A DNA stretch of 64,000 nt from Parachryseolinea silvisoli (GTDB lineage: Bacteria; Bacteroidota; Bacteroidia; Cytophagales; Cyclobacteriaceae), in contig NZ_JAIOAO010000002.1 in NCBI RefSeq assembly GCF_021190955.1, positions 620,001 to 684,000 on the forward strand, given 5' to 3'. A program made the translations under genes and the position numbers. Below are positions 1 through 64,000 of this stretch, in pieces. Below the pieces are notes generated by a model. The model searched no databases and was not told the origin of the DNA. It saw only the letters and a list, made by a program, of their open reading frames with translations. Numbering within the stretch: position 1 is the stretch's first letter; every line of letters starts with the position of its first letter.

Positions 1-1186
1 GCGCATCGGCGGCCGCATCCATACGCTCCGCACCAACTTTACCGTGCCCGTAGCCGAGGGCGGCGCCGAATTTATGCACGGCAACTTACCGCTTACAACG
101 GCCCTCATGCAGGAAGCTAACATGCCCTTCTACGAAGGCGACGGCGCCACATGGAACGTACAACACCACCGGCTGCAAAAAGGAGACATCATGCCCGAAG
201 GGTGGGATGACGTTAACAACAAACTGCGAAGCCTGAAAGAAGACATCAGCATCGGCGCCTTCCTCCGTCAGTACTTTGGCGATGATGTCCATCGCGCACT
301 GCGCGAAAACATCACGCGCCTGGTCGAAGGCTACGATGCAGCCGACGTCGACAAAGCCAGTGCGTTTGCCCTACGCGAAGAATGGGCAGCCGAAGAAAAC
401 CTGACGGGCTACCGGCCCAAACAGGGATACGGACCGCTCATGGAATTCTTACAACATAAATGCGCCGCGCAAGGAGTCGTTTTTCATTTTAAAAACAACG
501 TAACGCACATACGCTACACGCCGGACTATGTGGAAGTTACCACCGCCGAAGGCGAACGATATATCGGCCGCCAGATCGTTATCACGGTACCGGTAGCCGT
601 ACTCAACGCCGGGGCCGTCGCCTTCTCGCCCGAGCCTGTCCAGCACCTGCAGGCATTGCGTCGCATCGAGACAGGAGGAGTGATCAAATTCCTCATCGAA
701 TTTACGGGTAAGTTTTGGGAACGGCCTCAGCCAGACGAAGGCTATGTCATGCCGGACCTGCACTTTCTGTTTTCCGACGCGTATGTTCCGACGTGGTGGA
801 CACAAAATCCTGCACAATCTACATTATTATCGGGGTGGCTATCCGGGCCCATCACCAAACACCTGCGCAAAGGTGACCATGAGCTATTACAAGAGGCATT
901 TCTTTCGCTGGCCTATATTTTTAATTGTACCGAGGTATACTTACGGCAACATATTCGCAATGCCAGGGTCTTTAACTGGGTCACCGATCCGTTTGCCCGC
1001 GGCGCCTATGCTTATAAAAGCGTCGGCAACGACGAAGCACTCAAAATACTCGCCGTGCCCGTAGACGACAAACTTTATTTTGCCGGCGAAGCATACTATA
1101 ATGGCCCGGAAATGGGCACTGTCGAGGCCGCCCTGGCCAGCGGTACCACAATCGCTGAAAAAATCCTCGCAGAAAAACACCTGTAA
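1..1186 (+). CDS. Flavin monoamine oxidase family protein (5' end outside window)
   Basis: The frame is open from the first bases of the window, and the residues before the first possible start read RIGGRIHTL, a signature of the FAD-binding half of amine oxidases, so the gene starts upstream. EGGAEFMHG follows. The C-terminus has LYFAGEAYYNGPEMGTVEAA, the closing FAD-binding motif of the family. About 395 residues are visible; the missing part should carry the GxGxxG dinucleotide fold. The enzyme presumably oxidises an amine with FAD, releasing an aldehyde or imine and peroxide. The substrate cannot be inferred. It ends 70 bp before an ECF sigma gene on the same strand. Confidence 0.85.
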   Translation, partial: RIGGRIHTLRTNFTVPVAEGGAEFMHGNLPLTTALMQEANMPFYEGDGATWNVQHHRLQKGDIMPEGWDDVNNKLRSLKEDISIGAFLRQYFGDDVHRALRENITRLVEGYDAADVDKASAFALREEWAAEENLTGYRPKQGYGPLMEFLQHKCAAQGVVFHFKNNVTHIRYTPDYVEVTTAEGERYIGRQIVITVPVAVLNAGAVAFSPEPVQHLQALRRIETGGVIKFLIEFTGKFWERPQPDEGYVMPDLHFLFSDAYVPTWWTQNPAQSTLLSGWLSGPITKHLRKGDHELLQEAFLSLAYIFNCTEVYLRQHIRNARVFNWVTDPFARGAYAYKSVGNDEALKILAVPVDDKLYFAGEAYYNGPEMGTVEAALASGTTIAEKILAEKHL

Positions 1187-1256
1187 GATTAAAGTTTACA
1201 TCGTCTATATTTCGAGTATATAACCTGCGGAAAAACCCTGATCTTCGGGTCCGACG

Positions 1257-1832
1257 ATGGAAAGCGCTTTGCCAGCCGATTTTGCGAGCCTCTTCAGGCA
1301 ACATCATAAAGGTCTATGCGACCTTGCCTATAATATTGTGTGCGATCGTGATGCCGCAAAGGACATTGTGCAAGAAGTTTTTGTTAAGCTTTGGAACAAC
1401 CGGTCGCACGTCATCTTCGGCGACCAGATCAAACATTATCTTTATAAGGCCACCGTGCACACGGCCTATAATTATGTGCGTTCGCACAAACGTCTTTTTT
1501 CGTTAGACGATTACAAAGGTCTGGACATGCTGCGCGCCTTTCCGGAAACGGAATCCATTGAAATTCGTGAGCTGGAGCTCCGCACCCGGCAGGCGATCGA
1601 CCGGCTGCCGGCCAAATGCAAAAGCATTTACCTCCTCAGCCGCCAGGAGGGCCTGAAATACCAGGAAATAGCGGATACCCTGGGCATATCGCTCAAAACC
1701 GTTGAAAATCAGATGGGTATTGCCCTCGAAAAGCTTCGCCAGGAGCTAAAACCCTTCCTTTCGCTCGAAATGGTCACATGGCTGGCCGCTGCCGGCCTGG
1801 CACTCTATCGGCTTATCTTTATAGAAGCGTAA
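1257..1832 (+). CDS. RNA polymerase ECF sigma-70 factor (FecI-like, Bacteroidetes type)
   Basis: 191 residues with region 2 (FRQHHKGLCDLAYNIVCDRDAAKDIVQEVFVKLW) split here as FRQHHKGLCDLAYNI and DAAKDIVQEVFVKLW, and region 4 (IADTLGISLKTVENQMGIA) as the C-terminal helix-turn-helix. It should direct RNA polymerase to a small regulon and be held inactive by the FecR-type anti-sigma factor encoded 230 bp downstream. The last 20 residues (from about MVTWLAAAGLALY) are hydrophobic, an extension seen in some Bacteroidetes sigma factors. No SusC/D pair follows, so the signal it senses is unclear. Confidence 0.92.
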   Translation: MESALPADFASLFRQHHKGLCDLAYNIVCDRDAAKDIVQEVFVKLWNNRSHVIFGDQIKHYLYKATVHTAYNYVRSHKRLFSLDDYKGLDMLRAFPETESIEIRELELRTRQAIDRLPAKCKSIYLLSRQEGLKYQEIADTLGISLKTVENQMGIALEKLRQELKPFLSLEMVTWLAAAGLALYRLIFIEA

Positions 1833-1863
1833 AATAATTAAGAAATTTTAGGGGGGCGTTTGG

Positions 1864-1877
1864 GGGTAAGGTTACCC
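1864..1877. promoter_or_regulatory. Palindrome GGGTAA-GG-TTACCC upstream of the lipoprotein/FecR genes
   Basis: A perfect 6-bp inverted repeat with a 2-base centre sits between the sigma gene stop and the small lipoprotein start, within a G-rich stretch. It could be part of the promoter used by the ECF sigma factor for autoregulation, or a short RNA hairpin. The position is seen; the role is inferred. Confidence 0.35.
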
Positions 1878-1919
1878 TTGCGTGCTATAAGCATACCTAA
1901 TCATTAAAACAATACGCTT

Positions 1920-2045
1920 ATGAAACGTCTGCTTGGCCTAATCTTAATCACCTCTGCCGTGCTGTTTTCAGCATGTTCGCAGTATACCTGTGCTACTTAC
2001 GTTAAGAATACTCCGCCGGTAACAAAAAAGACCCAGCGGGTATAA
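1920..2045 (+). CDS. Small lipoprotein between sigma and FecR genes (41 aa)
   Basis: ATG to TAA, 41 residues. The sequence has one basic N-region (MKR), a hydrophobic core (LLGLILITSAVLF) and a lipobox-like SAC, predicting lipidation at Cys19 and export to the envelope. The mature peptide has only 23 residues and contains CATYVKN. Small lipoproteins with a Cys-x-TY-x-K-N pattern are, as I recall, common in Cytophagales, but I know no function. It lies between the sigma gene and the anti-sigma gene, 20 bp before the latter, so it is probably co-transcribed and may belong to the same signalling unit. Confidence 0.65.
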   Translation: MKRLLGLILITSAVLFSACSQYTCATYVKNTPPVTKKTQRV

Positions 2046-2065
2046 TTCCAGTATAAACTCACCCG

Positions 2066-3163
2066 ATGAACGCAGATACACCAACCCCACGATGGAATAA
2101 AATATCCGCATACCTGTCGGGTGAGCTGGAATCTTCCGAGCGACTGGCTTTTGAGTCCTGGCTACAGGATTCGAAAGACAACCAGCGAGTCTTTGAAGAA
2201 GCCAAAAAGATCTGGGCGAGCAGCCGCCTCAAACTGACATCGGCCGACTATGGCACCGACGAAGAATTAAGCCGGCTCATGGCGCGTCTGCAGCGTGATG
2301 AGCGCAGCGAAAATGTACGCATACTTCGCAGCCCATGGTTGCGCGTCGCGGCCGCCGTTATATTCGTGGTCGTGGGGGCGTGGTTTTATACCCAGTTCCA
2401 GGGTTCGTCAACCTACCTACCCGGCTTTACACATGCCGCCGGCGATCACGTAGCGACTTTATACCTGCCCGACAGTAGCCGTGTGTGGCTCAACACCGGC
2501 AGTCGCATCAGCTACGACAAAAACTTCAACATAACCGAACGGCGGATCTACCTCGAAGGCGAAGGATATTTTGAAGTACGATCCGACTCGACACGGCCCT
2601 TCCGTGTATTGACGAAGACGACCATCACCCGTGTGGTCGGCACCGCCTTTAACGTAAAGGAGACCGATACGCTTACAACCTTAACGGTGAAGGAGGGAAA
2701 GGTTAACTTTTCGCGCATGGACAATACCCGCGGTGAGGTTCTACGGGTCGTGCATGGCGAGCAGGCAACCTTTCACCACCCCCACCAAATCTTCAAAAAA
2801 TCTGCAATCATCAACAACGCGTATGCAGGATGGCGCCGGGCAAACAACCCAGCCTTTCAAAAGGAAAAAGAAAATCCGGTCGCTTTCCTGACTACGCGCT
2901 ACGCCTGGCGAAAAGACCGCGCACATCAATCGGAAGTATACGGGCAGGTATGGAACCATGCCGAGCTGGCGACCTATAAAAATGTAATTCTCAAGGTCAC
3001 CTACGCCACCCCCGGCGGCAAACCTAAGACCATGCGCATTAAAACGGAGCAGGTCATTTACCCGGGACAGCCCATCGACTTCCGCAAAAAACTGCGCGAC
3101 CTTTCCTCCTCGACAAGTTATCTCAAGGTCGAAGTAGAATCGGCCGAACTTATTTCAGGATAG
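2066..3163 (+). CDS. FecR family anti-sigma factor with unusual C-terminal domain
   Basis: 365 residues. Residues 1-85 form the cytoplasmic sigma-binding part; one membrane helix lies at about 91-109 (WLRVAAAVIFVVVGAWFYT). A FecR beta domain follows at about 115-235 (YLPDSSRVWLNTGS, EGEGYFEV, VVGTAFNVKE). The usual C-terminal DUF4974 region of Bacteroidetes FecR proteins is not recognisable. Instead residues 265-365 read like a small beta-sandwich (EVYGQVWNHAELATYKNVIL, then VIYPGQPIDF), resembling FxLYD-type domains. It should sit in the inner membrane and release the ECF sigma encoded upstream on an external cue. The FecR call is secure; the C-terminal reading is inference. Confidence 0.88.
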   Translation: MNADTPTPRWNKISAYLSGELESSERLAFESWLQDSKDNQRVFEEAKKIWASSRLKLTSADYGTDEELSRLMARLQRDERSENVRILRSPWLRVAAAVIFVVVGAWFYTQFQGSSTYLPGFTHAAGDHVATLYLPDSSRVWLNTGSRISYDKNFNITERRIYLEGEGYFEVRSDSTRPFRVLTKTTITRVVGTAFNVKETDTLTTLTVKEGKVNFSRMDNTRGEVLRVVHGEQATFHHPHQIFKKSAIINNAYAGWRRANNPAFQKEKENPVAFLTTRYAWRKDRAHQSEVYGQVWNHAELATYKNVILKVTYATPGGKPKTMRIKTEQVIYPGQPIDFRKKLRDLSSSTSYLKVEVESAELISG

Positions 3164-3164
3164 T

Positions 3165-3530
3165 ATGGTAACCATGAACGACAACACTACCAACGCAGCC
3201 ACAACGTACACGCTGCCGCAACAAGCCGAGGCCTTAATAAAGTTGGCCGAAAAAATCATCGAGCAACACGGCAACTCCGGCCCGCAAAGCCCCGTGAAGC
3301 CACACCTGATTGCCGACCTCAACTCGCGCGTCAGTCCCGCACGCGCCCGTCACGAGCAAGGCTTGCGCTACGCCCGCATGGCACAAGACGCGTTCGCCGA
3401 ACGCGACGAATTACTAGGCAAAATTCCCGGCCGCAAAAGCGAGCTCGACGTGCGCAACCTGGTAGAGATGGTCGTGGAGCTGGTAAAAGAACACTACCCT
3501 GAGTCCGTGCACAAATGGGGTTTTGAATAA
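3165..3530 (+). CDS. Hypothetical protein, 121 aa, last gene of the sigma/FecR unit
   Basis: It starts one base after the FecR stop (an alternative ATG lies 9 bp further in), so it is translationally linked to the anti-sigma gene. No signal peptide or membrane helix is visible. The sequence is helical and charged (LPQQAEALIKLAEKIIEQHG, then SRVSPARARHEQGLRYARMA) and ends in a conserved-looking LVEMVVELVKEHYPESVHKW segment, written here in parts. I do not recognise the family. Its place suggests a cytoplasmic accessory protein or regulon member of the ECF system. Confidence 0.65.
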   Translation: MVTMNDNTTNAATTYTLPQQAEALIKLAEKIIEQHGNSGPQSPVKPHLIADLNSRVSPARARHEQGLRYARMAQDAFAERDELLGKIPGRKSELDVRNLVEMVVELVKEHYPESVHKWGFE

Positions 3531-3623
3531 ACGTTTGCTGAGCATACCGGGATGACACGGGATTTTTTGTTGACATCCCTGTTCTGACGATGCGAAGTTT
3601 TTGAATAAAGTAAGAGACTTGAT

Positions 3624-4106
3624 TCATGGCCGATCCCTACCCATGAACCGTTCCCGACCATGCAGGAAATTAATAGCCCGCAGAATATTCCTATCCAAAC
3701 TTTCCTTTGTCTTTAACAAAGCCAAATAGCGCACAATCTCATTTCTCCTGGAAGGACTCAACCCTTCGAATACCTGCATAGCAGCTTTATCCTTTCGCAG
3801 GGCTTTCAGAAATTCCGGCGAGTCAAATACCTCTTTTTCCGCGCCATCAAACTCAACCGTGAGCGCTATCTTTTCACCAATTCGCTTGGGTGAATCTTTC
3901 AACATCGTGGTATTAATATACAGCCGCCACTCACCGCTATATTTCACCAATGTCTGTTGGTAGGGGTCTCCGTTCACAGTCCCCTTGATGCGAATGTGAC
4001 CTTTGTCCTTGCCCGCCTGGTCGAATATCTTTTTCAGAATTCGATCGGGCACTGATACATAGGGATTGATGCCGATGATTTTGATATGATCTTTAAACTT
4101 AAACAT
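3624..4106 (-). CDS. YdeI/OmpD-associated family protein (DUF1905 plus YdeI domain)
   Basis: 160 residues from the ATG at 4106 (MFKFKDHIKIIGINPYVSVP), which has GGTGG just upstream and leaves a 10-bp gap to the oxidoreductase gene; the longer start at 4127 would overlap it. The N-terminal half is a DUF1905-like beta barrel (GHIRIKGTVNG, WRLYINTTML). The C-terminal half (SPSRRNEIVRYLALLKTKES) matches the bacteriocin-protection YdeI region. The biochemical role of this family is not known. It shares strand and spacing with the quinone oxidoreductase gene and is probably co-transcribed with it. Confidence 0.78.
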   Translation of the reverse strand: MFKFKDHIKIIGINPYVSVPDRILKKIFDQAGKDKGHIRIKGTVNGDPYQQTLVKYSGEWRLYINTTMLKDSPKRIGEKIALTVEFDGAEKEVFDSPEFLKALRKDKAAMQVFEGLSPSRRNEIVRYLALLKTKESLDRNILRAINFLHGRERFMGRDRP

Positions 4107-4116
4107 CCACCACAAG

Positions 4117-5097
4117 TTAAATATCAATCACCACTTTACCACACGTCGTACGATTTTGTATCGCCAGGTAAGCCTCTTCAACTGTATCAAACGTATAGCG
4201 CTTTCGGTCCATCAGCGGTCTCAGTTTCCCAACCTCGGCAATGTGTGTTGCTGCCGTGAGGATCGCGCCATGCGCGGCATGATGTTGACCCGAAATGAGC
4301 GGATACAACGTAAACACGCCCGAATAGGTCGCCCCGCGAAACGACAGCGGCGCCAGGCTATGGGTACCCCAACCCAGTGTACTTACTACATGACCCGTGT
4401 AATGCTTTACCGCTTTGAACGAGTGGTCCAATCCCGCGCCACCCAGCGTGTCGAGTACGATATCGAAACCCTCGCCGTTAGTATATTCCTGCACGTATTC
4501 CTCCAGGCCGGTGGTTGTATAATCGATCGGCGTAGCACCATAGCTTTTTACCAATTCGTTTTTGTCGGGCCGCACCGTGGTAAAAACCCGGGCACCTTTA
4601 TAACGGGCCAGCTGAATCGCCACATGTCCCACACCTCCGGCGCCACCATGTACTAAAACCGTCCTGCCTTTTGATACATTCGCGCGGTCCACTAATCCTT
4701 CCCAGGCGGTGATCGTAATCAACGGCAGCGCAGCCGCCTCGCGGAAAGAGAGATTGCGGGGCTTGCGGGCCAGCAAGTTTGCATCGACTGAAATATAGTC
4801 GGCCAGGGTGCCGGGCAAACCCGCCACGCCACCAACCATGCCGTACACTTCATCGCCTGCGTTGAAAGACGTTACTCCTTTTCCCACAGCCTCCACTAAA
4901 CCCGCCATGTCTATTCCAAGAATTGCCGGCGGTGTTACCTGTGCGTGAACCGCTGCACCGGACTTGATTTTCAGATCCAGCGGGTTAACGCCGCTGGCCA
5001 CGATCTTCACTAATACCTGTCCGGCAGCTGGCTCCGGTGTTTCGATTTCCTCCAATACAAACGGTGTATTGTAGCTTTTTAGAACTAATGCCTTCAT
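4117..5097 (-). CDS. Zinc-independent MDR-family NADPH:quinone oxidoreductase
   Basis: 326 residues, normal for quinone-oxidoreductase-like medium-chain dehydrogenases. The N-terminal GroES-like domain has GVNPLDLKIKSGAAVH; the Rossmann half has VLVHGGAGGVGHVAIQLA, the AxxGxxG NADP-binding motif. Cysteine and histidine ligands for structural and catalytic zinc are absent, as expected for the zinc-less branch. It should reduce quinones or alpha,beta-unsaturated carbonyls in the cytoplasm. The gene diverges from an AraC-type regulator whose start lies about 110 bp away, so that regulator may control it. Confidence 0.88.
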   Translation of the reverse strand: MKALVLKSYNTPFVLEEIETPEPAAGQVLVKIVASGVNPLDLKIKSGAAVHAQVTPPAILGIDMAGLVEAVGKGVTSFNAGDEVYGMVGGVAGLPGTLADYISVDANLLARKPRNLSFREAAALPLITITAWEGLVDRANVSKGRTVLVHGGAGGVGHVAIQLARYKGARVFTTVRPDKNELVKSYGATPIDYTTTGLEEYVQEYTNGEGFDIVLDTLGGAGLDHSFKAVKHYTGHVVSTLGWGTHSLAPLSFRGATYSGVFTLYPLISGQHHAAHGAILTAATHIAEVGKLRPLMDRKRYTFDTVEEAYLAIQNRTTCGKVVIDI

Positions 5098-5204
5098 ATA
5101 CGTTTACATACGCCAGGCTTCCGTCGGCTTGGCGCACCAAAATTCCACAATATAGCCCCGAACTTTGGTGTATTCTTACATGTTTCCAGGGTACAAGTTT
5201 TCGT

Positions 5205-6050
5205 ATGAAAAAAGACCACCTGCTCCAGCCGTTTGAGCTGGTATTGCGCGGACCCATGGATTCCTGTCCGCGTGGCGAACATGCGCATAGCTTCTTTGAA
5301 ATGATATACGTGGTGGCCGGCACCGGCCGGCAACATGTCAACGAAGTAAGCCTACCTTACCACCCAGGCAGTCTGTTCCTGGTGGCACCGGGCGACGTTC
5401 ACCTGTTGGAAGTCGAGACGATGTCGCGCATTTTATTCATCCGGTTCAACCCATTGTTTATACAGTCGTCCGGCGGAGGACAGGTGCTTCGGGCACAGCT
5501 GGAGATGATTCTGAATAACTCCCGCCACGAACCCGGCTGCCTCCTCAAGACCGATTCCGATAAAAAGTATGTGCCCCACCTGATGAACATGCTCATGGAT
5601 GAGCACCAAAAGGGGCACCTATACCACCGCGAACTGATCAACCAGCTCGTCAATACTTTGCTGCTTGTAGTCGCACGAAACATCTCCCAACCCTTGCCCA
5701 CAGCGATGGTCGAAACAAGCGAGCTGCGCATCCACGACATTCTACGCTATATACAAACCAACATTCACACCCCGCACCAGTTACGGGCGGAGGTCATCAG
5801 CGAACACTTTCAGATCTCTGAAACATACCTCGGCCGGTATTTTAAGAAACATGCCGGCGAGACGCTGCAGCAATACATTACCAACTATAGACTACAACTG
5901 GTAGAGAACCGGCTATTGCATAGTAGCATGCGCATTGGCGAAATAGCCGATGAGTTTGGCTTCACCGATAAAAGTCATCTGAACAGAATCTTTAAAAAAT
6001 ACCGGGGCACCAATCCATCGGACTTCAAACAACGGTGTGCACTGCGTTAA
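5205..6050 (+). CDS. AraC family transcriptional regulator
   Basis: 281 residues from the ATG at 5205. The open frame extends to 5037 but would then overlap the divergent oxidoreductase gene, and those residues look non-coding. The N-terminal half is a cupin sensor (HSFFEMIYVVAGTGRQHVN, LFLVAPGDVHLLE). The C-terminal 100 residues carry the double helix-turn-helix, with FQISETYLGRYFKKHAGE and the family signature IADEFGFTDKSHLNRIFKKY. Typical members bind a small ligand and activate the neighbouring catabolic gene; the divergent quinone oxidoreductase is the natural candidate target. Confidence 0.9.
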   Translation: MKKDHLLQPFELVLRGPMDSCPRGEHAHSFFEMIYVVAGTGRQHVNEVSLPYHPGSLFLVAPGDVHLLEVETMSRILFIRFNPLFIQSSGGGQVLRAQLEMILNNSRHEPGCLLKTDSDKKYVPHLMNMLMDEHQKGHLYHRELINQLVNTLLLVVARNISQPLPTAMVETSELRIHDILRYIQTNIHTPHQLRAEVISEHFQISETYLGRYFKKHAGETLQQYITNYRLQLVENRLLHSSMRIGEIADEFGFTDKSHLNRIFKKYRGTNPSDFKQRCALR

Positions 6051-6056
6051 GGCTAA

Positions 6057-6083
6057 AAGAGCGCAGGAATAACCTGCGCTCTT
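6057..6083. terminator. Bidirectional terminator between convergent genes
   Basis: An 11-bp perfect stem AAGAGCGCAGG/CCTGCGCTCTT with a 5-base loop lies between the AraC gene stop and the AAA/M41 gene stop. It has an A-rich left flank and a weak T-rich right flank, so it can serve both strands. Confidence 0.75.
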
Positions 6084-6089
6084 AAAATA

Positions 6090-8174
6090 TCATGCAGACA
6101 GAATTGCTTTGGCTTCCGAAACCAGACTGTCAATGTCGGCCTGTGTCTCTTCGGGCTCCAGGCTTTTGAGCTGTTTTTTGAGTGTCTCATGAAAACGGTA
6201 ATACTGATCACGTTTGATAAACCCATCGCGCGCAATCCACTCTTCCTTGCCATAACGGGCCACATACTCTTCAATCATCTCTTGCTCCATGCGGGAGTTC
6301 GTGGTCAGATATTCTGCCATCTTCAGCAGCAACAACTTGTTACGGTTCAGCAGTCGCCCGGCTTCCACCTCACACGCCTTGATGATCATGATCGATTCGC
6401 TGGCATATCGATCCGACAAGAAGAAAGCATCTTCGTTGCCGGACGTATCTACCGCCAGGTGAATCGGGTCCGTGCCCATGGCGTACTGGCGCACCGCCCG
6501 GTTCGCCAGGCGGGAAGCTTCCTCAATATCAATGCTTACCCCTGATGAAGTAAACTGCTCGCCAAACACCAGGCGCTCGGCCACATAACCACCCAATGTA
6601 ATTACGATATCCTTCTGCAGCGATTCGCGTGTCATGGGGCCTTCCGGAAAATCCACGAGGCAAAATCCCTCGGCATCTGACGCTGTCCGCGACACCACGA
6701 CCGTCGGGATGATGCGCAACGTAAGGGCCGCCAACACAGCATGACCCGCCTCGTGCACCGCTATGTGCGCCTGCAGCTCGGGATCTACACTTTTACGAAG
6801 ATTGTCGAGTTTCAACCTGGCCTTGTCCGAGATCGCCAACAGTATGGTACCGCCTGCATCCCGAAGGGTATAGACAAACGTCTCACCTTCAAACTTCCAG
6901 GCAATCGACGCGACAGGCAGTTGATACTCCAGCACCGAAACGGCCAGACTGCTGATACGCGACTCGATCAGGTTCCTGACCGTGGTGAATACCGGCCGGG
7001 TTCCTTGTGCCGGAAATACACCTTCCAAATATACCACGTCTACAATCGAATCATCAAACAGCGTCGTCCAGCCAAAACGCTCTTGTACGAAGGTGCCAAT
7101 GCGTTGCAGCTCCCGTTTAATCAGCTCGCGGAAATGCTCCGTGTTGAACGAGGTATAGATCACGTGGTTGTTCCCCAACCGGGCAATCTGCTCAGCACGA
7201 AACCGCTTGCGCAAAGCGCGTTTAATATCGGCGAGGTTGATCTTTGTCGTCTGCTCGTAGAAGTCGTCTGCACTAATATCCGGATTCAGGTTTCCACTCA
7301 TGGTGTATGCCTCGTCCAGGTTACCGAGTATAAAGATCAGCGCACCGGACAAGTCCAGCGTCTGCGTCAGGGGTTGTGAACGCTGAGCGTCATTTACCAA
7401 CTGCATCAACCCGCGCAGGTCCAGCGTCGCGATGCGTTGCTGCAAGACCTCGTGTGTGATCTCTTCGTCGCTAAACAAGCTTGTCAAACCACCGGTAAAA
7501 TCCCGGGAAAAGAAGTAGTCCGCCTCGGGATTCTTATTTCGATTTTCAAACTCAAAACAGAAGCCGTTGAAGACAGTCTTAAATTCTTCCAATCCGACGG
7601 CATCTACCCGACCCTGCGTAATTGTCACGCCGCGACGTGCTGCCTTCTCTAACTTGCTCAAGCATTTTTCAGCGCTAAAGATCGCGGAGGTATAGTGGCC
7701 GGGAACATAGTCGATCTTACCAGAGTCCAGCAAATCCCAAACCACGCGCAGCTTATCCTTACCCAGCTCGCGTCGCTCGCCATCGAGTGTACGCGCAAAC
7801 TGAAATTCATCCAGGCAAAAGATGGCCGGTTTGCCATCGAAGAACTTCAGGTCGTCGGTGAGCACATTCTTCATCCACGACGCCGAATCAGACTCGAACT
7901 CACCCATGTCCATGTGCGTATACAGCTTCTGATATTGTAAGTATTCCACGATGGCTCGTACCAACGCCGTTTTACCCGAGCCCGTTAGACCCCACAGGTT
8001 AATGATCATCGGCCGTTGTTGCGCTTCCGGAAAAAGATACCAGGGCATCATCAATGACGTGACCTCGTCGATCACGGCGTCCAACCCCAGGAATTTCTCT
8101 TTCAGAGATACCGCCATGGCCTGCAATTTTGCTCTGCGCTCAATTAATAACGCATGTATATTTTTTGTGTCCAT
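6090..8174 (-). CDS. Soluble AAA+ ATPase fused to M41 (FtsH-type) zinc peptidase
   Basis: 694 residues without a membrane helix. The AAA module is Clp/ClpX-like: Walker A GLTGSGKT at about 62-69 and Walker B FCLDEFQ at about 119-125. The C-terminal third is an M41 peptidase with the zinc site HEAGH at 474-478, followed by ITLGGYVAERLVFGE and a conserved Asp in SIDIEEASRLANRAV near residue 549, the expected third ligand. Classical FtsH has an N-terminal membrane anchor and a different AAA module, so this is a separate architecture. It is probably a cytoplasmic ATP-dependent protease; substrates are unknown. It starts at 8174 as a single-gene unit. Confidence 0.82.
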   Translation of the reverse strand: MDTKNIHALLIERRAKLQAMAVSLKEKFLGLDAVIDEVTSLMMPWYLFPEAQQRPMIINLWGLTGSGKTALVRAIVEYLQYQKLYTHMDMGEFESDSASWMKNVLTDDLKFFDGKPAIFCLDEFQFARTLDGERRELGKDKLRVVWDLLDSGKIDYVPGHYTSAIFSAEKCLSKLEKAARRGVTITQGRVDAVGLEEFKTVFNGFCFEFENRNKNPEADYFFSRDFTGGLTSLFSDEEITHEVLQQRIATLDLRGLMQLVNDAQRSQPLTQTLDLSGALIFILGNLDEAYTMSGNLNPDISADDFYEQTTKINLADIKRALRKRFRAEQIARLGNNHVIYTSFNTEHFRELIKRELQRIGTFVQERFGWTTLFDDSIVDVVYLEGVFPAQGTRPVFTTVRNLIESRISSLAVSVLEYQLPVASIAWKFEGETFVYTLRDAGGTILLAISDKARLKLDNLRKSVDPELQAHIAVHEAGHAVLAALTLRIIPTVVVSRTASDAEGFCLVDFPEGPMTRESLQKDIVITLGGYVAERLVFGEQFTSSGVSIDIEEASRLANRAVRQYAMGTDPIHLAVDTSGNEDAFFLSDRYASESIMIIKACEVEAGRLLNRNKLLLLKMAEYLTTNSRMEQEMIEEYVARYGKEEWIARDGFIKRDQYYRFHETLKKQLKSLEPEETQADIDSLVSEAKAILSA

Positions 8175-8252
8175 TCATTGTCTTTGTTTGCCCCACACCG
8201 GGGGACATGATCTTATAAATACATAGCTCCGCCGTCTTGCCATTCAAACACA

Positions 8253-8393
8253 ATGGCGAGAGAAAAGGAGAATAGATTTCAGCTGCGCTTAAAACCTAAG
8301 CACAAAGGCTTATCGACATCGTGGCACGATGCGACGACCTTGTTAACTTTTCAAAAACTGTCAGGATTAAAAACAGCCGAATCGTTCCGGTAA
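8253..8393 (+). CDS. Possible small protein, 46 aa
   Basis: This ATG-to-TAA frame in the 390-bp gap between the AAA/M41 gene and the exosortase operon encodes a basic peptide beginning MAREKENRFQLRLKPKHKG and ending GLKTAESFR. The N-terminus is strongly basic, with no signal peptide. The composition looks more protein-like than chance, but I know no homologue and see no clear ribosome-binding site. It is offered only as a candidate. The rest of the gap (8394-8564) shows nothing I can support. Confidence 0.25.
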   Translation: MAREKENRFQLRLKPKHKGLSTSWHDATTLLTFQKLSGLKTAESFR

Positions 8394-8564
8394 GAAATCT
8401 ACCGTGGCGGCTACTTGAAGATATGTAAACTCAAAACCAACATATTTTCCTCTATTTAAAAGTGAACAGTAGAGTGAAATGCTGATACAAGATACGGGAA
8501 AGCTTGCATACGGTTACATCTTGGGGCAAAATGCGAAAATTATTTTTGGATGGCTCAGCGTATA

Positions 8565-9089
8565 CTAATGGGTCTGACCTGGGGCAAGCTTCTCCAACAA
8601 CGCAATTTTTCTGCGGCATACCCACAGCAACAACAGTCCGATCACCCCAAACGAACAATCAATTAACTGCCAAAACAACGGTATACCCCGCACCGGTCCG
8701 GCAATAAACGCCAGCGGCAGAATCGCCACGCAAGCGATCATACCAAACTCCACCACCCAAACATTGCGTACCGGGTCGCGCCACGGCCCGACAAACGCCA
8801 CTGCGATAACCAAGTGCGCAAATGCCAGCCAGTCTGTGCCATAAGCAATGAACGGATAGCGGCTATATGTTTCGTGCACGCCCAGATACACCCGTTCCAG
8901 CCACTGTGCCACGCCGTTGTTCCAATCCTGCTCCACCACCCAGGCGTGCGCAAGGTTTAGCTGCCACTCGATAGGAAAAGCTGTCAAACCACTAACAACA
9001 AGACATACCATGAATATCACCAGCAACATTTTTACCTGACGCAACACCCGCGGTTGCGAAATAGCAGGAGCCATACTATTACTTCTCAT
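8565..9089 (-). CDS. Integral membrane protein linked to exosortase N
   Basis: 174 residues with about four membrane helices (MLLVIFMVCLVVSGLTAF, WLAFAHLVIAVAFVG, FGMIACVAILPLAFIAG, LIDCSFGVIGLLLLWVC). Its first codons overlap the last 11 bases of the exosortase gene; a second ATG lies at 9074. This makes it the third gene of a tightly coupled operon with the VIT-domain target and the exosortase. I do not recognise the family. Context suggests an accessory subunit or a partner in handling the sorted protein at the inner membrane. Confidence 0.75.
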   Translation of the reverse strand: MRSNSMAPAISQPRVLRQVKMLLVIFMVCLVVSGLTAFPIEWQLNLAHAWVVEQDWNNGVAQWLERVYLGVHETYSRYPFIAYGTDWLAFAHLVIAVAFVGPWRDPVRNVWVVEFGMIACVAILPLAFIAGPVRGIPLFWQLIDCSFGVIGLLLLWVCRRKIALLEKLAPGQTH

Positions 9090-10431
9090 AATGAACTAAA
9101 AGATTATTGTTGTGAAATACCTCCTCTACACGGCGCAGCAGTGCCGCTTCGTCCTGGGCGGTAATGTTGATTAAACAGAATTTATTCTCTCCGCGAAGCA
9201 TCCGCATGCGCCAGTCAAGCTGACTGATGGTCTCTACTTCTCCGTTGCTATACCACCATGCCGTGTGCAATACCTCGTTACCTTTTACCAGCTCCCCGCG
9301 GTAGATTGTCCTACCCGCTACAATTTGCTCTTGTATCGTGGAGAAGGTATAGCCGCTTCCGCGCCAGCAAAACAGGGGGCTGTGTTCGGCCACAAAGAAT
9401 TCCGGAATGGGTTTCACATACAATAGAAATTCATTCGTGGCAATGCGGGTGACACCGCTCGGTAAATTTTCGGTTGGTAGATTTTGATACGCCACCGTCG
9501 CGTAAGAAAAAGCTGGTGCCTTCAATTGCTGGCCAAGTGTCACACCCGTAATCAACAGGGTCGCCGCGAAAAGATACTGCAACAGTTCCACTCCCGGACT
9601 CACCGGCATTGCTACCGGTACCGGCCTAAGACCTTTCCCCAGTTGCCGCACTAAAAAGACCGCCAGGAAATATACTGGTATCACCACATATACCAGCAGG
9701 CATGCCAACCCCATTCCCCCATGCAGGGCTTGCTCTGGCCCAATGCGGAACATCACCAACACCACGATGCGAAATAAGTTGGCAATAATATTCAGTACAA
9801 ACACTGCCGTGAAGAATAGCACGATGTAACCAGCCGACAGTTGCTTCCGCTCCACGCGAAACCGATGTCCGAGAATAAACACACCCATCAGCAACGAGAT
9901 CGCCAGCATGTTCAGGCCCATGCACGCATCGTCAACCGAAAACGTAGCGCCCTCCAATACCATGACATTTCCCGCTACGTGTATATCTACACCCACTGCC
10001 TGCAACAACCAACCCGTCCAGGCACTTAATTGCAGTCGAATGGGGAAACCCAGTATGCCGGAGATCTGCAGAAACGCCGGCGACATGCACACCACGAGGA
10101 CCAGCAACAACGGATGACACTTGCCGATCATGAGCTCCACCAGCCAAAGTCCATAAAATGCCAGCGCAAAAAAGTAGAATAGCTTTAGCCCATAAAGCAA
10201 AGACAAACCACCCATGACCAGCGACAGGAATAGATAGAGGTAGTTCTTTCGCGTCTCACCGGTTATCAAACAGGCGAACGGCAACAAACAAAGTCCAATC
10301 CAAACATTGGTATTCGACACATACGACAGCGGAAACGCCGCGATACCGCCGACGATCCCCGCCAGCGCCAGGATCACGATCGGATGCCTGGCCCCTGTAG
10401 AAAGCCTGGATGACAAAATTGTCGTCATCAT
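9079..10431 (-). CDS. xrtN: Exosortase N (XrtN), transmembrane transpeptidase
   Basis: 450 residues from the ATG at 10431, which overlaps the stop of the upstream VIT gene in an ATGA arrangement; a longer frame to 10518 is unlikely. It has multiple hydrophobic helices. The exosortase triad is visible: Cys170 in DDACMGLNML, Arg221 in IIANLFRIVVLV and His237 in ALHGGMGLACLL. A soluble C-terminal extension of about 160 residues (EpsI/DUF3485-like region) follows. Exosortases cleave the C-terminal PEP-type signal of exported proteins. The adjacent protein carries such a signal, so this is a one-target system in the inner membrane. Confidence 0.88.
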   Translation of the reverse strand: MMTTILSSRLSTGARHPIVILALAGIVGGIAAFPLSYVSNTNVWIGLCLLPFACLITGETRKNYLYLFLSLVMGGLSLLYGLKLFYFFALAFYGLWLVELMIGKCHPLLLVLVVCMSPAFLQISGILGFPIRLQLSAWTGWLLQAVGVDIHVAGNVMVLEGATFSVDDACMGLNMLAISLLMGVFILGHRFRVERKQLSAGYIVLFFTAVFVLNIIANLFRIVVLVMFRIGPEQALHGGMGLACLLVYVVIPVYFLAVFLVRQLGKGLRPVPVAMPVSPGVELLQYLFAATLLITGVTLGQQLKAPAFSYATVAYQNLPTENLPSGVTRIATNEFLLYVKPIPEFFVAEHSPLFCWRGSGYTFSTIQEQIVAGRTIYRGELVKGNEVLHTAWWYSNGEVETISQLDWRMRMLRGENKFCLINITAQDEAALLRRVEEVFHNNNLLVHYEK

Positions 10432-13010
10432 ACGCGCGGTGCGGTTACACTCTTCAAGCGGTAACGTCTCACCACGTTGAACAACACGAAACACAGGAAC
10501 ACTGCAATCAATGCCCATTCGTGCGGCTCAGGCACAGCACCCGACTCGTTGTGCGTAGCGTTGCCTAAGCTATTAGCAATGTCTTTGATCCCGAAGCGGT
10601 CGTAATCTTTCTGTGTTTCCAACACGATCAGGCTCGATACCGGCGACACCACATAGGCCAAGGCCGCTTCGTTCACCAACGTTTCGTTTATAAAATCATC
10701 GCTAAAGAAATGTACTCCTACCTGGCGCATAATATTGTTATAGGCAAACAACCGGACCAGGTGATCGGGCGCCGTATCGGTCGCGCCTGCTGATGCCGGC
10801 TTTCGTTCTAACACCATCCCTGCATCGTACAGGATGATATGGTTCTCATCTTCAGCCGGTATGGGAAATTGATTGTGCTCCAACAGATCGGCCAGCGCAT
10901 CAACGTCGCCTGTGGCAAAGTTGAACGCCCGCAGCTCACGCAATGAACGGATGTAAGTGGAAGTACCACCTACGAGGTTAAAGACATTAACCTTTTTATT
11001 GGCCGCAAAATACCGGCTCACGCTTTCGGCAAACGTGCTCTCTTTGATGTCCGTCAGGTACGGCGTCAACGGCCTACCCTTTGTAACAACCAGCGAATGC
11101 TCGGTGTCTTTAACATGGTGGAAAGGGAACAGCGAGAAGTTTCGTTGACGCAACTTGTTGGTAACTTCATACCAATTGTCTTCGTGCAGGCGAATAAACT
11201 CGTTGTCAAAGAAGGCGTACACATTGCACTTGGTCAACACGGCATAGGCAGCGTCTACTTCCGCGGCCTCCCACGTATTGTTGATATCCAGGAACAGGTA
11301 GCTGAGATGCAACGGTTTTGACACCGGCGTGTACGGTTTCAACGAATAAGTCGAGCCGTTAAATGTATACTGATTGTTCTCGATCGGAACCGCTTTCCAC
11401 GAGATAGCGAAGTCAGGATCATAGGAGCGCTCGGCGATATATTCTCCTTTTTCGTTCTCTTCAAAACCGTGGGGTATCGTAGCATCGCCAAGGGAACCGA
11501 TAAATCGGAAGCGGAACGTCTCGTTTGCATCGTGTGCATTCGGACCGCGGAACGTTGCCTGACGATATACGATGCGGCCATTTTCTTCCGGCAGGGGAGA
11601 GGTGATCCCAATTTTAAACTTCCGTTCCTCCTCCCGGGTACAAGGAAAGACGCGCACCGTCACGGTGTTGCCTTCCTGCCAATGTACAACCGAAGGGTCT
11701 CGTGCCTCTTTACCAACGATAGTAGTATACGCCTCTGTTGCCTTTTGCTTGGACGTGAGCACCGCTTTTTCTTCTTTTCCGTTTACCCACAAAGACAACG
11801 ACGTAACCACGGACCCTTCCGGCAACTGAAAGGTATAGATCGCCTCCTGGCGTGAACCCCACCAGCCGGGATTATTGTTGTTTCGAATGTTCATGTATTG
11901 CTCTGTATACGCCAGGCGCAGCTGCGGATAGATATCGACGTCGGTCACGGTGTACGAGGTCGTGAGATTGTCGCCACGCCAGAGTCGTTCCTGGGTACGG
12001 TGACGGTTGTCGGTAATTGCCTGCAAAATCTTTTCGCGATCTTCGTGTGAAAGGGATGGCTTGCGCCAGAACATAGCGAGGTATACCAACGGGTCGTGCG
12101 TACGCACATCTTGCGAGCTGGACCGGCCTAGAAAATTAAATTCTCCCACACGGTCGTCGGGCGTTGTATAAGTAAAATCTGATTTCAATATGCGGTCGGA
12201 AACCCAATCGAGTTTTATGGATTGGCTGATCTTTACCCACACGGGTAGTTCGGTGTCGGCATAGATCACCGACTGGTTAGCCAGCCGCTCGATGGTACGC
12301 ACGCGGGCATCCCACTCTATAATAAATATAAGCGCAAAAGTCACCGTCGTCGCCACGCCGGCCACAATCCAATTCGTCGATACCCGGTTGGTTTTTTTCG
12401 TGTAGCGAATCAGTGTTGCCGAGGCGATCAGCAAGAAGATCGGCACGAATGCCAACAGGCCAACACCCAGCACCAAAATGCCAAAGGTCGCCGGAAAGTA
12501 GACCAGGCCAATATAGAGTGCCAGGTAGGTATAAAGCACGAACGTGGCACCTAACAGGAAATGCTGTATTTTATTGATGGCGGGTGGCACGAAGTCATAA
12601 TACCGGTAGCTGAGTGTGACCAACGAGCTCACCACCAGGTAAACACAGAGCCACGACGCTGAATCTTCAAATACCGGCACCGACCGATTTAAGGCATAAG
12701 CACTGACCAGAAACAGATTGAGCAGCACGATGGTGCGGTCTATGTTTTCACGAAGCCAACTTCTCCTGATCCCATAAGCGCGGTGGACTATGAGTGTAGT
12801 CATATAACCAAGCGCTATCGAGTAATGGACAACAAAAGCCGGGAACTCCATGTTATGCAGTACCTCCTGGCCGCTATACGCCAGAATGCAAAACAACAGG
12901 GTCGATGCGGCCAGAAGAAAATAGCCTGTCAAAAGAATTTTATCGGGTTTGACCACTTCGCGGGTTTCTGAAACCGGCGCGGCCTTTTTTGTTTCGTCCA
13001 GGGTGATCAT
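10428..13010 (-). CDS. XrtN-system VIT domain protein with PEP-CTERM-like sorting signal
   Basis: 860 residues. About seven membrane helices occupy the first 240 residues. A VIT (inter-alpha-trypsin) domain follows near residues 370-490 (AIYTFQLPEGSVVTSLSLWV, then VNGKEEKAVLTSKQKATEAY). The extreme C-terminus is a sorting signal: PEPHEWALIAVFLCFVLFNV followed by RRYR, that is a PEP motif, one hydrophobic helix and a basic tail. The gene overlaps the exosortase start by four bases, so the two are translated together. Family knowledge (TIGR04477-type) names it the dedicated exosortase N target; its physiological role is unknown. Confidence 0.87.
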   Translation of the reverse strand: MITLDETKKAAPVSETREVVKPDKILLTGYFLLAASTLLFCILAYSGQEVLHNMEFPAFVVHYSIALGYMTTLIVHRAYGIRRSWLRENIDRTIVLLNLFLVSAYALNRSVPVFEDSASWLCVYLVVSSLVTLSYRYYDFVPPAINKIQHFLLGATFVLYTYLALYIGLVYFPATFGILVLGVGLLAFVPIFLLIASATLIRYTKKTNRVSTNWIVAGVATTVTFALIFIIEWDARVRTIERLANQSVIYADTELPVWVKISQSIKLDWVSDRILKSDFTYTTPDDRVGEFNFLGRSSSQDVRTHDPLVYLAMFWRKPSLSHEDREKILQAITDNRHRTQERLWRGDNLTTSYTVTDVDIYPQLRLAYTEQYMNIRNNNNPGWWGSRQEAIYTFQLPEGSVVTSLSLWVNGKEEKAVLTSKQKATEAYTTIVGKEARDPSVVHWQEGNTVTVRVFPCTREEERKFKIGITSPLPEENGRIVYRQATFRGPNAHDANETFRFRFIGSLGDATIPHGFEENEKGEYIAERSYDPDFAISWKAVPIENNQYTFNGSTYSLKPYTPVSKPLHLSYLFLDINNTWEAAEVDAAYAVLTKCNVYAFFDNEFIRLHEDNWYEVTNKLRQRNFSLFPFHHVKDTEHSLVVTKGRPLTPYLTDIKESTFAESVSRYFAANKKVNVFNLVGGTSTYIRSLRELRAFNFATGDVDALADLLEHNQFPIPAEDENHIILYDAGMVLERKPASAGATDTAPDHLVRLFAYNNIMRQVGVHFFSDDFINETLVNEAALAYVVSPVSSLIVLETQKDYDRFGIKDIANSLGNATHNESGAVPEPHEWALIAVFLCFVLFNVVRRYRLKSVTAPRV

Positions 13011-13046
13011 AACAATCGTTCGTCTTAAGAAAAGTACTTTGAGTTA

Positions 13047-13074
13047 CAAAGTAAAAACGGAAAGACGATACAAA
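13047..13074 (-). promoter_or_regulatory. Probable promoter of the exosortase N operon
   Basis: On the minus strand TTTG (13074-13071) is followed after 18 bp by TACTTTG (13053-13047), close to the Bacteroidetes -33 TTTG / -7 TAnnTTTG pattern with one base missing from the -7 box. It lies about 40 bp before the VIT gene start. Confidence 0.4.
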
Positions 13075-13129
13075 GGTTGGCTTTCTACGAATTTTTTCTA
13101 GTAAGGATCAAACGCCCGGACCTGCGCTG

Positions 13130-14335
13130 TTAGCGGGCCGAATAGCATACCACTGGAATAGCCCCGGTAGTGGTACTCATCGTCCAGTAGTACGAGCTCA
13201 TCGACGGGTCGACCCGGCCAGACTCTTTATATATAAGAGTATTCTCCCGGGGTGCTTCCGGCCGCGCCAACGACGGCGAGGTCTTTTCTTTTTTTAGACG
13301 CGACGACTTCACCGGACTGGTTTTGAGCGGCATCTCCAACGCCGGCAGTTCGATAGCAGTAGATGATTCGATAACGGTACGGCCATACGAGAAATCCGGT
13401 TGAAACATCGCTTCTTTACCCGGGGAAACTTCGGCATTAGTTGACGCTGGCGGGTCGGAAGCTGGCGTTGGCATTACTTCAGTAGCCGGTCCGTTAGCAT
13501 TTTTACCCAGGTCAACATTTTCGGATGCCTTGCCTCCTAATACCATTACCACCTTGGCCGCACCGGCACGTTTTACTTCTTGTACGTTCCCTTTGTTAGA
13601 AGTAAAACCAAACCGAATACCCACCGATAGTACAAGGCTGTAGTTCGCATCCGGTGGAAGCTCACCCAGGGCTATGTCCAGCGACATGGCCTGTGCACCT
13701 TCCAGGGCGGAGTGCCAGTCCGTATAGGTACAAACCGATGGCCGGTTGTTGGTATACCAGGCCGGCGGCTGGTATTCACCCGCTTTCGGATTAAACGTAA
13801 AATTGGGCGCAACGCCTAACGTCGCCTCGATACGGAACAGGGTGTGCCGGTTGTTCGGAAAGAAATTGATATCCCGCAGCAGCCGGGGAATTTCAAGATG
13901 CGCGCTGCCGGTCGCGGCATCAACAGAAGCAACAATCGATGTGCGGAGAATAGAATCGAGTGTATATTTTTGGTTCAGGCAAAATCCTTCCAGCAATTTT
14001 GTGTGGTTGGATAGAACAATCGGCCTGCGGCCCAGTTCGTTTGCCTCGTCTTGTTTCTGAACCACCTTCATGATCTTATTGATGGGACCGCTGATATTAT
14101 AGTCGGCCAGATCCCTGAGCTGTTGCATGGATTGCCGCACATGTTTGCCCATGCGCGAGCAGCCACCAAACTCCGTCATGTACAATCGCGCCGTAGCAAA
14201 CGCGGGCGAGTTACGAATTTCGTCGCGGCGGGCGCCGCCTTTTTTCCGCATAACGATTTTGTCCGATCCGCGCATGCGGTATGCGCTAAAATCACCGAGC
14301 GATCCGGTAAAGGTCAGTCCTTCGAGAAGTGCCAT
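13130..14335 (-). CDS. Cytophagales-type hypothetical protein, 401 aa
   Basis: The start is taken at the ATG at 14335 (MALLEGLTFTGSLGDFSAYR) rather than the longer frame to 14392. The N-terminus reads as a protein that occurs in several copies in Cytophagales genomes, by my recollection (GSLGDFSAYRMRGSDKIVMR and SPAFATARLYMTEFGGCSRM). The middle holds beta-rich segments with PPDANYSLVLSVGIRFG. The C-terminal 130 residues are Pro/Ser/Lys-rich and look disordered. No signal peptide or membrane helix is visible. Function is unknown; a surface or phage-structural-like role has been neither shown nor excluded. Confidence 0.72.
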   Translation of the reverse strand: MALLEGLTFTGSLGDFSAYRMRGSDKIVMRKKGGARRDEIRNSPAFATARLYMTEFGGCSRMGKHVRQSMQQLRDLADYNISGPINKIMKVVQKQDEANELGRRPIVLSNHTKLLEGFCLNQKYTLDSILRTSIVASVDAATGSAHLEIPRLLRDINFFPNNRHTLFRIEATLGVAPNFTFNPKAGEYQPPAWYTNNRPSVCTYTDWHSALEGAQAMSLDIALGELPPDANYSLVLSVGIRFGFTSNKGNVQEVKRAGAAKVVMVLGGKASENVDLGKNANGPATEVMPTPASDPPASTNAEVSPGKEAMFQPDFSYGRTVIESSTAIELPALEMPLKTSPVKSSRLKKEKTSPSLARPEAPRENTLIYKESGRVDPSMSSYYWTMSTTTGAIPVVCYSAR

Positions 14336-14465
14336 AGTGTACCTGGGTTTATAATAACTAATTGATTTTGTCAACAGCTGCGAGGGCAACAACGGTTGTT
14401 TAGCGAATATAACGAAGGTCTATATTCAGTACACATAAATTATTCAGAAATTATTTTATAGATAT

Positions 14466-14532
14466 AGATAACCCACTCCTTTATAAGACTAGTTCATCTC
14501 TGGTGGATAACTGGTTAGACTCTGGGTTATCT
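14466..14532. repeat. 10-bp inverted repeat AGATAACCCA...TGGGTTATCT in the intergenic gap
   Basis: Perfect 10-bp arms at 14466-14475 and 14523-14532, 47 bp apart, lie in the roughly 300-bp AT-rich gap upstream of the 401-aa hypothetical gene. Between the arms is GGTGGATAA, one base from a DnaA box. It may be an operator for the divergent upstream side; no other gene is visible in the gap. Confidence 0.4.
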
Positions 14533-14621
14533 CTTCTTTATTTTCGGTAACGAGTCGAAAATTACAGTTCGTTTGTAAAAACACGGGAGGACAACGTGTA
14601 TCGTTCGTTCATAAAAAGTAT

Positions 14622-14647
14622 ACCGAAGCCCGGATCGGAGCTTCGGT
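14622..14647 (-). terminator. Rho-independent terminator after the dioxygenase gene
   Basis: The stem ACCGAAGC/GCTTCGGT has a 10-base loop and on the minus strand is followed by a T-rich run (ATACTTTTTATG). It is the second of two hairpins downstream of the dioxygenase stop. Confidence 0.7.
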
Positions 14648-14662
14648 AGTACTGAAGAATTT

Positions 14663-14682
14663 ATACCGGAATAGTCCGGTAT
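14663..14682 (-). terminator. Hairpin directly after the dioxygenase stop
   Basis: A perfect 8-bp stem ATACCGGA/TCCGGTAT with the tetraloop ATAG begins 8 bases after the dioxygenase stop codon. It lacks its own T-run and probably works with the neighbouring terminator or stabilises the mRNA end. Confidence 0.5.
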
Positions 14683-14690
14683 CTATACCG

Positions 14691-15473
14691 TTACATCGCT
14701 AGTGCTATGCGCACAGCTTGCTCTACCGGAGTATAGTTTGTGTCTTCACGCTGCAAAATCAACTCTTCTCTCGACAACAGCGGTGGTTGTGCCAGGAAGC
14801 GAGGCGCTGCGCCGTGATGCGATTGCGCAGCATGTGCGATAAAGGGATGACAGAGATATACTGTTCCAGCTTTGCCGGTCGCCACAACTTCGTCGCGTGT
14901 GGGAAGTGTCGATAAACTGTCGGCTAGCGCCATGAACGACAGACCGTCATCACCTGCGGGTGCGAGCATGCGGGCAACGTCGTGGTGCGACCCTATACGA
15001 ATACGTGTGGGGGCATCTGCTTCGTGTACATCCGAGAAGAGAAACAACATGAGCAATGCCCGGCCTTTTGACCGTATGTTGATCCTCCACTCAAAATAGT
15101 TACCTGGGTTAACACCTGGAAAACTGGCGTCGACATGCCAACCGGTATCACCAGGATCGTCGGGTGAGGGGAAACGGACGGGGAAGGTGCCCATACTCAT
15201 GCAGGGTATCCATCGGCCCGGGCCGACCAGTTGGTTAAAGGCATTGTGGAGAACGGGAGTATTGGCCGCAGCGATAAAGGGCGGTTGATTGTACATGCCC
15301 AGGCGAATCACCGGACGTGTCCAGGTGGCGGGATCGTTCGGGTCGCAACCGGTGTCTTTCCACAAGATCGCGCGGGCTTCTGCTGCGAGGATGGGTGAGA
15401 AGGCATTTTCGAGACAGATATAACCGTCATGGATAAATTGGTGGATTTGTTGTGTATCGAGATATGCTGACAT
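14691..15473 (-). CDS. Phytanoyl-CoA dioxygenase family Fe(II)/2-oxoglutarate oxygenase
   Basis: 260 residues with the double-stranded beta-helix iron site: His113 and Asp115 in GWHVDASFPG, a distal His in YLCHPFIAHAAQ (His209 or His214) and the 2-oxoglutarate-binding Arg in GAAPRF (about 225). The length fits PhyH-type proteins. It should hydroxylate a small organic substrate using Fe(II), oxygen and 2-oxoglutarate; phytanoyl-CoA itself is not implied. It is a single-gene unit closed by two hairpins. About 360 bp upstream (15474-15834) hold no gene I can support. Confidence 0.87.
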   Translation of the reverse strand: MSAYLDTQQIHQFIHDGYICLENAFSPILAAEARAILWKDTGCDPNDPATWTRPVIRLGMYNQPPFIAAANTPVLHNAFNQLVGPGRWIPCMSMGTFPVRFPSPDDPGDTGWHVDASFPGVNPGNYFEWRINIRSKGRALLMLFLFSDVHEADAPTRIRIGSHHDVARMLAPAGDDGLSFMALADSLSTLPTRDEVVATGKAGTVYLCHPFIAHAAQSHHGAAPRFLAQPPLLSREELILQREDTNYTPVEQAVRIALAM

Positions 15474-15834
15474 TTTTGTTCTTCTTTATGAGTTTGAAAA
15501 ATTATTGCGCCCCGATCATCCACCAGCCATTGAGGTGATGAATAATCTCGTCCATCGGGAGTTCCACGACGGCGTTGTTGATAAAAGGGCAATAGGAAAA
15601 AGCTGCCTCCGGAATTAAAAGGCAGGATGTCTTTCAGACGGGGAAGAAGAAGTTACAATGTAGGTGTCATCCGCATGGACTAAAAATACCAAGAAACAGG
15701 CCGCGACGCAAGGGAGCCGGCCATGCCGGTGTATAGCGTTTGTGGTTGAGTTCTCGGGAAAATCACCGGAAAAGTTTCATTTTTGAGTACGTCTTTGTAG
15801 CCGCGCGAATCAGGGACGGTCAACTACAATAGTT

Positions 15835-16503
15835 ATGAGTATCGAGGAGAAGAATGACTGGTTCCGAAACAAAACCTGGAGTGAAACGATCGAAAGCGAC
15901 TTTCTGAGTCGCCTGGGAAATACACCAAGGGCGTTGGCGATGGCTTGTCTGAAAGTGCAAGGAGACCAATGGCTGTCGGGCCGTGACGAGGCTACGCAGC
16001 GGGCGGGTGTTAAATTGCTTGAAAAGTTGATTTCTGATTATGCGGAGGAGGTGTATGAAATCACGGCGGCGCAAGGCATCCTGGGTGACTATTATTATCA
16101 ACGTGCAAACTTTGAACGGGCGGAGCCCTACCTGAAAGCCGTACTTCAATTTTACAATGACCACAAAAGAACGGGTGTGAACCGCATGGCCGATTTGATG
16201 TTAGCGGAAATTATACTTCTCCGCAACGAGACCGCCCGGTTGGAAGAAGCCTGGCAGCTGGCGATTGATTTCCCTACTACAGGAGGTAGCTTGAGTGAAG
16301 AGCACGAACAACATCGCTATTATGAATTGCTGGCACAACTCGGCTATCAGTTAAATAGAAAAACAGAAGCAGCCAAATATGCAACCAAGGCCCTTGCGTT
16401 GGCAAAAAATATGGAGTTGGACTTCTTGATTGGCAAACCGGTCGCGCTGGAAAATCTCTATCAATCATTGCCCAGTCTGGAGGTCATTGCGGAATCCGTG
16501 TAA
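15835..16503 (+). CDS. Tetratricopeptide-like helical protein, 222 aa
   Basis: An all-helical, soluble, acidic protein without a signal peptide. Residues 60-115 and 150-205 show TPR-like spacing (YEITAAQGILGDYYYQRANF, AEPYLKAVLQFYNDHK, RYYELLAQLGYQLNRKTEAA). That suggests a protein-protein interaction scaffold. I do not recognise a specific family. It stands alone, with no co-directional neighbour within 350 bp upstream or 2 kb downstream. Confidence 0.7.
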   Translation: MSIEEKNDWFRNKTWSETIESDFLSRLGNTPRALAMACLKVQGDQWLSGRDEATQRAGVKLLEKLISDYAEEVYEITAAQGILGDYYYQRANFERAEPYLKAVLQFYNDHKRTGVNRMADLMLAEIILLRNETARLEEAWQLAIDFPTTGGSLSEEHEQHRYYELLAQLGYQLNRKTEAAKYATKALALAKNMELDFLIGKPVALENLYQSLPSLEVIAESV

Positions 16504-16603
16504 GCATCATGACATTAAAGGGACCTTGGTCCGTGTAGGGGGGTATGCCTGGATGGAGTGATCGGTGCGTTACGCGAGCATCATTTTTTTGATGAGATCA
16601 AGT

Positions 16604-16947
16604 TTACTGTTGTAAGTTTTTAATCCTGGCAAACAATATCCTGAAGAGCTCTTCGGCTTGAGTGTAAAATTCACCAAACTCATTTTCTTCCATGAGCGAT
16701 TCGTCTTTCAGGACGTCCAGGATTGCTATGCTTTCGAAAATTGAGCTTCGGGCAATGTAGAAATTTCTGCGGTCTGGTTTGGAGAAGCATCCGGAGCCTT
16801 CGGCCAGGTTTAAGACTATGCTGACGCAGCTCTTCTTAGCTGGTCGTTTGTAGAGGTGTCTAGTTTTGTGGTTTTGAGGAATTCCCGGATTTTGGAATTG
16901 AAAGTCTTGGCTTTTTTGTAGACATCGAGTTTTTCGAAATCGAACAT
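16604..16947 (-). pseudogene. Frameshifted four-helix bundle protein (23S rRNA IVS / S23 family)
   Basis: From ATG at 16947 the frame reads MFDFEKLDVYKKAKTFNSKI, then IREFLKTTKLDTSTNDQLRR, and stops at 16816 after 43 residues. Shifting by one base near 16819-16826 restores SIVLNLAEGSGCFSKPDRRN, then FYIARSSIFESIAILDVL, to a stop at 16604. Together they make a full-length member of the four-helix bundle family (about 114 aa), whose hallmark is DQLRRAxSSIxLNxAEG. One base is missing between the Ala-Ala and Ser-Ile codons. It is a recent pseudogene or a sequencing error; no slippery sequence suggests programmed shifting. Confidence 0.8.
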
Positions 16948-16990
16948 AACGGGGGTGGTTTTGGGGTGAAGCTAACGAAACGAGTAGAGT

Positions 16991-17053
16991 GAGAGTGAGA
17001 GCGAAGAGAAAAACAGCGTGAGAGTGTTCGCTCTCACTCTCACGCTGTTTTTC
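16991..17053. terminator. Nested inverted repeats: terminator of the tRNA unit with competing hairpins
   Basis: A perfect 19-bp stem (17008-17026 with 17035-17053, 8-base loop) starts 2 bases beyond the tRNA-Leu 3' end, and its descending minus-strand arm ends in a T-run. A second perfect 15-bp pairing (16991-17005 with 17027-17041) uses part of the same arm, so the two hairpins exclude each other. It probably terminates the tRNA transcript. Confidence 0.7.
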
Positions 17054-17054
17054 G

Positions 17055-17140
17055 TACCCAGAGCGGGAATCGAACCCGCACGACTATTACTAGCCACAGG
17101 ATTTTAAGTCCTGCGTGTCTACCAGTTCCACCATCCGGGC
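17055..17140 (-). tRNA. tRNA-Leu (anticodon TAA)
   Basis: 86-nt class II tRNA read on the minus strand: acceptor GCCCGGA pairs with TCTGGGT (one G-T pair at the end), the anticodon loop is ACTTAAAAT, there is a variable arm, and the T loop is GGTTCGATTCC. CCA is not encoded. It follows tRNA-Gly in the same transcript. Confidence 0.96.
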
Positions 17141-17246
17141 AGGGATGTTGTTTTAGTGCTTTGGCATTGCTCTAAAACACAAAAAGTGCGAGATAAACCC
17201 ACACTTTTTATTCTTTCTGTCTCAACGGCTACTGCCGGAGCGACTT

Positions 17247-17320
<74 letters not shown>

Positions 17321-17353
17321 GGGATCTCCCCTAGCTCTTTCGCTAAGGGAGTG

Positions 17354-17383
17354 CAAATTTAGTGAGGGTTTGTAATATTCCAA
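17354..17383 (-). promoter_or_regulatory. Promoter of the tRNA-Gly/tRNA-Leu unit
   Basis: On the minus strand TTGG (17383-17380), 18 bp spacing and TAAATTTG (17361-17354) match the Bacteroidetes TTTG / TAnnTTTG promoter. It lies 33 bp before the tRNA-Gly 5' end. Confidence 0.6.
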
Positions 17384-17410
17384 TACCCACACATTTTTTT
17401 TTGAGAAAGT

Positions 17411-18349
17411 TTATGCAGATTTCTTCAATTCCTGCTCATACTCCCGCTTTAGCTGGGCCGCATGGGCCCGGTTCTTCGAAAGTAGTATATGTTTGGGCAC
17501 TGCCTTCAGGTCCCAGATCAGTCCGACCGCCTGGAAGCTTCGCAGTATATAGTATGTTATATCAATCTCCCACCAGAAGAAACCCTGACGTGCGGCCACT
17601 TCATAATAATGGTGGTTGTTGTGCCAGCCTTCGCCCATCGTCAGGAGCGCCAGCCAGATGCTGTTACGACTCTCGTCGTTCGACTCATACCGCTGCGTAC
17701 CAAACTTGTGCATGATCGAGTTGATCGAGAACGTGGCATGGTACAAAATTACCGTGCTCAGAAAGAAGCCGATGAACAGGGACGAGAAGCCGGCCGTGGT
17801 AAACATATCTTGTATACCCTCTCCGTTGACGATGCCGCCGAGGGCCATGACCACAAGGGCCAGGATAGTCGGCGGTACGAGGTAATGTTTGTTAAGCCAC
17901 ATCAGCTCGGGATACTTGGCATAGTCGCCGATGGTTTTGTAGTCGGTCTCCTTAAAGTCGGGGCCGACGATCCAGCCGATGTGCGAATACCAGAAACCAT
18001 AGATCTTCATGGAGTGCGGATCGGCCGGGGTGTCACTGTGACGGTGATGGTGACGGTGGTGTGCTGCCCACCAGAGTACGCCTTTCTGCGCTGTGGTCTC
18101 CGACATAAATGCGATGACGAATTGAAACCAGCGGGAAGTTGTATACGACCGGTGTGCAAAGTAACGGTGGTAGCCGCCTGTTACCCAGAACATGCGGGTG
18201 AAGTATAGTACGGCACACACCGTCCAGTCGAACCAGGTGGCACCTGTGTACAAAGCAGCCAAAGGGACCAGGTGAACGGCGAAAAACGCCACTTCCTGAA
18301 CCATGATTGGTTTGCTTCTTACTTCTGGTGTTACTGATGGATTTGTCAT
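17411..18349 (-). CDS. Acyl-CoA delta-9 desaturase-type membrane fatty acid desaturase
   Basis: 312 residues with the three histidine boxes of membrane di-iron desaturases: HRYFAH (61-66), HRHHH (98-102) and HNNHH near residue 230. Hydrophobic helices lie between them. It introduces a double bond into acyl chains at the inner membrane, adjusting membrane fluidity. It is divergent from an ECF sigma gene whose start is about 260 bp away. A second desaturase at 57438-58208 has differently spaced boxes. Confidence 0.9.
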   Translation of the reverse strand: MTNPSVTPEVRSKPIMVQEVAFFAVHLVPLAALYTGATWFDWTVCAVLYFTRMFWVTGGYHRYFAHRSYTTSRWFQFVIAFMSETTAQKGVLWWAAHHRHHHRHSDTPADPHSMKIYGFWYSHIGWIVGPDFKETDYKTIGDYAKYPELMWLNKHYLVPPTILALVVMALGGIVNGEGIQDMFTTAGFSSLFIGFFLSTVILYHATFSINSIMHKFGTQRYESNDESRNSIWLALLTMGEGWHNNHHYYEVAARQGFFWWEIDITYYILRSFQAVGLIWDLKAVPKHILLSKNRAHAAQLKREYEQELKKSA

Positions 18350-18427
18350 TATGCTTATTAGGGTTGTTTACGTGTTTGATGAGGTTGCGAAGGCGCTGTT
18401 TTTTTCTTCACGCCTGCAGATCAAACA

Positions 18428-18435
18428 CAAAGGTA
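18428..18435 (-). promoter_or_regulatory. Probable -7 box of the desaturase promoter
   Basis: TACCTTTG on the minus strand matches TAnnTTTG exactly and lies about 80 bp before the desaturase start. I find no TTTG at the right distance upstream, so it may need an activator. Confidence 0.35.
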
Positions 18436-18570
18436 ACGTATTCAGTTCAAAGGAGTTTGGGGATGTAATATTCTTGCCAAACCGCCTGCATATACGCCAA
18501 AAAAGTTCACTTCTACACTGACAAGCGTCAGTTCAGTAAACCGCCGTTCTACCCGGTGGAGGGTAGTCAA

Positions 18571-18597
18571 TTGTTTGTCCGAATTAGCGTATCTTTG
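18571..18597 (+). promoter_or_regulatory. Probable promoter of the ECF sigma gene
   Basis: TATCTTTG (18590-18597) matches TAnnTTTG; TTG at 18571-18573 is 16 bp upstream. It lies only 16 bp before the ATG at 18613, which supports that start over the longer frame beginning at 18556. Confidence 0.5.
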
Positions 18598-18612
18598 CAC
18601 AGGATTGACGCC

Positions 18613-19227
18613 ATGAGCCACGCACAGACCATAGCCCTGTATCAGCCGATGCTGCATACGATCGCCTACAACCTGGTACGCTGTAAACAGGATGCGGAAG
18701 ATATCGTACAAGAGACTTTTGTGCGCTGGCTGAGTGTTGATCAACAGAAGATCGATAACACCAAGGCCTACCTAATTCGCGCGGTGACGAACAACTGTTT
18801 GAATCATCTCAACTCGCTGCGTAAGAAGAAGGAGGATTGTTTCGACAACATGGCCGAGATCATCAAGCACTTTAAAGAAACCAATCTCGCGCACCTCGAT
18901 CTCGACGTCCACCTCGCGGCTGCTTTTAAAGTATTGCATACCAAACTTGAACCGCTGGAGCGTGCGGTGTATCTGCTGAAGGAAGTGTTTGACTTCGACT
19001 ATGAAGACCTGCAGGAGATGCTCGACAAGAAAAAAGAGCACTGCCGTCAGCTTTTCTGCCGGGCCAAGAAAAAGTTGAGCGAAGAAACGTCGCGTATCAA
19101 TTTCGAACTGCCGGATACCTCGAAGCTGATGGAAAGCTTTCGCAATGCTTGCCACTTCGGTAACGCCAGTGACCTGGTGCACGAGCTGAAGAAAGACATT
19201 GCCGTCGCCATCAGCAAAAAGTTCTAG
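18613..19227 (+). CDS. RNA polymerase ECF sigma-70 factor (SigJ/ECF41-like)
   Basis: 204 residues from the ATG at 18613. Region 2 reads YQPMLHTIAYNLVRCKQDAE then DIVQETFVRWL. Region 4 covers about 105-160 (LEPLERAVYLLKEVFDFDYE, then a helix-turn-helix with CRQLFCRAKKKL), a pattern typical of SigJ/ECF41. The C-terminal 40 residues (TSKLMESFRNACHFGNASDL) are the beginning of the usual SnoaL-like regulatory tail but stop far short of its full length. No anti-sigma gene is adjacent. The divergent desaturase gene is a possible target. Confidence 0.85.
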   Translation: MSHAQTIALYQPMLHTIAYNLVRCKQDAEDIVQETFVRWLSVDQQKIDNTKAYLIRAVTNNCLNHLNSLRKKKEDCFDNMAEIIKHFKETNLAHLDLDVHLAAAFKVLHTKLEPLERAVYLLKEVFDFDYEDLQEMLDKKKEHCRQLFCRAKKKLSEETSRINFELPDTSKLMESFRNACHFGNASDLVHELKKDIAVAISKKF

Positions 19228-19291
19228 TCACCGGCTGGTCACCAGCCATCTTATTTCTCTGTTATCTTTTTGTTATGTAGACCGCAGTGGA

Positions 19292-21385
19292 TTAGCTGAT
19301 GCGACTCCAGTTGACGCCTGTTTTTCGCATGGAGTCAATTTGCGTGCGGATGAGTTTGTTTTCCGGCTTTTCGAGCTCGGGGTCATCTTTCAGAATTTCT
19401 TTCGCGAGCTCGCGGGCCTCTTGTAAAATGGCGCCGTCCGTAGAAAGGTCGGCCACGAGCAGGTCGAGCGCGCCACTTTGTTGGGTGCCCATCAGGTCGC
19501 CAGGGCCGCGCAGCTTCAGGTCGGTTTCAGCAATGTCAAAGCCATTGGTCGTGCGCACCATGGTCTCGATGCGCGTTTTGGAATCTGCGCCCAGCTTGTT
19601 GTTTGTCATTAGAATGCAATACGATTGCTCACCTCCCCGGCCAACCCGGCCGCGCAGCTGGTGCAATTGCGAAAGGCCAAAGCGCTCGGCGTTTTCAATT
19701 ACCATCACTGAAGCGTTTGGAACGTCGACCCCCACCTCGATCACCGTGGTTGCCACCATGATCTTGGTTTCGGCTTTTATAAAACGGGCCATTTCGTAGT
19801 CTTTGGCCTCTGGCTTCATTTTGCCGTGCAAAATGCTGACAGCAATATCCGGAAATGCACGGCAGACACTTTCATATCCGTCCATAAGATGTTTAAGGTC
19901 CAGCTTTTCGGACTCGTCGATGAGTGGGTAAACCATATACACCTGTCGGCCCAGTGCAATCTCCTTCCGAAGGAATTCATTGACCTGCAGTCGATGGGCA
20001 TCATATTTGTGTAGCGTTTTGATAGGTTTCCGGCCGGCAGGCAGCTGGTCGATCGTTGAAATATCGAGGTCTCCATAAAGTGTCATCGCCAGTGTTCTGG
20101 GGATGGGAGTCGCCGTCATGACCAATATATGGGGATACATATCCACATTTTTTTGCCACAATTTTGAACGCTGGGCGACCCCGAAACGATGTTGTTCGTC
20201 AATGATAGAGAGGCCCAGGTTGTTGAATTGCACCACTTCTTCGAGCAGGGCATGGGTGCCAATAAGTATCTTCAACTCCCCCGATAACAGTCCTTCGTGA
20301 ATTACTTTTCGTTCGGACTTTTTGGTGGATCCGGTAAGCAACGCAATGGGTAGGTGCATACTGTCGGCATAGCGCTTCAGGTTCTTGTAGTGTTGTTGGG
20401 CCAGAATCTCGGTCGGGGCCATGAGGGCAGCCTGTGCGTTGCCGGCCAGAATGACCAACATGCAAATGAAGGCCACAATGGTTTTACCACTACCGACGTC
20501 GCCCTGGAGTAAGCGGTTCATCTGCTTGCCCGACTTCAGGTCGGTATATATCTCCCGGATGACTTTCTTCTGGGCATCGGTTAGGGTAAACGGCAGGTGG
20601 TCGTTGTAAAAGGCCGTCAGCAGGCGGGCGTCTTGAAACACCTGACCACGGAACTTTTCCTGTCGTACTACCTTCATTTTCAGGAGCCTAAGCTGAATAT
20701 AAAAGAGCTCTTCGAACTTGAGTCGCTGTTGGGCTTGTGCCAGCTGGTCGGCTGTTTGAGGAAAATGTTTATACTGTAGTGCGTCCTTTTTGGAGATCAA
20801 CTGGTACTTGTCGGTGACACTGCCAGGTAGTGTTTCACGTATATGGTCGACTGCTTTGACTAACAATTCCTGCATCAGTTTGGCGATGGCCTTACTGTCT
20901 ACATGCCGGTTCTTTAGTGTTTCGGTTAGGGAATATACCGGATGTAGGGTACCACCCTTCTCATTCTTTGAGGTGAGCAACTCTATCTCCGGATGCGCTA
21001 TGTTGAATTTACTTCCATAACGTGTAGGTTTGCCAAATACAACATACTGTACACCCGGTTTGATTTTATCCTGCACCCAGGCTATACCTTTAAACCATAC
21101 AAGCTCCAGTTCATCGGTTCCATCACTGATATGGGCCACCAATCTTTTTTTGAAGCCTACCCCTATAATTTCTTTACGAAGCAGTGTACCTTTGATCTGT
21201 ACATACGGCATCTCATCATAAATGTCACTTATGGCATAAATTTTTACACGGTCCTCATGCCGAAACGGGTAGTATTGGATCAAGTCGCCGAATGTAAAAA
21301 TGTTTAATTCTTTGTTAAGCAACGATGAACGTTGTGGGCCTACGCCTTTTAGATATTCAATGGGAGTTTCAAAAAAAGAGGCCAT
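19292..21385 (-). CDS. recG: ATP-dependent DNA helicase RecG
   Basis: 697 residues from the ATG at 21385 (MASFFETPIEYLKGVGPQRS); the frame extends 10 codons further but that start does not match the family. An N-terminal wedge/OB domain is followed by helicase motifs: LLQGDVGSGKTIVAF (Walker A), DEQHRFGVAQR (motif II), TATPIPRTLA (III) and QLRGRVGRG (VI). RecG remodels stalled forks and Holliday junctions in the cytoplasm. It ends close to the sigma gene (convergent) and starts about 110 bp from a small gene on the other strand. Confidence 0.97.
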   Translation of the reverse strand: MASFFETPIEYLKGVGPQRSSLLNKELNIFTFGDLIQYYPFRHEDRVKIYAISDIYDEMPYVQIKGTLLRKEIIGVGFKKRLVAHISDGTDELELVWFKGIAWVQDKIKPGVQYVVFGKPTRYGSKFNIAHPEIELLTSKNEKGGTLHPVYSLTETLKNRHVDSKAIAKLMQELLVKAVDHIRETLPGSVTDKYQLISKKDALQYKHFPQTADQLAQAQQRLKFEELFYIQLRLLKMKVVRQEKFRGQVFQDARLLTAFYNDHLPFTLTDAQKKVIREIYTDLKSGKQMNRLLQGDVGSGKTIVAFICMLVILAGNAQAALMAPTEILAQQHYKNLKRYADSMHLPIALLTGSTKKSERKVIHEGLLSGELKILIGTHALLEEVVQFNNLGLSIIDEQHRFGVAQRSKLWQKNVDMYPHILVMTATPIPRTLAMTLYGDLDISTIDQLPAGRKPIKTLHKYDAHRLQVNEFLRKEIALGRQVYMVYPLIDESEKLDLKHLMDGYESVCRAFPDIAVSILHGKMKPEAKDYEMARFIKAETKIMVATTVIEVGVDVPNASVMVIENAERFGLSQLHQLRGRVGRGGEQSYCILMTNNKLGADSKTRIETMVRTTNGFDIAETDLKLRGPGDLMGTQQSGALDLLVADLSTDGAILQEARELAKEILKDDPELEKPENKLIRTQIDSMRKTGVNWSRIS

Positions 21386-21491
21386 TCGGGGAATTGCTCG
21401 AAGAAAACGTTTCAAAATAACAATTTATCAACAACGTATAATCTTTTTCTGCGTTAGAGGGCTTTGTAACACTTAATCTGGTTACAAACCG

Positions 21492-21554
21492 ATGTTTAGT
21501 TTTATCAAGAAGCGCGAAAGAGGGGATGCGAAAAAAGCGAAGAGGGATTTATGA
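21492..21554 (+). CDS. Tiny leader ORF overlapping the next gene (20 aa)
   Basis: ATG to TGA encodes MFSFIKKRERGDAKKAKRDL, very basic. Its TGA overlaps the ATG of the next gene in an ATGA arrangement, as in translational coupling. It is too short to judge as a protein and could be a leader peptide or chance. Confidence 0.3.
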   Translation: MFSFIKKRERGDAKKAKRDL

Positions 21555-21844
21555 AAATTGATTCGAAAATCTTTAAAGGCATTCAGTACGTAGAGGTAAA
21601 TCAACTCCCGTCTGAACAGTCCAACAGCATTCTGAAAACGTTTGAAGAGGATGCTTTTATCAAGATTCTCAAGGATGGAAAGATTCTCTCCGGTTGTATT
21701 CAGTATAGAGATTACGAAGCATGGTATCACACCGTGTATCGTCCCGGCACACAACCGTTTGTAGAGAAAGCTTCTAAGGTAAGGCAGCATATTGCCCCCT
21801 TGGTCGAAGAAGATACAGCGGTGTCACTTCAACACAACGAATGA
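21551..21844 (+). CDS. Hypothetical protein, 97 aa
   Basis: A small soluble protein starting MKIDSKIFKGIQYVEVNQLP with mixed alpha/beta character (GKILSGCIQYRDYEAWYHTV). No signal peptide, membrane helix or metal motif is visible. I recall similar short proteins in Cytophagales without a known function. It is preceded by an overlapping 20-codon frame and runs tail to tail into the nitronate monooxygenase gene with a 3-bp gap and no terminator between them. Confidence 0.65.
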   Translation: MKIDSKIFKGIQYVEVNQLPSEQSNSILKTFEEDAFIKILKDGKILSGCIQYRDYEAWYHTVYRPGTQPFVEKASKVRQHIAPLVEEDTAVSLQHNE

Positions 21845-21847
21845 CTG

Positions 21848-22786
21848 TTAGGAGTGTAAGCGCTTGCGCAGCTCCTGATACTCCTGCCACATGTCATGCA
21901 GTATATCTGCCGCCGGCTGAACCTGGCGAAGGGCACCCGCTACCTGGCCGATCTCTAATTCACCCGCGTCGAGGTCTCCTTCAAATATACCGAGGCGAGC
22001 CCGGCGCTTCCCTAACAGTGTGCTGAGTTCTTGCACACTCGCACCTTGCCGCTCGGCGGCTTGCACTTCATCTGAAAACTTATTGCGAATCAGGCGCACC
22101 GGCGCCAGCTGTTTTAAAATCAGCACCGTTTCACCTTCTGTCGATGTGGTGACACGTTGTTTAAACCGTTCATGAGCAGAAGACTCTTCACTGACGGCAA
22201 AGCGACTGCCAACCTGAAAGCCATCGGCACCCAATGCTTCGCACGCCAACATCGCACGACCACCGGCAATGCCGCCCGCGGCCAGCAGGGGTACAGTGAT
22301 AGCATCGCGCACCATGGGAATCAATACCAACGTAGTGGTCTCTTCACGACCATTGTGGCCGCCGGCCTCGAAGCCTTCGGCAACAATTGCATCGGCGCCA
22401 GCCTGCACTGCCTTTCGTGCAAACTTGACACTTGACACTACGTGTACCACTGTAATGCCGGCTTGTTTCAGAAAGCCAGTCCATGTGCCGGGGTTGCCGG
22501 CTGACGTAAAGACAATTGGCACCTGCTCTTCGACAATGATGTTCATCAGCAGATCGATCTCCGGATACAGCAACGGCACGTTTACCCCAAACGGTTTGGT
22601 GGTGGCCACTTTACACTTTTGAATGTGTTCGCGAAGCACTTGCGGGTGCATGGAACCGGCGCCGATCAGACCCAGACCGCCGGCATTGCTCACGGCCGAG
22701 GCCAGCCGCCAGCCGCTGCACCACACCATGCCGGCTTGAACAATGGGAATCTCGATCTTGAAAAGTTGTTGAATTCGCTGGTTCAT
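21848..22786 (-). CDS. Nitronate monooxygenase (2-nitropropane dioxygenase family)
   Basis: 312 residues, a TIM-barrel FMN enzyme. N-terminal IPIVQAGMVWCSGWRLASAV, FMN-site GGLGLIGAGSM, the catalytic His in EGFEAGGHNG and the phosphate-binding LLAAGGIAGGRAML with ADGFQVGSRF are all present. It oxidises alkyl nitronates to carbonyl compounds and nitrite; some family members act instead as enoyl reductases, so the substrate is not certain. It is a single gene with a 370-bp non-coding region upstream. Confidence 0.9.
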   Translation of the reverse strand: MNQRIQQLFKIEIPIVQAGMVWCSGWRLASAVSNAGGLGLIGAGSMHPQVLREHIQKCKVATTKPFGVNVPLLYPEIDLLMNIIVEEQVPIVFTSAGNPGTWTGFLKQAGITVVHVVSSVKFARKAVQAGADAIVAEGFEAGGHNGREETTTLVLIPMVRDAITVPLLAAGGIAGGRAMLACEALGADGFQVGSRFAVSEESSAHERFKQRVTTSTEGETVLILKQLAPVRLIRNKFSDEVQAAERQGASVQELSTLLGKRRARLGIFEGDLDAGELEIGQVAGALRQVQPAADILHDMWQEYQELRKRLHS

Positions 22787-22882
22787 ACTAGTTGAAAAAA
22801 TAGTTAATCCGGTTCATTTTCTGTCCCCAATTTGTGCAAAGATTTATGCACTTTTTTAGGGCTGTTTCTTAGTCGAAAAAAA

Positions 22883-22992
22883 GGCCCTTTTTTGGGCCTC
22901 TAAAGTTGTCCACAAATTTGAGACGGTCTGATTTGGGTTTAACTTGCTGATTATCATTACGATGAGAGGAAACATAATGGTAATGTGGATAA
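22883..22992. other. Intergenic region with a hairpin and two DnaA-box-like sites
   Basis: The gap between the nitronate monooxygenase and TlpA-like genes (22787-23154) holds a GGCCC/GGGCC hairpin with a T-rich loop, TTGTCCACA at 22906-22914 (one mismatch) and a perfect DnaA box TGTGGATAA at 22984-22992. No gene is supported here. DnaA may regulate a neighbour, or these may be chance matches. Confidence 0.4.
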
Positions 22993-23154
22993 AAGGTTTA
23001 AAATGTGGAATTCTTTTGTTGCTTTTTTCAAGGCTATTATAACTACCTGAATTTTAAGGTTTTTCAGGGTCATAAATGAAAGCTTTTCATCAAGCGTTAT
23101 AAACATTCTGGCCGGGGTTTTGAACATCCCGGTTTTCCAAACGTTTTTTACACC

Positions 23155-23625
23155 ATGAAAAAAATAGTTGCCTTTTTGCTCCTGTCTGCGTCATATTGCT
23201 CGGTACAAGCACAGACCGCCACGGTCGTGAAGTTTGATCGCATCGAAAAGATCTTAAAGACCCAAACCGACGAGGTGCAAGTCATTAACTTCTGGGCGAC
23301 CTGGTGTGCACCCTGTGTGAAAGAGCTGCCGTTGTTTGAAAAGTTAGGAGCCGAAACACCCGGTGTCAAAGTGACGTTGGTGAACCTGGACTTTGCAGAC
23401 AAGATTGAAAAGGTGAACGCCTTTATGACCCGGAAAAGTATTAAGTCGGAAACGGTGCTGTTGGACGAGATTGACTACAACACCTGGATTGACAAAGTCG
23501 ACGCGTCGTGGCAAGGGGCGATTCCGGCAACGCTAATTGTTAATACCCGTACCGGTCGCAGAAAATTTGTTGAACGCGAGTTAGCGGATGGCGAACTTCA
23601 GGAGCTCATCGCCTCGGTACAGTAA
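23155..23625 (+). CDS. Periplasmic thioredoxin-like protein (TlpA/ResA type)
   Basis: 156 residues. A cleavable signal peptide (MKKIVAFLLLSASYCSVQAQ) ends at about residue 20. The thioredoxin fold has the active site NFWATWCAPC near residue 45-50, with the cis-Pro segment GAIPATLIVN near 125. It should exchange disulfides in the periplasm. The length is typical. It lies 42 bp upstream of a second thioredoxin-fold gene on the same strand, with a terminator only after the second, so the two form an operon. Confidence 0.9.
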   Translation: MKKIVAFLLLSASYCSVQAQTATVVKFDRIEKILKTQTDEVQVINFWATWCAPCVKELPLFEKLGAETPGVKVTLVNLDFADKIEKVNAFMTRKSIKSETVLLDEIDYNTWIDKVDASWQGAIPATLIVNTRTGRRKFVERELADGELQELIASVQ

Positions 23626-23667
23626 TTTTAAAAATGTATTGATAACAACCCATAACAGTCTTCCTAT

Positions 23668-24282
23668 ATGAAAATACACAGTATTGCATCGACACTGGCG
23701 GCATTCTCCCTGCTGATCTTTTTCGCAGGCCGCCCCCCGGGCTACCAGGTAGGAGATACGGTGGCTACGTTCAAACTCAAGAATGTAGATGGCAAGATGG
23801 TGTCCTTATCAGACTATCAGTCGGGTAAGGGACTAATTGTGGTGTTTGACTGCAACACCTGTCCGTTTTCAAAAGCTTATAATGACCGGATTCAGGCATT
23901 GAATAAGAAATACGCGGTGCAGGGGTTTCCACTGGTGGCGATCAATGCCAATAGTCCGGAGCTTTCGCCGGGTGATTCCTTCGACAACATGGTGGCGCTG
24001 TCCAAACGTGAGAAATATGACTTTCCGTATTTGGTAGACGAGTCGCAAGAAGTAGCCCGGGCTTTCGGCGCCTCCAACACGCCACACGTATTTGTCCTTA
24101 AGAAAGAAGGCAACGATTTTAAAGTGGCCTATATCGGGGCGATCGACAACAACAGCCGCGACGCCGAAGCTGCAGAAAAAAAATATGTGGAAGAGGCCAT
24201 TCAAGCGCTGTTAGCCAACAAACCCGTACCGACCGAACGAACCAAAGCCATTGGCTGCGGTATCAAGTGGAAGAATGTATAA
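23668..24282 (+). CDS. Exported AhpC/TSA-type thioredoxin-family protein
   Basis: 204 residues with an N-terminal hydrophobic export segment (IASTLAAFSLLIFFAG). The redoxin fold has VVFDCNTCPFSKAYNDR, where Cys-x-x-Cys sits at the peroxiredoxin position, and NTPHVFVLKK as the cis-Pro loop. The C-terminus has AIGCGIKWK, typical of this Bacteroidetes/plant-like redoxin branch. It may act as a thiol peroxidase or disulfide exchanger paired with the preceding TlpA-like protein. The exact substrate is unknown. Confidence 0.87.
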   Translation: MKIHSIASTLAAFSLLIFFAGRPPGYQVGDTVATFKLKNVDGKMVSLSDYQSGKGLIVVFDCNTCPFSKAYNDRIQALNKKYAVQGFPLVAINANSPELSPGDSFDNMVALSKREKYDFPYLVDESQEVARAFGASNTPHVFVLKKEGNDFKVAYIGAIDNNSRDAEAAEKKYVEEAIQALLANKPVPTERTKAIGCGIKWKNV

Positions 24283-24304
24283 TTATTCATACTTCGATTA
24301 AGAC

Positions 24305-24345
24305 AGGCCTGCCGGTGTACATAGAACCGGGAGGCCTTTTTTTTT
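24305..24345 (+). terminator. Rho-independent terminator after the thioredoxin pair
   Basis: Stem AGGCCTGCCGGT/ACCGGGAGGCCT (one mismatch) has a 9-base loop and is followed by a run of nine T residues. Confidence 0.88.
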
Positions 24346-24362
24346 ACCTGCGTTGTGTTTTG

Positions 24363-25061
24363 TCAGGCTGCTGCAATACAGGCAATGCGGATTTGGCCAC
24401 AACCCGCATCGGTCAGAGCCCGAACGCATGCTTCCAGGGTGGCGCCGGTGGTGACGACATCGTCTACCAGCAGCAGATTTCTGCCGGCGATTTCACGTGA
24501 AACATTTACACGAAATACATTTTGTACGTTTTCCCATCGTTCCAGCCGCGTTTTGCGTGTTTGGGTTATTGTCTTGATCGTGCGCACGACCGCTTTTTCG
24601 GAATACGGAATGTGTAAGGCTGATGCCAGTCCGGCGGCAAAACAGGCGCTTTGATTGTACCCGCGCTTTCGTTGTCGACTGGGATGAAGCGGAATGGGTA
24701 CGATCAGATCAACCGATGCGGCCTGGTCGGTTTGCAAAAGTCGCGCGCCGTATAATTCCCCGAGCGCATTTCCGACGTCAGGCTGGTGGCCGTACTTGAG
24801 TGCATATAACAATCGCTGCACACGGCTGTCTTTGGAAAACTTCAAAAGCGCCTGTGCTGCGTGTATCGGCATAAAGCCCGAAAGGCGTTGGTACAACAAG
24901 TTTTTAGGGTCCAGGTGATGGTCTGTGTACGGTAACTCGAGCAGGCACGCCGAGCAAATAATGGGTTCGCCTTTGACCCGTGGGTGGGTGCAGGCTGCAC
25001 AAAGACGCGGAAAGAAGAGCGAAACAAAATCGGAAAAGATAGACTCGAGAGAATTCGCCAT
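24363..25061 (-). CDS. comF: ComF family phosphoribosyltransferase-like protein
   Basis: 232 residues from the ATG at 25061 (MANSLESIFSDFVSLFFPRL). The frame runs to 25202 but would then cross the promoter of the divergent gene. An N-terminal zinc ribbon has LCAACTH and ICSAC (two Cys-x-x-Cys pairs). The PRTase domain has the PRPP-binding motif LLLVDDVVTTGATL. ComF supports DNA uptake or replication restart in other bacteria. A parS-like palindrome lies inside the gene at 24489-24504. Confidence 0.92.
   Translation of the reverse strand: MANSLESIFSDFVSLFFPRLCAACTHPRVKGEPIICSACLLELPYTDHHLDPKNLLYQRLSGFMPIHAAQALLKFSKDSRVQRLLYALKYGHQPDVGNALGELYGARLLQTDQAASVDLIVPIPLHPSRQRKRGYNQSACFAAGLASALHIPYSEKAVVRTIKTITQTRKTRLERWENVQNVFRVNVSREIAGRNLLLVDDVVTTGATLEACVRALTDAGCGQIRIACIAAA
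24489..24504. other. parS-like site within comF
   Basis: GATTTCACGTGAAACA matches the parS consensus TGTTTCACGTGAAACA at 14 of 16 positions, including the central 12-bp palindrome. Confidence 0.5.
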
Positions 25062-25070
25062 TTTTAGAAA

Positions 25071-25078
25071 TATATTTG
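25071..25078 (+). promoter_or_regulatory. Probable -7 box upstream of the CMD gene
   Basis: TATATTTG matches TAnnTTTG exactly and lies 47 bp before the ATG at 25126. It overlaps the rejected long version of comF, supporting the shorter comF start. Confidence 0.45.
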
Positions 25079-25125
25079 CCAACAACAGTGTTGTAAAATA
25101 AAAAATATTATCAATAAAATACTTT

Positions 25126-25467
25126 ATGGGACTCGTCGAGGATTTTAATTCGTACCGGAGCAAAATGAATGAGAAGATCATGGACTCCGACAGCCTGATC
25201 ATTAAGAGAATTTTTAACCTCGATACGAACGCCTATGCGGAAGGCCACTTGGACGTGAAGTCGAAAGAACTGATCGGTTTAACCTGTTCATTGGTCCTCC
25301 GCTGCGACGACTGCGTGAAATATCACCTGGGTAAATGTAAAGAAGTGGGTTTCACCACATCGGAAGTGCACGAGGCCATGGGCGTCGCGACGCTAGTCGG
25401 TGGGACGATTGTTATTCCGCACCTGCGGCGCGCATTTGAATTTTGGGAGGAGCTGCAAAATGTTTAA
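25126..25467 (+). CDS. Carboxymuconolactone decarboxylase (AhpD-like) family protein
   Basis: 113 residues, all helical. The AhpD signature LRCDDCVKYHLGKC carries Cys-x-x-Cys with a nearby His, as in AhpD-type thiol peroxidase helpers. The rest (TTSEVHEAMGVATLVGGTIV) fits the CMD fold. It probably works as a small disulfide reductase or peroxide-defence protein rather than a true decarboxylase. It overlaps the next gene by 8 bp, so they are co-translated. Confidence 0.9.
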   Translation: MGLVEDFNSYRSKMNEKIMDSDSLIIKRIFNLDTNAYAEGHLDVKSKELIGLTCSLVLRCDDCVKYHLGKCKEVGFTTSEVHEAMGVATLVGGTIVIPHLRRAFEFWEELQNV

Positions 25468-25843
25468 GCGCGACCTGGAACTGGATCGTACCTGGGCATC
25501 CCTGCTCGCGACGGTTGAAACGATGATTGGCAAAAAGCCGAAAGACCTGAATAGCTTCCTGTTTCTGATCGGCGTTCAGGAACTGGGGCGTGGCCAGGCA
25601 ACCTTTAGCAAGGAAGAAAAACAGGACCTGATGCACATTGGCATTTGCAAAGTGCTGAGCTATGCCGGGTATTATGTGCTGGAAGGAGCGGACAAAGACG
25701 GCTGGCCACATTGGAAACTGATCAAGAAGCTGCCGCACTTCGACCTGCTGGAGCAGGAGAAGTTGCTGAAAATGCTGGTGATAGAATACTTTGAAAAGGA
25801 ATTTGAGTGGGTCGCCCCGCCGGGCAGCGGATTGACTTTGTAG
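25460..25843 (+). CDS. Hypothetical protein, 127 aa, coupled to the CMD gene
   Basis: The ATG at 25460 overlaps the last 8 bases of the CMD gene. The protein is helical and soluble: MFKRDLELDRTWASLLATVE, then a conserved-looking LFLIGVQELGRGQATFSKEE and GWPHWKLIKKLPHFDLLEQE. I recall this as a widespread Bacteroidetes hypothetical family without an assigned role. The overlap suggests joint function with the AhpD-like protein. No metal site is evident. Confidence 0.75.
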   Translation: MFKRDLELDRTWASLLATVETMIGKKPKDLNSFLFLIGVQELGRGQATFSKEEKQDLMHIGICKVLSYAGYYVLEGADKDGWPHWKLIKKLPHFDLLEQEKLLKMLVIEYFEKEFEWVAPPGSGLTL

Positions 25844-25919
25844 AAGTGAAGCCCGTATCTTAGACCTTCCTCAACTTTGGAATACGTTACTGCGTTTGTT
25901 TATATAACCGAGCATCGAG

Positions 25920-28900
25920 ATGGGAACAGGTATTGAGCAGATCCACGAAAAGATTAAGTCCTTCAAAAGGAAGTACTATCTCAACATTTTTCTCCGGGGA
26001 GCAATTCTCTCCCTGGCGATTCTGTTTTCGTATTTTCTACTGGCCGCCGTGGTGGAGTATATGTTCTGGCTGGGGCCGTGGGCCCGGTTTGTGATATTCT
26101 TCACTTTTCTGGGCGTAGCCAGTTATTGTGTTTACCGGTTTCTGAAAGATCCGCTGCGCTGGTGGATCACCCGAAAGGGTCTTGACGAAGAACAAAGCGC
26201 GCGGATCATTGGCAATTATCTGCCGAGCGAAAAAGATCGTTTAGTTAACCTCATTCAACTTTCCTCGCTTGAAAGCGGCTCGGCTCTCGCGGCCGCCAGT
26301 ATTCGCCAACGTTCTCAAGACCTGGCGCCTGTACAGTTTGAACATTTCATCGATCTACGCGAGAACCGAAAATACCTGCGGTATTTATTCATTCCGGTAT
26401 TTGTGATCCTGGCCATCGCCATTTTTAACCACAGCATTCTTACCCGCAGCGCCGACCGGATTGTTCACTTTAACCGGCACTATTCGCCGGAGGCTCCGTT
26501 TCAATTTGTGGTCAATGCGCAGTCGCTTCAGGCATATTACAATGAACCGTTTACGTTAAACCTGCAACTGCAGGGCCAGGCGGTTCCGCAAGATGCGTAC
26601 CTGCTGCTCGGTAAAAATCGCCTGAAGTTTGAAAACCTCAGTGGCGGCAATTTTGCCTATACCTTTGAGAGCGTACAAGAGGCCATGGATTTTCAAGTGG
26701 AAGCTGCCGGATTCTTTTCGGATATGTTTCACGTGACACTGATCAGCCGACCGGAGCTCACACAATTTTCGGTGGCACTGGAATACCCACGTTATCTGCA
26801 GCGTCAAAATGAAAAGCTCGTGAATACGGGCAACCTGGAAATACCCGAAGGCACGCGTGTACGGTGGGAGCTGCAAGCAGCGAACACCGCGAACGCAAGC
26901 ATTGTGTTTACGTCCGATAAAACACCGCAGGATATACAACAATCTGACAATCAATTATTTACATATCAGAAGGAATTTCGTGATCCCGATGGATATGAGA
27001 TCAACCTGAACAACGCCGAGAGCCGGAATAAAGAAAAAATTTCTTACCGGGTAGATGTGATCAAAGATCAGTATCCACAGATCACGGTGAACAATTTTAA
27101 AGATTCGGTGCTCTACCAGCGCGTCGTGTTGGGCGGTACAATTTCTGATGATTATGGGCTGAGCCAACTGGCGTTGACATTCCGCGTGCGAAATGAAAAT
27201 CAGAAAGAAGTATTGTCGCGTACCATAAACATTCCGATCACGCGCAACCAATCACAGCAAAGCTTCTTTTACAACTGGCCGGTGGACTCACTGAAGTTAC
27301 ATCCGGGTGAGCAGTTAGAATATTATTTACAGGTGTGGGACAACGACGGCGTGAACGGACGGAAGTCCACGAAGTCGACAACCTATTCGTTCATGCTTCC
27401 CTCGCAGGAGAATCTGGCGAACGAAATTGTGCGCTCGCAAAATCAGACAGAACAGAAGCTTTCACAGAGCAGCACAAAGGCTCAAAAACTTCAGGATCAA
27501 ATTGAGCAAGCCAACCAGAAGTTGAAAGGGAAGCAGAACATGGATTGGCAGGACAAGAAAATGCTGGAGGACATTGTACAGCAGAAGCAAAGTCTGGACA
27601 TGATGCTGGAGGAGCTCAAAGAACAGAACAAACTGTTAGAGCAAAAGAAAGATGCCTTTACTGAACAAGATGAGCGCATTCGCGAGAAGGCCCAGCAGAT
27701 TCAGAAGTTGATGGACGAGCTGCTGGATGAAGAGACGAAAAAGCTGTTTGAGGAACTACAGAAACTTTTGAAAGAAAACTCCGACGCCACGCAACTGCAG
27801 AAGTTGATGGATAAGCTCAACCAGAAGACGGATAATCTGGAAAAGGAATTGGAGCGCACCCTTGAGCTCTTTAAGCAGTTGCAGTTTGATTACAAGCTGG
27901 ATCAGTCCATCGAGGACATCAAAAAGCAGATTGAGAAACAGGAGGAGCTCCTGGAAAAAACTGAGTCGCTGGAGAAAAACAAAGACAATGAGAAAGGCGA
28001 CAACAAAGATTCTAAGGGCGATAAAGACAAGAAGGGTGACAACAAAGACGGCAAGCAAGATGAACAGGGCAAGAAGCCTGATGAACAACAAAAAGATGGT
28101 CAGCAGGGTGCCGAGGATCAAAAGAGTGAAAACCAGAAGTTAGCGGAAGAGCAAGAGAAGCTTCAGGAGGAATTCCAAAAGTCATCTGATAAAATGGAAG
28201 AGCTCAAAAAGTTGGGAGACGAGCTGGACAAAGGTGATAAGCTTCCTTCCAAAGAGGATGCCGACAAAGTAGAGCAGGAGCAAGAGCAAAGCAAGGAAAT
28301 GCTGAAGCAGAACCAGCCCTCCAAGGCTAAGCCTAAGCAACAGAAGTCCATTCAACAAATGAAGCAGATGCAGCAGCAAATGGAAGGCGCGCAAAGCTCC
28401 ATGGGTATGGAAATGGATATGCAGAACATTGAGTCCCTGCGCCAGATCATTCACGGGCTGGTAAAGCTTTCGTTTGATCAGGAAAATCTGATGAAGAACT
28501 TCCATGAGCTGAATCAAAGCGATCCGCGCTTTAATGGTCTGGCTCAACAGCAAATGAAACTGAAAGACGATGCACGAGTATTGGAGGATAGTTTGCTGGC
28601 CATTGGTAAACGTGATGCGTTTATGGGTTCGATTGTTACGAAAGAGATTGGTGAGCTGAATGACCACCTGGACAAGGTTATTGCGGCCAACCGCGAGCGT
28701 AAACGCCCGCAGGCGGCCAGTGAGATGCAGCAAAGTATGACGTCGATCAACAATCTGGCATTGATGCTGGATTCTCACTTCGATATGATGATGCAGATGA
28801 TGGCCAATGCAAAGCCATCCTCCAAGCCTTCTAACAAGAAGGGACAGAAGCCCAGCGTTAGTCAAATGCAGCAACAGCTAAATCAAAAGATCCAGGAATT

Positions 28901-29348
28901 GAAGGGGAGTGGTAAATCTGGCCGTCAGCTATCAGAAGAACTGGCGGAGATGGCTGCCGAACAGGAACGGATCCGAAAAGCCTTGCAGGAGATGCAGGAC
29001 AAGATGAAAGAAGGCGGGAAGACACCGGGAGGTGATTTACCGGCGAAGATGGAGCAGACGGAGATGGAGCTGGTGAATAAACAACTGACAGACCAGATGA
29101 TCAAGCGTCAGCAGGATATCCTTACCCGTTTATTGGAAACAGAGAAGTCTATGCGTGAGCAAGACATGGAGGAAGAGCGAAAAGGGGAGACGGCGAAGGA
29201 TTACGACAAAGAAATTCCCAAGGCATTTGAAGAATATTTGCGTCTCAAGGAAAAAGAGGTAGAATTGCTGAAAACAGTTCCACCGAAGCTTTACCCTTAC
29301 TATAAGAAAGAAGTAAACGAATACTTTAAAAGAATCGGAAACCAATAA
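25920..29348 (+). CDS. DUF4175 family membrane protein with long Lys/Gln-rich coiled coil
   Basis: 1142 residues. About three N-terminal membrane helices (24-50, 57-78, 153-172) are followed by beta-rich extracytoplasmic domains to about residue 500 (VNAQSLQAYYNEPFTL, VALEYPRYLQRQNEK). From 500 to 1100 the sequence is almost continuous charged coiled coil, with a low-complexity KGDNKD/KGDKDK stretch near 690-740. This is the standard DUF4175 architecture in Bacteroidetes. Function is unknown; an envelope-spanning structural role is plausible. It is the first of three genes with an HATPase protein and ybeY. Confidence 0.9.
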   Translation: MGTGIEQIHEKIKSFKRKYYLNIFLRGAILSLAILFSYFLLAAVVEYMFWLGPWARFVIFFTFLGVASYCVYRFLKDPLRWWITRKGLDEEQSARIIGNYLPSEKDRLVNLIQLSSLESGSALAAASIRQRSQDLAPVQFEHFIDLRENRKYLRYLFIPVFVILAIAIFNHSILTRSADRIVHFNRHYSPEAPFQFVVNAQSLQAYYNEPFTLNLQLQGQAVPQDAYLLLGKNRLKFENLSGGNFAYTFESVQEAMDFQVEAAGFFSDMFHVTLISRPELTQFSVALEYPRYLQRQNEKLVNTGNLEIPEGTRVRWELQAANTANASIVFTSDKTPQDIQQSDNQLFTYQKEFRDPDGYEINLNNAESRNKEKISYRVDVIKDQYPQITVNNFKDSVLYQRVVLGGTISDDYGLSQLALTFRVRNENQKEVLSRTINIPITRNQSQQSFFYNWPVDSLKLHPGEQLEYYLQVWDNDGVNGRKSTKSTTYSFMLPSQENLANEIVRSQNQTEQKLSQSSTKAQKLQDQIEQANQKLKGKQNMDWQDKKMLEDIVQQKQSLDMMLEELKEQNKLLEQKKDAFTEQDERIREKAQQIQKLMDELLDEETKKLFEELQKLLKENSDATQLQKLMDKLNQKTDNLEKELERTLELFKQLQFDYKLDQSIEDIKKQIEKQEELLEKTESLEKNKDNEKGDNKDSKGDKDKKGDNKDGKQDEQGKKPDEQQKDGQQGAEDQKSENQKLAEEQEKLQEEFQKSSDKMEELKKLGDELDKGDKLPSKEDADKVEQEQEQSKEMLKQNQPSKAKPKQQKSIQQMKQMQQQMEGAQSSMGMEMDMQNIESLRQIIHGLVKLSFDQENLMKNFHELNQSDPRFNGLAQQQMKLKDDARVLEDSLLAIGKRDAFMGSIVTKEIGELNDHLDKVIAANRERKRPQAASEMQQSMTSINNLALMLDSHFDMMMQMMANAKPSSKPSNKKGQKPSVSQMQQQLNQKIQELKGSGKSGRQLSEELAEMAAEQERIRKALQEMQDKMKEGGKTPGGDLPAKMEQTEMELVNKQLTDQMIKRQQDILTRLLETEKSMREQDMEEERKGETAKDYDKEIPKAFEEYLRLKEKEVELLKTVPPKLYPYYKKEVNEYFKRIGNQ
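26725..26740. other. Weak parS-like site within the DUF4175 gene
   Basis: TGTTTCACGTGACACT matches the parS consensus at 14 of 16 positions but breaks the right arm of the palindrome. Confidence 0.3.
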
Positions 29349-29364
29349 CAAGGCTATAGAGCAC

Positions 29365-29769
29365 ATGAACACCATTAGTATCCAGGTCCCGTCTATCGTA
29401 GAGAACATCCGTATGATTGAGAGCTTCATTGACAATGCCAAAGAACGCTTTCATCTCGACGATGATATTTATGGTAATATCATGATTGCCGTAACAGAAG
29501 CGGTGAACAATGCCATAAAGCATGGCAACGCCAGCGACAAAACCAAGAATGTGCATCTGAGCCTTTCCCTGGATGAGAGCATGATCCGGTTCGTAGTAAA
29601 GGACGAAGGAGTGGGCTTTGATTATCAGAATCTGCCAGACCCTACTGCCCCCGAGAACATAGAAAAGCCCGGTGGCCGTGGGATCTTCCTGATGAAGCAT
29701 CTTTCTGACGAAGTAGACTTCAAAGAAGAGGGAAGAATCGTTGAACTGAGCTTTTACGTGAACTCCTGA
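29365..29769 (+). CDS. HATPase protein, anti-sigma-factor serine kinase (RsbW-like)
   Basis: 134 residues comprising only a GHKL ATPase domain: N-box EAVNNAIKHGN, G1 box DEGVGFD and G2 box PGGRGIFLMKHL. There is no sensor domain or phospho-acceptor His. The form is that of RsbW/SpoIIAB kinases, which phosphorylate an anti-anti-sigma protein or bind a sigma factor in the cytoplasm. No STAS partner lies nearby. It starts 16 bp after the DUF4175 gene, and its TGA overlaps the ybeY ATG by one base. Confidence 0.9.
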   Translation: MNTISIQVPSIVENIRMIESFIDNAKERFHLDDDIYGNIMIAVTEAVNNAIKHGNASDKTKNVHLSLSLDESMIRFVVKDEGVGFDYQNLPDPTAPENIEKPGGRGIFLMKHLSDEVDFKEEGRIVELSFYVNS

Positions 29770-30194
29770 TGGCCTCTATCCGCTTCTTTTCAGAAGAAAC
29801 AGAATTTAAGCTTCCGCACCCACGCAAGACATCCTCCTGGATCAAATCCGCCCTAAAGACCGAAAAGAAGACCCTGGGCGATCTGAACTTCATCTTTTGT
29901 ACGGACGAGTACCTGTTACAGATAAACATGGAGTACTTGGACCACCACACCTACACAGACATCATCACCTTCGATAGCAGCGAAACGCCGGGAACTATTG
30001 AAGGTGATATTTTCATTAGCATAGAGCGGATCCAGGAGAATGCCACGAAGTTCGAGCGGCCATTTGACGAAGAACTACACAGGGTGATTATTCATGGAGT
30101 TTTGCACCTGATAGGCTATGGAGACAAGAGTAAGGCGGCAAAGGCCCAGATGAGAGGGAAGGAAGACACCTACCTATCTTTGCGAGGCATCTAA
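29769..30194 (+). CDS. ybeY: Endoribonuclease YbeY, 16S rRNA maturation
   Basis: 141 residues. The catalytic motif reads HRVIIHGVLHLIGYGDKSKA: two of the three zinc-binding histidines (H-x3-H) are present, but the third, usually in GYDH, is replaced in GYGDKSK. By my recollection this substitution is usual for Bacteroidetes YbeY rather than a defect. TYTDIITFD, the other family signature, is intact. YbeY processes the 3' end of 16S rRNA and helps ribosome quality control. It overlaps the HATPase gene by one base and is followed immediately by the parS cluster. Confidence 0.93.
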   Translation: MASIRFFSEETEFKLPHPRKTSSWIKSALKTEKKTLGDLNFIFCTDEYLLQINMEYLDHHTYTDIITFDSSETPGTIEGDIFISIERIQENATKFERPFDEELHRVIIHGVLHLIGYGDKSKAAKAQMRGKEDTYLSLRGI

Positions 30195-30417
30195 TGTTCC
30201 ACGTGAAACATAGAACGCAGAAATTAAGATAAAAGAAAATGTTCCACGTGGAACATTATAGATAAACGATGGTGACACTCAGAGTCAGCACAAACATCAT
30301 GTTCCACGTGGAACACCATGTTCTAAACCACTGAATCCCCGATATATGTTCCACGTGAAACAAAATGTGGAAATGTGGATGGATTTTGTGGGCAACTTTG
30401 ATGTTCCACGTGGAACG
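30195..30417. other. parS: Cluster of five parS-like centromere sites
   Basis: The ybeY-mnmG gap contains five 16-bp sites with the core GTTCCACGTG: TGTTCCACGTGAAACA at 30195-30210 and 30347-30362, TGTTCCACGTGGAACA at 30240-30255 and 30300-30315, and TGTTCCACGTGGAACG at 30402-30417. Centres are 45, 60, 47 and 55 bp apart. They match the ParB-binding parS consensus at 14 to 16 positions if the C/G variants at the two mirror positions are allowed. Known role: ParB loading, origin segregation and condensin recruitment. No parA or parB gene lies in the window. Confidence 0.85.
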
Positions 30418-30439
30418 TAGAATAAAACAATAAGAATAG

Positions 30440-32305
30440 ATGATGTTTCCAGAGTATGACGTCATAGTAGTAGGAGCGGGGCATGCCGGCTGTGAAGCGG
30501 CACATGCCGCAGCCATGATGGGCTCGAAGGTATTACTAGTGACGATGAACATGAACACCATCGCCCAGATGTCGTGTAACCCGGCGATGGGCGGTGTAGC
30601 AAAAGGCCAGATTGTGCGAGAGATCGATGCATTGGGGGGAATGTCCGGCATTATCTCCGACAAGTCCGCCATTCAGTTCAGAATGTTGAATAGGTCCAAG
30701 GGGCCAGCTATGTGGAGTCCTCGTACACAGAATGATCGCATGAGATTCTCTGAAGAATGGCGGCTAGCGCTGGAAAGAACTCCAAACCTTGACTTCTGGC
30801 AGGAAACCGTTAAAGAAATCCTGGTAAAGGATGGTAAAGCCATAGGAGTGAAGACTTCCTTAGGGCTGGAGATTAAATCAAAGTCCGTGGTACTCACGAA
30901 TGGTACCTTCCTGAACGGAAAGATCCATATCGGTGAAAAGAACTTCGGGGGAGGACGTGCGGCGGAAACATCTGCTACTGGCCTCACTGAACAGCTCATA
31001 CGCCTGGGGTTTGAAGCGGGTAGAATGAAAACCGGCACTCCCCCTCGCATAGACGGCAGAAGTCTGGACTATTCCAAGATGGAAGAGCAACCTGGTGACG
31101 AGATGCCCGGTAAGTTCTCCTATTCAGATACAACGCCCTTGGGTAAACAAGTCAGCTGTTGGATTACCTACACCAACGATGATGTTCACAAGGAGCTCCA
31201 AAAGGGATTCGATCGATCGCCCATGTTCCAGGGACGCATTAAAGGTTTAGGCCCTCGCTATTGTCCGTCCATAGAAGATAAGATCAATCGATTTGCCGAG
31301 AGAGATCGCCATCAGATCTTTGTAGAGCCAGAGGGCTGGAATACAGTCGAAATCTATGTTAACGGTTTCTCTACTTCCTTGCCTGAAGACATACAATATC
31401 AGGCACTACGAAAGATTCCGGGTTTCGAGAACGCAAAGATGTTCCGCCCGGGATATGCCATTGAATACGACTTCTTTCCACCGACACAGTTAAAAATGAG
31501 CCTGGAGACTCATTTAATAGAAGGACTATTCTTTGCCGGCCAGATCAACGGCACTACCGGCTATGAAGAAGCCGCATGTCAAGGGTTAATGGCGGGAATC
31601 AATGCCCACCACATAGCGCACGAAAGGGAGCCCTTGATTCTAAAAAGATCTGAGGCGTATATCGGCGTATTAATAGATGATCTTGTCAATAAGGGCACAC
31701 AAGAGCCGTATCGTATGTTTACTTCCAGGGCGGAGTACCGCATCCTTCTGCGCCAGGATAACGCCGACCTTCGTTTGACAGAGATTGGTCATAAGATCGG
31801 CCTTGCCACCCAGGAACGATATGATTCTTTCACCCGGAAGAAGAGCGCGATTGAACAATTGCTGAAGGAGCTCAATACAGTTAAAGTAGAACCCGACACT
31901 ATAAATACAGGTCTGGAAAATATCCAAACTTCCGCTATACGCGAAAAGGTTACCGCTGCACACCTGTTACGCCGTCCGCAAATAGGTATGCCTGAACTGA
32001 GGCAGTTAAGTACAGCACTAAAGGAATTATTGGACAACTATAGCATCGAAGTACAAGAAGAAGCAGAGATCGATATTAAATACGAGAGCTACATCGAACG
32101 CGAGCAAAAACTCGCAGAGAAGATTGGCAGCCTGGAAGAATACAGGATCAAACCTGATTTTGACTACGATCGGGTAAAGGCTCTCTCTTCGGAAGCCCGC
32201 GAAAAACTGAAACGAATTAAACCCGAAACCCTCGGACAGGCGACACGCATCAGCGGTGTTTCTCCGTCTGATATTTCTGTACTAACCATATACATGGGCA
32301 AATGA
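30440..32305 (+). CDS. mnmG: tRNA uridine-5-carboxymethylaminomethyl modification enzyme MnmG
   Basis: 621 residues, full length. N-terminal FAD-binding site VIVVGAGHAGCEAAHAAAMM, the conserved SCNPAMGGVAKGQIVREID block, and GLGPRYCPSIEDKINRF with the functional Cys. With MnmE it modifies the wobble uridine of several tRNAs. It is the historical gidA gene, often found beside the replication origin, and here it starts 22 bp after the parS cluster. Its TGA overlaps the ATG of the methyltransferase gene by four bases. Confidence 0.97.
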   Translation: MMFPEYDVIVVGAGHAGCEAAHAAAMMGSKVLLVTMNMNTIAQMSCNPAMGGVAKGQIVREIDALGGMSGIISDKSAIQFRMLNRSKGPAMWSPRTQNDRMRFSEEWRLALERTPNLDFWQETVKEILVKDGKAIGVKTSLGLEIKSKSVVLTNGTFLNGKIHIGEKNFGGGRAAETSATGLTEQLIRLGFEAGRMKTGTPPRIDGRSLDYSKMEEQPGDEMPGKFSYSDTTPLGKQVSCWITYTNDDVHKELQKGFDRSPMFQGRIKGLGPRYCPSIEDKINRFAERDRHQIFVEPEGWNTVEIYVNGFSTSLPEDIQYQALRKIPGFENAKMFRPGYAIEYDFFPPTQLKMSLETHLIEGLFFAGQINGTTGYEEAACQGLMAGINAHHIAHEREPLILKRSEAYIGVLIDDLVNKGTQEPYRMFTSRAEYRILLRQDNADLRLTEIGHKIGLATQERYDSFTRKKSAIEQLLKELNTVKVEPDTINTGLENIQTSAIREKVTAAHLLRRPQIGMPELRQLSTALKELLDNYSIEVQEEAEIDIKYESYIEREQKLAEKIGSLEEYRIKPDFDYDRVKALSSEAREKLKRIKPETLGQATRISGVSPSDISVLTIYMGK

Positions 32306-33186
32306 TCGACATCAAGATATGTCCCGTATGCGGCGGACAAAATCTGCAGCATCTTCTCTCCAGCAAGGACAACACCGTATCCCAGGAAGTATTCGAGCTC
32401 CGCCAATGTCAGACCTGCAAGCTTGGTATCACCACGCCCAGGCCTTCTGACAAGGACCTACATCAGTACTACCTCTCGGACGACTACATCTCTCACTCCA
32501 ACAAAGGCACAACCCTGGTTGACAAAGCATACCTGATCGCCCGGAGCTTCACCCTTAAATGGAAACTTCGGATTGTTCAGCAAGGCAATACAACACCCGG
32601 AAAGATTCTTGACTACGGCTGTGGCACAGGCGAGTTCTTATCAGCCTGTAGAAATGCCGCCTGGACCACAGTCGGAGTTGAACCGTCTCCAGCCGCAAGG
32701 GAGCAAGCGAAAAAAATCACAGGCTCACCAGTCTACGAATCTCTTCTGTCTGTCACAGATGAGAACTTCTCGGTCATAACACTATGGCATGTACTCGAGC
32801 ATGTAAGCGATCTTGATCAAACCCTATCCCTCCTAAAAAGCAAGCTTGCCGAAAATGGCACAATCTTTATTGCAGTACCAAACCACAGCAGCTGGGATGG
32901 ACAGCACTATAAAGAACACTGGGCAGGATATGATACTCCGCGACACCTCTGGCATTTTTCACGTGAAACAATGAAAGCACTGATAACAAAGAATGGAATG
33001 AAAGCCGTGGGAACAATCCCCATGAAGCTGGACTCCTTTTATATCAGCCTGCTGAGCGAGAAATACAAAAACAAACGGTCGTCGCTGACAGGCATGCTCA
33101 AAGCAACCTTCAATGGCTTCAAATCAAATGTAAAAGCCTCAAAATCAGGCGATTACTCAAGTCTTATCTATATCGTCAGAAAATGA
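32302..33186 (+). CDS. Class I SAM-dependent methyltransferase with N-terminal zinc ribbon
   Basis: 294 residues. An N-terminal zinc ribbon (KICPVCGG and LRQCQTCKLGI) precedes a Rossmann methyltransferase fold with motif I ILDYGCGTGEFLSA and LWHVLEHVSDLD, the pattern of the Methyltransf_23 group acting on sugars, lipids or small metabolites. The target is unknown. It overlaps mnmG and the next gene by four bases each (ATGA), forming one translationally coupled operon. A parS-like site lies inside at 32955-32970. Confidence 0.9.
   Translation: MIDIKICPVCGGQNLQHLLSSKDNTVSQEVFELRQCQTCKLGITTPRPSDKDLHQYYLSDDYISHSNKGTTLVDKAYLIARSFTLKWKLRIVQQGNTTPGKILDYGCGTGEFLSACRNAAWTTVGVEPSPAAREQAKKITGSPVYESLLSVTDENFSVITLWHVLEHVSDLDQTLSLLKSKLAENGTIFIAVPNHSSWDGQHYKEHWAGYDTPRHLWHFSRETMKALITKNGMKAVGTIPMKLDSFYISLLSEKYKNKRSSLTGMLKATFNGFKSNVKASKSGDYSSLIYIVRK
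32955..32970. other. parS-like site within the methyltransferase gene
   Basis: TTTTTCACGTGAAACA matches the consensus TGTTTCACGTGAAACA at 15 of 16 positions, the best TTTC-type match in the window. Confidence 0.6.
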
Positions 33187-34880
33187 TCGTCAGAACAGTC
33201 TTACCCTTCCTCCTATACGCCCTCTTTCTCCTCTCGTGTGCGCGCCAAACTGCCCCGACAGGGGGTCCTAAGGACACAATCCCGCCCGTGCTGGTCAAGG
33301 CAGTGCCGTACATCAACCAAACGAATTTCAAAGACAAGGAGCTCACGCTGACGTTCAATGAACCGATCCTTCTGAATAACCCGAAAGAGCAACTCATCAT
33401 TACTCCTGACATTCAAAAAAAATATAAGATCACCGTCAAAAAGAATCAGGTAAATATTGTTCTCGACACAGATCTGAAAGACAGCACCACGTATACTTTC
33501 AACTTCCGCGACGCCATTCAAGATATCACGGAAAAGAATCCGGCCAAGAATATAAAGCTTGCCATCAGTACAGGCCCTTATGTCGACTCACTTATTATCC
33601 AGGGATTAATCTACGACCCATTACGGCCGGTCCCTGTAAAAGAAGCAACCGTAGCGTTATATGAAAGCGACACATTCAACATCTTTAAACACGCTCCCGT
33701 CTACCTTACCAAAACCGATGAGACCGGACTGTACGCCATCGAAAACCTAAAGCCAGGCACATACCATGTCTTTGCCATCGATGACAAAAACAGAAACTTA
33801 ATTGTCGACAGCAAAACCGAACTGTACGGCTTTATCGCAGACCCAATCGAGCTACGACGCAACCAAAAACAAATCGATATTCCCATCGTCAAACTTGACA
33901 CGCGATCACTTAAGCTCACAAACTCCAGACCGTACAACACCTATTATAACATTAAGCTCTCCAAAAATCTCGCCACCTATAAACTCTCCTCCGAGGCTAC
34001 CCCATGGTTATTTTCATCCTTTGGAGAAGACCAGTCGAACATTCGGATTTACAATACTTTCAACAAGGCCGATAGTACCGGCATTAGACTCCAGGGACGC
34101 GACAGTGTCTACAACCGCATTGACACCGTTCTCTTTGCAAAATTCACAGACCGCGAAGTGAAACCAGAAGCGTTCACATCCAAGAGTGAAGGCTTTAAAG
34201 TGTTTGCCCGCAAGGGACTCATCACCGGTAAAATACAATTCAACAAGCCACTCTTCGAAATCAACTACGACAGCATCCTGTATCAAATTGACTCCACCAA
34301 AACCATTACCTTTTCCAAAGCTGATATTCAATGGGATTCCCTTCGAAACAGGCTAGTCATTCAAAAGAATTTCGACCCGAAACTCATCATCGAACCGAAA
34401 GTAACCGAAAAGCCAAAAGCAAAACCTACCCAAACCGAGAAAGGCGCGGCTAAACAACAACCTAAGAAAGTCATCAAAAACAGATTCTACCTGGGAACAG
34501 CTGCTTTTGTCAGTATTGAAAACGACAGCTCAAAAGCATCCGAAGAAACCTTGCGACCCATTACCCTGGAAGAAACAGGCGTCATCAGCATGCACATCCA
34601 AACAAAAGAAGAACATTTCTTCGTCCAATTACTCGACAAATCCAATAATGTCGTTCGAGTAATTCACGACAACAAGAACGCAATCTTCGACGATGTCATG
34701 CCTGCCGAATACCAAATCAGGCTTATAATCGACCACGATGGCAACGGCGAATGGTCTCCCGGAAACTTCTTCCGAAAGACCGAACCGGAGCCAACGATCT
34801 ATTATCTGAACGAAAAAGACAATCCTACGATCAATCTGAAGGCAAATTGGGAGATCGGACCTTTGTTGATAACCTATTGA
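33183..34880 (+). CDS. Ig-like (SbsA) domain lipoprotein
   Basis: 565 residues. A signal peptide with lipobox LLSC near residue 19 is followed by ARQTAPTGGPKDTIPPVLVK, the characteristic start of Bacteroidetes SbsA Ig-like proteins. The Ig-like domain (ELTLTFNEPILLNNP) and a carboxypeptidase-regulatory-like repeat (YAIENLKPGTYHVFAIDDKN) follow. It should be an outer-membrane lipoprotein of unknown function. Its codons on this strand are C/A-rich, unlike genes beyond 35 kb. It ends at the candidate origin. Confidence 0.88.
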   Translation: MIVRTVLPFLLYALFLLSCARQTAPTGGPKDTIPPVLVKAVPYINQTNFKDKELTLTFNEPILLNNPKEQLIITPDIQKKYKITVKKNQVNIVLDTDLKDSTTYTFNFRDAIQDITEKNPAKNIKLAISTGPYVDSLIIQGLIYDPLRPVPVKEATVALYESDTFNIFKHAPVYLTKTDETGLYAIENLKPGTYHVFAIDDKNRNLIVDSKTELYGFIADPIELRRNQKQIDIPIVKLDTRSLKLTNSRPYNTYYNIKLSKNLATYKLSSEATPWLFSSFGEDQSNIRIYNTFNKADSTGIRLQGRDSVYNRIDTVLFAKFTDREVKPEAFTSKSEGFKVFARKGLITGKIQFNKPLFEINYDSILYQIDSTKTITFSKADIQWDSLRNRLVIQKNFDPKLIIEPKVTEKPKAKPTQTEKGAAKQQPKKVIKNRFYLGTAAFVSIENDSSKASEETLRPITLEETGVISMHIQTKEEHFFVQLLDKSNNVVRVIHDNKNAIFDDVMPAEYQIRLIIDHDGNGEWSPGNFFRKTEPEPTIYYLNEKDNPTINLKANWEIGPLLITY

Positions 34881-35215
34881 TAACACGCGGACATCTTGTG
34901 GATAAACCAGACGCTCTATCGGGAAAAGTCGATAAAAGCCAACAAACGGCGCACGGTCTACGTTCTCCGTGGACAACATGAAAGATACCCACAACCATTC
35001 ACATTGAACCTTATACACACATCACTTGTCTACACACAATCTGGATGTTAATAACTATATTAAGTACCTGAATTAGAGAAGATTGATCTCCAATAGATAT
35101 CTACATACTATTCACAGACCCAGAAACTCAAAACTTGTACACAATTGAACACCACTAATAATAACTATAATATATATAATATAATAAATACAATAAGGCC
35201 CAGCCTGATCTGGAC
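34861..35215. other. oriC: Candidate chromosomal replication origin (oriC)
   Basis: An AT-rich segment after the Ig-like gene. It holds a perfect DnaA box TGTGGATAA (34897-34905), TTATACACA (35011-35019, one mismatch), ATACCCACA (34985-34993), CGTGGACAA (34968-34976) and TTGTACACA (35135-35143), each with two mismatches, plus a TTGATAAC pair 11 bp apart (34866-34884). At 35155-35190 an almost pure A/T run could unwind. mnmG and the parS cluster lie 2.5-5 kb away, a classic origin neighbourhood. GC skew of sampled lines changes sign here. The call is inference and needs cumulative skew or marker-frequency data. Confidence 0.6.
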
Positions 35216-37040
35216 AACCATGTTCGTGCTGCTTAGCTTCTTGTCCATGGGACAGAACCAATCGGAAATTCAGTTAGCCAACGAATACCTGCTCAAGGGC
35301 GACAAAAAAAAAGCGGCTGAGCTGTACCGCGACCTGGCCAAACAAGATTTCAACACGCCGTTTGTTTATAACAATTATTTAACCGTGCTGTTGGATCTGG
35401 GGGCGTATGATGAGGCGAGTGGATATCTGAAAAGATTGTCGAAAAGAGATCCGGAAAATTTACAATACAAATTGGATGTTGGCCTGGTCTATGTGAAGTC
35501 CGGTGATTTGAACAAAGCCGATCGATATTTTCGTGAACTGATCAGTGAAAACAAAACCGCGGTGCCACGTGCCAAGATGATGGCAGAATATTTTTCGTCG
35601 CGCTCGCTCGCCGACTACGGTATCGTAACGCTGACCGAAAGCCGCGACGCGTTGGGCAACCCCAGCCTCTTTAGCCTGGACCTGGCCATGCTCTATCGCT
35701 TGAAAGGCAACCGCGATAAAATGGTGACCGAGTACCTAAACTATGTCACCCAAAATTCCGCGAACATTCAGTACGTAAAAAATATTATGCAGGCGTTGCT
35801 AACAGAACCCGACGAGTTGGTAAGCCTTGAGAATCTCTTGTATGATCGCGTTCAGAAATTTCCGGATGTCGAAGTCTATTCGGATCTTCTCATTTGGGTG
35901 ACGATCCAGCAAAAAAATTTTTACGCAGCCTTCGTCCAGGCGCGAGCCTACGACAAGCGCTACAAACGTGAAGGCGAAAAATGTATTGAGGTGGCACGGG
36001 TCGCTGTGGACAACGAAGATTTTGAGAACGCCGCGAAGATCTATCGCTACGTGGCGCGTGAATATCCGCGAACCTCCAACTACCTCATCGCGACGTTGGG
36101 GCTAATTCGTACGCGCGAAGCAAAGTTGAAAAAGATCTACCCCGTGAGTGTCGACTCGGTTCGCACGCTGATCACGGATTACAAAAAATTTATAAAACAA
36201 TATCCCGACAACGCCAATGCGTTGGAAGCCACGCGCAGTCAGGCGTTACTCTTTGCGAACTATCTCGATCAAAAGGATTCTGCCGTTCATGTGTTGACAA
36301 CATTAATCAAGAACCCCAGAACTTCGCTTTACCTCAAGTCGAAAGCGAAACTCGATCTCGGTGACATTTATTTGCTAAAGGGTGAGCCCTGGGAGTCGAG
36401 CCTGTTGTATTCGCAGGTTGAAAAAACGCAAAAGGAAAATCCCGTTGGCTACGAGGCAAAGTTGAAGAACGCAAAGCTCTCATACTACAAAGGAAATTTT
36501 AAGCTCGCCCAGGAGCACCTCGATATCCTGAAAGAAGCTACGACCCGTGAGATTGCAAACGACGCATTGGACTTGAGCATGCGGATAAAAGAAAATATCG
36601 CTTTTGACTCGGCGGGTGAAGCGCTGAAAGAATACGCATCGATCGAGCTACTGTTGTACCAAAATAAAACGAATGATGCTTTGAGCCGACTGGGCAAATT
36701 GAAACAAGGTGTCTCTGCCTCGGGAACAACTTTTTCAAACCAGGGTATATTGGACGATGTCTACTGGCTGGAAGCGAACATCCATATGCAGCGGGGTGAG
36801 TTTGAACCGGCGCTGGCCCTGCTTCAGAAAATTCAACAGGAATTCGGTGAAGACATTCTTGCCGACGACGCTTATTTTTTGGAGGGCGATATCTACGAGC
36901 GTCAACTAAAAAATAAAGAAAAAGCGATGGAAATCTACCGGGACTTCCTCAACAAATATCCCGGGAGCGTTTATGCTGCAGAGGCGCGCAAGCGCTACCG
37001 TGCATTGCGTGGTGACTTCACCGAGCAACCACAACTTTGA
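35145..37040 (+). CDS. Tetratricopeptide repeat protein, exported
   Basis: About 606-631 residues. The TTG at 35145 is taken because residues 18-37 (RPSLIWTTMFVLLSFLSMGQ) make a convincing signal peptide; starting at the ATG at 35220 would leave only a 10-residue hydrophobic stretch. Many TPR units fill the rest (EIQLANEYLLKGDKKKAAEL, YIKSGDLNKADRYF-type, KEKAMEIYRDFLNKYPGSVY at the end). Probably a periplasmic scaffold; function unknown. The first codons overlap the AT-rich part of the candidate origin, so the true start is uncertain. Confidence 0.82.
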   Translation: MNTTNNNYNIYNIINTIRPSLIWTTMFVLLSFLSMGQNQSEIQLANEYLLKGDKKKAAELYRDLAKQDFNTPFVYNNYLTVLLDLGAYDEASGYLKRLSKRDPENLQYKLDVGLVYVKSGDLNKADRYFRELISENKTAVPRAKMMAEYFSSRSLADYGIVTLTESRDALGNPSLFSLDLAMLYRLKGNRDKMVTEYLNYVTQNSANIQYVKNIMQALLTEPDELVSLENLLYDRVQKFPDVEVYSDLLIWVTIQQKNFYAAFVQARAYDKRYKREGEKCIEVARVAVDNEDFENAAKIYRYVAREYPRTSNYLIATLGLIRTREAKLKKIYPVSVDSVRTLITDYKKFIKQYPDNANALEATRSQALLFANYLDQKDSAVHVLTTLIKNPRTSLYLKSKAKLDLGDIYLLKGEPWESSLLYSQVEKTQKENPVGYEAKLKNAKLSYYKGNFKLAQEHLDILKEATTREIANDALDLSMRIKENIAFDSAGEALKEYASIELLLYQNKTNDALSRLGKLKQGVSASGTTFSNQGILDDVYWLEANIHMQRGEFEPALALLQKIQQEFGEDILADDAYFLEGDIYERQLKNKEKAMEIYRDFLNKYPGSVYAAEARKRYRALRGDFTEQPQL

Positions 37041-37041
37041 T

Positions 37042-37551
37042 TTAATCCCGTGTTTCCGTGTCTTTTTTTGCCAACACGGACACGGTATCGCCAATGCGGA
37101 TCTCTCCGCCGTGAATAACCTTAGCTGTGATGCCTCCGTGTCCACGCATCGCATTATAACCGCCCGGCCCAAAATTCTCCTCCATGCGGGAACAGGGATG
37201 ACATTCGCCCGAGTATTCCAGAATGGCCTGTCCGATTTGAAACCGTTGACTTTTTAACGCCAGCAGGTTAATACCCTTGACGACAATGTTGCGACGGGTA
37301 AGTTTTGGGTCAACCGACTCCTTGCCAAGATAAGAAGCTATCGCCTGCAGGTGCTCTGCTTGGATGAGGGTCACCTGACGGCTTCCGCCGGCGTTCCTGT
37401 AGCGATCGCCCTCCAGTCCACCATCCTGTACGGCCTGAACGACATCGAGCGTCCTGACGTCCTCCAGACGTTTTGGACGGATGCTGATGAATTCGACAAT
37501 TCCTGATTGGGTAAAATTTCCAAAAAGTTCCTTGAATGCTTCTACTGCCAT
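37042..37551 (-). CDS. MOSC domain-containing protein
   Basis: 169 residues consisting of a MOSC beta-barrel: GGLEGDRYRNAGGSRQVTLI, LTRRNIVVKGINLLAL, and the conserved Cys region SGECHPCSRMEENFGPGG. MOSC proteins carry sulfur or bind molybdenum cofactor; the short YiiM-like forms act with reductases to detoxify N-hydroxylated compounds. Substrate and partner cannot be named here. It is transcribed against the flow of the flanking genes and ends one base from the TPR gene stop. Confidence 0.88.
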   Translation of the reverse strand: MAVEAFKELFGNFTQSGIVEFISIRPKRLEDVRTLDVVQAVQDGGLEGDRYRNAGGSRQVTLIQAEHLQAIASYLGKESVDPKLTRRNIVVKGINLLALKSQRFQIGQAILEYSGECHPCSRMEENFGPGGYNAMRGHGGITAKVIHGGEIRIGDTVSVLAKKDTETRD

Positions 37552-37692
37552 ATCTCTAAAAACGGACTAGAGCTCTTATTGTTGAAAATTTTAATGATTT
37601 GCCGGTCTGGCGAGCTGTGGGGAAAAAAATCCGAAAATACTCTGCATGCATAACAAGATTTTTCTACCTTCGCTACCACCAGGTGTAATCGT

Positions 37693-38142
37693 ATGCGGAA
37701 AGAAGAAACGGTAGATCACCACATAAAAACGGCATGGCACGCCATCGCCCGCATGTACAATCAGCAAGCGGGCAAATACGACATTACCACTTCGATTGGT
37801 TTTGTCTTGCTAAACATCCATGCCGAAAACGGCACGCCGGCGACTAAAATTGCCCCGCTTATGGGACTTGAGTCGCGGAGCCTGACCCGTATGTTGAAGG
37901 CGATGGAGGAGAAAAAGCTCATCTACCGCGAGCCCGATCCGGTGGATAAACGCTCGGTCAGAATTTTTCTGACGCCGCTTGGCAAAACGAAACGCGAGGT
38001 TTCCCGTCGCACGGTGTTGCAATTTAACCAGGCGGTGCGCGAAGAAATTTCGATGGAAAAGCTGGAAGTGTTTTTCGAAGTTTTGCAGAGCATTAACCAA
38101 ATTATCGACCGAAATAACATTTACGAAAAGGTAGAAAATTAA
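37693..38142 (+). CDS. MarR family transcriptional regulator of the beta-oxidation cluster
   Basis: 149 residues with the winged helix of MarR proteins (IAPLMGLESRSLTRMLKAME) and the wing DPVDKRSVRIFLTPLGK. It starts 55 bp upstream of a FadN-like gene, followed by thiolase and acyl-CoA dehydrogenase genes on the same strand. The likely role is a repressor that responds to acyl-CoA and controls this fatty acid degradation operon. The near-consensus TACCTTCG about 30 bp upstream may be part of its promoter. The ligand is inferred from context only. Confidence 0.9.
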   Translation: MRKEETVDHHIKTAWHAIARMYNQQAGKYDITTSIGFVLLNIHAENGTPATKIAPLMGLESRSLTRMLKAMEEKKLIYREPDPVDKRSVRIFLTPLGKTKREVSRRTVLQFNQAVREEISMEKLEVFFEVLQSINQIIDRNNIYEKVEN

Positions 38143-38196
38143 CTTCGTGCCGGAACGCAGAAGCGTTCTCCATGCGTGATCAAAAAATAATAACTG

Positions 38197-40596
38197 ATGA
38201 AACGTTCTATTCGCAAAGTTGCTGTCCTCGGTTCTGGTGTAATGGGTTCGGCAATTGCCTGCCATTTCGCCAACATCGGGTGCCAGGTATTGCTGCTCGA
38301 CATTGCCCCGAAGGAACTTACCGACGAGGAGAAAGCCAAAGGTTTGACGACCGATAGCAAGGCCGTTAAAAACAGAGTTGTACAAGGTTCGTTCGACCGC
38401 TCGATTAAATCGAGTCCGGGTCCGATCTATAGTAAGAAATTTATTTCACGCATTGCACTCGGCAACTTTGACGACGACATGTCCAGAATCAAAGACATGG
38501 ATTGGATCATCGAAGTTGTCGTTGAAAATCTCGATATCAAAAGGAAAGTTTACGAGCAGGTAGAAAAATTCCGCAAGCCGGGAACGCTGGTAACTTCCAA
38601 CACATCGGGTATACCTATTCACCTGATGGCGGAAGGAAGAAGCGACGACTTCAGGAAAAACTTTGCCGGCACCCACTTCTTTAACCCACCGCGCTACCTC
38701 AAGCTATTTGAAATTATTCCGACAAAAGATACCGACGCCGAGGTTGTAAAATTCCTGATGCACTACGGCGATCTTTACCTCGGAAAGACCACTGTACTTT
38801 GTAAAGATACACCGGCCTTTATCGGCAACCGTGTTGGTGTGTGGGGTCTGTTGAAAGTGATCGACTCGATGCGCAAGTTCGACCTGAACGTTGACGAGGT
38901 TGACAAACTTACGGGCCCGGTGATTGGCCGTCCCAAGTCGGCGACGTTCCGCACGTCGGACCTTGTCGGTCTCGATACACTCATCAAAGTGGCGAATAAC
39001 TTATACGCCGCGCTGCCCAACGACGAAGGCCGCGAAATGTTTAAGCTTCCCGAGGTTGTTACCCAACTCGAAAAAAATAAATGGCTCGGTGATAAGACCG
39101 GCCAGGGCTTTTACAAAAAATCGAAAAACGCAAAAGGCGAGACCGAGATTCTGACCCTCGACCTGAAGACGCTCGAGTATAAGCCGAAAGCGAAGGCAAA
39201 GTTTGCCACGCTCGAAACGACGAAGGCGATCGATAATTTGAAAGATCGTTTCAAAGTATTGCTAGCCGGAAAAGACAAAGCGGGTGATTTTTATCGCGAT
39301 GCATTCTTTGGACTGTTCACCTATGCCAGCAACCGCATTCCGGAAATATCGGATGAGCTCTATAAAATTGACGACGCCATCTGTGCGGGCTTCGGCTGGG
39401 AGTTGGGGCCGTTCGAAACATGGGATGCCGTCGGCATTGAAAAAAGTCTGCCGGCGATGGAGGCCATCGGGTATAAACCGGCGGCCTGGGTAAACGAGCT
39501 GTTGGCGGCCGGACACAAATCCTTCTACCGCATAGAAAACGGCAAGCGTCAGTATTACGACATTCCGTCAAAGTCGTATAAAAATATTCCGGGCAAAGAA
39601 GAGTTTATCATTCTCGAAAACCTCAGCGACAAAGTAGTTTGGAAAAATGCAGAGTCGAAAGTGACCGACCTGGGCGACGGTGTGATCAACTTCTCGTGGC
39701 ACAGCAAAAGTTATACACTGGGCAGCTCGGTGATCGAGGGGCTTAACAAAGCGATCGACCTGGCGGAAAAAGATTATCGCGGCCTGGTCGTCGGTCACCA
39801 GGGTGCCGACTTTTCACTCGGCGCGAATCTCGGTCTGGTCTTTATGTTTGCCATCGAACAAGAGTATGACGAGATCGACTTTATGGTACGTCAATTCCAA
39901 AACTCCGTCATGCGTCTTCGCTACTCCTCGATACCGGTAGTGGTCGCGCCACAAGGACGGACCCTGGGTGGTGGTTGCGAAATGACGTTGCATTCCGACC
40001 TCGCACAGGCGGCGGCCGAAACGTATATCGGCTTGGTGGAAGTAGGGGTGGGCCTCATTCCGGGTGGTGGCGGAACCAAAGAGCTGGCCAAGCGTGTAAG
40101 CGATGCGTTGGAAGAGGGCGATGTGGAGCTGAATGCTTTGCAAAATGCTTTCATGAACATTGCCACGGCGAAAGTTGCTTTGTCGGCCGAGGAGGCGCGG
40201 GAGATGGGGATCCTGCGACAGAAAGATCGTATCTCGGTGAACAAAGATCGTCAGCTATTGGATGCGAAAGCAGCCGTGATCGAGCTGGCCGATGCCGGGT
40301 ATACTATGCCGGTGCCGGCAAAAAATATTAAAGTACAGGGGCGTACGGGTATGGCGCTCTTTATGGCAGGCATTGAAGGTATGCGTATGGGCAACTACAT
40401 CAGCGATCACGACAAAAAAATTGCCGGATGGATTGCCAATGTTATGTGCGGCGGCGACTTGTCCTATCCGCAGGAAGTAAGCGAGCAATATCTGCTTGAC
40501 CTCGAGCGCGAGGCCTTTGTTTCGTTAACAGGCGAAAAGAAAACGCTCGAAAGAATTCAATCGATCTTAACCGGCGGCAAGCCGCTGAGAAACTAA
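38197..40596 (+). CDS. 3-hydroxyacyl-CoA dehydrogenase / enoyl-CoA hydratase (FadN type)
   Basis: 799 residues in FadN order: first the NAD-binding hydroxyacyl-CoA dehydrogenase (VAVLGSGVMGSAIACHFANI, and GTHFFNPPRYLKLFEIIP), then its C-terminal domains, then a crotonase domain (LGGGCEMTLHSDLA, VEVGVGLIPGGGGTKELA). E. coli FadB has the reverse order. It performs the hydration and NAD-dependent oxidation steps of beta-oxidation in the cytoplasm. The downstream genes supply the remaining steps, as in the Bacillus fadNAE operon. Confidence 0.94.
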   Translation: MKRSIRKVAVLGSGVMGSAIACHFANIGCQVLLLDIAPKELTDEEKAKGLTTDSKAVKNRVVQGSFDRSIKSSPGPIYSKKFISRIALGNFDDDMSRIKDMDWIIEVVVENLDIKRKVYEQVEKFRKPGTLVTSNTSGIPIHLMAEGRSDDFRKNFAGTHFFNPPRYLKLFEIIPTKDTDAEVVKFLMHYGDLYLGKTTVLCKDTPAFIGNRVGVWGLLKVIDSMRKFDLNVDEVDKLTGPVIGRPKSATFRTSDLVGLDTLIKVANNLYAALPNDEGREMFKLPEVVTQLEKNKWLGDKTGQGFYKKSKNAKGETEILTLDLKTLEYKPKAKAKFATLETTKAIDNLKDRFKVLLAGKDKAGDFYRDAFFGLFTYASNRIPEISDELYKIDDAICAGFGWELGPFETWDAVGIEKSLPAMEAIGYKPAAWVNELLAAGHKSFYRIENGKRQYYDIPSKSYKNIPGKEEFIILENLSDKVVWKNAESKVTDLGDGVINFSWHSKSYTLGSSVIEGLNKAIDLAEKDYRGLVVGHQGADFSLGANLGLVFMFAIEQEYDEIDFMVRQFQNSVMRLRYSSIPVVVAPQGRTLGGGCEMTLHSDLAQAAAETYIGLVEVGVGLIPGGGGTKELAKRVSDALEEGDVELNALQNAFMNIATAKVALSAEEAREMGILRQKDRISVNKDRQLLDAKAAVIELADAGYTMPVPAKNIKVQGRTGMALFMAGIEGMRMGNYISDHDKKIAGWIANVMCGGDLSYPQEVSEQYLLDLEREAFVSLTGEKKTLERIQSILTGGKPLRN

Positions 40597-40609
40597 AAAG
40601 AAAAAAACT

Positions 40610-41785
40610 ATGAACGCATATATCGTAGCTGGTTTTAGAACGGGTGTCGGCAAGGCTAAAAAAGGAGGTTTCCGTTTTACACGTCCCGACGATCTCGCCG
40701 CAGAAGTCATTAAGCACCTGGTGAAATCTGTACCAGGTCTTGAAAATAAAATGGTCGACGACCTTATCGTCGGCAACGCTGTGCCTGAAGCGGAGCAAGG
40801 CATGCAGATGGGTCGCATGATTTCGCTGCTCGCCCTGGGTATTGACATTCCGGGTATGGTGGTGAATCGTTACTGCGGCTCGGGTGTCGAAACGATCGCG
40901 ATTGCGAGTCAACGCATTCAGGCTGGTCAGGCGGATGTCATTATTGCCGGTGGAACGGAGTCCATGTCGCTGGTGCCGGTGATGGGTGTTAAGACGGCTT
41001 TGAATTATACCATTGCAAAGGATCATCCGACCTATTATACCAGCATGGGCCTTACGGCCGAAGAGGTTTCGAAGCAATTCAAAATCTCCCGCGAAGAGCA
41101 AGATCAATTCTCGTACGAATCACATATGAAAGCGGCGGCGGCGTGGAAGGCTGGAAAATTTAAAGATGAGGTCGTACCGATTACGGTGAAAGAAACTTAT
41201 GTGGATGAGAACATGAAGAAAAAAACGCGTGAGTTCATCGTCGATAAAGACGAGGGTATTCGCGCCGATACCACGGTGGAGGGCCTCGCGAAGCTGAAGC
41301 CTGTATTTGCTGCAGGCGGTACGGTTACGGCGGGCAACTCTTCGCAGACTTCTGACGGTGCCGCGTTTGTGGTGGTGATGTCGGAACGCATGGTCAATCA
41401 ACTAAATCTGAAACCCATCGCCCGTATGGTGAGCTATGCGGCAGCCGGTGTGGACCCGCGCATCATGGGCATTGGCCCGGTGGCGGCAATACCCAAAGCA
41501 TTAAAAATTGCCGGACTAAAACTGGACGATATTGGTCTGTTCGAGCTCAACGAAGCCTTTGCGGCACAGTCGCTGGCGGTTGTAAAAGAACTAGGCATTG
41601 ACCGGAGTAAGCTGAACGTAAACGGCGGCGCCATTGCCGTCGGTCACCCCTTGGGGTCGTCGGGCGCGCGCTTGTCGGTTCAGCTCTTTAACGAGATGCG
41701 TCGTCAGAACAAGAAGTACGGTATGGTGACTGCTTGTGTGGGGGGTGGCCAGGGTGTTGCCGGCATTTATGAATTGTTGAATTAA
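40610..41785 (+). CDS. Acetyl-CoA C-acyltransferase (3-ketoacyl-CoA thiolase)
   Basis: 391 residues, typical thiolase length. Nucleophilic Cys is in NRYCGSGVETIA (about residue 88), the His in GGAIAVGHPLGSSGARL, and the second catalytic Cys in MVTACVGGGQGVA near the C-terminus. It cleaves 3-ketoacyl-CoA with CoA to yield acetyl-CoA, the last step of beta-oxidation. It lies 13 bp after the FadN-like gene and 24 bp before the acyl-CoA dehydrogenase, a clear operon. FadA-type is more likely than biosynthetic AtoB from this context. Confidence 0.95.
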   Translation: MNAYIVAGFRTGVGKAKKGGFRFTRPDDLAAEVIKHLVKSVPGLENKMVDDLIVGNAVPEAEQGMQMGRMISLLALGIDIPGMVVNRYCGSGVETIAIASQRIQAGQADVIIAGGTESMSLVPVMGVKTALNYTIAKDHPTYYTSMGLTAEEVSKQFKISREEQDQFSYESHMKAAAAWKAGKFKDEVVPITVKETYVDENMKKKTREFIVDKDEGIRADTTVEGLAKLKPVFAAGGTVTAGNSSQTSDGAAFVVVMSERMVNQLNLKPIARMVSYAAAGVDPRIMGIGPVAAIPKALKIAGLKLDDIGLFELNEAFAAQSLAVVKELGIDRSKLNVNGGAIAVGHPLGSSGARLSVQLFNEMRRQNKKYGMVTACVGGGQGVAGIYELLN

Positions 41786-41809
41786 GAAAATTAAAAATAG
41801 GATCGGGTT

Positions 41810-43612
41810 ATGAGCACAGCATCAGCAACGAAACAAGCCATCAAGGGCGGTGAATTTTTGATCCGCGACACGGCAGCGGCCGACATTTTCATTCCGGAGG
41901 AATTCAATGAAGAGCAGCGCATGATCATGCAGCAGTGCCGCGACTTCCTGGCGAAGGAAGTATGGCCGCGCCTGGATGAAATTGATTCCCAGAAAGATCC
42001 GAAGCTTATGCCTTCCATCCTCGACAAAGCGGGTGAGCTGGGCTTACTGGGCACATCGGTGCCGCAAGAGTTAGGTGGTTTTGGCATGGACTTTAACACC
42101 ACGATGTTGGTGGCGGAAGTTATCGGCGCGGGCCACTCGGTGGCGGTAGCGCTTTCAGCGCACACTGGTATCGGCACACTGCCCATTCTCTATTACGGAA
42201 ACGAAGAGCAAAAGAAAAAATATATTCCGAAGCTGGCGACCGGTGAATGGAAGGCTGCCTACTGTTTGACAGAACCCGATTCTGGTTCGGATGCCAACAG
42301 CGGTAAAACGAAAGCAATCCTGAGCAGCGATGGTAAACACTATGTCCTCAATGGTCAGAAAATGTGGATCACCAACGGTGGCTTTGCCGATATATTTGTC
42401 GTGTTTGCCAAAATTGACAACGACAAAAACCTGACGGCATTTATCGTTGAAAAATCGTTTGGCGGCATCACCATGAACGAAGAAGAAAAGAAGATGGGGA
42501 TCAAAGGATCGTCTACCCGTCAGATCTTTTTCAACGACTGCAAAGTGCCGGTCGAAAATATGTTGAGCGAACGCGAGAACGGTTTCAAGATCGCCGTGAA
42601 CATTCTCAACATTGGTCGGATTAAGCTGGGTATTGCAGCCCTTGGCGGCAGCAAGCATACAACATCAATTGCCACGCGGTATGCGAATGAGCGCAAACAG
42701 TTTGGTACATCGATCTCTGCTTTCGGCGCGATCAAACATAAGATCGCCGAAATGGCTACTCGCATTTTTGCTTCGGAGTCGGCGCATTATCGTGCCGGTC
42801 AAAATATCGACGACGCCTACCATGGTTTTGTTTCCGCCGGAACAGATTCGTCAAAAGCTCGTCTGAAAGCACTGGAAGAATTTGCGATTGAATGTGCGAT
42901 TTTGAAAGTGCACGGTTCAGAAGTTCTCGACTTTACGGTTGACGAAGGTGTGCAGATTTATGGCGGCATGGGCTTTTCGGCGGAAGGGCCGATGGACCGT
43001 GCGTATCGTGATGCGCGGATCAATCGGATCTTTGAAGGTACCAATGAGATTAACCGACTATTGACAGTCGACATGCTGCTGAAGCGTGCGATGAAAGGTT
43101 CGATCGATTTGATGACGCCCGCCATGGGCGTACAAAAAGAATTACTTGCCATTCCGGATTTTGGGGCTGCCGAAGAAGAAGGAGTTTTTGTGAAAGAGAA
43201 GAAGGTGTTGGCCAACCTGAAAAAAGCAGGCTTGATGGTCGCTGGCTCTGCCGTGCAAAAATTCATGATGAAGCTGTCGGAGCAGCAAGAGATTTTGATG
43301 AGCCTGGCGGATATGATGATTGAAATTTATGTAGCGGAGTCAACATTGCTACGGGTGGAGAAGATCATCGGCCAGAAGGGTGAGAAAGCAGCGGAGCTTC
43401 AAACGGAAATGGCTTTGATTTATTTGCACCATGCGGTTGGCAAAGCCGCTGCCGCCGGTCGCGAAGCAATCTCCGCGTTCGCCGAAGGTGATGAGCAACG
43501 TCTGTTGCTCATGGGCCTGAAGCGGTTCACAAAAATTGACGCCTACAATCTGAAAGATGCGCGCAGAAAAGTCGCGGACTATGTTATTCAAAAAGGAGAA
43601 TATCCTTTCTAA
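41810..43612 (+). CDS. Acyl-CoA dehydrogenase, FadE-like, 600 aa
   Basis: 600 residues: a standard acyl-CoA dehydrogenase core (AYCLTEPDSGSDANSGKTKA, QIYGGMGFSAEGPMDRAYRD, IFEGTNEINRLL) plus a C-terminal extension of about 180 residues, as in Bacillus FadE and VLCAD-like enzymes. The catalytic Glu is expected in the region before QIYGGMGF. It makes the first oxidation of acyl-CoA with FAD and hands electrons to ETF. No etf genes are in the window; two membrane Fe-S proteins 4 kb downstream may act later in that path. Confidence 0.94.
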   Translation: MSTASATKQAIKGGEFLIRDTAAADIFIPEEFNEEQRMIMQQCRDFLAKEVWPRLDEIDSQKDPKLMPSILDKAGELGLLGTSVPQELGGFGMDFNTTMLVAEVIGAGHSVAVALSAHTGIGTLPILYYGNEEQKKKYIPKLATGEWKAAYCLTEPDSGSDANSGKTKAILSSDGKHYVLNGQKMWITNGGFADIFVVFAKIDNDKNLTAFIVEKSFGGITMNEEEKKMGIKGSSTRQIFFNDCKVPVENMLSERENGFKIAVNILNIGRIKLGIAALGGSKHTTSIATRYANERKQFGTSISAFGAIKHKIAEMATRIFASESAHYRAGQNIDDAYHGFVSAGTDSSKARLKALEEFAIECAILKVHGSEVLDFTVDEGVQIYGGMGFSAEGPMDRAYRDARINRIFEGTNEINRLLTVDMLLKRAMKGSIDLMTPAMGVQKELLAIPDFGAAEEEGVFVKEKKVLANLKKAGLMVAGSAVQKFMMKLSEQQEILMSLADMMIEIYVAESTLLRVEKIIGQKGEKAAELQTEMALIYLHHAVGKAAAAGREAISAFAEGDEQRLLLMGLKRFTKIDAYNLKDARRKVADYVIQKGEYPF

Positions 43613-43638
43613 GATTCTCATTCCTATAACCTAAACTG

Positions 43639-43669
43639 AAAAGGGCCGGAGTCATCTGGCCTTTTTTTA
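43639..43669 (+). terminator. Terminator of the beta-oxidation operon
   Basis: An AAAAGGGCC...GGCCTTTTTTT hairpin with a loop of about 10 bases and a T-run lies about 30 bp after the acyl-CoA dehydrogenase stop. The 230-bp gap to the next gene holds nothing else I can support. Confidence 0.75.
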
Positions 43670-43844
43670 TTGCCCCGGTGGACATACGGAGGTGTTCATA
43701 TTTGTAAAGAGCACTGTTCGTATTTCGATCAATATGCCGAATACGAAAAAAGGAAAAGTCTGTTTTTGGCGAAATTTTGATGCTTTTTAAGCTCTACCGC
43801 AAGGTGCACGATCTTTGATGTAGCCAGATCAAACCTGATTGGAT

Positions 43845-44129
43845 ATGAAAGCGATAACAATATCAATCCTGATTTTAGTACTGGTAGTATTTGCCATTCC
43901 CTTTTCTTTTGCCATCGTTGGCCTGGTGCTGGGCGCGGTGGGCGGCGTGATCGGTTTCGTTTTTGGAATCATCGGCGCCGTGATTGGCGGCGTGTTTGAA
44001 CTGCTCGGCAGTATCATCAGCCTGCCGTTTCACGGCTTCCATTGCCATGTGCCCTTTATTTCAGGCAACATCTTTACCGTGGCAGCCATCGTGCTGGTGG
44101 CCGTTATTCTGGTAAAGGCCCGCCGTTAA
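43845..44129 (+). CDS. Small glycine-rich membrane protein, 94 aa
   Basis: ATG at 43845 chosen over a TTG two codons earlier. Two or three hydrophobic segments cover nearly the entire protein (ISILILVLVVFAIPFSFAIV, GAVGGVIGFVFGIIGAVIGG), with a short His/Cys loop FHGFHCHVP, and a basic end KARR. The GxxxG-like glycine periodicity suggests tight helix packing or oligomerisation in the membrane. No family is recognised. Confidence 0.7.
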   Translation: MKAITISILILVLVVFAIPFSFAIVGLVLGAVGGVIGFVFGIIGAVIGGVFELLGSIISLPFHGFHCHVPFISGNIFTVAAIVLVAVILVKARR

Positions 44130-44130
44130 G

Positions 44131-44514
44131 CTACGCCACGGGATGCCTGTTGTACAGTGCCGGATTAAGAAAATATTTTGAATACACCGGATTTCGCTTC
44201 ACCTCCACCAACGTCGGTTTGTGCGTGTTGGTAAAAATGACTTTGTATTGAAACTCAAATCCTTTTTCTGTACGAATGTCTTTGCGTACGATGTACCATT
44301 GTTTGTCATACGGGTTTAGCACTTTCACCTGTAAGTGAAACAAGCCCGGTGAGCTTCGCACGCGAACAAAATTGCCGGTCTGTTTAGTATATAGCTTACC
44401 GTTTATCGTCACCTGAATACGCGCCCCTTTGTCCGTTTGAATGGCGATGCCAGAGTCATAGGCCATAGCATGTATGGAGCCCATCAGCAGAAAAACCAAC
44501 ACAGAATATTTCAT
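44131..44514 (-). CDS. Exported hypothetical protein, 127 aa
   Basis: Signal peptide MKYSVLVFLLMGSIHAMA followed by a small beta-rich domain (IAIQTDKGARIQVTINGKLY, GLFHLQVKVLNPYDKQWYIV). The mature part looks like a short periplasmic or secreted beta-sandwich, similar in feel to PEGA-like envelope domains. It ends one base from the convergent membrane-protein gene. Function unknown. Confidence 0.72.
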   Translation of the reverse strand: MKYSVLVFLLMGSIHAMAYDSGIAIQTDKGARIQVTINGKLYTKQTGNFVRVRSSPGLFHLQVKVLNPYDKQWYIVRKDIRTEKGFEFQYKVIFTNTHKPTLVEVKRNPVYSKYFLNPALYNRHPVA

Positions 44515-44577
44515 GGCTCGATTGTTTTACACTTATGGTATTACAACCACCGTGCCATCATTGACAATATAAAAAAG

Positions 44578-44606
44578 AAAAAGGCTGCGGAAAACGCAAC
44601 CTTTTT
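44578..44606 (-). terminator. Terminator of the OmpA-family gene
   Basis: AAAAAGG-TGCG/CGCA-CCTTTTT hairpin with a 5-base loop and one mismatch. It lies 50 bp after the OmpA gene stop, and the arms form the A/T tracts. Confidence 0.75.
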
Positions 44607-44655
44607 CAATTCACGAGATTTTTAATCTTGTTTTGATATGGCGCCAGCGGCGCCG

Positions 44656-46668
44656 CTACTCTCTGAAATACCTGTCCTCTTCGAATTGTTCATCACCCTC
44701 TACCGGTTTTGTTACGGTACCAACTTCCAGGATCTTAAACTCTGTACGCCTGTTCTTCTGACGTCCTTCCGGATTGTCTGTTCCGTTCGGGTTTGTATTG
44801 CGTGCGATGGGTTTCGATTCGCCATATCCTTTGGCTTGCAAACGCTCGGCGGCAATGCCATGCTGAATCATGTATGCCACGGCGGACTCTGCGCGACGTT
44901 GTGACAGTTGGCGGTTATAGTCTTCGGAGTCGATGCTATCGGTGTGTGAGCCCAGCTCGATTTTGATCTCCGGGTTGTCGAGCAGCAGTTGCACAAGCTT
45001 GTCGAGCTCTTTTGCCGCATCGGAGCGAATGTTGGATTTATTGAAGTCGTAGTAGATGTTATCCAGTACGAAGCTCTTGTCCAGCTCGATCTTCTCCAGC
45101 ACAATCATTGTGTCAAGAGTAATGTTCGTCAGCAACTCTTTGAGCGTAGCGGGATCTACAGACTTGCCTCTCGTGGTGTACCCTTGCCGTTTCACCAGGT
45201 AACCGCTGGACTCCCCGACGAGGTTATAATCCTCGTTTTCGTATACACGGAAGAGGAACTTGCCGTCGTTACCCGTGACGTAGTCTTGCATCACGTCACC
45301 CTTGCCATCGAGCAGGTTGACTTTTGTGTTAGGCAATATTTGCAGTTTGCCGTCTTTGCCAGGTGTGTACGTAATGCCCTGCAGGTAATAGTTCACCACA
45401 CGCAGGTCGGGGTCTTCGTTAATGAAGGTATAGATGTCGTCATCGCCTTTACCACCGTCGCGGTTCGACGCGAAGAAACCACGATCGGGTTTGAAAAGAA
45501 ACATGGCGAAGTCATCGCTGTTGGAGTTCATTGGCTGACCCAGATTTCTGATTTGGGTTTTGCCGTTCGCGCGTTTCACGACGAAGAGGTCTAAACCGCC
45601 GTATCCCGGATGGCCGTCAGAGGCGAAATACAGTTTGGCGTCTTCAGCCACATAGGGGAACATCTCGTTTCCGGATGTATTGATCTCGGGCCCCAGGTTA
45701 CGCACGCGGGTGAAACGACCGCGAGTATCCATTTGTGCCGTGTAAAGATCGGTACCGCCGTAGCCACCTTTACGGTTGGAGGCAAAGTACAAGGTGCGTC
45801 CGTCGGGACTAAAGGCAGGGGTAGAATCCCAGCTGAAGTTTTTCGCGTCACCGTCGGACTCGTTTTTAAACTGCGTGTTGATGTTGATTGGAAGGGGCTC
45901 GGACCAAACGTCGTTGCGGAAGCGGGAGATATACAAGTCTACGTCGGCGCCGCCACCTTTTTTCTTTTCAGAATTGCCCTTGGCAAAGATCATGGTCTTG
46001 CCGTCGGGGGAGAACGTAATACAACCTTCGTTGCGCACATTGTCGTTGATGCCTTCGGGTAATTTGGCGAGGGTTGATAATTCGACGTTGGCACCTTTCG
46101 TGACCACTTTGAACAAATCGGTGAAGGGTTTGCCTTCGGCCTCATAAATCTTGCCGTCGCCGCGGGACGAGGTAAAGTACAGCTCGCTATTGAGATAGAC
46201 CGGCGAATATTCGCTTGCGGGTGTGTTGATGGCTTCCAGGTTTTTTACCTTGTAGTAGCTTGGCGTTTCGGCAAGCTTGGCCAGGTAGCCGATGCCATTG
46301 ATCTCAGCAGAAGCGCGGTCTTTCAGCGGCGTGTTGCTGGTGGAGGCTACGAGTGACTCCAGTTGCTGGCGTGCTTCGTCGTATTTGCCGTTTGCTTTGA
46401 GCGCCTGCGCATAATAAAATTTAATACTATCGGCATCGAAGGCGCGGCCACCGGCATTCGCATAAAACTGTTCCGCCTCTTTGGGTCGGTTTGACAGCCG
46501 GTACGATTCAGCTATGAAGAAGTTGGACTTGCCGGTATTACCTGTTTTTTTAAACAAGTCGATAGCGTTTTGGTACTTGCCGAGCTTAAACGCCTTAATA
46601 GCCTTCTTCTCGGTGCTGCAGCTACTGAGTATAATAACGATAAACAGTAGGAGGGAGGTAGATCTCAT
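44656..46668 (-). CDS. OmpA-family lipoprotein with TPR, PD40 propeller and CarboxypepD domains (PorE-like)
   Basis: 670 residues. Lipobox LSSC near residue 16; TPR repeats (YQNAIDLFKKTGNTGKSNFF); a beta-propeller with FSPDGKTMIFAKG and FSPDGRTLYFASNRKGGYGG; a carboxypeptidase-regulatory-like domain; and a C-terminal OmpA peptidoglycan-binding domain (IELGSHTDSIDSEDYNRQLS, ERLQAKGYGESKP). This order equals PorE of the type IX secretion system, which ties the machine to peptidoglycan. Paralogues are common in Bacteroidetes, so PorE identity is not certain. Confidence 0.88.
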   Translation of the reverse strand: MRSTSLLLFIVIILSSCSTEKKAIKAFKLGKYQNAIDLFKKTGNTGKSNFFIAESYRLSNRPKEAEQFYANAGGRAFDADSIKFYYAQALKANGKYDEARQQLESLVASTSNTPLKDRASAEINGIGYLAKLAETPSYYKVKNLEAINTPASEYSPVYLNSELYFTSSRGDGKIYEAEGKPFTDLFKVVTKGANVELSTLAKLPEGINDNVRNEGCITFSPDGKTMIFAKGNSEKKKGGGADVDLYISRFRNDVWSEPLPININTQFKNESDGDAKNFSWDSTPAFSPDGRTLYFASNRKGGYGGTDLYTAQMDTRGRFTRVRNLGPEINTSGNEMFPYVAEDAKLYFASDGHPGYGGLDLFVVKRANGKTQIRNLGQPMNSNSDDFAMFLFKPDRGFFASNRDGGKGDDDIYTFINEDPDLRVVNYYLQGITYTPGKDGKLQILPNTKVNLLDGKGDVMQDYVTGNDGKFLFRVYENEDYNLVGESSGYLVKRQGYTTRGKSVDPATLKELLTNITLDTMIVLEKIELDKSFVLDNIYYDFNKSNIRSDAAKELDKLVQLLLDNPEIKIELGSHTDSIDSEDYNRQLSQRRAESAVAYMIQHGIAAERLQAKGYGESKPIARNTNPNGTDNPEGRQKNRRTEFKILEVGTVTKPVEGDEQFEEDRYFRE

Positions 46669-46727
46669 AACATCTTAAGATATAATCTGTTTCGCTCTGT
46701 AACGCTAAAGCTACAAAATATTCCGGC

Positions 46728-47222
46728 TTACGGAAGTACCGACTCCGCCGGTATATACCGCTTCAGCCAGGTGTCGCCAGCCGGAGTAATCCAGGCCTGG
46801 TCCAGTTTGCCTTTGGTGTCCACCAGATTGTCAAATGCGGGTGTTGTTCCGTTCCAGATTCCTTCCCCATACTTCTTCTTCAGATCACCCATGGAGAGCA
46901 AGGTTACACCCCCGGCCGTCTGGAACGCAACGTTGGTACGGTTAAAAAAATCTACACCTGCCGCGGTGCCGGCTTCTTTAACAGCCCGCACCGAGCTGTC
47001 GATCGAGCAGCCGCTTGCCTGGTCGTTGGCTGCCAGTATGATGAAATGATCGTGTCGAATTTCGAAGGACGTTTCCATGGGTTGGCCATGAACACTCCAC
47101 CCCTGGGTAAACGCTGTGAGTACCTCGGAAATTATGCTTTTTTCAGCAGAAGTTATTTTTCTGTCGGCCTGGTATACCCAGACGCGGGATGTGGCGGGTA
47201 GTTGGTGAAATGGAATAAGCAT
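46728..47222 (-). CDS. Conserved Bacteroidetes protein of unknown function (164 aa)
   Basis: 164 residues starting MLIPFHQLPATSRVWVYQAD. It has a conserved block NDQASGCSIDSSVRAVKEAG and DFFNRTNVAF. No signal peptide, helix or ATPase motif is present. Database entries for this family are sometimes labelled ABC transporter ATPase, by my recollection, but there is no Walker motif here, so that name is wrong. It lies about 40 bp after the stop of an Fe-S protein gene on the same strand and may be co-transcribed. Confidence 0.8.
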   Translation of the reverse strand: MLIPFHQLPATSRVWVYQADRKITSAEKSIISEVLTAFTQGWSVHGQPMETSFEIRHDHFIILAANDQASGCSIDSSVRAVKEAGTAAGVDFFNRTNVAFQTAGGVTLLSMGDLKKKYGEGIWNGTTPAFDNLVDTKGKLDQAWITPAGDTWLKRYIPAESVLP

Positions 47223-47262
47223 AGTTGTACATGTTTACGCTCCCGCGTTCGCGGGAGAAGTC

Positions 47263-48045
47263 TTATTGCAAACCTTGCGATTCTGCGATAAGTTCGGCCA
47301 AATCCTTCACTTTTACATCGTTTTCGCGGTCTTTGCCTTTTACGCCGTCGCTCAACATCGTCATGCAGAACGGACAGGCCACGGCAATCGTAGAGGCGCC
47401 GGTCGCCAGCGCTTCTTCTGCGCGTTCGATGTTAATGTCCTTATCGCCTTTTTCCGGCTCCTTGAACATTTGTGCGCCACCCGCGCCACAGCACAGACCC
47501 GTCGTGCGGCATCGTTTCATTTCTACCAGGTCGGCGTCGAGGGCTTCCAACACACTGCGGGGAGCTTCATAAATGTTGTTGGCGCGACCCAGGTAGCAGG
47601 AGTCGTGGTAGGTAATCTTTTTGCCCTTGAACGACCCGCCCTCGACCTTGATCTTTCCTTCCTGGATGAGCTGCTGCAGAAATGTCGAGTGGTGGATTAC
47701 CTCGTATGCGCCGCCGAGCTCCGGATATTCGTTTTTGATCGTGTTAAAACAATGGGGGCAGGCGGTGACAATCTTTTTGACGTTGTAGCCATTTAACACC
47801 TGAATGTTGCTCATGGCCTGCATCTGAAAAAGAAACTCGTTGCCGGCACGTCGTGCGGGGTCGCCTGTACAGGTTTCTTCGGGTCCTAAGACGGCGAATT
47901 TGACGTCTACGGCTTGCAGGATTTTTACAAAAGCTCGGGTTACACGCTTGTATCGTTCGTCGAAAGATCCGGCGCAACCTACCCAGAAAAGTATTTCGGG
48001 GCTTTCGCCTTTGGCGGCCATATCGGCCATAGTCGCTACATTCAT
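47263..48045 (-). CDS. (Fe-S)-binding protein with two CCG domains (HdrB/LutA-like)
   Basis: 260 residues carrying two cysteine-rich CCG-type motifs: VTACPHCFNTIKNEYPELGG and CRTTGLCCGAGGAQMF, plus an N-terminal FWVGCAGSF. These ligate a special 4Fe-4S cluster as in heterodisulfide reductase HdrB and lactate-oxidation LutA. It lies 33 bp after the membrane Fe-S protein gene, so the two probably form one complex. Reaction unknown; see the finding on electron transfer from fatty acids. Confidence 0.87.
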   Translation of the reverse strand: MNVATMADMAAKGESPEILFWVGCAGSFDERYKRVTRAFVKILQAVDVKFAVLGPEETCTGDPARRAGNEFLFQMQAMSNIQVLNGYNVKKIVTACPHCFNTIKNEYPELGGAYEVIHHSTFLQQLIQEGKIKVEGGSFKGKKITYHDSCYLGRANNIYEAPRSVLEALDADLVEMKRCRTTGLCCGAGGAQMFKEPEKGDKDINIERAEEALATGASTIAVACPFCMTMLSDGVKGKDRENDVKVKDLAELIAESQGLQ

Positions 48046-48078
48046 TGTCGTCTGGTTGTTAAGTCGTACGTCGTTGCG

Positions 48079-49383
48079 TTAGTCCTGAGCCCATTTAAAC
48101 CGGTCGCTGGGCGGAAATTTCCAAGGCGCGAAGCTGGTTTCAATATTCTGGAACATCGAGTTCCATGATGCCGGCGAGCCGGATTCTTCCATGGCCACGT
48201 ACCGACGCAGCTCCAGGATAATTTCCAGCGGATTGATCATCACCGGACAAGCCTCCACACAGGCGTTGCAGCTGGTGCAGGCATTGATCTCTTCTTTAGT
48301 GATATAGTCGCCCAATAAAAATTTTCCGTCTTCGGCGCCGGGGCCACCGGTCTCCAGGCTTTTGCCGATCTCTTCCATGCGGTCGCGGGTGTCCATCATG
48401 ATCTTGCGGGGCGAAAGCTTTTTGCCTGTCAGGTTGGCCGGGCATTCAGCCGTGCATCGACCACACTCCGTACAAGAGTAGGCAGCCATGAGATTATTCC
48501 AGTTCAGGTCGCGCACGTCGCGCGCACCAAAACGACCCGGCTCCGCCGGGGGTGTGGTGTTGGCCTCAGCCAACCCAAGCATCAGCTTCACTTCGTTTGT
48601 TACCACAGGCATATTTTTCATTTGCCCTTTGCGTTCCAGGTTGGCGAAGTAGGTATTCGGGAATGCCAGGAAGATGTGCAAGTGTTTGGAGTAGGTTACA
48701 TATACAGCAAAGGCCAGAATGCCCAGGATGTGAAACCACCAGGCGCCACGCTCCATGACAATTAACGCCGTCTCGGACAGGGAGTCATACAGGGGTACAA
48801 GAAAAGAGCTTAGAAAAAGTTTGCCCGTGGGCATGTAATGCTCGGCATGGAGCTGTTGCAGCACCTGGTCGGCGGCGTTCATATTCAGGATGGCCAGCAT
48901 CAGCACAATCTCTGTGCACAAAATAATGTTGGCATCCATGCGGGGCCAGGCGGTTAACTCCGCTGCGTGAAAGCGTTTTATCTTTAGCACATTACGCCGG
49001 ATCAGGAAAAAGACGCACGCCAGTAGTACGGCCAGTGCCAGGAATTCAAAGATGTTCATCAACACCGTATAGAACCCGCCCAGGTAAGGGGCAAAAATAC
49101 GGTGGGTACCGGCTACGCCGTCGATGATAAACTCCAGGACCTCAAGGTTGATGACGACGAAGCCGACATAGATAAAAAGGTGAAGGATGGCCGGGATAAA
49201 TTTTTTAAACATTTTTTTCTGTCCAAAAGCAACGAGTACCATATTTGATAAGCGCTCGCCGGGCTGATCGTTAATGACACGGTCTTTTCCCAGTCCAATA
49301 TTGGCCCAGAGGCGTAAAACGCGCTTTCGGATGAAGTAGATCGCCACGCCCAGTGTGATGACAAAAAGTGCTTGTTGAATCAT
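48079..49383 (-). CDS. Membrane Fe-S protein with dicluster ferredoxin domain (heme-b/HdrC-like)
   Basis: 434 residues. The N-terminal 250 residues have about five or six membrane helices with conserved His, as in NarI/heme-b type anchors. The C-terminal part has two 4Fe-4S sites: CTECGRCTAECPANLTGKK and CTSCNACVEACPVMINP. This is half of the FadF/GlpC/Hdr-like quinone reductases, with the CCG half encoded next. It likely moves electrons between a soluble donor and the menaquinone pool. The donor is unknown. Confidence 0.86.
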   Translation of the reverse strand: MIQQALFVITLGVAIYFIRKRVLRLWANIGLGKDRVINDQPGERLSNMVLVAFGQKKMFKKFIPAILHLFIYVGFVVINLEVLEFIIDGVAGTHRIFAPYLGGFYTVLMNIFEFLALAVLLACVFFLIRRNVLKIKRFHAAELTAWPRMDANIILCTEIVLMLAILNMNAADQVLQQLHAEHYMPTGKLFLSSFLVPLYDSLSETALIVMERGAWWFHILGILAFAVYVTYSKHLHIFLAFPNTYFANLERKGQMKNMPVVTNEVKLMLGLAEANTTPPAEPGRFGARDVRDLNWNNLMAAYSCTECGRCTAECPANLTGKKLSPRKIMMDTRDRMEEIGKSLETGGPGAEDGKFLLGDYITKEEINACTSCNACVEACPVMINPLEIILELRRYVAMEESGSPASWNSMFQNIETSFAPWKFPPSDRFKWAQD

Positions 49384-49432
49384 ATGCGATAATAAATGCT
49401 AATCCATTAATTTCAATAAATTCTCACAGGGT

Positions 49433-49463
49433 TTTGCACCAAATATAAATTTACATACTTTTG
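49433..49463 (+). promoter_or_regulatory. Promoter of tRNA-Phe
   Basis: TTTG (49433-49436), exactly 19 bp of spacer, then TACTTTTG (49456-49463): a full match to the Bacteroidetes TTTG-N19-TAnnTTTG promoter, 35 bp before the tRNA. Confidence 0.72.
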
Positions 49464-49497
49464 TGCCCCTGTCCGCTGAAGGTGGCAGTCAAAATTA

Positions 49498-49570
49498 GGT
49501 GATGTAGCTCAGTTGGTAGAGCAAAGGACTGAAAATCCTTGTGTCGGGGGTTCGACTCCCTCCATCACCA
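49498..49570 (+). tRNA. tRNA-Phe (anticodon GAA)
   Basis: 73 nt. Acceptor GGTGATG pairs with CATCACC, D arm AGCTCAGTTGGTAGAGC, anticodon loop ACTGAAAAT (GAA), T loop GTTCGACTC. CCA is not encoded. Consensus promoter upstream and terminator downstream. Confidence 0.96.
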
Positions 49571-49573
49571 CAG

Positions 49574-49598
49574 AAGGCCTCTACTTGGAGGCCTTTTT
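49574..49598 (+). terminator. Terminator of tRNA-Phe
   Basis: Perfect 8-bp stem AAGGCCTC/GAGGCCTT with a 6-base loop followed by a T-run, 4 bases after the tRNA. Confidence 0.88.
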
Positions 49599-49667
49599 CT
49601 TTTTCCCCCGGGCTGGGTGCTGCTACCGGCCTAATTTTTAATATTTTAGCAAGCAATCCCTGGACCC

Positions 49668-51050
49668 ATGGGTTTAAACCTCGCTGATAACACAGTACGC
49701 CTGCTTTATTTGTACCTGGCCCAATGTATCCTGGGGGGGATTTTATTCTTTATGTTCCGGCATTTTGGTATTCTGTACCGCCGCCGGTTTCTATACACAT
49801 GGGCACTCAGTTGGGGGGCATTTGCCGTATACATGGCCTGTACGGGTGTCGTTGCGTTTTACCTGGCCCAAAGTCAGTCCCCCGTTCGCCTTATAACCAG
49901 TGTGGTCGGTCAAATGTCGTGTTTTCTGCAAGTCCTTTGGGTACTGCGGGGTACGTATGAGCTGATAACAGAAAGGGCTTTTAACCGGCGACAATTTAAA
50001 GTGATTTTGCTGGCGGTCTTTTGTATTGCCGTTGCCTCGGTTATTCTGTTCAGCCAAAATGTTCAGAATGCAAACCTGCGACACCTGGCACGCGTTGGCA
50101 GTCGTACATTGGCGATGGGCTCGGGCTTCTTATTCACCGGCATCGTGGTACTGCGCAACCGGAAGTTTTCCCGCGGCCTCGGACAACGTATGCTCGCCGC
50201 TTCGTTCATAATCTTTAGTGTATACCAGCTGTATTATTTTGCAGAGGTGGTCGTCAACCTGGCGGACCAACGCATGGAAGTGCCGGGCTTTTTTGGTGTA
50301 GCCGATCTGTTGTTGATCGCCCTGATGGGCATGAGCATGGTCATTTGGCTACTCGAAGACGAACGAGAAAAGCTAGGCCGCTCCAACAAGGAGCTCGACA
50401 TGTTTCTGTACAATACTTCACACGATCTGCGTGCTCCGATTGCATCCATTCTCGGGCTGACATATTTGGGCAAGCTGGAATTTGAAGAAGAACGGGCGCG
50501 GATGTTTATGGACATGATCGAAGCCCGCATTAAAAAATTGGACATGGTCATCGGTGACATACTCAGTCTTTCACGTAGCAAAAAAACAGAGCCGCGCATG
50601 GAGGAATTGTGCCTGAAAGATCTGGTGGATGAAACGATAACCGATATTAAATTCAACAAGGGTGCATCGGCCATCGAGCTGGATTATAATCCGAGCGTCG
50701 CCGACGTTTTTGTATCGGACTACAATCAGATCAAAATCGTTTTGAATAACCTGCTGGCCAATGCTGTGAAGTATCACAACCTGGACCAGCCCAGGCCCTA
50801 TATCCGTATAGGCTTTATCCGCAGCGACGACCAGGTGGAGATTATCGTGGAGGACAACGGACAAGGCATACCCGAAGAAAGCTTGCCGCGAATTTTTGAA
50901 ATGTTCTATCGCGCCTCGGTCAATACCGAAGGGACAGGTCTTGGACTCTATATCGTCCGCGAGGCATTGAACAAAGTAAAAGGAACAATCGACGTTACCT
51001 CCGAGCTAGGCAAGGGCAGCATTTTCCGGATACAATTAGAAAATGCCTAA
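49668..51050 (+). CDS. Membrane sensor histidine kinase (seven-helix sensor)
   Basis: 460 residues. About seven N-terminal membrane helices (residues 10-230) form the sensor. HisKA follows with SHDLRAPIASILGLTYL (His252 is the phospho-acceptor), then HATPase boxes: NNLLANAVKYHN (N), VEDNGQGIPEE (G1) and TGLGLYIVREAL (G2). No response regulator is adjacent, so it is an orphan kinase; the ligand probably partitions into or spans the membrane. It is flanked by tRNA-Phe and the convergent pseudouridine synthase gene. Confidence 0.92.
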   Translation: MGLNLADNTVRLLYLYLAQCILGGILFFMFRHFGILYRRRFLYTWALSWGAFAVYMACTGVVAFYLAQSQSPVRLITSVVGQMSCFLQVLWVLRGTYELITERAFNRRQFKVILLAVFCIAVASVILFSQNVQNANLRHLARVGSRTLAMGSGFLFTGIVVLRNRKFSRGLGQRMLAASFIIFSVYQLYYFAEVVVNLADQRMEVPGFFGVADLLLIALMGMSMVIWLLEDEREKLGRSNKELDMFLYNTSHDLRAPIASILGLTYLGKLEFEEERARMFMDMIEARIKKLDMVIGDILSLSRSKKTEPRMEELCLKDLVDETITDIKFNKGASAIELDYNPSVADVFVSDYNQIKIVLNNLLANAVKYHNLDQPRPYIRIGFIRSDDQVEIIVEDNGQGIPEESLPRIFEMFYRASVNTEGTGLGLYIVREALNKVKGTIDVTSELGKGSIFRIQLENA

Positions 51051-51059
51051 AAAAATAAA

Positions 51060-51076
51060 ACCGGCACGGGGCCGGT
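51060..51076. terminator. Terminator between the kinase and pseudouridine synthase genes
   Basis: ACCGGC/GCCGGT stem with a 5-base loop. On the minus strand it is followed by TTTTATTTTTTT, serving the pseudouridine synthase gene; the plus strand has no T-run. Confidence 0.75.
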
Positions 51077-51084
51077 CTAATCTG

Positions 51085-52725
51085 TTATTTGTAATGCTTT
51101 AGGCGAACTACTTCTTCTTTCTTTAAAAACCGCCACTCGCCTCGTCCCAAATCTTTTTTATCGAGACCGGCATATACGGAGCGATCAAGCTTAACCACTT
51201 CATATTCCAACGATTCGAAGATACGGCGCACGACACGATTCCAGCCGATGTGTAGTTCGATACCAATGGTCTTGCCATCGTCGGAGACAATCGCCAGGTC
51301 GTCTACCACGGCGCGGCCTTCTTCCAGGCGCACGCCTTCGGTGATCTTCAGGAAATCAGCTTTTGTCAGCGGACGGTCCAGCTCTACTTTGTAGATCTTC
51401 TTCACATTATACGACGGGTGCATCAGCTTATCGGCCAGGTCACCGTCGTTGGTTAATAACAATAGGCCCGTGGTATTTCGGTCCAGGCGGCCAATAGGGT
51501 AAATACGTTCTTTGATCGTACCACCTAAAATGTGCATAACGGTTTTACGTTCCTGCGGGTCGTTGGTGGTGGTGATATAGCCCTTGGGTTTATTCAGCAG
51601 AACGTACACAGGCTTCTCAGACCGGAGTACTTTTTCTTCGTGCCGAACTTCGTCACCCAGGTTGACTTTGTAGCCTAGCTCGGTAATAACTTTTCCATTA
51701 ACCGAGATCAGGCCCATGGTGATGAGCTCATCGGCTTCACGACGTGAACACACACCGCTGTTGGCGATGTATTTATTCAAACGCACCTTGCCAGTTTGTG
51801 CCTCGGCAGGTACTTCATAGGTCTCTCCCGTTGTTATACGTTTCCGGGGGGATAAGCTTTTTTTGCTTCCACTGCCTCTATCTTCTTCGCGTCGCAGATT
51901 GCTTACACCACGCTTACCAGCAAAAGACTTTTTGTCGGAGTCGCCTTCGGCTCCACTCCGACGTGGTTTCTCTGAACGGCCGCGTTCCGAACCTGACGAG
52001 GCTCCGGCACGGGTGCCTCTTCTCTCGGAGAAGCTTTTGCCCTCGCGCTTGTCGCCAAAGGGTTTGTCCTCGCGACGACGGGACGGCTTTTCGTCACCGT
52101 CTTCTCTGCTGCGGCGAGGTTTGTCGGCACCGTCGCGTGTCGGGCGGGCAGAAGATCCTGCACGTGCACTGGATCTTCTTTCTGAAAAGCTTTCGTCACC
52201 GCGCTTGCGGAAACCGCCGGTAGACTCGTCGTCTGACTTTTTACGAAACGGCTTTTCACCATCTTTTTTGAATGCTCTTGGTCTGGCGCTTTCGCCGCCT
52301 TCGCTTTCGCGCTTGCGGAAGCCACCCGTGCGGGCCTCGCCTCTGTCGCTGTCCTTGCGGAAGGGTCTTGCACCATCTTTTTTGAATGCTCTTGGCCGGG
52401 CGCCTTCACCGCCCTCGCTTTTGCGGAAGCCACCCGTGCGGGCTTCACCGCGGTCGCTCTCCTTACGAAAAGGTTTTGCGCCACTTCTACTGGACGACTT
52501 TGCACGGCTGCCTTCCGAAGCATCGTCACCGGTACGCTTGCGGAAACCGCCGGATTCGCCACTGGTGCGTGGTCTGCGGACAGGCTTGTCGCCGTCGTCT
52601 TTTTTGAATGATTTTGCAGGGCTACCTCCACGTTTCGAGAACGACGAGGTTTCAAATTTGGGCTTTGCCCCCATGGGGCCTTTGCGGCCGCGCGATGGGC
52701 CTTCTTCTTTGTTATGCCTGGGCAT
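51085..52725 (-). CDS. Pseudouridine synthase (RluB/RsuA family) with long basic repeat tail
   Basis: 546 residues. Catalytic half from about 312: S4 domain VRLNKYIANSGVCSRREADE, then the RsuA/RluB core with catalytic Asp415 in GRLDRNTTGLLLL and RQxxRMF-like VRRIFESLEYEVVKLDR. It makes pseudouridine in rRNA. The first 300 residues are an Arg/Lys/Ser/Gly-rich disordered tail with 36-38-residue repeats (PFRKESDRGEARTGGF type). The gene overlaps the end of scpB by 14 bp, the conserved scpB-rluB pairing. Confidence 0.92.
   Translation of the reverse strand: MPRHNKEEGPSRGRKGPMGAKPKFETSSFSKRGGSPAKSFKKDDGDKPVRRPRTSGESGGFRKRTGDDASEGSRAKSSSRSGAKPFRKESDRGEARTGGFRKSEGGEGARPRAFKKDGARPFRKDSDRGEARTGGFRKRESEGGESARPRAFKKDGEKPFRKKSDDESTGGFRKRGDESFSERRSSARAGSSARPTRDGADKPRRSREDGDEKPSRRREDKPFGDKREGKSFSERRGTRAGASSGSERGRSEKPRRSGAEGDSDKKSFAGKRGVSNLRREEDRGSGSKKSLSPRKRITTGETYEVPAEAQTGKVRLNKYIANSGVCSRREADELITMGLISVNGKVITELGYKVNLGDEVRHEEKVLRSEKPVYVLLNKPKGYITTTNDPQERKTVMHILGGTIKERIYPIGRLDRNTTGLLLLTNDGDLADKLMHPSYNVKKIYKVELDRPLTKADFLKITEGVRLEEGRAVVDDLAIVSDDGKTIGIELHIGWNRVVRRIFESLEYEVVKLDRSVYAGLDKKDLGRGEWRFLKKEEVVRLKHYK
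52200..52473 (-). repeat. Imperfect tandem repeats in the pseudouridine synthase tail
   Basis: Two and a half units of 36 and 38 codons begin PFRKESDRGE, PFRKDSDRGE and PFRKKSDDES, at residues 85, 121 and 159. The DNA copies are near-identical (recurring TCTTTTTTGAATGCTCTTGG on the plus strand). Copy number probably varies between strains. Confidence 0.85.
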
Positions 52726-53437
52726 CTGGTTCTTTTAAATCTTTGCTGTCTGCATCCATATCAGGCGTATTGTCCTGACCATTTGTTGCTGTGGGCTCGG
52801 CTGCGGAAGCCTCGTCAGTATTTTCCGGCGCGGCCGCTTCCGGCTCCTCCGTAGTGCTTGCTGTTGGTTCTTCTTTGGATTCGGCATTCTCGCCGATCGT
52901 GCTCACGTCGCCTGTAAACTCCTTGGGCGCTGGCAACTCTGCTAAATCGTTGATGCCGAAATACTCCATGAACTTTGTCGTGGTACCGTATAACATCGGG
53001 CGGCCAATGGTATCAGCCTTTCCGGTAATCTCGATCAGGTTTCTGTCGAGCAGTTTTTGTACGGCATAGTCGCAGTTTACACCGCGAATGTTTTCGATAT
53101 CCGTTTTAGAGATAGGCTGTTTATAGGCAATGATCGAAAGCGTCTCCATGGCTGATGTGGACAAACGCTTTTTCGATTGTTGTTTGAGCATGATACCAAT
53201 GCTCGTCTGATAAGCCGGCTTTGTCAGGAATTGATAACCGCCTGCCGCTTGAAAAAGCTGAAACGAAAACTCGTCGCCTTCAAACTTTTCCTGCAGTCGG
53301 TAAATGGCGCCTTCGATATCGTCGTCGGGTACGTCGGCATTAAACATTTCAGAAAGACACGCCTTGATATCGGCCAGTTTAATGGGCGTCGGCGAACAGA
53401 AGATCAACGCTTCTATATGGTTCTGAAGAAAATCCAC
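52712..53437 (-). CDS. scpB: SMC-Scp complex subunit ScpB
   Basis: 241 residues from the GTG at 53437 (DFLQNHIEALIFCSPTPI follows it); a TTG 11 codons earlier is possible. Two winged helices follow: SKKRLSTSAMETLSIIAYKQ, PISKTDIENIRGVNCDYAVQ and GRPMLYGTTTKFMEYFGI are signatures. The last 60 residues are an acidic Glu/Ala/Thr-rich tail (EEPTASTTEEPEAAAPENTD). ScpB with ScpA and SMC forms bacterial condensin, recruited by ParB at parS; the parS cluster here is 22 kb away. It overlaps the rluB-type gene. Confidence 0.93.
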   Translation of the reverse strand: MDFLQNHIEALIFCSPTPIKLADIKACLSEMFNADVPDDDIEGAIYRLQEKFEGDEFSFQLFQAAGGYQFLTKPAYQTSIGIMLKQQSKKRLSTSAMETLSIIAYKQPISKTDIENIRGVNCDYAVQKLLDRNLIEITGKADTIGRPMLYGTTTKFMEYFGINDLAELPAPKEFTGDVSTIGENAESKEEPTASTTEEPEAAAPENTDEASAAEPTATNGQDNTPDMDADSKDLKEPDAQA

Positions 53438-53488
53438 GCTACTGTAAAGGGTATGTAATTGAGTCAGCAAAATATATCGGAGACAAAA

Positions 53489-53510
53489 ATCCCCTCGGTG
53501 AAGAGGGGAT
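53489..53510 (-). terminator. Terminator of the DksA-like gene
   Basis: Perfect 8-bp stem ATCCCCTC/GAGGGGAT with a 6-base loop; on the minus strand it runs into TTTTG. It separates the DksA-like gene from scpB. Confidence 0.8.
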
Positions 53511-53515
53511 GTTTG

Positions 53516-54352
53516 TTAATCGTGTTGCATCATTTTTGCCTCGATCGACTGTGTCGTATGCGGTACCGCAATGAGCCGTTCCTTTGGTATTAGCTTGCCC
53601 GTTACCGAGCAGATACCATATGTTCCGTTCTTGATACGCACCAACGCGTTCTCGAGGTTGGTAATATACTTTTGCTGGCGGGCAGCAAGTTGGCTGAGGT
53701 TTTCCTTTTCCGCTGTCTCGGCACCGTCTTCCAGTACCTTGGTATTGCCGCCAGAGGTTGCATCGGTGCCCTCGTCATTATTGCGGTTCAGCGTCTCCTT
53801 CAGGATTTTATATTCATCGCGCGCTTTGTCGAGTTTGCGATTGATCAGCGCCTCAAATTCTTTCAACTCGTCTTCCGAGTAACGGGTGCGCTCATCGCCA
53901 GCGGAGGGGGCCTTCGCCGCTTTGTGAGCAATCGGTCTTTGATTCGGCACGGGAAATATATTTAATTGTGGAGGTGCCGGCTTAGGGGCCGCTACCGGAA
54001 CAGTTTTAATGGGCGGCGCGAGTTGGGTGGCCATGCGCGAAACTTTTTTCGGCGCAACCTTTTCCACCTTCTCCGCTGCTACTTTCTCTACTTTTTCAAT
54101 CTTCTCAACCTTCTCGGCTTTTTTCGGCGCGGCAACGGCTACTGGCTTCTTAGGAGCCTCTTTTTTCGCTGCGACTACTTTCTTGGGTGCAGGCGCCGCT
54201 TTCTTGGCAGGAGCTTTTGCTACAACTTTCTTTGCGGGTGCTTTCTTGGCAGCCGATTTCGTGGCAGGAGCCGCCTTCTTCACTTTTGCTACAGGTTTCG
54301 CTTTTGCAGCTTTCTTGGCTGGCTTAGCGCTTGACTTCTTACTTTTAGCCAT
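53516..54352 (-). CDS. TraR/DksA-family protein with histone-like Lys/Ala-rich N-terminus
   Basis: 278 residues from the ATG at 54352 (MAKSKKSSAKPAKKAAKAKP). Residues 1-105 are Lys/Ala/Pro repeats like histone H1 tails. The C-terminal 120 residues form a coiled coil plus a DksA-type finger: LSQLAARQQKYITNLENALV, then TYGICSVTGKLIPKERLIAV. Only one zinc-type Cys is present where DksA has four; this is common in Bacteroidetes members. It may bind RNA polymerase or DNA; a nucleoid role is suggested by the tail. Gene stands alone with its own terminator. Confidence 0.87.
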   Translation of the reverse strand: MAKSKKSSAKPAKKAAKAKPVAKVKKAAPATKSAAKKAPAKKVVAKAPAKKAAPAPKKVVAAKKEAPKKPVAVAAPKKAEKVEKIEKVEKVAAEKVEKVAPKKVSRMATQLAPPIKTVPVAAPKPAPPQLNIFPVPNQRPIAHKAAKAPSAGDERTRYSEDELKEFEALINRKLDKARDEYKILKETLNRNNDEGTDATSGGNTKVLEDGAETAEKENLSQLAARQQKYITNLENALVRIKNGTYGICSVTGKLIPKERLIAVPHTTQSIEAKMMQHD

Positions 54353-54490
54353 AAGGGGTTGTATCCTACTTTTAGTAAAGATTCGCAAAATTAGGAGGTC
54401 AGCCCCGAAAACAAAAATATTACACCATTTATTGCCATATCCAAAGTATAATACGATGTAATTCTCTTTCTTTTTCCTTAAAATCGAGCC

Positions 54491-55522
54491 ATGCGTGCAC
54501 GTGTTTCCTTTTTTCTATTACTGGCCTGCGCGGCGTGTAATCGGCCCACTTCTAAGTCGCCCTCTGACGATGCCGTTGGACCCATTACACTGGTCATCCA
54601 TGGAGGTGCCGGCTCGATCAAACGCGAGAACATGACACCTGAACGCGAGGCCGCTTACCGTGCCGGATTAAACCAGGCACTCGACAGTGGGTATGCCGTA
54701 CTCGAGCGGGGTGGCAAAAGTCTTGATGCAGTGATTGCCGCCATCAAAGTGATGGAGGATAATCCGCTGTTCAATGCTGGCAAAGGCGCCGTCTTTACGA
54801 ACGAAGGAAAGAACGAGCTCGATGCTTCCATCATGGATGGTAGCAATCTCATGGCTGGCGCTGTGGCCGGCGTGACGACCATTAAAAATCCGATCACAGC
54901 AGCGTATGCTGTTATGACAAAATCGGACCATGTCATGCTGATCGGTGCAGGCGCTGAAAAATTTGCAGCAGAGCAAGGGCTCGAAATCGTCGACCCGTCA
55001 TACTTTTTCGACTCGCTGCGGTACAAGCAATGGCAAAAAATACAGCAAAAAGAAGCAGATAAAGAAGCCGCTTTGTTTGATCCGTACACGAAAGATCGAA
55101 AGTTCGGAACCGTCGGCGCGGTGGCTCTTGACCAATATGGAAACATTGCAGCCGGCACCTCTACCGGGGGCATGACCAATAAAAAATATGGGCGTGTGGG
55201 GGATGCTCCTATCATTGGGGCGGGCACCTACGCCGACAACACCACGTGTGGCGTTTCCGCCACGGGTTGGGGTGAGTATTTTATACGGCTTGCGGTGGCG
55301 CATGACGTCAGCTCGCTGATGGGCTATGGCAACCTTTCTTTGCAACAAGCAGCAGACAGCGTCATCATGAAAAAGCTACCACGCCTTGGTGGCGACGGCG
55401 CGATCATTGCCCTCGACAGGCATGGTAATATCTCCATGACGTTCAACACAACAGGCATGTATCGGGGCTACATTACCAAAAAGGGAGATGGCAAAACGTT
55501 CATTTACCAGGATGACAAATAA
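54491..55522 (+). CDS. Isoaspartyl peptidase / L-asparaginase (Ntn-hydrolase), lipoprotein-like
   Basis: 343 residues. The N-terminus has a short hydrophobic signal and Cys (FFLLLACAACNRP), suggesting a lipoprotein (Cys13 or Cys16) or exported enzyme. The Ntn core has LVIHGGAGSIKREN at the start and FGTVGAVALDQYGNIAAGTS, where Thr207 becomes the nucleophile after autocleavage, then STGGMTNKKYGRVGD. It hydrolyses isoaspartyl dipeptides or asparagine, likely in the periplasm. About 40 bp upstream of the polyketide synthase gene but probably unrelated. Confidence 0.92.
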   Translation: MRARVSFFLLLACAACNRPTSKSPSDDAVGPITLVIHGGAGSIKRENMTPEREAAYRAGLNQALDSGYAVLERGGKSLDAVIAAIKVMEDNPLFNAGKGAVFTNEGKNELDASIMDGSNLMAGAVAGVTTIKNPITAAYAVMTKSDHVMLIGAGAEKFAAEQGLEIVDPSYFFDSLRYKQWQKIQQKEADKEAALFDPYTKDRKFGTVGAVALDQYGNIAAGTSTGGMTNKKYGRVGDAPIIGAGTYADNTTCGVSATGWGEYFIRLAVAHDVSSLMGYGNLSLQQAADSVIMKKLPRLGGDGAIIALDRHGNISMTFNTTGMYRGYITKKGDGKTFIYQDDK

Positions 55523-55564
55523 CTACGGCTGTATGCTGTTCCATTTTCAGGATATTTTGAACGC

Positions 55565-56668
55565 ATGACCTACATCACTGCTATTGGAACCGCTAATCCC
55601 CGACACCGTTTCGAGCAGGGGGCGATAGCTGATTTTATGGTGAAGGCTATGAAGCTGGAAGCAGGCGAAAGCCGCAAGCTGCGGACAATCTTTAAAGCGG
55701 CGGGCATACACACCCGCTATTCGGTGCTGCAGGATTATGGTAAAACCGAAGACTTTACTTTTTTTTCCAATTCTCCGGATGGAGAGCCGTTTCCCGACAC
55801 AGCAAAACGCATGGCGCTATTCCGCCAGCAAGCCCTCCCGCTGAGCCTGGCGGCCGTCGCGAACCTACAGACTGGCGCCTCTCTCAAAGATTTAACGTGT
55901 ATTACACACTTGGTGCTGGTTAGTTGTACCGGCATGTATGCCCCCGGATTAGACATCGAACTTGTGGATGCGCTGGGATTACCCACGAGTGTGCAACGAA
56001 CGAGTATCAATTTTATGGGTTGCTATGCAGCATTTAACGCACTGAAAGTAGCCGATGCATTTTGCAACGCCAGCCCGGATGCCTGTGTACTCGTGGTTTG
56101 TACAGAACTGTGTAGTATTCACTTCCAGCAACATCCGTCGGACGATAACATTTTGGCCAATGCACTTTTTGCGGACGGGTCCGCCGCCATGCTGGTGGAA
56201 GCAAAGCCCACAGGCACAAAAAACCTGCTTTGTGAAGCATTTCACAATGATTTTTCTATTTCGGGTCAGCACGACATGGCCTGGCAGATCGGAAACCACG
56301 GTTTTGAAATGATGCTGTCGTCCTATGTGCCTGATGTGATCGGTCGCGGAATTGGCGATCTCACGGCACGTCTCTTGAAAAAGATTGCCCTTGACATATC
56401 AGACATCAGTTATTTCGCCATTCATCCTGGGGGCCGAAAAATCCTGGAGGCGATCGAAGCCAAGCTCGGACTGACGCGGGAGCAAAATGCCCCTGCATAT
56501 CAAGTATTAGCCGATTTTGGAAATATGTCATCCGTTACGGTAGTTTTTGTATTGCAAGAAATCTTCCGAAAAGTGGCTAAGGAAGACAATGGGAAGCATG
56601 TTTTAAGCTTTGCATTTGGACCGGGCCTGACACTGGAAAGCATGCTACTGCGCATTCAAACAACCTGA
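55565..56668 (+). CDS. Type III polyketide synthase
   Basis: 367 residues, normal length. The catalytic triad is visible: Cys153 in INFMGCYAAFNAL, His287 in YFAIHPGGRKIL and Asn320 in FGNMSSVTVVFV. The C-terminus has SFAFGPGLTLESMLL, the GFGPG-type loop. Such enzymes condense an acyl-CoA starter with malonyl-CoA to pyrones or alkylresorcinols. A methyltransferase gene follows after 4 bp, a pairing typical of bacterial type III PKS clusters. The product is unknown. Confidence 0.93.
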   Translation: MTYITAIGTANPRHRFEQGAIADFMVKAMKLEAGESRKLRTIFKAAGIHTRYSVLQDYGKTEDFTFFSNSPDGEPFPDTAKRMALFRQQALPLSLAAVANLQTGASLKDLTCITHLVLVSCTGMYAPGLDIELVDALGLPTSVQRTSINFMGCYAAFNALKVADAFCNASPDACVLVVCTELCSIHFQQHPSDDNILANALFADGSAAMLVEAKPTGTKNLLCEAFHNDFSISGQHDMAWQIGNHGFEMMLSSYVPDVIGRGIGDLTARLLKKIALDISDISYFAIHPGGRKILEAIEAKLGLTREQNAPAYQVLADFGNMSSVTVVFVLQEIFRKVAKEDNGKHVLSFAFGPGLTLESMLLRIQTT

Positions 56669-56672
56669 TCTT

Positions 56673-57386
56673 ATGCCCAATTTCTCAGCCCGTTCAACGG
56701 AAATCGAGATTATGGACGATCTGCTCTGTGCGGGTGAAGTCGTGCATCAAACGTTGCGCGAGTTGGAATTCATCAACAAATGGCTGGGCGGAAACGCCGT
56801 TACGATCACAGCGTTAGAGCGATTGTTAAAAGATTGCCCGACAACCGGTACCATCACCATTGTCGATTTAGGCTGTGGAGGAGGCGAAATGCTTCGCATC
56901 GTCCACCAATGGGCGGCAAAAAAAGCCATTCCTGTGAAGCTGATAGGGATTGACGCTAATCCTCACATCATTGCCTTTGCAGAACAAAACCTGCAGAATT
57001 TACCTGAAATAGAGTTTCTCTCGCTGGATATCTTTTCGAAGGAATTTAAAAACCTGCGTTTTGACGTCGTTTTGGGCACTTTATTTTATCATCATTTCAA
57101 CGACGATCAACTCACTGCGTTTTTTAAAAATCTGCGCGATCAGGCTACAAAAGGCATAATTATAAATGACATTCATCGGCATCCGCTAGCGTACTATTCC
57201 ATCAAATGGCTTACAACGTTATTTTCACGCTCCCCGATGGTTAAATTCGATGCGCCACTGTCGGTATTACGAGCGTTTAAAAAGAAAGAAATGGCTAGAA
57301 TCCTTAAAAACGCAGGAATTCAGGACTTTCACTTGCAATGGAAATGGGCTTTTCGCTGGCGTGTGATCATCAACCTAAGAAAATAA
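56673..57386 (+). CDS. SAM-dependent methyltransferase of the type III PKS cluster
   Basis: 237 residues, class I methyltransferase with motif I TIVDLGCGGGEMLRI, motif II-like VVLGTLFYHHFNDDQL and a C-terminal helix-rich cap. It starts 4 bp after the polyketide synthase stop, so the two are co-translated. It probably O- or C-methylates the polyketide product. The FAD-dependent hydroxylase often found as third gene is absent here. A bidirectional terminator follows. Confidence 0.9.
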   Translation: MPNFSARSTEIEIMDDLLCAGEVVHQTLRELEFINKWLGGNAVTITALERLLKDCPTTGTITIVDLGCGGGEMLRIVHQWAAKKAIPVKLIGIDANPHIIAFAEQNLQNLPEIEFLSLDIFSKEFKNLRFDVVLGTLFYHHFNDDQLTAFFKNLRDQATKGIIINDIHRHPLAYYSIKWLTTLFSRSPMVKFDAPLSVLRAFKKKEMARILKNAGIQDFHLQWKWAFRWRVIINLRK

Positions 57387-57419
57387 AAAAGGCCCCAGAA
57401 ATCGTTCCGGAGCCTTTTT
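57386..57419. terminator. Bidirectional terminator after the PKS/methyltransferase pair
   Basis: AAAAAGGC-CC/GG-GCCTTTTT stem with one mismatch and a loop of about 10 bases between convergent genes. The A and T tracts make it work on both strands. Confidence 0.8.
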
Positions 57420-57437
57420 CGATCAAAAGATTATCTT

Positions 57438-58208
57438 TTATGCGGCCTTTTGCACGTTTTCGATGCTTATGCTTTTGCTTTTGGCAATCCGAATGATGTG
57501 CAACTTGTCTAATATCTTAATAACAATATAAGTCGGATCGATCTCGTGCCAGCGAACACCACCGAAATTCGCACGGTTTCCGTGTTTGTGGTGATTGTTA
57601 TGATAGCTTTCACCCATCATCAAAAAGTCTACGGGCAAGAAATTTCTGGAAGTATCGCCTACTTCATAATTGCGATAGCCATACTTATGGGCGAACCAGT
57701 TAATGACGGCGCCGTGGATCGGGCTCATCAGAAAGTGGACTGGCAACAGCAGGAAGAACCATGGGCTTGGTGCAAACACAACATATATGGTAATGTAGAT
57801 AGCCGCCCAAAACAGGCGTGATGGCCATGAACGCGCAAATTTGTCGAAGGAATTCCACTGCGGAACGCCGTCTGTGAAACGCTTATCAACGATCATCTTG
57901 CGGTTGGCAATATCAGAATAGATCGTACGAGTCTTCCACATCATGTTCCAGATCGTTTCGTCGTATTTAGGCGAATGTGGGTCGTCCTCCGTATCGGCAA
58001 AGGCATGGTGCATGCGGTGCATCACGCCGTATCCGTAGGGGCTCAGGTAGTTCGCACCCTGAAAGATCCACGTCAGTACAAAAAAGACCTTTTCCCAGAA
58101 TTTATTCATTGTAAAGGCATGGTGCGAAGCGTACCGATGCAGGAAAAATGTCTGGAAAAACAAGGACAGGTACCAGTGCCCGATAAAAAATGCAAGAATT
58201 ACGGCCAT
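57438..58208 (-). CDS. Membrane fatty acid desaturase (acyl-CoA desaturase family)
   Basis: 256 residues from the ATG at 58208 (MAVILAFFIGHWYLSLFFQT); a longer frame to 58283 looks unlikely. Histidine boxes: HRYASHH, HRMHHAFAD and HNNHHKHGNRANFGG. Box spacing and the short length differ from the desaturase at 17411, so they belong to different branches. Located beside a polyketide synthase and lipid genes, but it is on its own transcript. It should make double bonds in acyl chains at the membrane. Confidence 0.9.
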   Translation of the reverse strand: MAVILAFFIGHWYLSLFFQTFFLHRYASHHAFTMNKFWEKVFFVLTWIFQGANYLSPYGYGVMHRMHHAFADTEDDPHSPKYDETIWNMMWKTRTIYSDIANRKMIVDKRFTDGVPQWNSFDKFARSWPSRLFWAAIYITIYVVFAPSPWFFLLLPVHFLMSPIHGAVINWFAHKYGYRNYEVGDTSRNFLPVDFLMMGESYHNNHHKHGNRANFGGVRWHEIDPTYIVIKILDKLHIIRIAKSKSISIENVQKAA

Positions 58209-58317
58209 TTTAAATGTCGATTGTAAGTATAAAAATGTTTTTTGCGGGCTCACCAAGAGCCTTTTGCTTGTAAGACAAGACAAGCATCGATTTGTGACAG
58301 AAAAGAAAAAGATTTTT

Positions 58318-59256
58318 TTATGAGCGCCCTTTCCTGCTGATCAATAGAACGCCAACAAGTATCAACATAGTTCCTACGATCTGCGCGGCATAGACAGGCT
58401 CCTGCAAAAAGATGTACGCTTGCAAAATGGTTGAGACGGGCCCGACACTTCCGACAATAGCGGCATTGTCCGACCCCATTCTCTTAATCCCCTCTGCAAC
58501 CAAATAAGAGGGAATAACGGTTGAGAGAATGGCCATGATAAAGCTGTACAGGTAAATTTCTCCCGATAAATGAAATAGCGACCGATCGCTGGCCAGAAAG
58601 AAATGCAGCAACACCGCGGCGGCGGCAAAGGTCATAGCATAACTATTGAATTTTCCGGCGCCCACGATGGGGATCAACCGGCCACTACCCACGATGTATA
58701 ACGCGTATGTAATGGCGCAAAGGAAAATAAGCCAAACGCCCAGGTAAAAATGTTCATCTGGCGTTTCGCTCCAATTCACTTCGCTCCAAAAGGCGAGGAG
58801 TAACCCTGCGTAGGTAATCAACAGTGCAAGCCACTGATAACCGCCGATCTTCTGCTTAAAAAAGCAGGCAGACATGAGTACCACCAGGGTAGGATAGATG
58901 AAGAGAATAAGCCGCTCCATCCCCGCTGAGATATATTGCAACCCCAGAAAATCCAGCAGACTACTAATATAATAACCCAGAATGCCAACGACGGCTACAG
59001 CCGCCCATTGTTTGCCCGTAAATTTTACATTCCCACTTTTGGAAGATGTCAGTGCGGCCGAAAACAAAAAGAAAGGCAACGAGAAAAGCATGCGTAGCGC
59101 GAGTAAGGTAATGGCGTCGACATCCGTCTCGCGATACGCCAGCTTTACGACGATCGCTTTCGTAGAAAAGCAAATCGCGCCAGCCAGGCCGATAATAACA
59201 CCGCCAAGGAAATACCCGGGTGAAGGTTTTTTAGAAAGAAGGGGAGATCCTAACAA
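58318..59256 (-). CDS. EamA/DMT family transporter
   Basis: 312 residues with about ten membrane helices in two EamA repeats (LAGAICFSTKAIVVKLAYRE in the first; IMAILSTVIPSYLVAEGIKR in the second). This drug/metabolite family exports small metabolites such as amino acids or their derivatives; the substrate cannot be read from sequence. It ends 35 bp from the upstream end of the desaturase frame. Confidence 0.88.
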   Translation of the reverse strand: MLGSPLLSKKPSPGYFLGGVIIGLAGAICFSTKAIVVKLAYRETDVDAITLLALRMLFSLPFFLFSAALTSSKSGNVKFTGKQWAAVAVVGILGYYISSLLDFLGLQYISAGMERLILFIYPTLVVLMSACFFKQKIGGYQWLALLITYAGLLLAFWSEVNWSETPDEHFYLGVWLIFLCAITYALYIVGSGRLIPIVGAGKFNSYAMTFAAAAVLLHFFLASDRSLFHLSGEIYLYSFIMAILSTVIPSYLVAEGIKRMGSDNAAIVGSVGPVSTILQAYIFLQEPVYAAQIVGTMLILVGVLLISRKGRS

Positions 59257-59361
59257 GGCCTAGTTTGTAAAGAGCTGACAATCAGATGCAAATATACTTC
59301 TCAGCGTCAGAAAAAATAATGTGGAGCAAAGGGAGCCGCCAACTTTCCCTTTATTTGCAGC

Positions 59362-60534
59362 GTGAAAGTTCTGATTCTCCACCAGCATTTCAACACACCT
59401 CAACACGGGGGAGCTTTGCGCTCCTATTATCTAGCCCAGGCGTTGGTGGCGGCCGGTATTCAAACCGTTGTCATCACCGGACACAGCAAGTCAGTAGAGG
59501 AGATCAAAACGATAGAGGGTGTTACTGTCCACTATGTACGCAATCCATACGAAAACCGCTTTGGTTTTTATAAAAGGGGTGTTTCGTTTGCCCGCTACAT
59601 TCTTCAATCCGTGCGTGCAGCCCGTCATTACCGCGACGCCGACATCTGTTATGCTATTTCCACACCACTCACCATCGGCCTGGCAGCAAAATGGATCCAG
59701 CGGCGGTATGGCATTCCCTATATATTTGAAGTTGGCGATCTATGGCCCGATGCACCTATTCAATTAGGCGCTATTAAAAGCCCTCTTTTTAAAAAGGCCC
59801 TCTATAGACTGGAAAAGGACATTTACAATCATGCAAAATCAATCGTAGCACTTTCAGCACCCATTGCCTCTGCCATTCAAAAACGTGCCCCGGGGAAGTC
59901 TGTTCATGTTATTCCCAACATGTCCGATACGGAGTTCTTTACCCCTGAATCGAAAAACCCTGTTTTAGAAGTGAAATTTGATGTTTGTGGGAAATTGGTA
60001 ATATCCTATATCGGCGCGCTGGGTATTGCTAACGGATTGGATCAGTTTCTGGAATGTGTACGTGTGAGCGAAAAAGTGGCATTACCCGTTCATTTTATCC
60101 TATGTGGTGACGGCGCAAAGCTTGACCATTTGCGCGAAACTGCGAAACACCTGGCACTAAAGACACTTACATTTGTCAATTTTCAAGATCGAGAAGGCGT
60201 ACGCGAGGTTTTGAATGTTACGGACGCGGTGTTTATATCGTATAAAACGGCTCCCATATTAGAAACGGGCTCGCCCAACAAATACTTCGACGGCCTGGCA
60301 GCCGGTAAACTTGTCATCGTAAATTTTGGCGGGTGGATAAAAAGTGAGATAGAGCAACGTCAATGCGGTTTTTATGTAGACCAACAGCGGCCTGACAGCT
60401 TTGTGGAAAACATACAGCCCTACCTAAAAAACCGCGAACTTTTAAAGCAGGCGCAGAAATCAGCCCGGACACTCGCGGAAGAACGCTATTCACGCGAGCG
60501 ACTATCAAAGCAGTTTGCAAAGATCTTTACTTAA
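59362..60534 (+). CDS. Glycosyltransferase family 4 (GT-B) protein
   Basis: 390 residues from a GTG start (59362) giving MKVLILHQHFNTPQHGGALR. The N-terminal half has GGALRSYYLAQALVAAGIQT and FEVGDLWPDAP, the C-terminal half LVISYIGALGIANGLDQFLE and the EX7E-type KTAPILETGSPNKYFDGLAA. A retaining glycosyltransferase that extends a cell-surface polysaccharide or lipid-linked glycan using a nucleotide sugar. It overlaps the convergent SDR gene by 8 bp. No other glycan gene is nearby. Confidence 0.9.
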   Translation: MKVLILHQHFNTPQHGGALRSYYLAQALVAAGIQTVVITGHSKSVEEIKTIEGVTVHYVRNPYENRFGFYKRGVSFARYILQSVRAARHYRDADICYAISTPLTIGLAAKWIQRRYGIPYIFEVGDLWPDAPIQLGAIKSPLFKKALYRLEKDIYNHAKSIVALSAPIASAIQKRAPGKSVHVIPNMSDTEFFTPESKNPVLEVKFDVCGKLVISYIGALGIANGLDQFLECVRVSEKVALPVHFILCGDGAKLDHLRETAKHLALKTLTFVNFQDREGVREVLNVTDAVFISYKTAPILETGSPNKYFDGLAAGKLVIVNFGGWIKSEIEQRQCGFYVDQQRPDSFVENIQPYLKNRELLKQAQKSARTLAEERYSRERLSKQFAKIFT

Positions 60535-61333
60535 TAGGTGCATTGGCTTCTTTTGCCATGACGTTATAAACCATCTTGTCGGCAAAAGAAGGCAGCCATT
60601 TATTAAAAAAAACCGCCAGCTTGCCCTGGGTAGTAAGAATTAACGTGCGTTTGCGACGTATGGTGGCATTGTAAATATGAAGGGCACATTCTTCTGCCGA
60701 CATCATTTTTTCCTCGGCGCGTGGCGACTCGCCTTGCGCGCTGCCGTCTTTGGCAAGTGCACGCTTCCGAATGTTAGAAGCTGTAAAGCCTGGGCATGCT
60801 GTCAGCACATGAACCCCGCTTTTCAATAATTCTGTCCGTAGAACTTCTAAAAAGCCATTTAATGCAAACTTCGAAGCAGAATATCCTGTTCGGCCGGGTA
60901 AGCCACGGAAACCGGCAATAGACGAAATACCCACAACAGATCCATTATTTCTGGTGATTTCGGGCAGGCAATAACGTGTGGCATACAATACGCCATAAAA
61001 ATTAATGTCCATTACCTTCTTCACAACTTCCAGGTCTACTTCTGAAAAGAGCGCCCGCATAGAAATACCGGCGTTGTTGATCAATACATCAATGGTTCCA
61101 TAGAGCTTAATAGCCTCTTCAGCCATACGGCGATTGTCATCTTCCTTACTGACGTCGGCTTGAAAACCGGCGATAGTAATGCCTTGGTTTTTCAACTCGT
61201 CGACGGTTGCCTGCAGCTCGGGTAACTGACGGCCAGTGATTAAAATACGGGAGCCTTCGCGTCCAAATTTCTCCGCCAGGGCCTTGCCGATGCCGGAAGA
61301 ACCCCCGGTGATGATGACGACCTTGTCTTTCAT
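60527..61333 (-). CDS. SDR family NAD(P)-dependent oxidoreductase
   Basis: 268 residues, classical short-chain dehydrogenase: cofactor motif VIITGGSSGIGKALAEKFG, NNAGIS, and catalytic Ser/Tyr/Lys in GISSIAGFRGLPGRTGYSASK written in parts as GISSIAG and GYSASKFAL. A C-terminal extension (TLILTTQGKLAVFFNKWLPS) suggests membrane association, as in 3-ketosphinganine- or acyl-reductase-like members. Substrate unknown. Divergent from the LpxL-like gene, with about 120 bp between starts. Confidence 0.9.
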   Translation of the reverse strand: MKDKVVIITGGSSGIGKALAEKFGREGSRILITGRQLPELQATVDELKNQGITIAGFQADVSKEDDNRRMAEEAIKLYGTIDVLINNAGISMRALFSEVDLEVVKKVMDINFYGVLYATRYCLPEITRNNGSVVGISSIAGFRGLPGRTGYSASKFALNGFLEVLRTELLKSGVHVLTACPGFTASNIRKRALAKDGSAQGESPRAEEKMMSAEECALHIYNATIRRKRTLILTTQGKLAVFFNKWLPSFADKMVYNVMAKEANAPIK

Positions 61334-61451
61334 GGAATGGGAATTGTTAAACAGACACCAACAGCTAGTAAGCTTGTTATCAGCTAGATGGGCATCTGAG
61401 GGCCCAAAAATAGCAATACTTGCGTAACTTGCCCCATATTGTTTTGCTGAG

Positions 61452-62342
61452 ATGCTTTTTGTACGACTACTATCATCGCTTCCGTTTTGGGTGCTTTACG
61501 CGTTCTCTGATTTTTTGTTTGTGGTGAGCTACTACCTGGTACGCTACCGCCGAAAAATGGTATGGAAGAACCTAAAAAACTCTTTTCCAGAAAAATCAGC
61601 GAAGGAGCTGCAAAAGATTGAAAAGCAATTCTATCGCAATTTATGCGATTACGCGTTGGAAATGCTGAAATTGCTTACCATTAGTCGCGAAGAGCTAGCC
61701 AAACGCATGCGTTATACTGATACTGCTGCCGCCGAAAAATTTAAAGCGCAGAATCAATCCGTTTTTATACTCGCATCACATCATTTTAATTGGGAGTGGC
61801 TCCTTGTGGCATCAAGCTTTAGCTATCCGTTTCAGTCGGATTTCATTTACCAGCCGCAACACAGCAAGTTTTTTAACCGATTTTCACTGCTTTCCCGCAC
61901 TCGTTTTGGGGCATTTCCCATAAAACGCGACGAGGTCGCACGGGTATCTGTTAAACGAAAGGATATTCTTCGCGGCATAGCGATCGTGGCGGACCAGTAT
62001 CCAGGGTATAAAAAGGATAAAAAGTACAGTTTGGAGTTTTTAAACCAGGAAACGCTTTTTTTTTACGGTGCTAATCAGTTGGCCGTGCTGATGCAGTTTC
62101 CGGTTCTTTTCGCTGAAATACACAAAATTAAACGCGGCTACTACGAGGTCAAGCTTGTAGAAATAGCGGCGCCACCTTATGAAAAGAATAGCCACGTTGT
62201 CGTAGAGCAATACGCAAAAGCTGTTGAAAAGCTAATCCGCCAGGATCCCACCACCTGGCTATGGTCGCATAACCGCTGGAAAAAGCGGCATTTGCATCAG
62301 GATACGGTGATTGTTAAAGGTTCTACTACTGGTGACAGCTAA
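61452..62342 (+). CDS. LpxL/HtrB-family lipid A acyltransferase
   Basis: 296 residues. A membrane anchor (LSSLPFWVLYAFSDFLFVVS) is followed by the acyltransferase core with the H-x4-E-like catalytic motif ASHHFNWEWLL, and IAIVADQYPGYKKDK. This family adds secondary acyl chains to lipid A or related lipids at the inner membrane. Bacteroidetes carry several. Short intergenic gaps here hold no other gene. Confidence 0.88.
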   Translation: MLFVRLLSSLPFWVLYAFSDFLFVVSYYLVRYRRKMVWKNLKNSFPEKSAKELQKIEKQFYRNLCDYALEMLKLLTISREELAKRMRYTDTAAAEKFKAQNQSVFILASHHFNWEWLLVASSFSYPFQSDFIYQPQHSKFFNRFSLLSRTRFGAFPIKRDEVARVSVKRKDILRGIAIVADQYPGYKKDKKYSLEFLNQETLFFYGANQLAVLMQFPVLFAEIHKIKRGYYEVKLVEIAAPPYEKNSHVVVEQYAKAVEKLIRQDPTTWLWSHNRWKKRHLHQDTVIVKGSTTGDS

Positions 62343-62356
62343 CTGTGATCTTCCTC

Positions 62357-62374
62357 GCCAGTCTGAAGACTGGC
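62357..62374. repeat. Short palindromic repeat in the LpxL/SNF2 gap
   Basis: GCCAGTCTGAAGACTGGC folds as an 8-bp palindrome with almost no loop. A GCGC-TTC-GCGC hairpin lies 23 bp further on. Together they look like a small intergenic repeat or a terminator between convergent genes. Confidence 0.5.
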
Positions 62375-62447
62375 GCCAAGGGTAGTCACAAGAGACGCGC
62401 TTCGCGCTAACTCTTGCGCCAGCAACCTTTGCACTCGGTTTACATAT

Positions 62448-64000
62448 CTATACCAGCATTTGCATTATGTCATCCTTCGAAAGCTGCTTCATGAAGCTTT
62501 CTTCCGTGGTAATAAGCTCAGTCGTAAGCTTCAACTTCCGCTGCTGAAGCATCAGGATTTTTTCCTCTACTGTATTGCGTGTGATGAACTTATAGGTGAA
62601 AACCTTCTTTTTCTGCCCGATGCGGTGGGCGCGGTCTACGGCTTGAGCCTCTACCGCGGGGTTCCACCAGGGATCGAGAATAAATACATAATCAGCCTCC
62701 GTCAGGTTCAGGCCTAGACCACCTGCTTTAATAGAGATGAGAAATACCTTCAGGTTAGTGTCTTTGTTGAAACGCTCCACCTGTTCCTTCCGGTCGGTAC
62801 TAGAGCCATCCAGATAGGCAAAGTCTATTTTTCGGCTTTTGAGATAGCTTCTGACTAATTCGAGGTGTTTCACAAACTGGCTAAACACAAGAATTTTGTG
62901 ACCATCGCCCATAGCATTTTCCAGCATGTGCGTAATATCTTCGTGTTTGCCGGAATCGCCCGCATAGCCCTGATCGACCATTTTCGGGTGGTTGGCAAGC
63001 TGCCGTAGTTTGGTTAGACCCTCCAGGATCATAAAACGGCTGTTTCCGAGACCTTCCGTTTCGATCAATTTAAAGATCTTTTCGCGGTACACTGACTTGA
63101 CCTCTTCGTAGCGCTTTTCCTGCTCGGGTGTCATCGTTGAATACTGCACGTTTTCCACCTTTTCGGGAAGTTCCGTCGCCACTTGCGATTTGTGGCGGCG
63201 TAAAATGAATGGCTTGATGATAGCGTGCAGCTTTTTGGAGCGGGTTTCGTCATTCCGCTTCTCAATCGGATTTTGGTATTCGTTGCGGAAATACGTCTGA
63301 GCGCCTAAAATACCTGGATTGATAAACGACATCTGCGACCAGAGATCCAGCGTCGTGTTTTCAATAGGCGTACCTGTTAAAACCAGTTTATGACGGGATT
63401 TGAGCTCACGAACCGCTTTGGAGATGTTGGAAGTCGGGTTTTTAATAACCTGTGACTCGTCGAGTATTGTATAATTAAAATAGAATTGCTGAAGAAGATC
63501 GACGTCCAAACGGGTAATGCCGTATGAAGTTAACACCAGGTCGTAGCTCTCAAACCGCCGGATGTCTTTATTGCGCAGTGTGCCTGTATAGTTCAAGATA
63601 CGCAGGTCGGGTGTGAATTTGTTGGCCTCCATTTCCCAGTTGTAGATCAGCGACGTAGGCATAATCAGCAACGAAGTGCCAGAACCCGCTTCTTTCTCCG
63701 CGAGTAGCATTGTAAGCGTCTGCACGGTTTTACCCAAACCCATGTCATCGGCCAAACAGCCGCCCAGATTGTATTCTTGTAGAAAACGCAGCCAATTGTA
63801 GCCGGCCCGCTGATAGGGACGAAGCTCACCTTTAAAGCCCGCGGGCAGCGGATAATTCTTAATGCCACTAAAATGGCTCATAGAGCGCAGTTTTTCGCTC
63901 AAATGAACTTTTGCCAGGTTGCCTTCTTCCAGCTCCTTTATCAGATTCAAGTGATGTTTGCGCAGCACGGGCTTTTCATGATCGCCCTCCGTTTCGCTCA
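62448..64000 (-). CDS. SNF2-family DEAD/DEAH helicase (N-terminal part outside window)
   Basis: The frame is open to the window edge, so the N-terminus lies beyond 64000; 516 residues are visible. SNF2 motifs: DDMGLGKTVQTL (I), TILDESQVIKN (II, DESQ), LTGTPIENTTLDLW (III), then IKAGGLGLNLTEADYVFILD (V) and QAVDRAHRIGQKKKVF (VI). In bacteria such proteins are ATP-dependent DNA translocases, sometimes with an N-terminal SWIM or zinc-finger domain. Role in transcription or repair unknown. Convergent with the LpxL-like gene. Confidence 0.95.
   Translation of the reverse strand, partial: SETEGDHEKPVLRKHHLNLIKELEEGNLAKVHLSEKLRSMSHFSGIKNYPLPAGFKGELRPYQRAGYNWLRFLQEYNLGGCLADDMGLGKTVQTLTMLLAEKEAGSGTSLLIMPTSLIYNWEMEANKFTPDLRILNYTGTLRNKDIRRFESYDLVLTSYGITRLDVDLLQQFYFNYTILDESQVIKNPTSNISKAVRELKSRHKLVLTGTPIENTTLDLWSQMSFINPGILGAQTYFRNEYQNPIEKRNDETRSKKLHAIIKPFILRRHKSQVATELPEKVENVQYSTMTPEQEKRYEEVKSVYREKIFKLIETEGLGNSRFMILEGLTKLRQLANHPKMVDQGYAGDSGKHEDITHMLENAMGDGHKILVFSQFVKHLELVRSYLKSRKIDFAYLDGSSTDRKEQVERFNKDTNLKVFLISIKAGGLGLNLTEADYVFILDPWWNPAVEAQAVDRAHRIGQKKKVFTYKFITRNTVEEKILMLQQRKLKLTTELITTEESFMKQLSKDDIMQMLV

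Follow-up and report, generated by a model that had tools for sequence, protein, structure and literature searches.

A probable chromosomal replication origin between an Ig-like gene and a TPR-repeat gene in Parachryseolinea silvisoli

The Ig-TPR gap and its DnaA boxes

The window, by which we mean the whole 64,000-nucleotide stretch analyzed here, corresponds to C6:620001-684000 of the Parachryseolinea silvisoli genome (7.95 Mb in 13 contigs). At about 655 kb of contig C6, it contains a gap between a gene for an Ig-like protein and a gene for a TPR-repeat protein (Table 1; positions are those of the window unless a contig is named). The stretch free of both open frames is 34881-35144. As stated in a preliminary description of this DNA, mnmG lies upstream. 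A methyltransferase gene and the Ig gene separate it from the gap. Judged by the TPR protein, the nearest named relative is Dawidia soli (96%), with Chryseolinea lacunae at 77%, and a signal-peptide-like stretch is visible by eye near its N-terminus.

Table 1. Features of the Ig-TPR gap and its surroundings, in window coordinates.
Feature	Position	Strand	Basis or remark
Five parS-like sites	30195..30417		between ybeY and mnmG
mnmG (gidA)	30440..32305	+	ends 2.6 kb from gap
Sixth parS-like site	32955..32970		1 mismatch; inside methyltransferase gene
Ig-like (Big_5) gene	33183..34880	+	lipoprotein-like by N-terminus; 3' end overlaps first two DnaA boxes
Candidate oriC (DnaA-box array and putative unwinding module)	34861..35200		box density, profile, clade alignment
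DnaA box TTATCAACA	34864..34872	-	1 mismatch; within Ig gene end
DnaA box TTATCAATA	34875..34883	-	2 mismatches; 11 bp from box at 34864
Perfect DnaA box TTATCCACA	34897..34905	-	motif scan
Weak DnaA box	34927..34935	-	2 mismatches
Weak DnaA box	34968..34976	-	2 mismatches
Weak DnaA box	34985..34993	+	2 mismatches; several relatives have TTACCAACA or TTACCCACA at the aligned site
DnaA box TTATACACA	35011..35019	+	1 mismatch
Weak DnaA box	35026..35034	+	2 mismatches
Weak DnaA box	35046..35054	-	2 mismatches; aligns with TGTTAACAA in three relatives
Weak DnaA box	35097..35105	+	2 mismatches
Weak DnaA box	35108..35116	+	2 mismatches
DnaA box TTGTACACA of the putative unwinding module	35135..35143	+	2 mismatches; TTATCCACA in several relatives
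11-bp spacer	35144..35154	+	in-frame start codon TTG 35145
TPR-repeat protein gene	35145..37040	+	open frame; 631 aa from TTG 35145
Three DnaA-trio-like triplets, 3'-GAT-TAT-TAT-5'	35155..35163	-	motif rule from excerpts of PMC8287927
AT-rich run, proposed DNA unwinding element	35155..35190		codons 4 to 16 of TPR frame from TTG 35145

The region 34861-35215 contains 12 DnaA boxes matching TTATCCACA, one of them perfect, two with one mismatch and nine with two, and a thirteenth (35209-35217) straddles its right edge. The preliminary description had recorded the perfect box at 34897, at least four near matches and an 11-bp-spaced TTGATAAC pair. All of these were recovered, the pair at 34866 and 34877, and the one-mismatch boxes are at 34864 and 35011. 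The word of the first box is identical in seven of the 12 aligned relatives and is TTATCCACA in an eighth. When boxes with zero, one or two mismatches to TTATCCACA are weighted 4, 2 and 1, the gap scores 17, whereas 1000 dinucleotide shuffles of it average 2.0 and never exceed 8. Across a sample of the host genome made up of the window and 100 further stretches (1,989,424 positions of 355 bp in about 2.03 of 7.95 Mb), the top score was 18 at window position 34863, and the runner-up site in this quarter or so of the genome scored 11. A DnaA-box cluster above chance, one of the marks of an oriC, is found at the gap both by shuffling and by rank in the genome sample.

Perfect boxes alone are uninformative, with 43 genome-wide versus 34 for a reversed-pattern control, and they are likewise not strongly enriched over the reversed control in the relatives G018, G034, G036, G040 and G045. 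In the complete 9-Mb genome G040, the sole three perfect boxes, among 77, that fall within 100 bp of one another are in the gap. The gap of the complete genome G045 holds one perfect box, and two other places in that genome each carry a pair spaced by about 100 bp.

Second in DnaA-box density within the window is 22787-23141 (score 9), which holds TTGTCCACA at 22906 and a perfect TTATCCACA at 22984. It sits between divergent genes, at 21848-22786 on the minus strand and from 23155 on the plus strand, and from its sequence could possibly be a DnaA-responsive promoter or titration site.

Positions of parS and dnaA, and GC skew

With parS-like sites defined as words with up to one mismatch to TGTTNCACGTGNAACA, the whole genome contains six, all at C6:650195-652970, compared with two for the reversed-pattern control. 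Every one lies 1.9-4.7 kb upstream of the gap. Five of them had been noticed earlier, and the site at 32955 is an addition. Relatives show the same arrangement. Among 59 genomes, with the host counted, exact parS is present in 42 and a TPR match in 52. Both lie on one contig in 26 genomes, and in 24 of these parS precedes the TPR match by 4.0-5.2 kb (hand count). The two exceptions are G048, where it is 13.2 kb upstream, and G041, where parS is on the other side. Among the other genomes with exact parS, ten have the TPR match on a different contig and six have no TPR match; G028 has one additional parS on another contig. Placement of parS in the origin domain, a further property of an oriC, therefore describes all six sites of the host and 24 of the 26 testable genomes, own included. 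Words with two mismatches to parS also occur at window positions 24489 and 26725.

The dnaA gene is on C8 (125 kb) rather than C6, and the best ParB match is on C5. An origin beside dnaA, which the preliminary description had named as an outcome that would count against the gap, is not supported, as the 20 kb around that gene (C8:110-130 kb) have a best box score of 5. In the five single-contig relatives compared (G018, G034, G036, G040 and G045), 0.76 Mb or more separates dnaA from the TPR gene. DnaA of the host retains, in the last of its domains, the sequence GRDHSTVIHA, which we take to be the DnaA-box-binding motif. The complete genomes G036 and G018 carry four and three extra, weaker DnaA-family matches with equal or nearly equal scores; we assume that these may be helper genes of mobile elements.

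The GC skew agrees with an origin in the gap only loosely, and its minimum is not sharp. A skew change at the gap had originally been proposed from hand-picked lines of sequence, and over the window this did not hold up, with the cumulative skew being lowest near 10-12 kb (-1.18) and showing only a shallower second low, of about -0.55, around 34-39 kb. Across C6 the proposed sign does stand, as skew samples average -0.037 to the left of the gap and +0.017 to its right (one-sided p 0.003), and the turning point is not sharply placed. The best change point is at 840 kb (0.0367, a value reached by 26 of 5000 permutations), then come 800 kb (0.0365) and 640 kb (0.0351), with 0.0319 at the gap itself. 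Scores differ little over a range of about 620-920 kb, which includes the gap at 655 kb. In G034, the one complete relative sampled for skew, a two-arm model fits strongly (matched by 0 of 2000 permutations). The minimum falls at 6.07-6.24 Mb and the gap at 5.785 Mb, so that the two are 0.28-0.45 Mb apart. The segment G034 C1:6060026-6066014 joins four genes that match C6:570-572 kb and C6:764-769 kb, which flank the gap in the host. From these few genes we tentatively place a rearrangement breakpoint where the skew of G034 turns, possibly the product of an origin-centred inversion, and a rearrangement near 6.06 Mb could explain the offset.

These displaced turning points could be read as placing the origin up to about 200 kb away, as at C6:760-840 kb, with the gap serving as a DnaA-regulated promoter or DnaA-titrating site. 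Such a site would also be compatible with the scope of the box-cluster sampling, which covered about half of C6. We consider it very improbable. The best skew displacements oppose each other, toward the TPR side in the host and toward the mnmG side in G034, and the latter may reflect the tentative breakpoint. The parS sites cluster at the Ig-TPR gap, and the best other places in the sampled half of C6 (at about 168.6 and 576 kb) score 10 versus 18.

The conserved module and the start of the TPR gene

An Ig match adjoins the TPR gene in 37 of 45 tabulated loci (34 distinct, own included); L144 was left out of the tabulation because its match lacks the gene start. All 37 Ig-flanked loci have a box with zero or one mismatch in the gap, where about 0.1 per 500 bp is expected (12.2 per 64 kb in window shuffles), and the boxes are kept even where the TPR protein is just 40-50% identical.

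Alignment of 13 clade loci, own included, gives a consensus module of TTaTcCACA, 11 bp, a CTAATtAT-like word and then AT-rich DNA, and this succession of box, spacer, trios and AT-rich DNA recurs at the orthologous place across the clade. In the host the last element is the almost pure A/T run of 35155-35190 noted before, which direct reading of the sequence bears out. A putative AT-rich unwinding element adjoining the boxes, as an oriC should have, is found here and kept in the clade. By itself the run means little, since the own-genome sample has 27 places, 35155-35190 among them, where a 46-bp stretch is equally or more AT-rich. The module also fits the published rule for the basal unwinding system (BUS) of bacterial oriC, given in excerpts of PMC8287927 as a DnaA box deviating in no more than two bases, 0-16 bp of spacer and three or more 3'-NAN-5' triplets, through TTGTACACA, an 11-bp spacer and GAT-TAT-TAT, the minimum of three triplets. 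GAT is described in the same excerpts as the commonest triplet, above all next to the box, rather than as a rule; here the triplets are not mostly GAT, the first of the three being GAT and the second and third TAT. We assigned the strand of the trios relative to the box from the notation in the excerpts of PMC8287927. Because so loose a rule is easily met in AT-rich DNA, conservation weighs more than the fit.

A 33-bp profile of the module, built from 12 relatives with the host excluded and the close D. soli retained, scores 35.8 bits at window position 35135, compared with 15.7 for the next best match in the own-genome sample. In 20 more distant Ig-flanked loci (about 4.7-4.8 kb searched), the best profile match is in the gap in 17 and outside it in three; of the 17, six score below 10 bits and five have the reverse orientation. 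Seven loci with no Ig gene gave no convincing profile match, with one weak best match in the 500 bp upstream. The pattern ACANNTNNACANNNYTAATNATA has eight matches in 59 genomes, one per genome and all in this gap, versus three for a backward control. Because the pattern was written from the alignment, six of these matches follow from its design; the other two are in G001 (same genus) and G034, and the aligned G006 lacks it. The weight of this search lies in the absence of matches elsewhere.

The preliminary description regarded the gap as non-coding, which the comparison contradicts, in that the TPR frame opens at TTG 35145 and behaves as coding sequence. It has no stop from the end of the box through the AT run in 13 of 14 clade loci, own included. 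Between the module box and the TPR match of these loci, it contains four stops, all in L108, and the other two frames contain 50 and 46. Segment shuffles of 12 loci (L108 and L139 omitted) put the chance of no stop at 0.07-0.29 per locus and at about 7e-8 over eight lineages, one per cluster, the latter being overstated by its assumption of independence. In 12 of these loci the spacer contains an in-frame ATG or TTG, 10 or 16 bp downstream of where the box begins: TTG alone in the host and D. soli, and ATG in the ten others, in most clade relatives 6 bp further on than the TTG. L139 has no start in the spacer; in L108 the module is present, the frame is broken and a separate ATG lies further down. 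In most clade loci, N, Y and I abound in the TPR extension that precedes the signal-peptide-like stretch. A rare ATT or ATC start was also considered for the TPR gene and was dropped in favor of the in-frame start that the spacer provides.

Translation of the TPR frame from the spacer start is likely on these comparisons. Given the stop-free frame and the in-frame start, the unwinding element appears to lie inside the first TPR codons, and on balance we favor an origin whose unwinding element is built into the TPR gene in one clade, with the start codon between the last box and the DnaA-trios. In 11 of the 20 more distant loci, an in-frame ATG occurs within 45 bp before the TPR match (hand count), and in eight of these the best profile match is in the gap upstream of that ATG. 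The overlap therefore looks clade-specific. A start codon so placed would put the first TPR codons under dual selection, for melting by DnaA and for the absence of stops, and replication initiation and TPR gene expression would meet on this DNA, either as competitors or by signaling through it.

The stop-free frame across the AT module in 13 loci would also be expected if the module were conserved merely as coding sequence for the TPR N-terminus, an explanation that we find very improbable. The encoded residues vary and it is the box, the spacing and the CTAAT-like word that are mostly kept; L108 retains the module despite its broken frame and its own ATG, and in eight of the 20 distant loci the best profile match is upstream of the visible start. 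That the gap is ordinary intergenic DNA, an AT-rich TPR leader with box-like words arising from composition, gains something from the commonness of such AT-rich stretches but is scarcely credible when no composition-preserving shuffle reached the box score and the boxes persist beside such diverged TPR proteins.

Proposed initiation and comparison with known origins

Since independent lines meet at the gap, namely the top box density, the proximity of parS, the orthologous module and the sign of the C6 skew, our computational analysis upholds the earlier interpretation of this region as an oriC, and we conclude that 34861-35215 is very probably the chromosomal origin of a Dawidia/Chryseolinea-type bacterium. 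As predicted from the sequence, 34861-35200 would act as a DnaA-dependent origin in which DnaA loads on one strong and ten weaker boxes (34864-35116) and next on the module box. The DnaA filament would then cross the 11-bp spacer onto the single-stranded triplets of the minus strand and melt the adjacent AT-rich run, leading to helicase loading. Segregation of the new origins would fall to ParB bound to parS upstream. The melted DNA would in this clade be the 5' end of the TPR gene, with translation starting between the module box and the trios.

In itself, an origin is nothing new for this phylum. Predicted origins are listed in DoriC and similar databases, and oriC is reportedly mentioned in papers on Prevotella and Blattabacterium. 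Our literature search found no paper on oriC in Chryseolinea, on DnaA-trios in Bacteroidetes or on an origin element within coding DNA. A located, conserved origin provides a fixed point for sequencing-based estimates of growth rate, oriC plasmids and chromosome maps. If the unwinding element is indeed the start of a coding sequence, the locus would also be a natural system for studying DnaA-driven melting versus gene expression on shared bases.

Among known systems, Cytophaga belongs to the same order as the host, and oriC plasmids of Cytophaga hutchinsonii were reportedly described by Xu et al. in 2012; the likeness is that of an origin used experimentally within the order. Bacterial origins linked to gidA/mnmG, such as that of E. 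coli, resemble the present one in having mnmG near the origin and an array of strong and weak DnaA boxes. Unlike the E. coli type, mnmG is here 2.6 kb away, with the methyltransferase and Ig genes intervening, and five parS-like sites precede it. For the module, the reference system is the BUS, for example incC of Bacillus subtilis, as described in excerpts of PMC6669920 and PMC8287927. The module has the order of parts given in the excerpts of PMC8287927, with a box within two mismatches, an 11-bp spacer that falls in the published peak of around 10-13, three middle-A triplets of which the box-proximal one is GAT, and then AT-rich DNA. Unlike the incC type, the second and third triplets here are TAT, and the module is located away from dnaA and appears to overlap a coding sequence in the clade.
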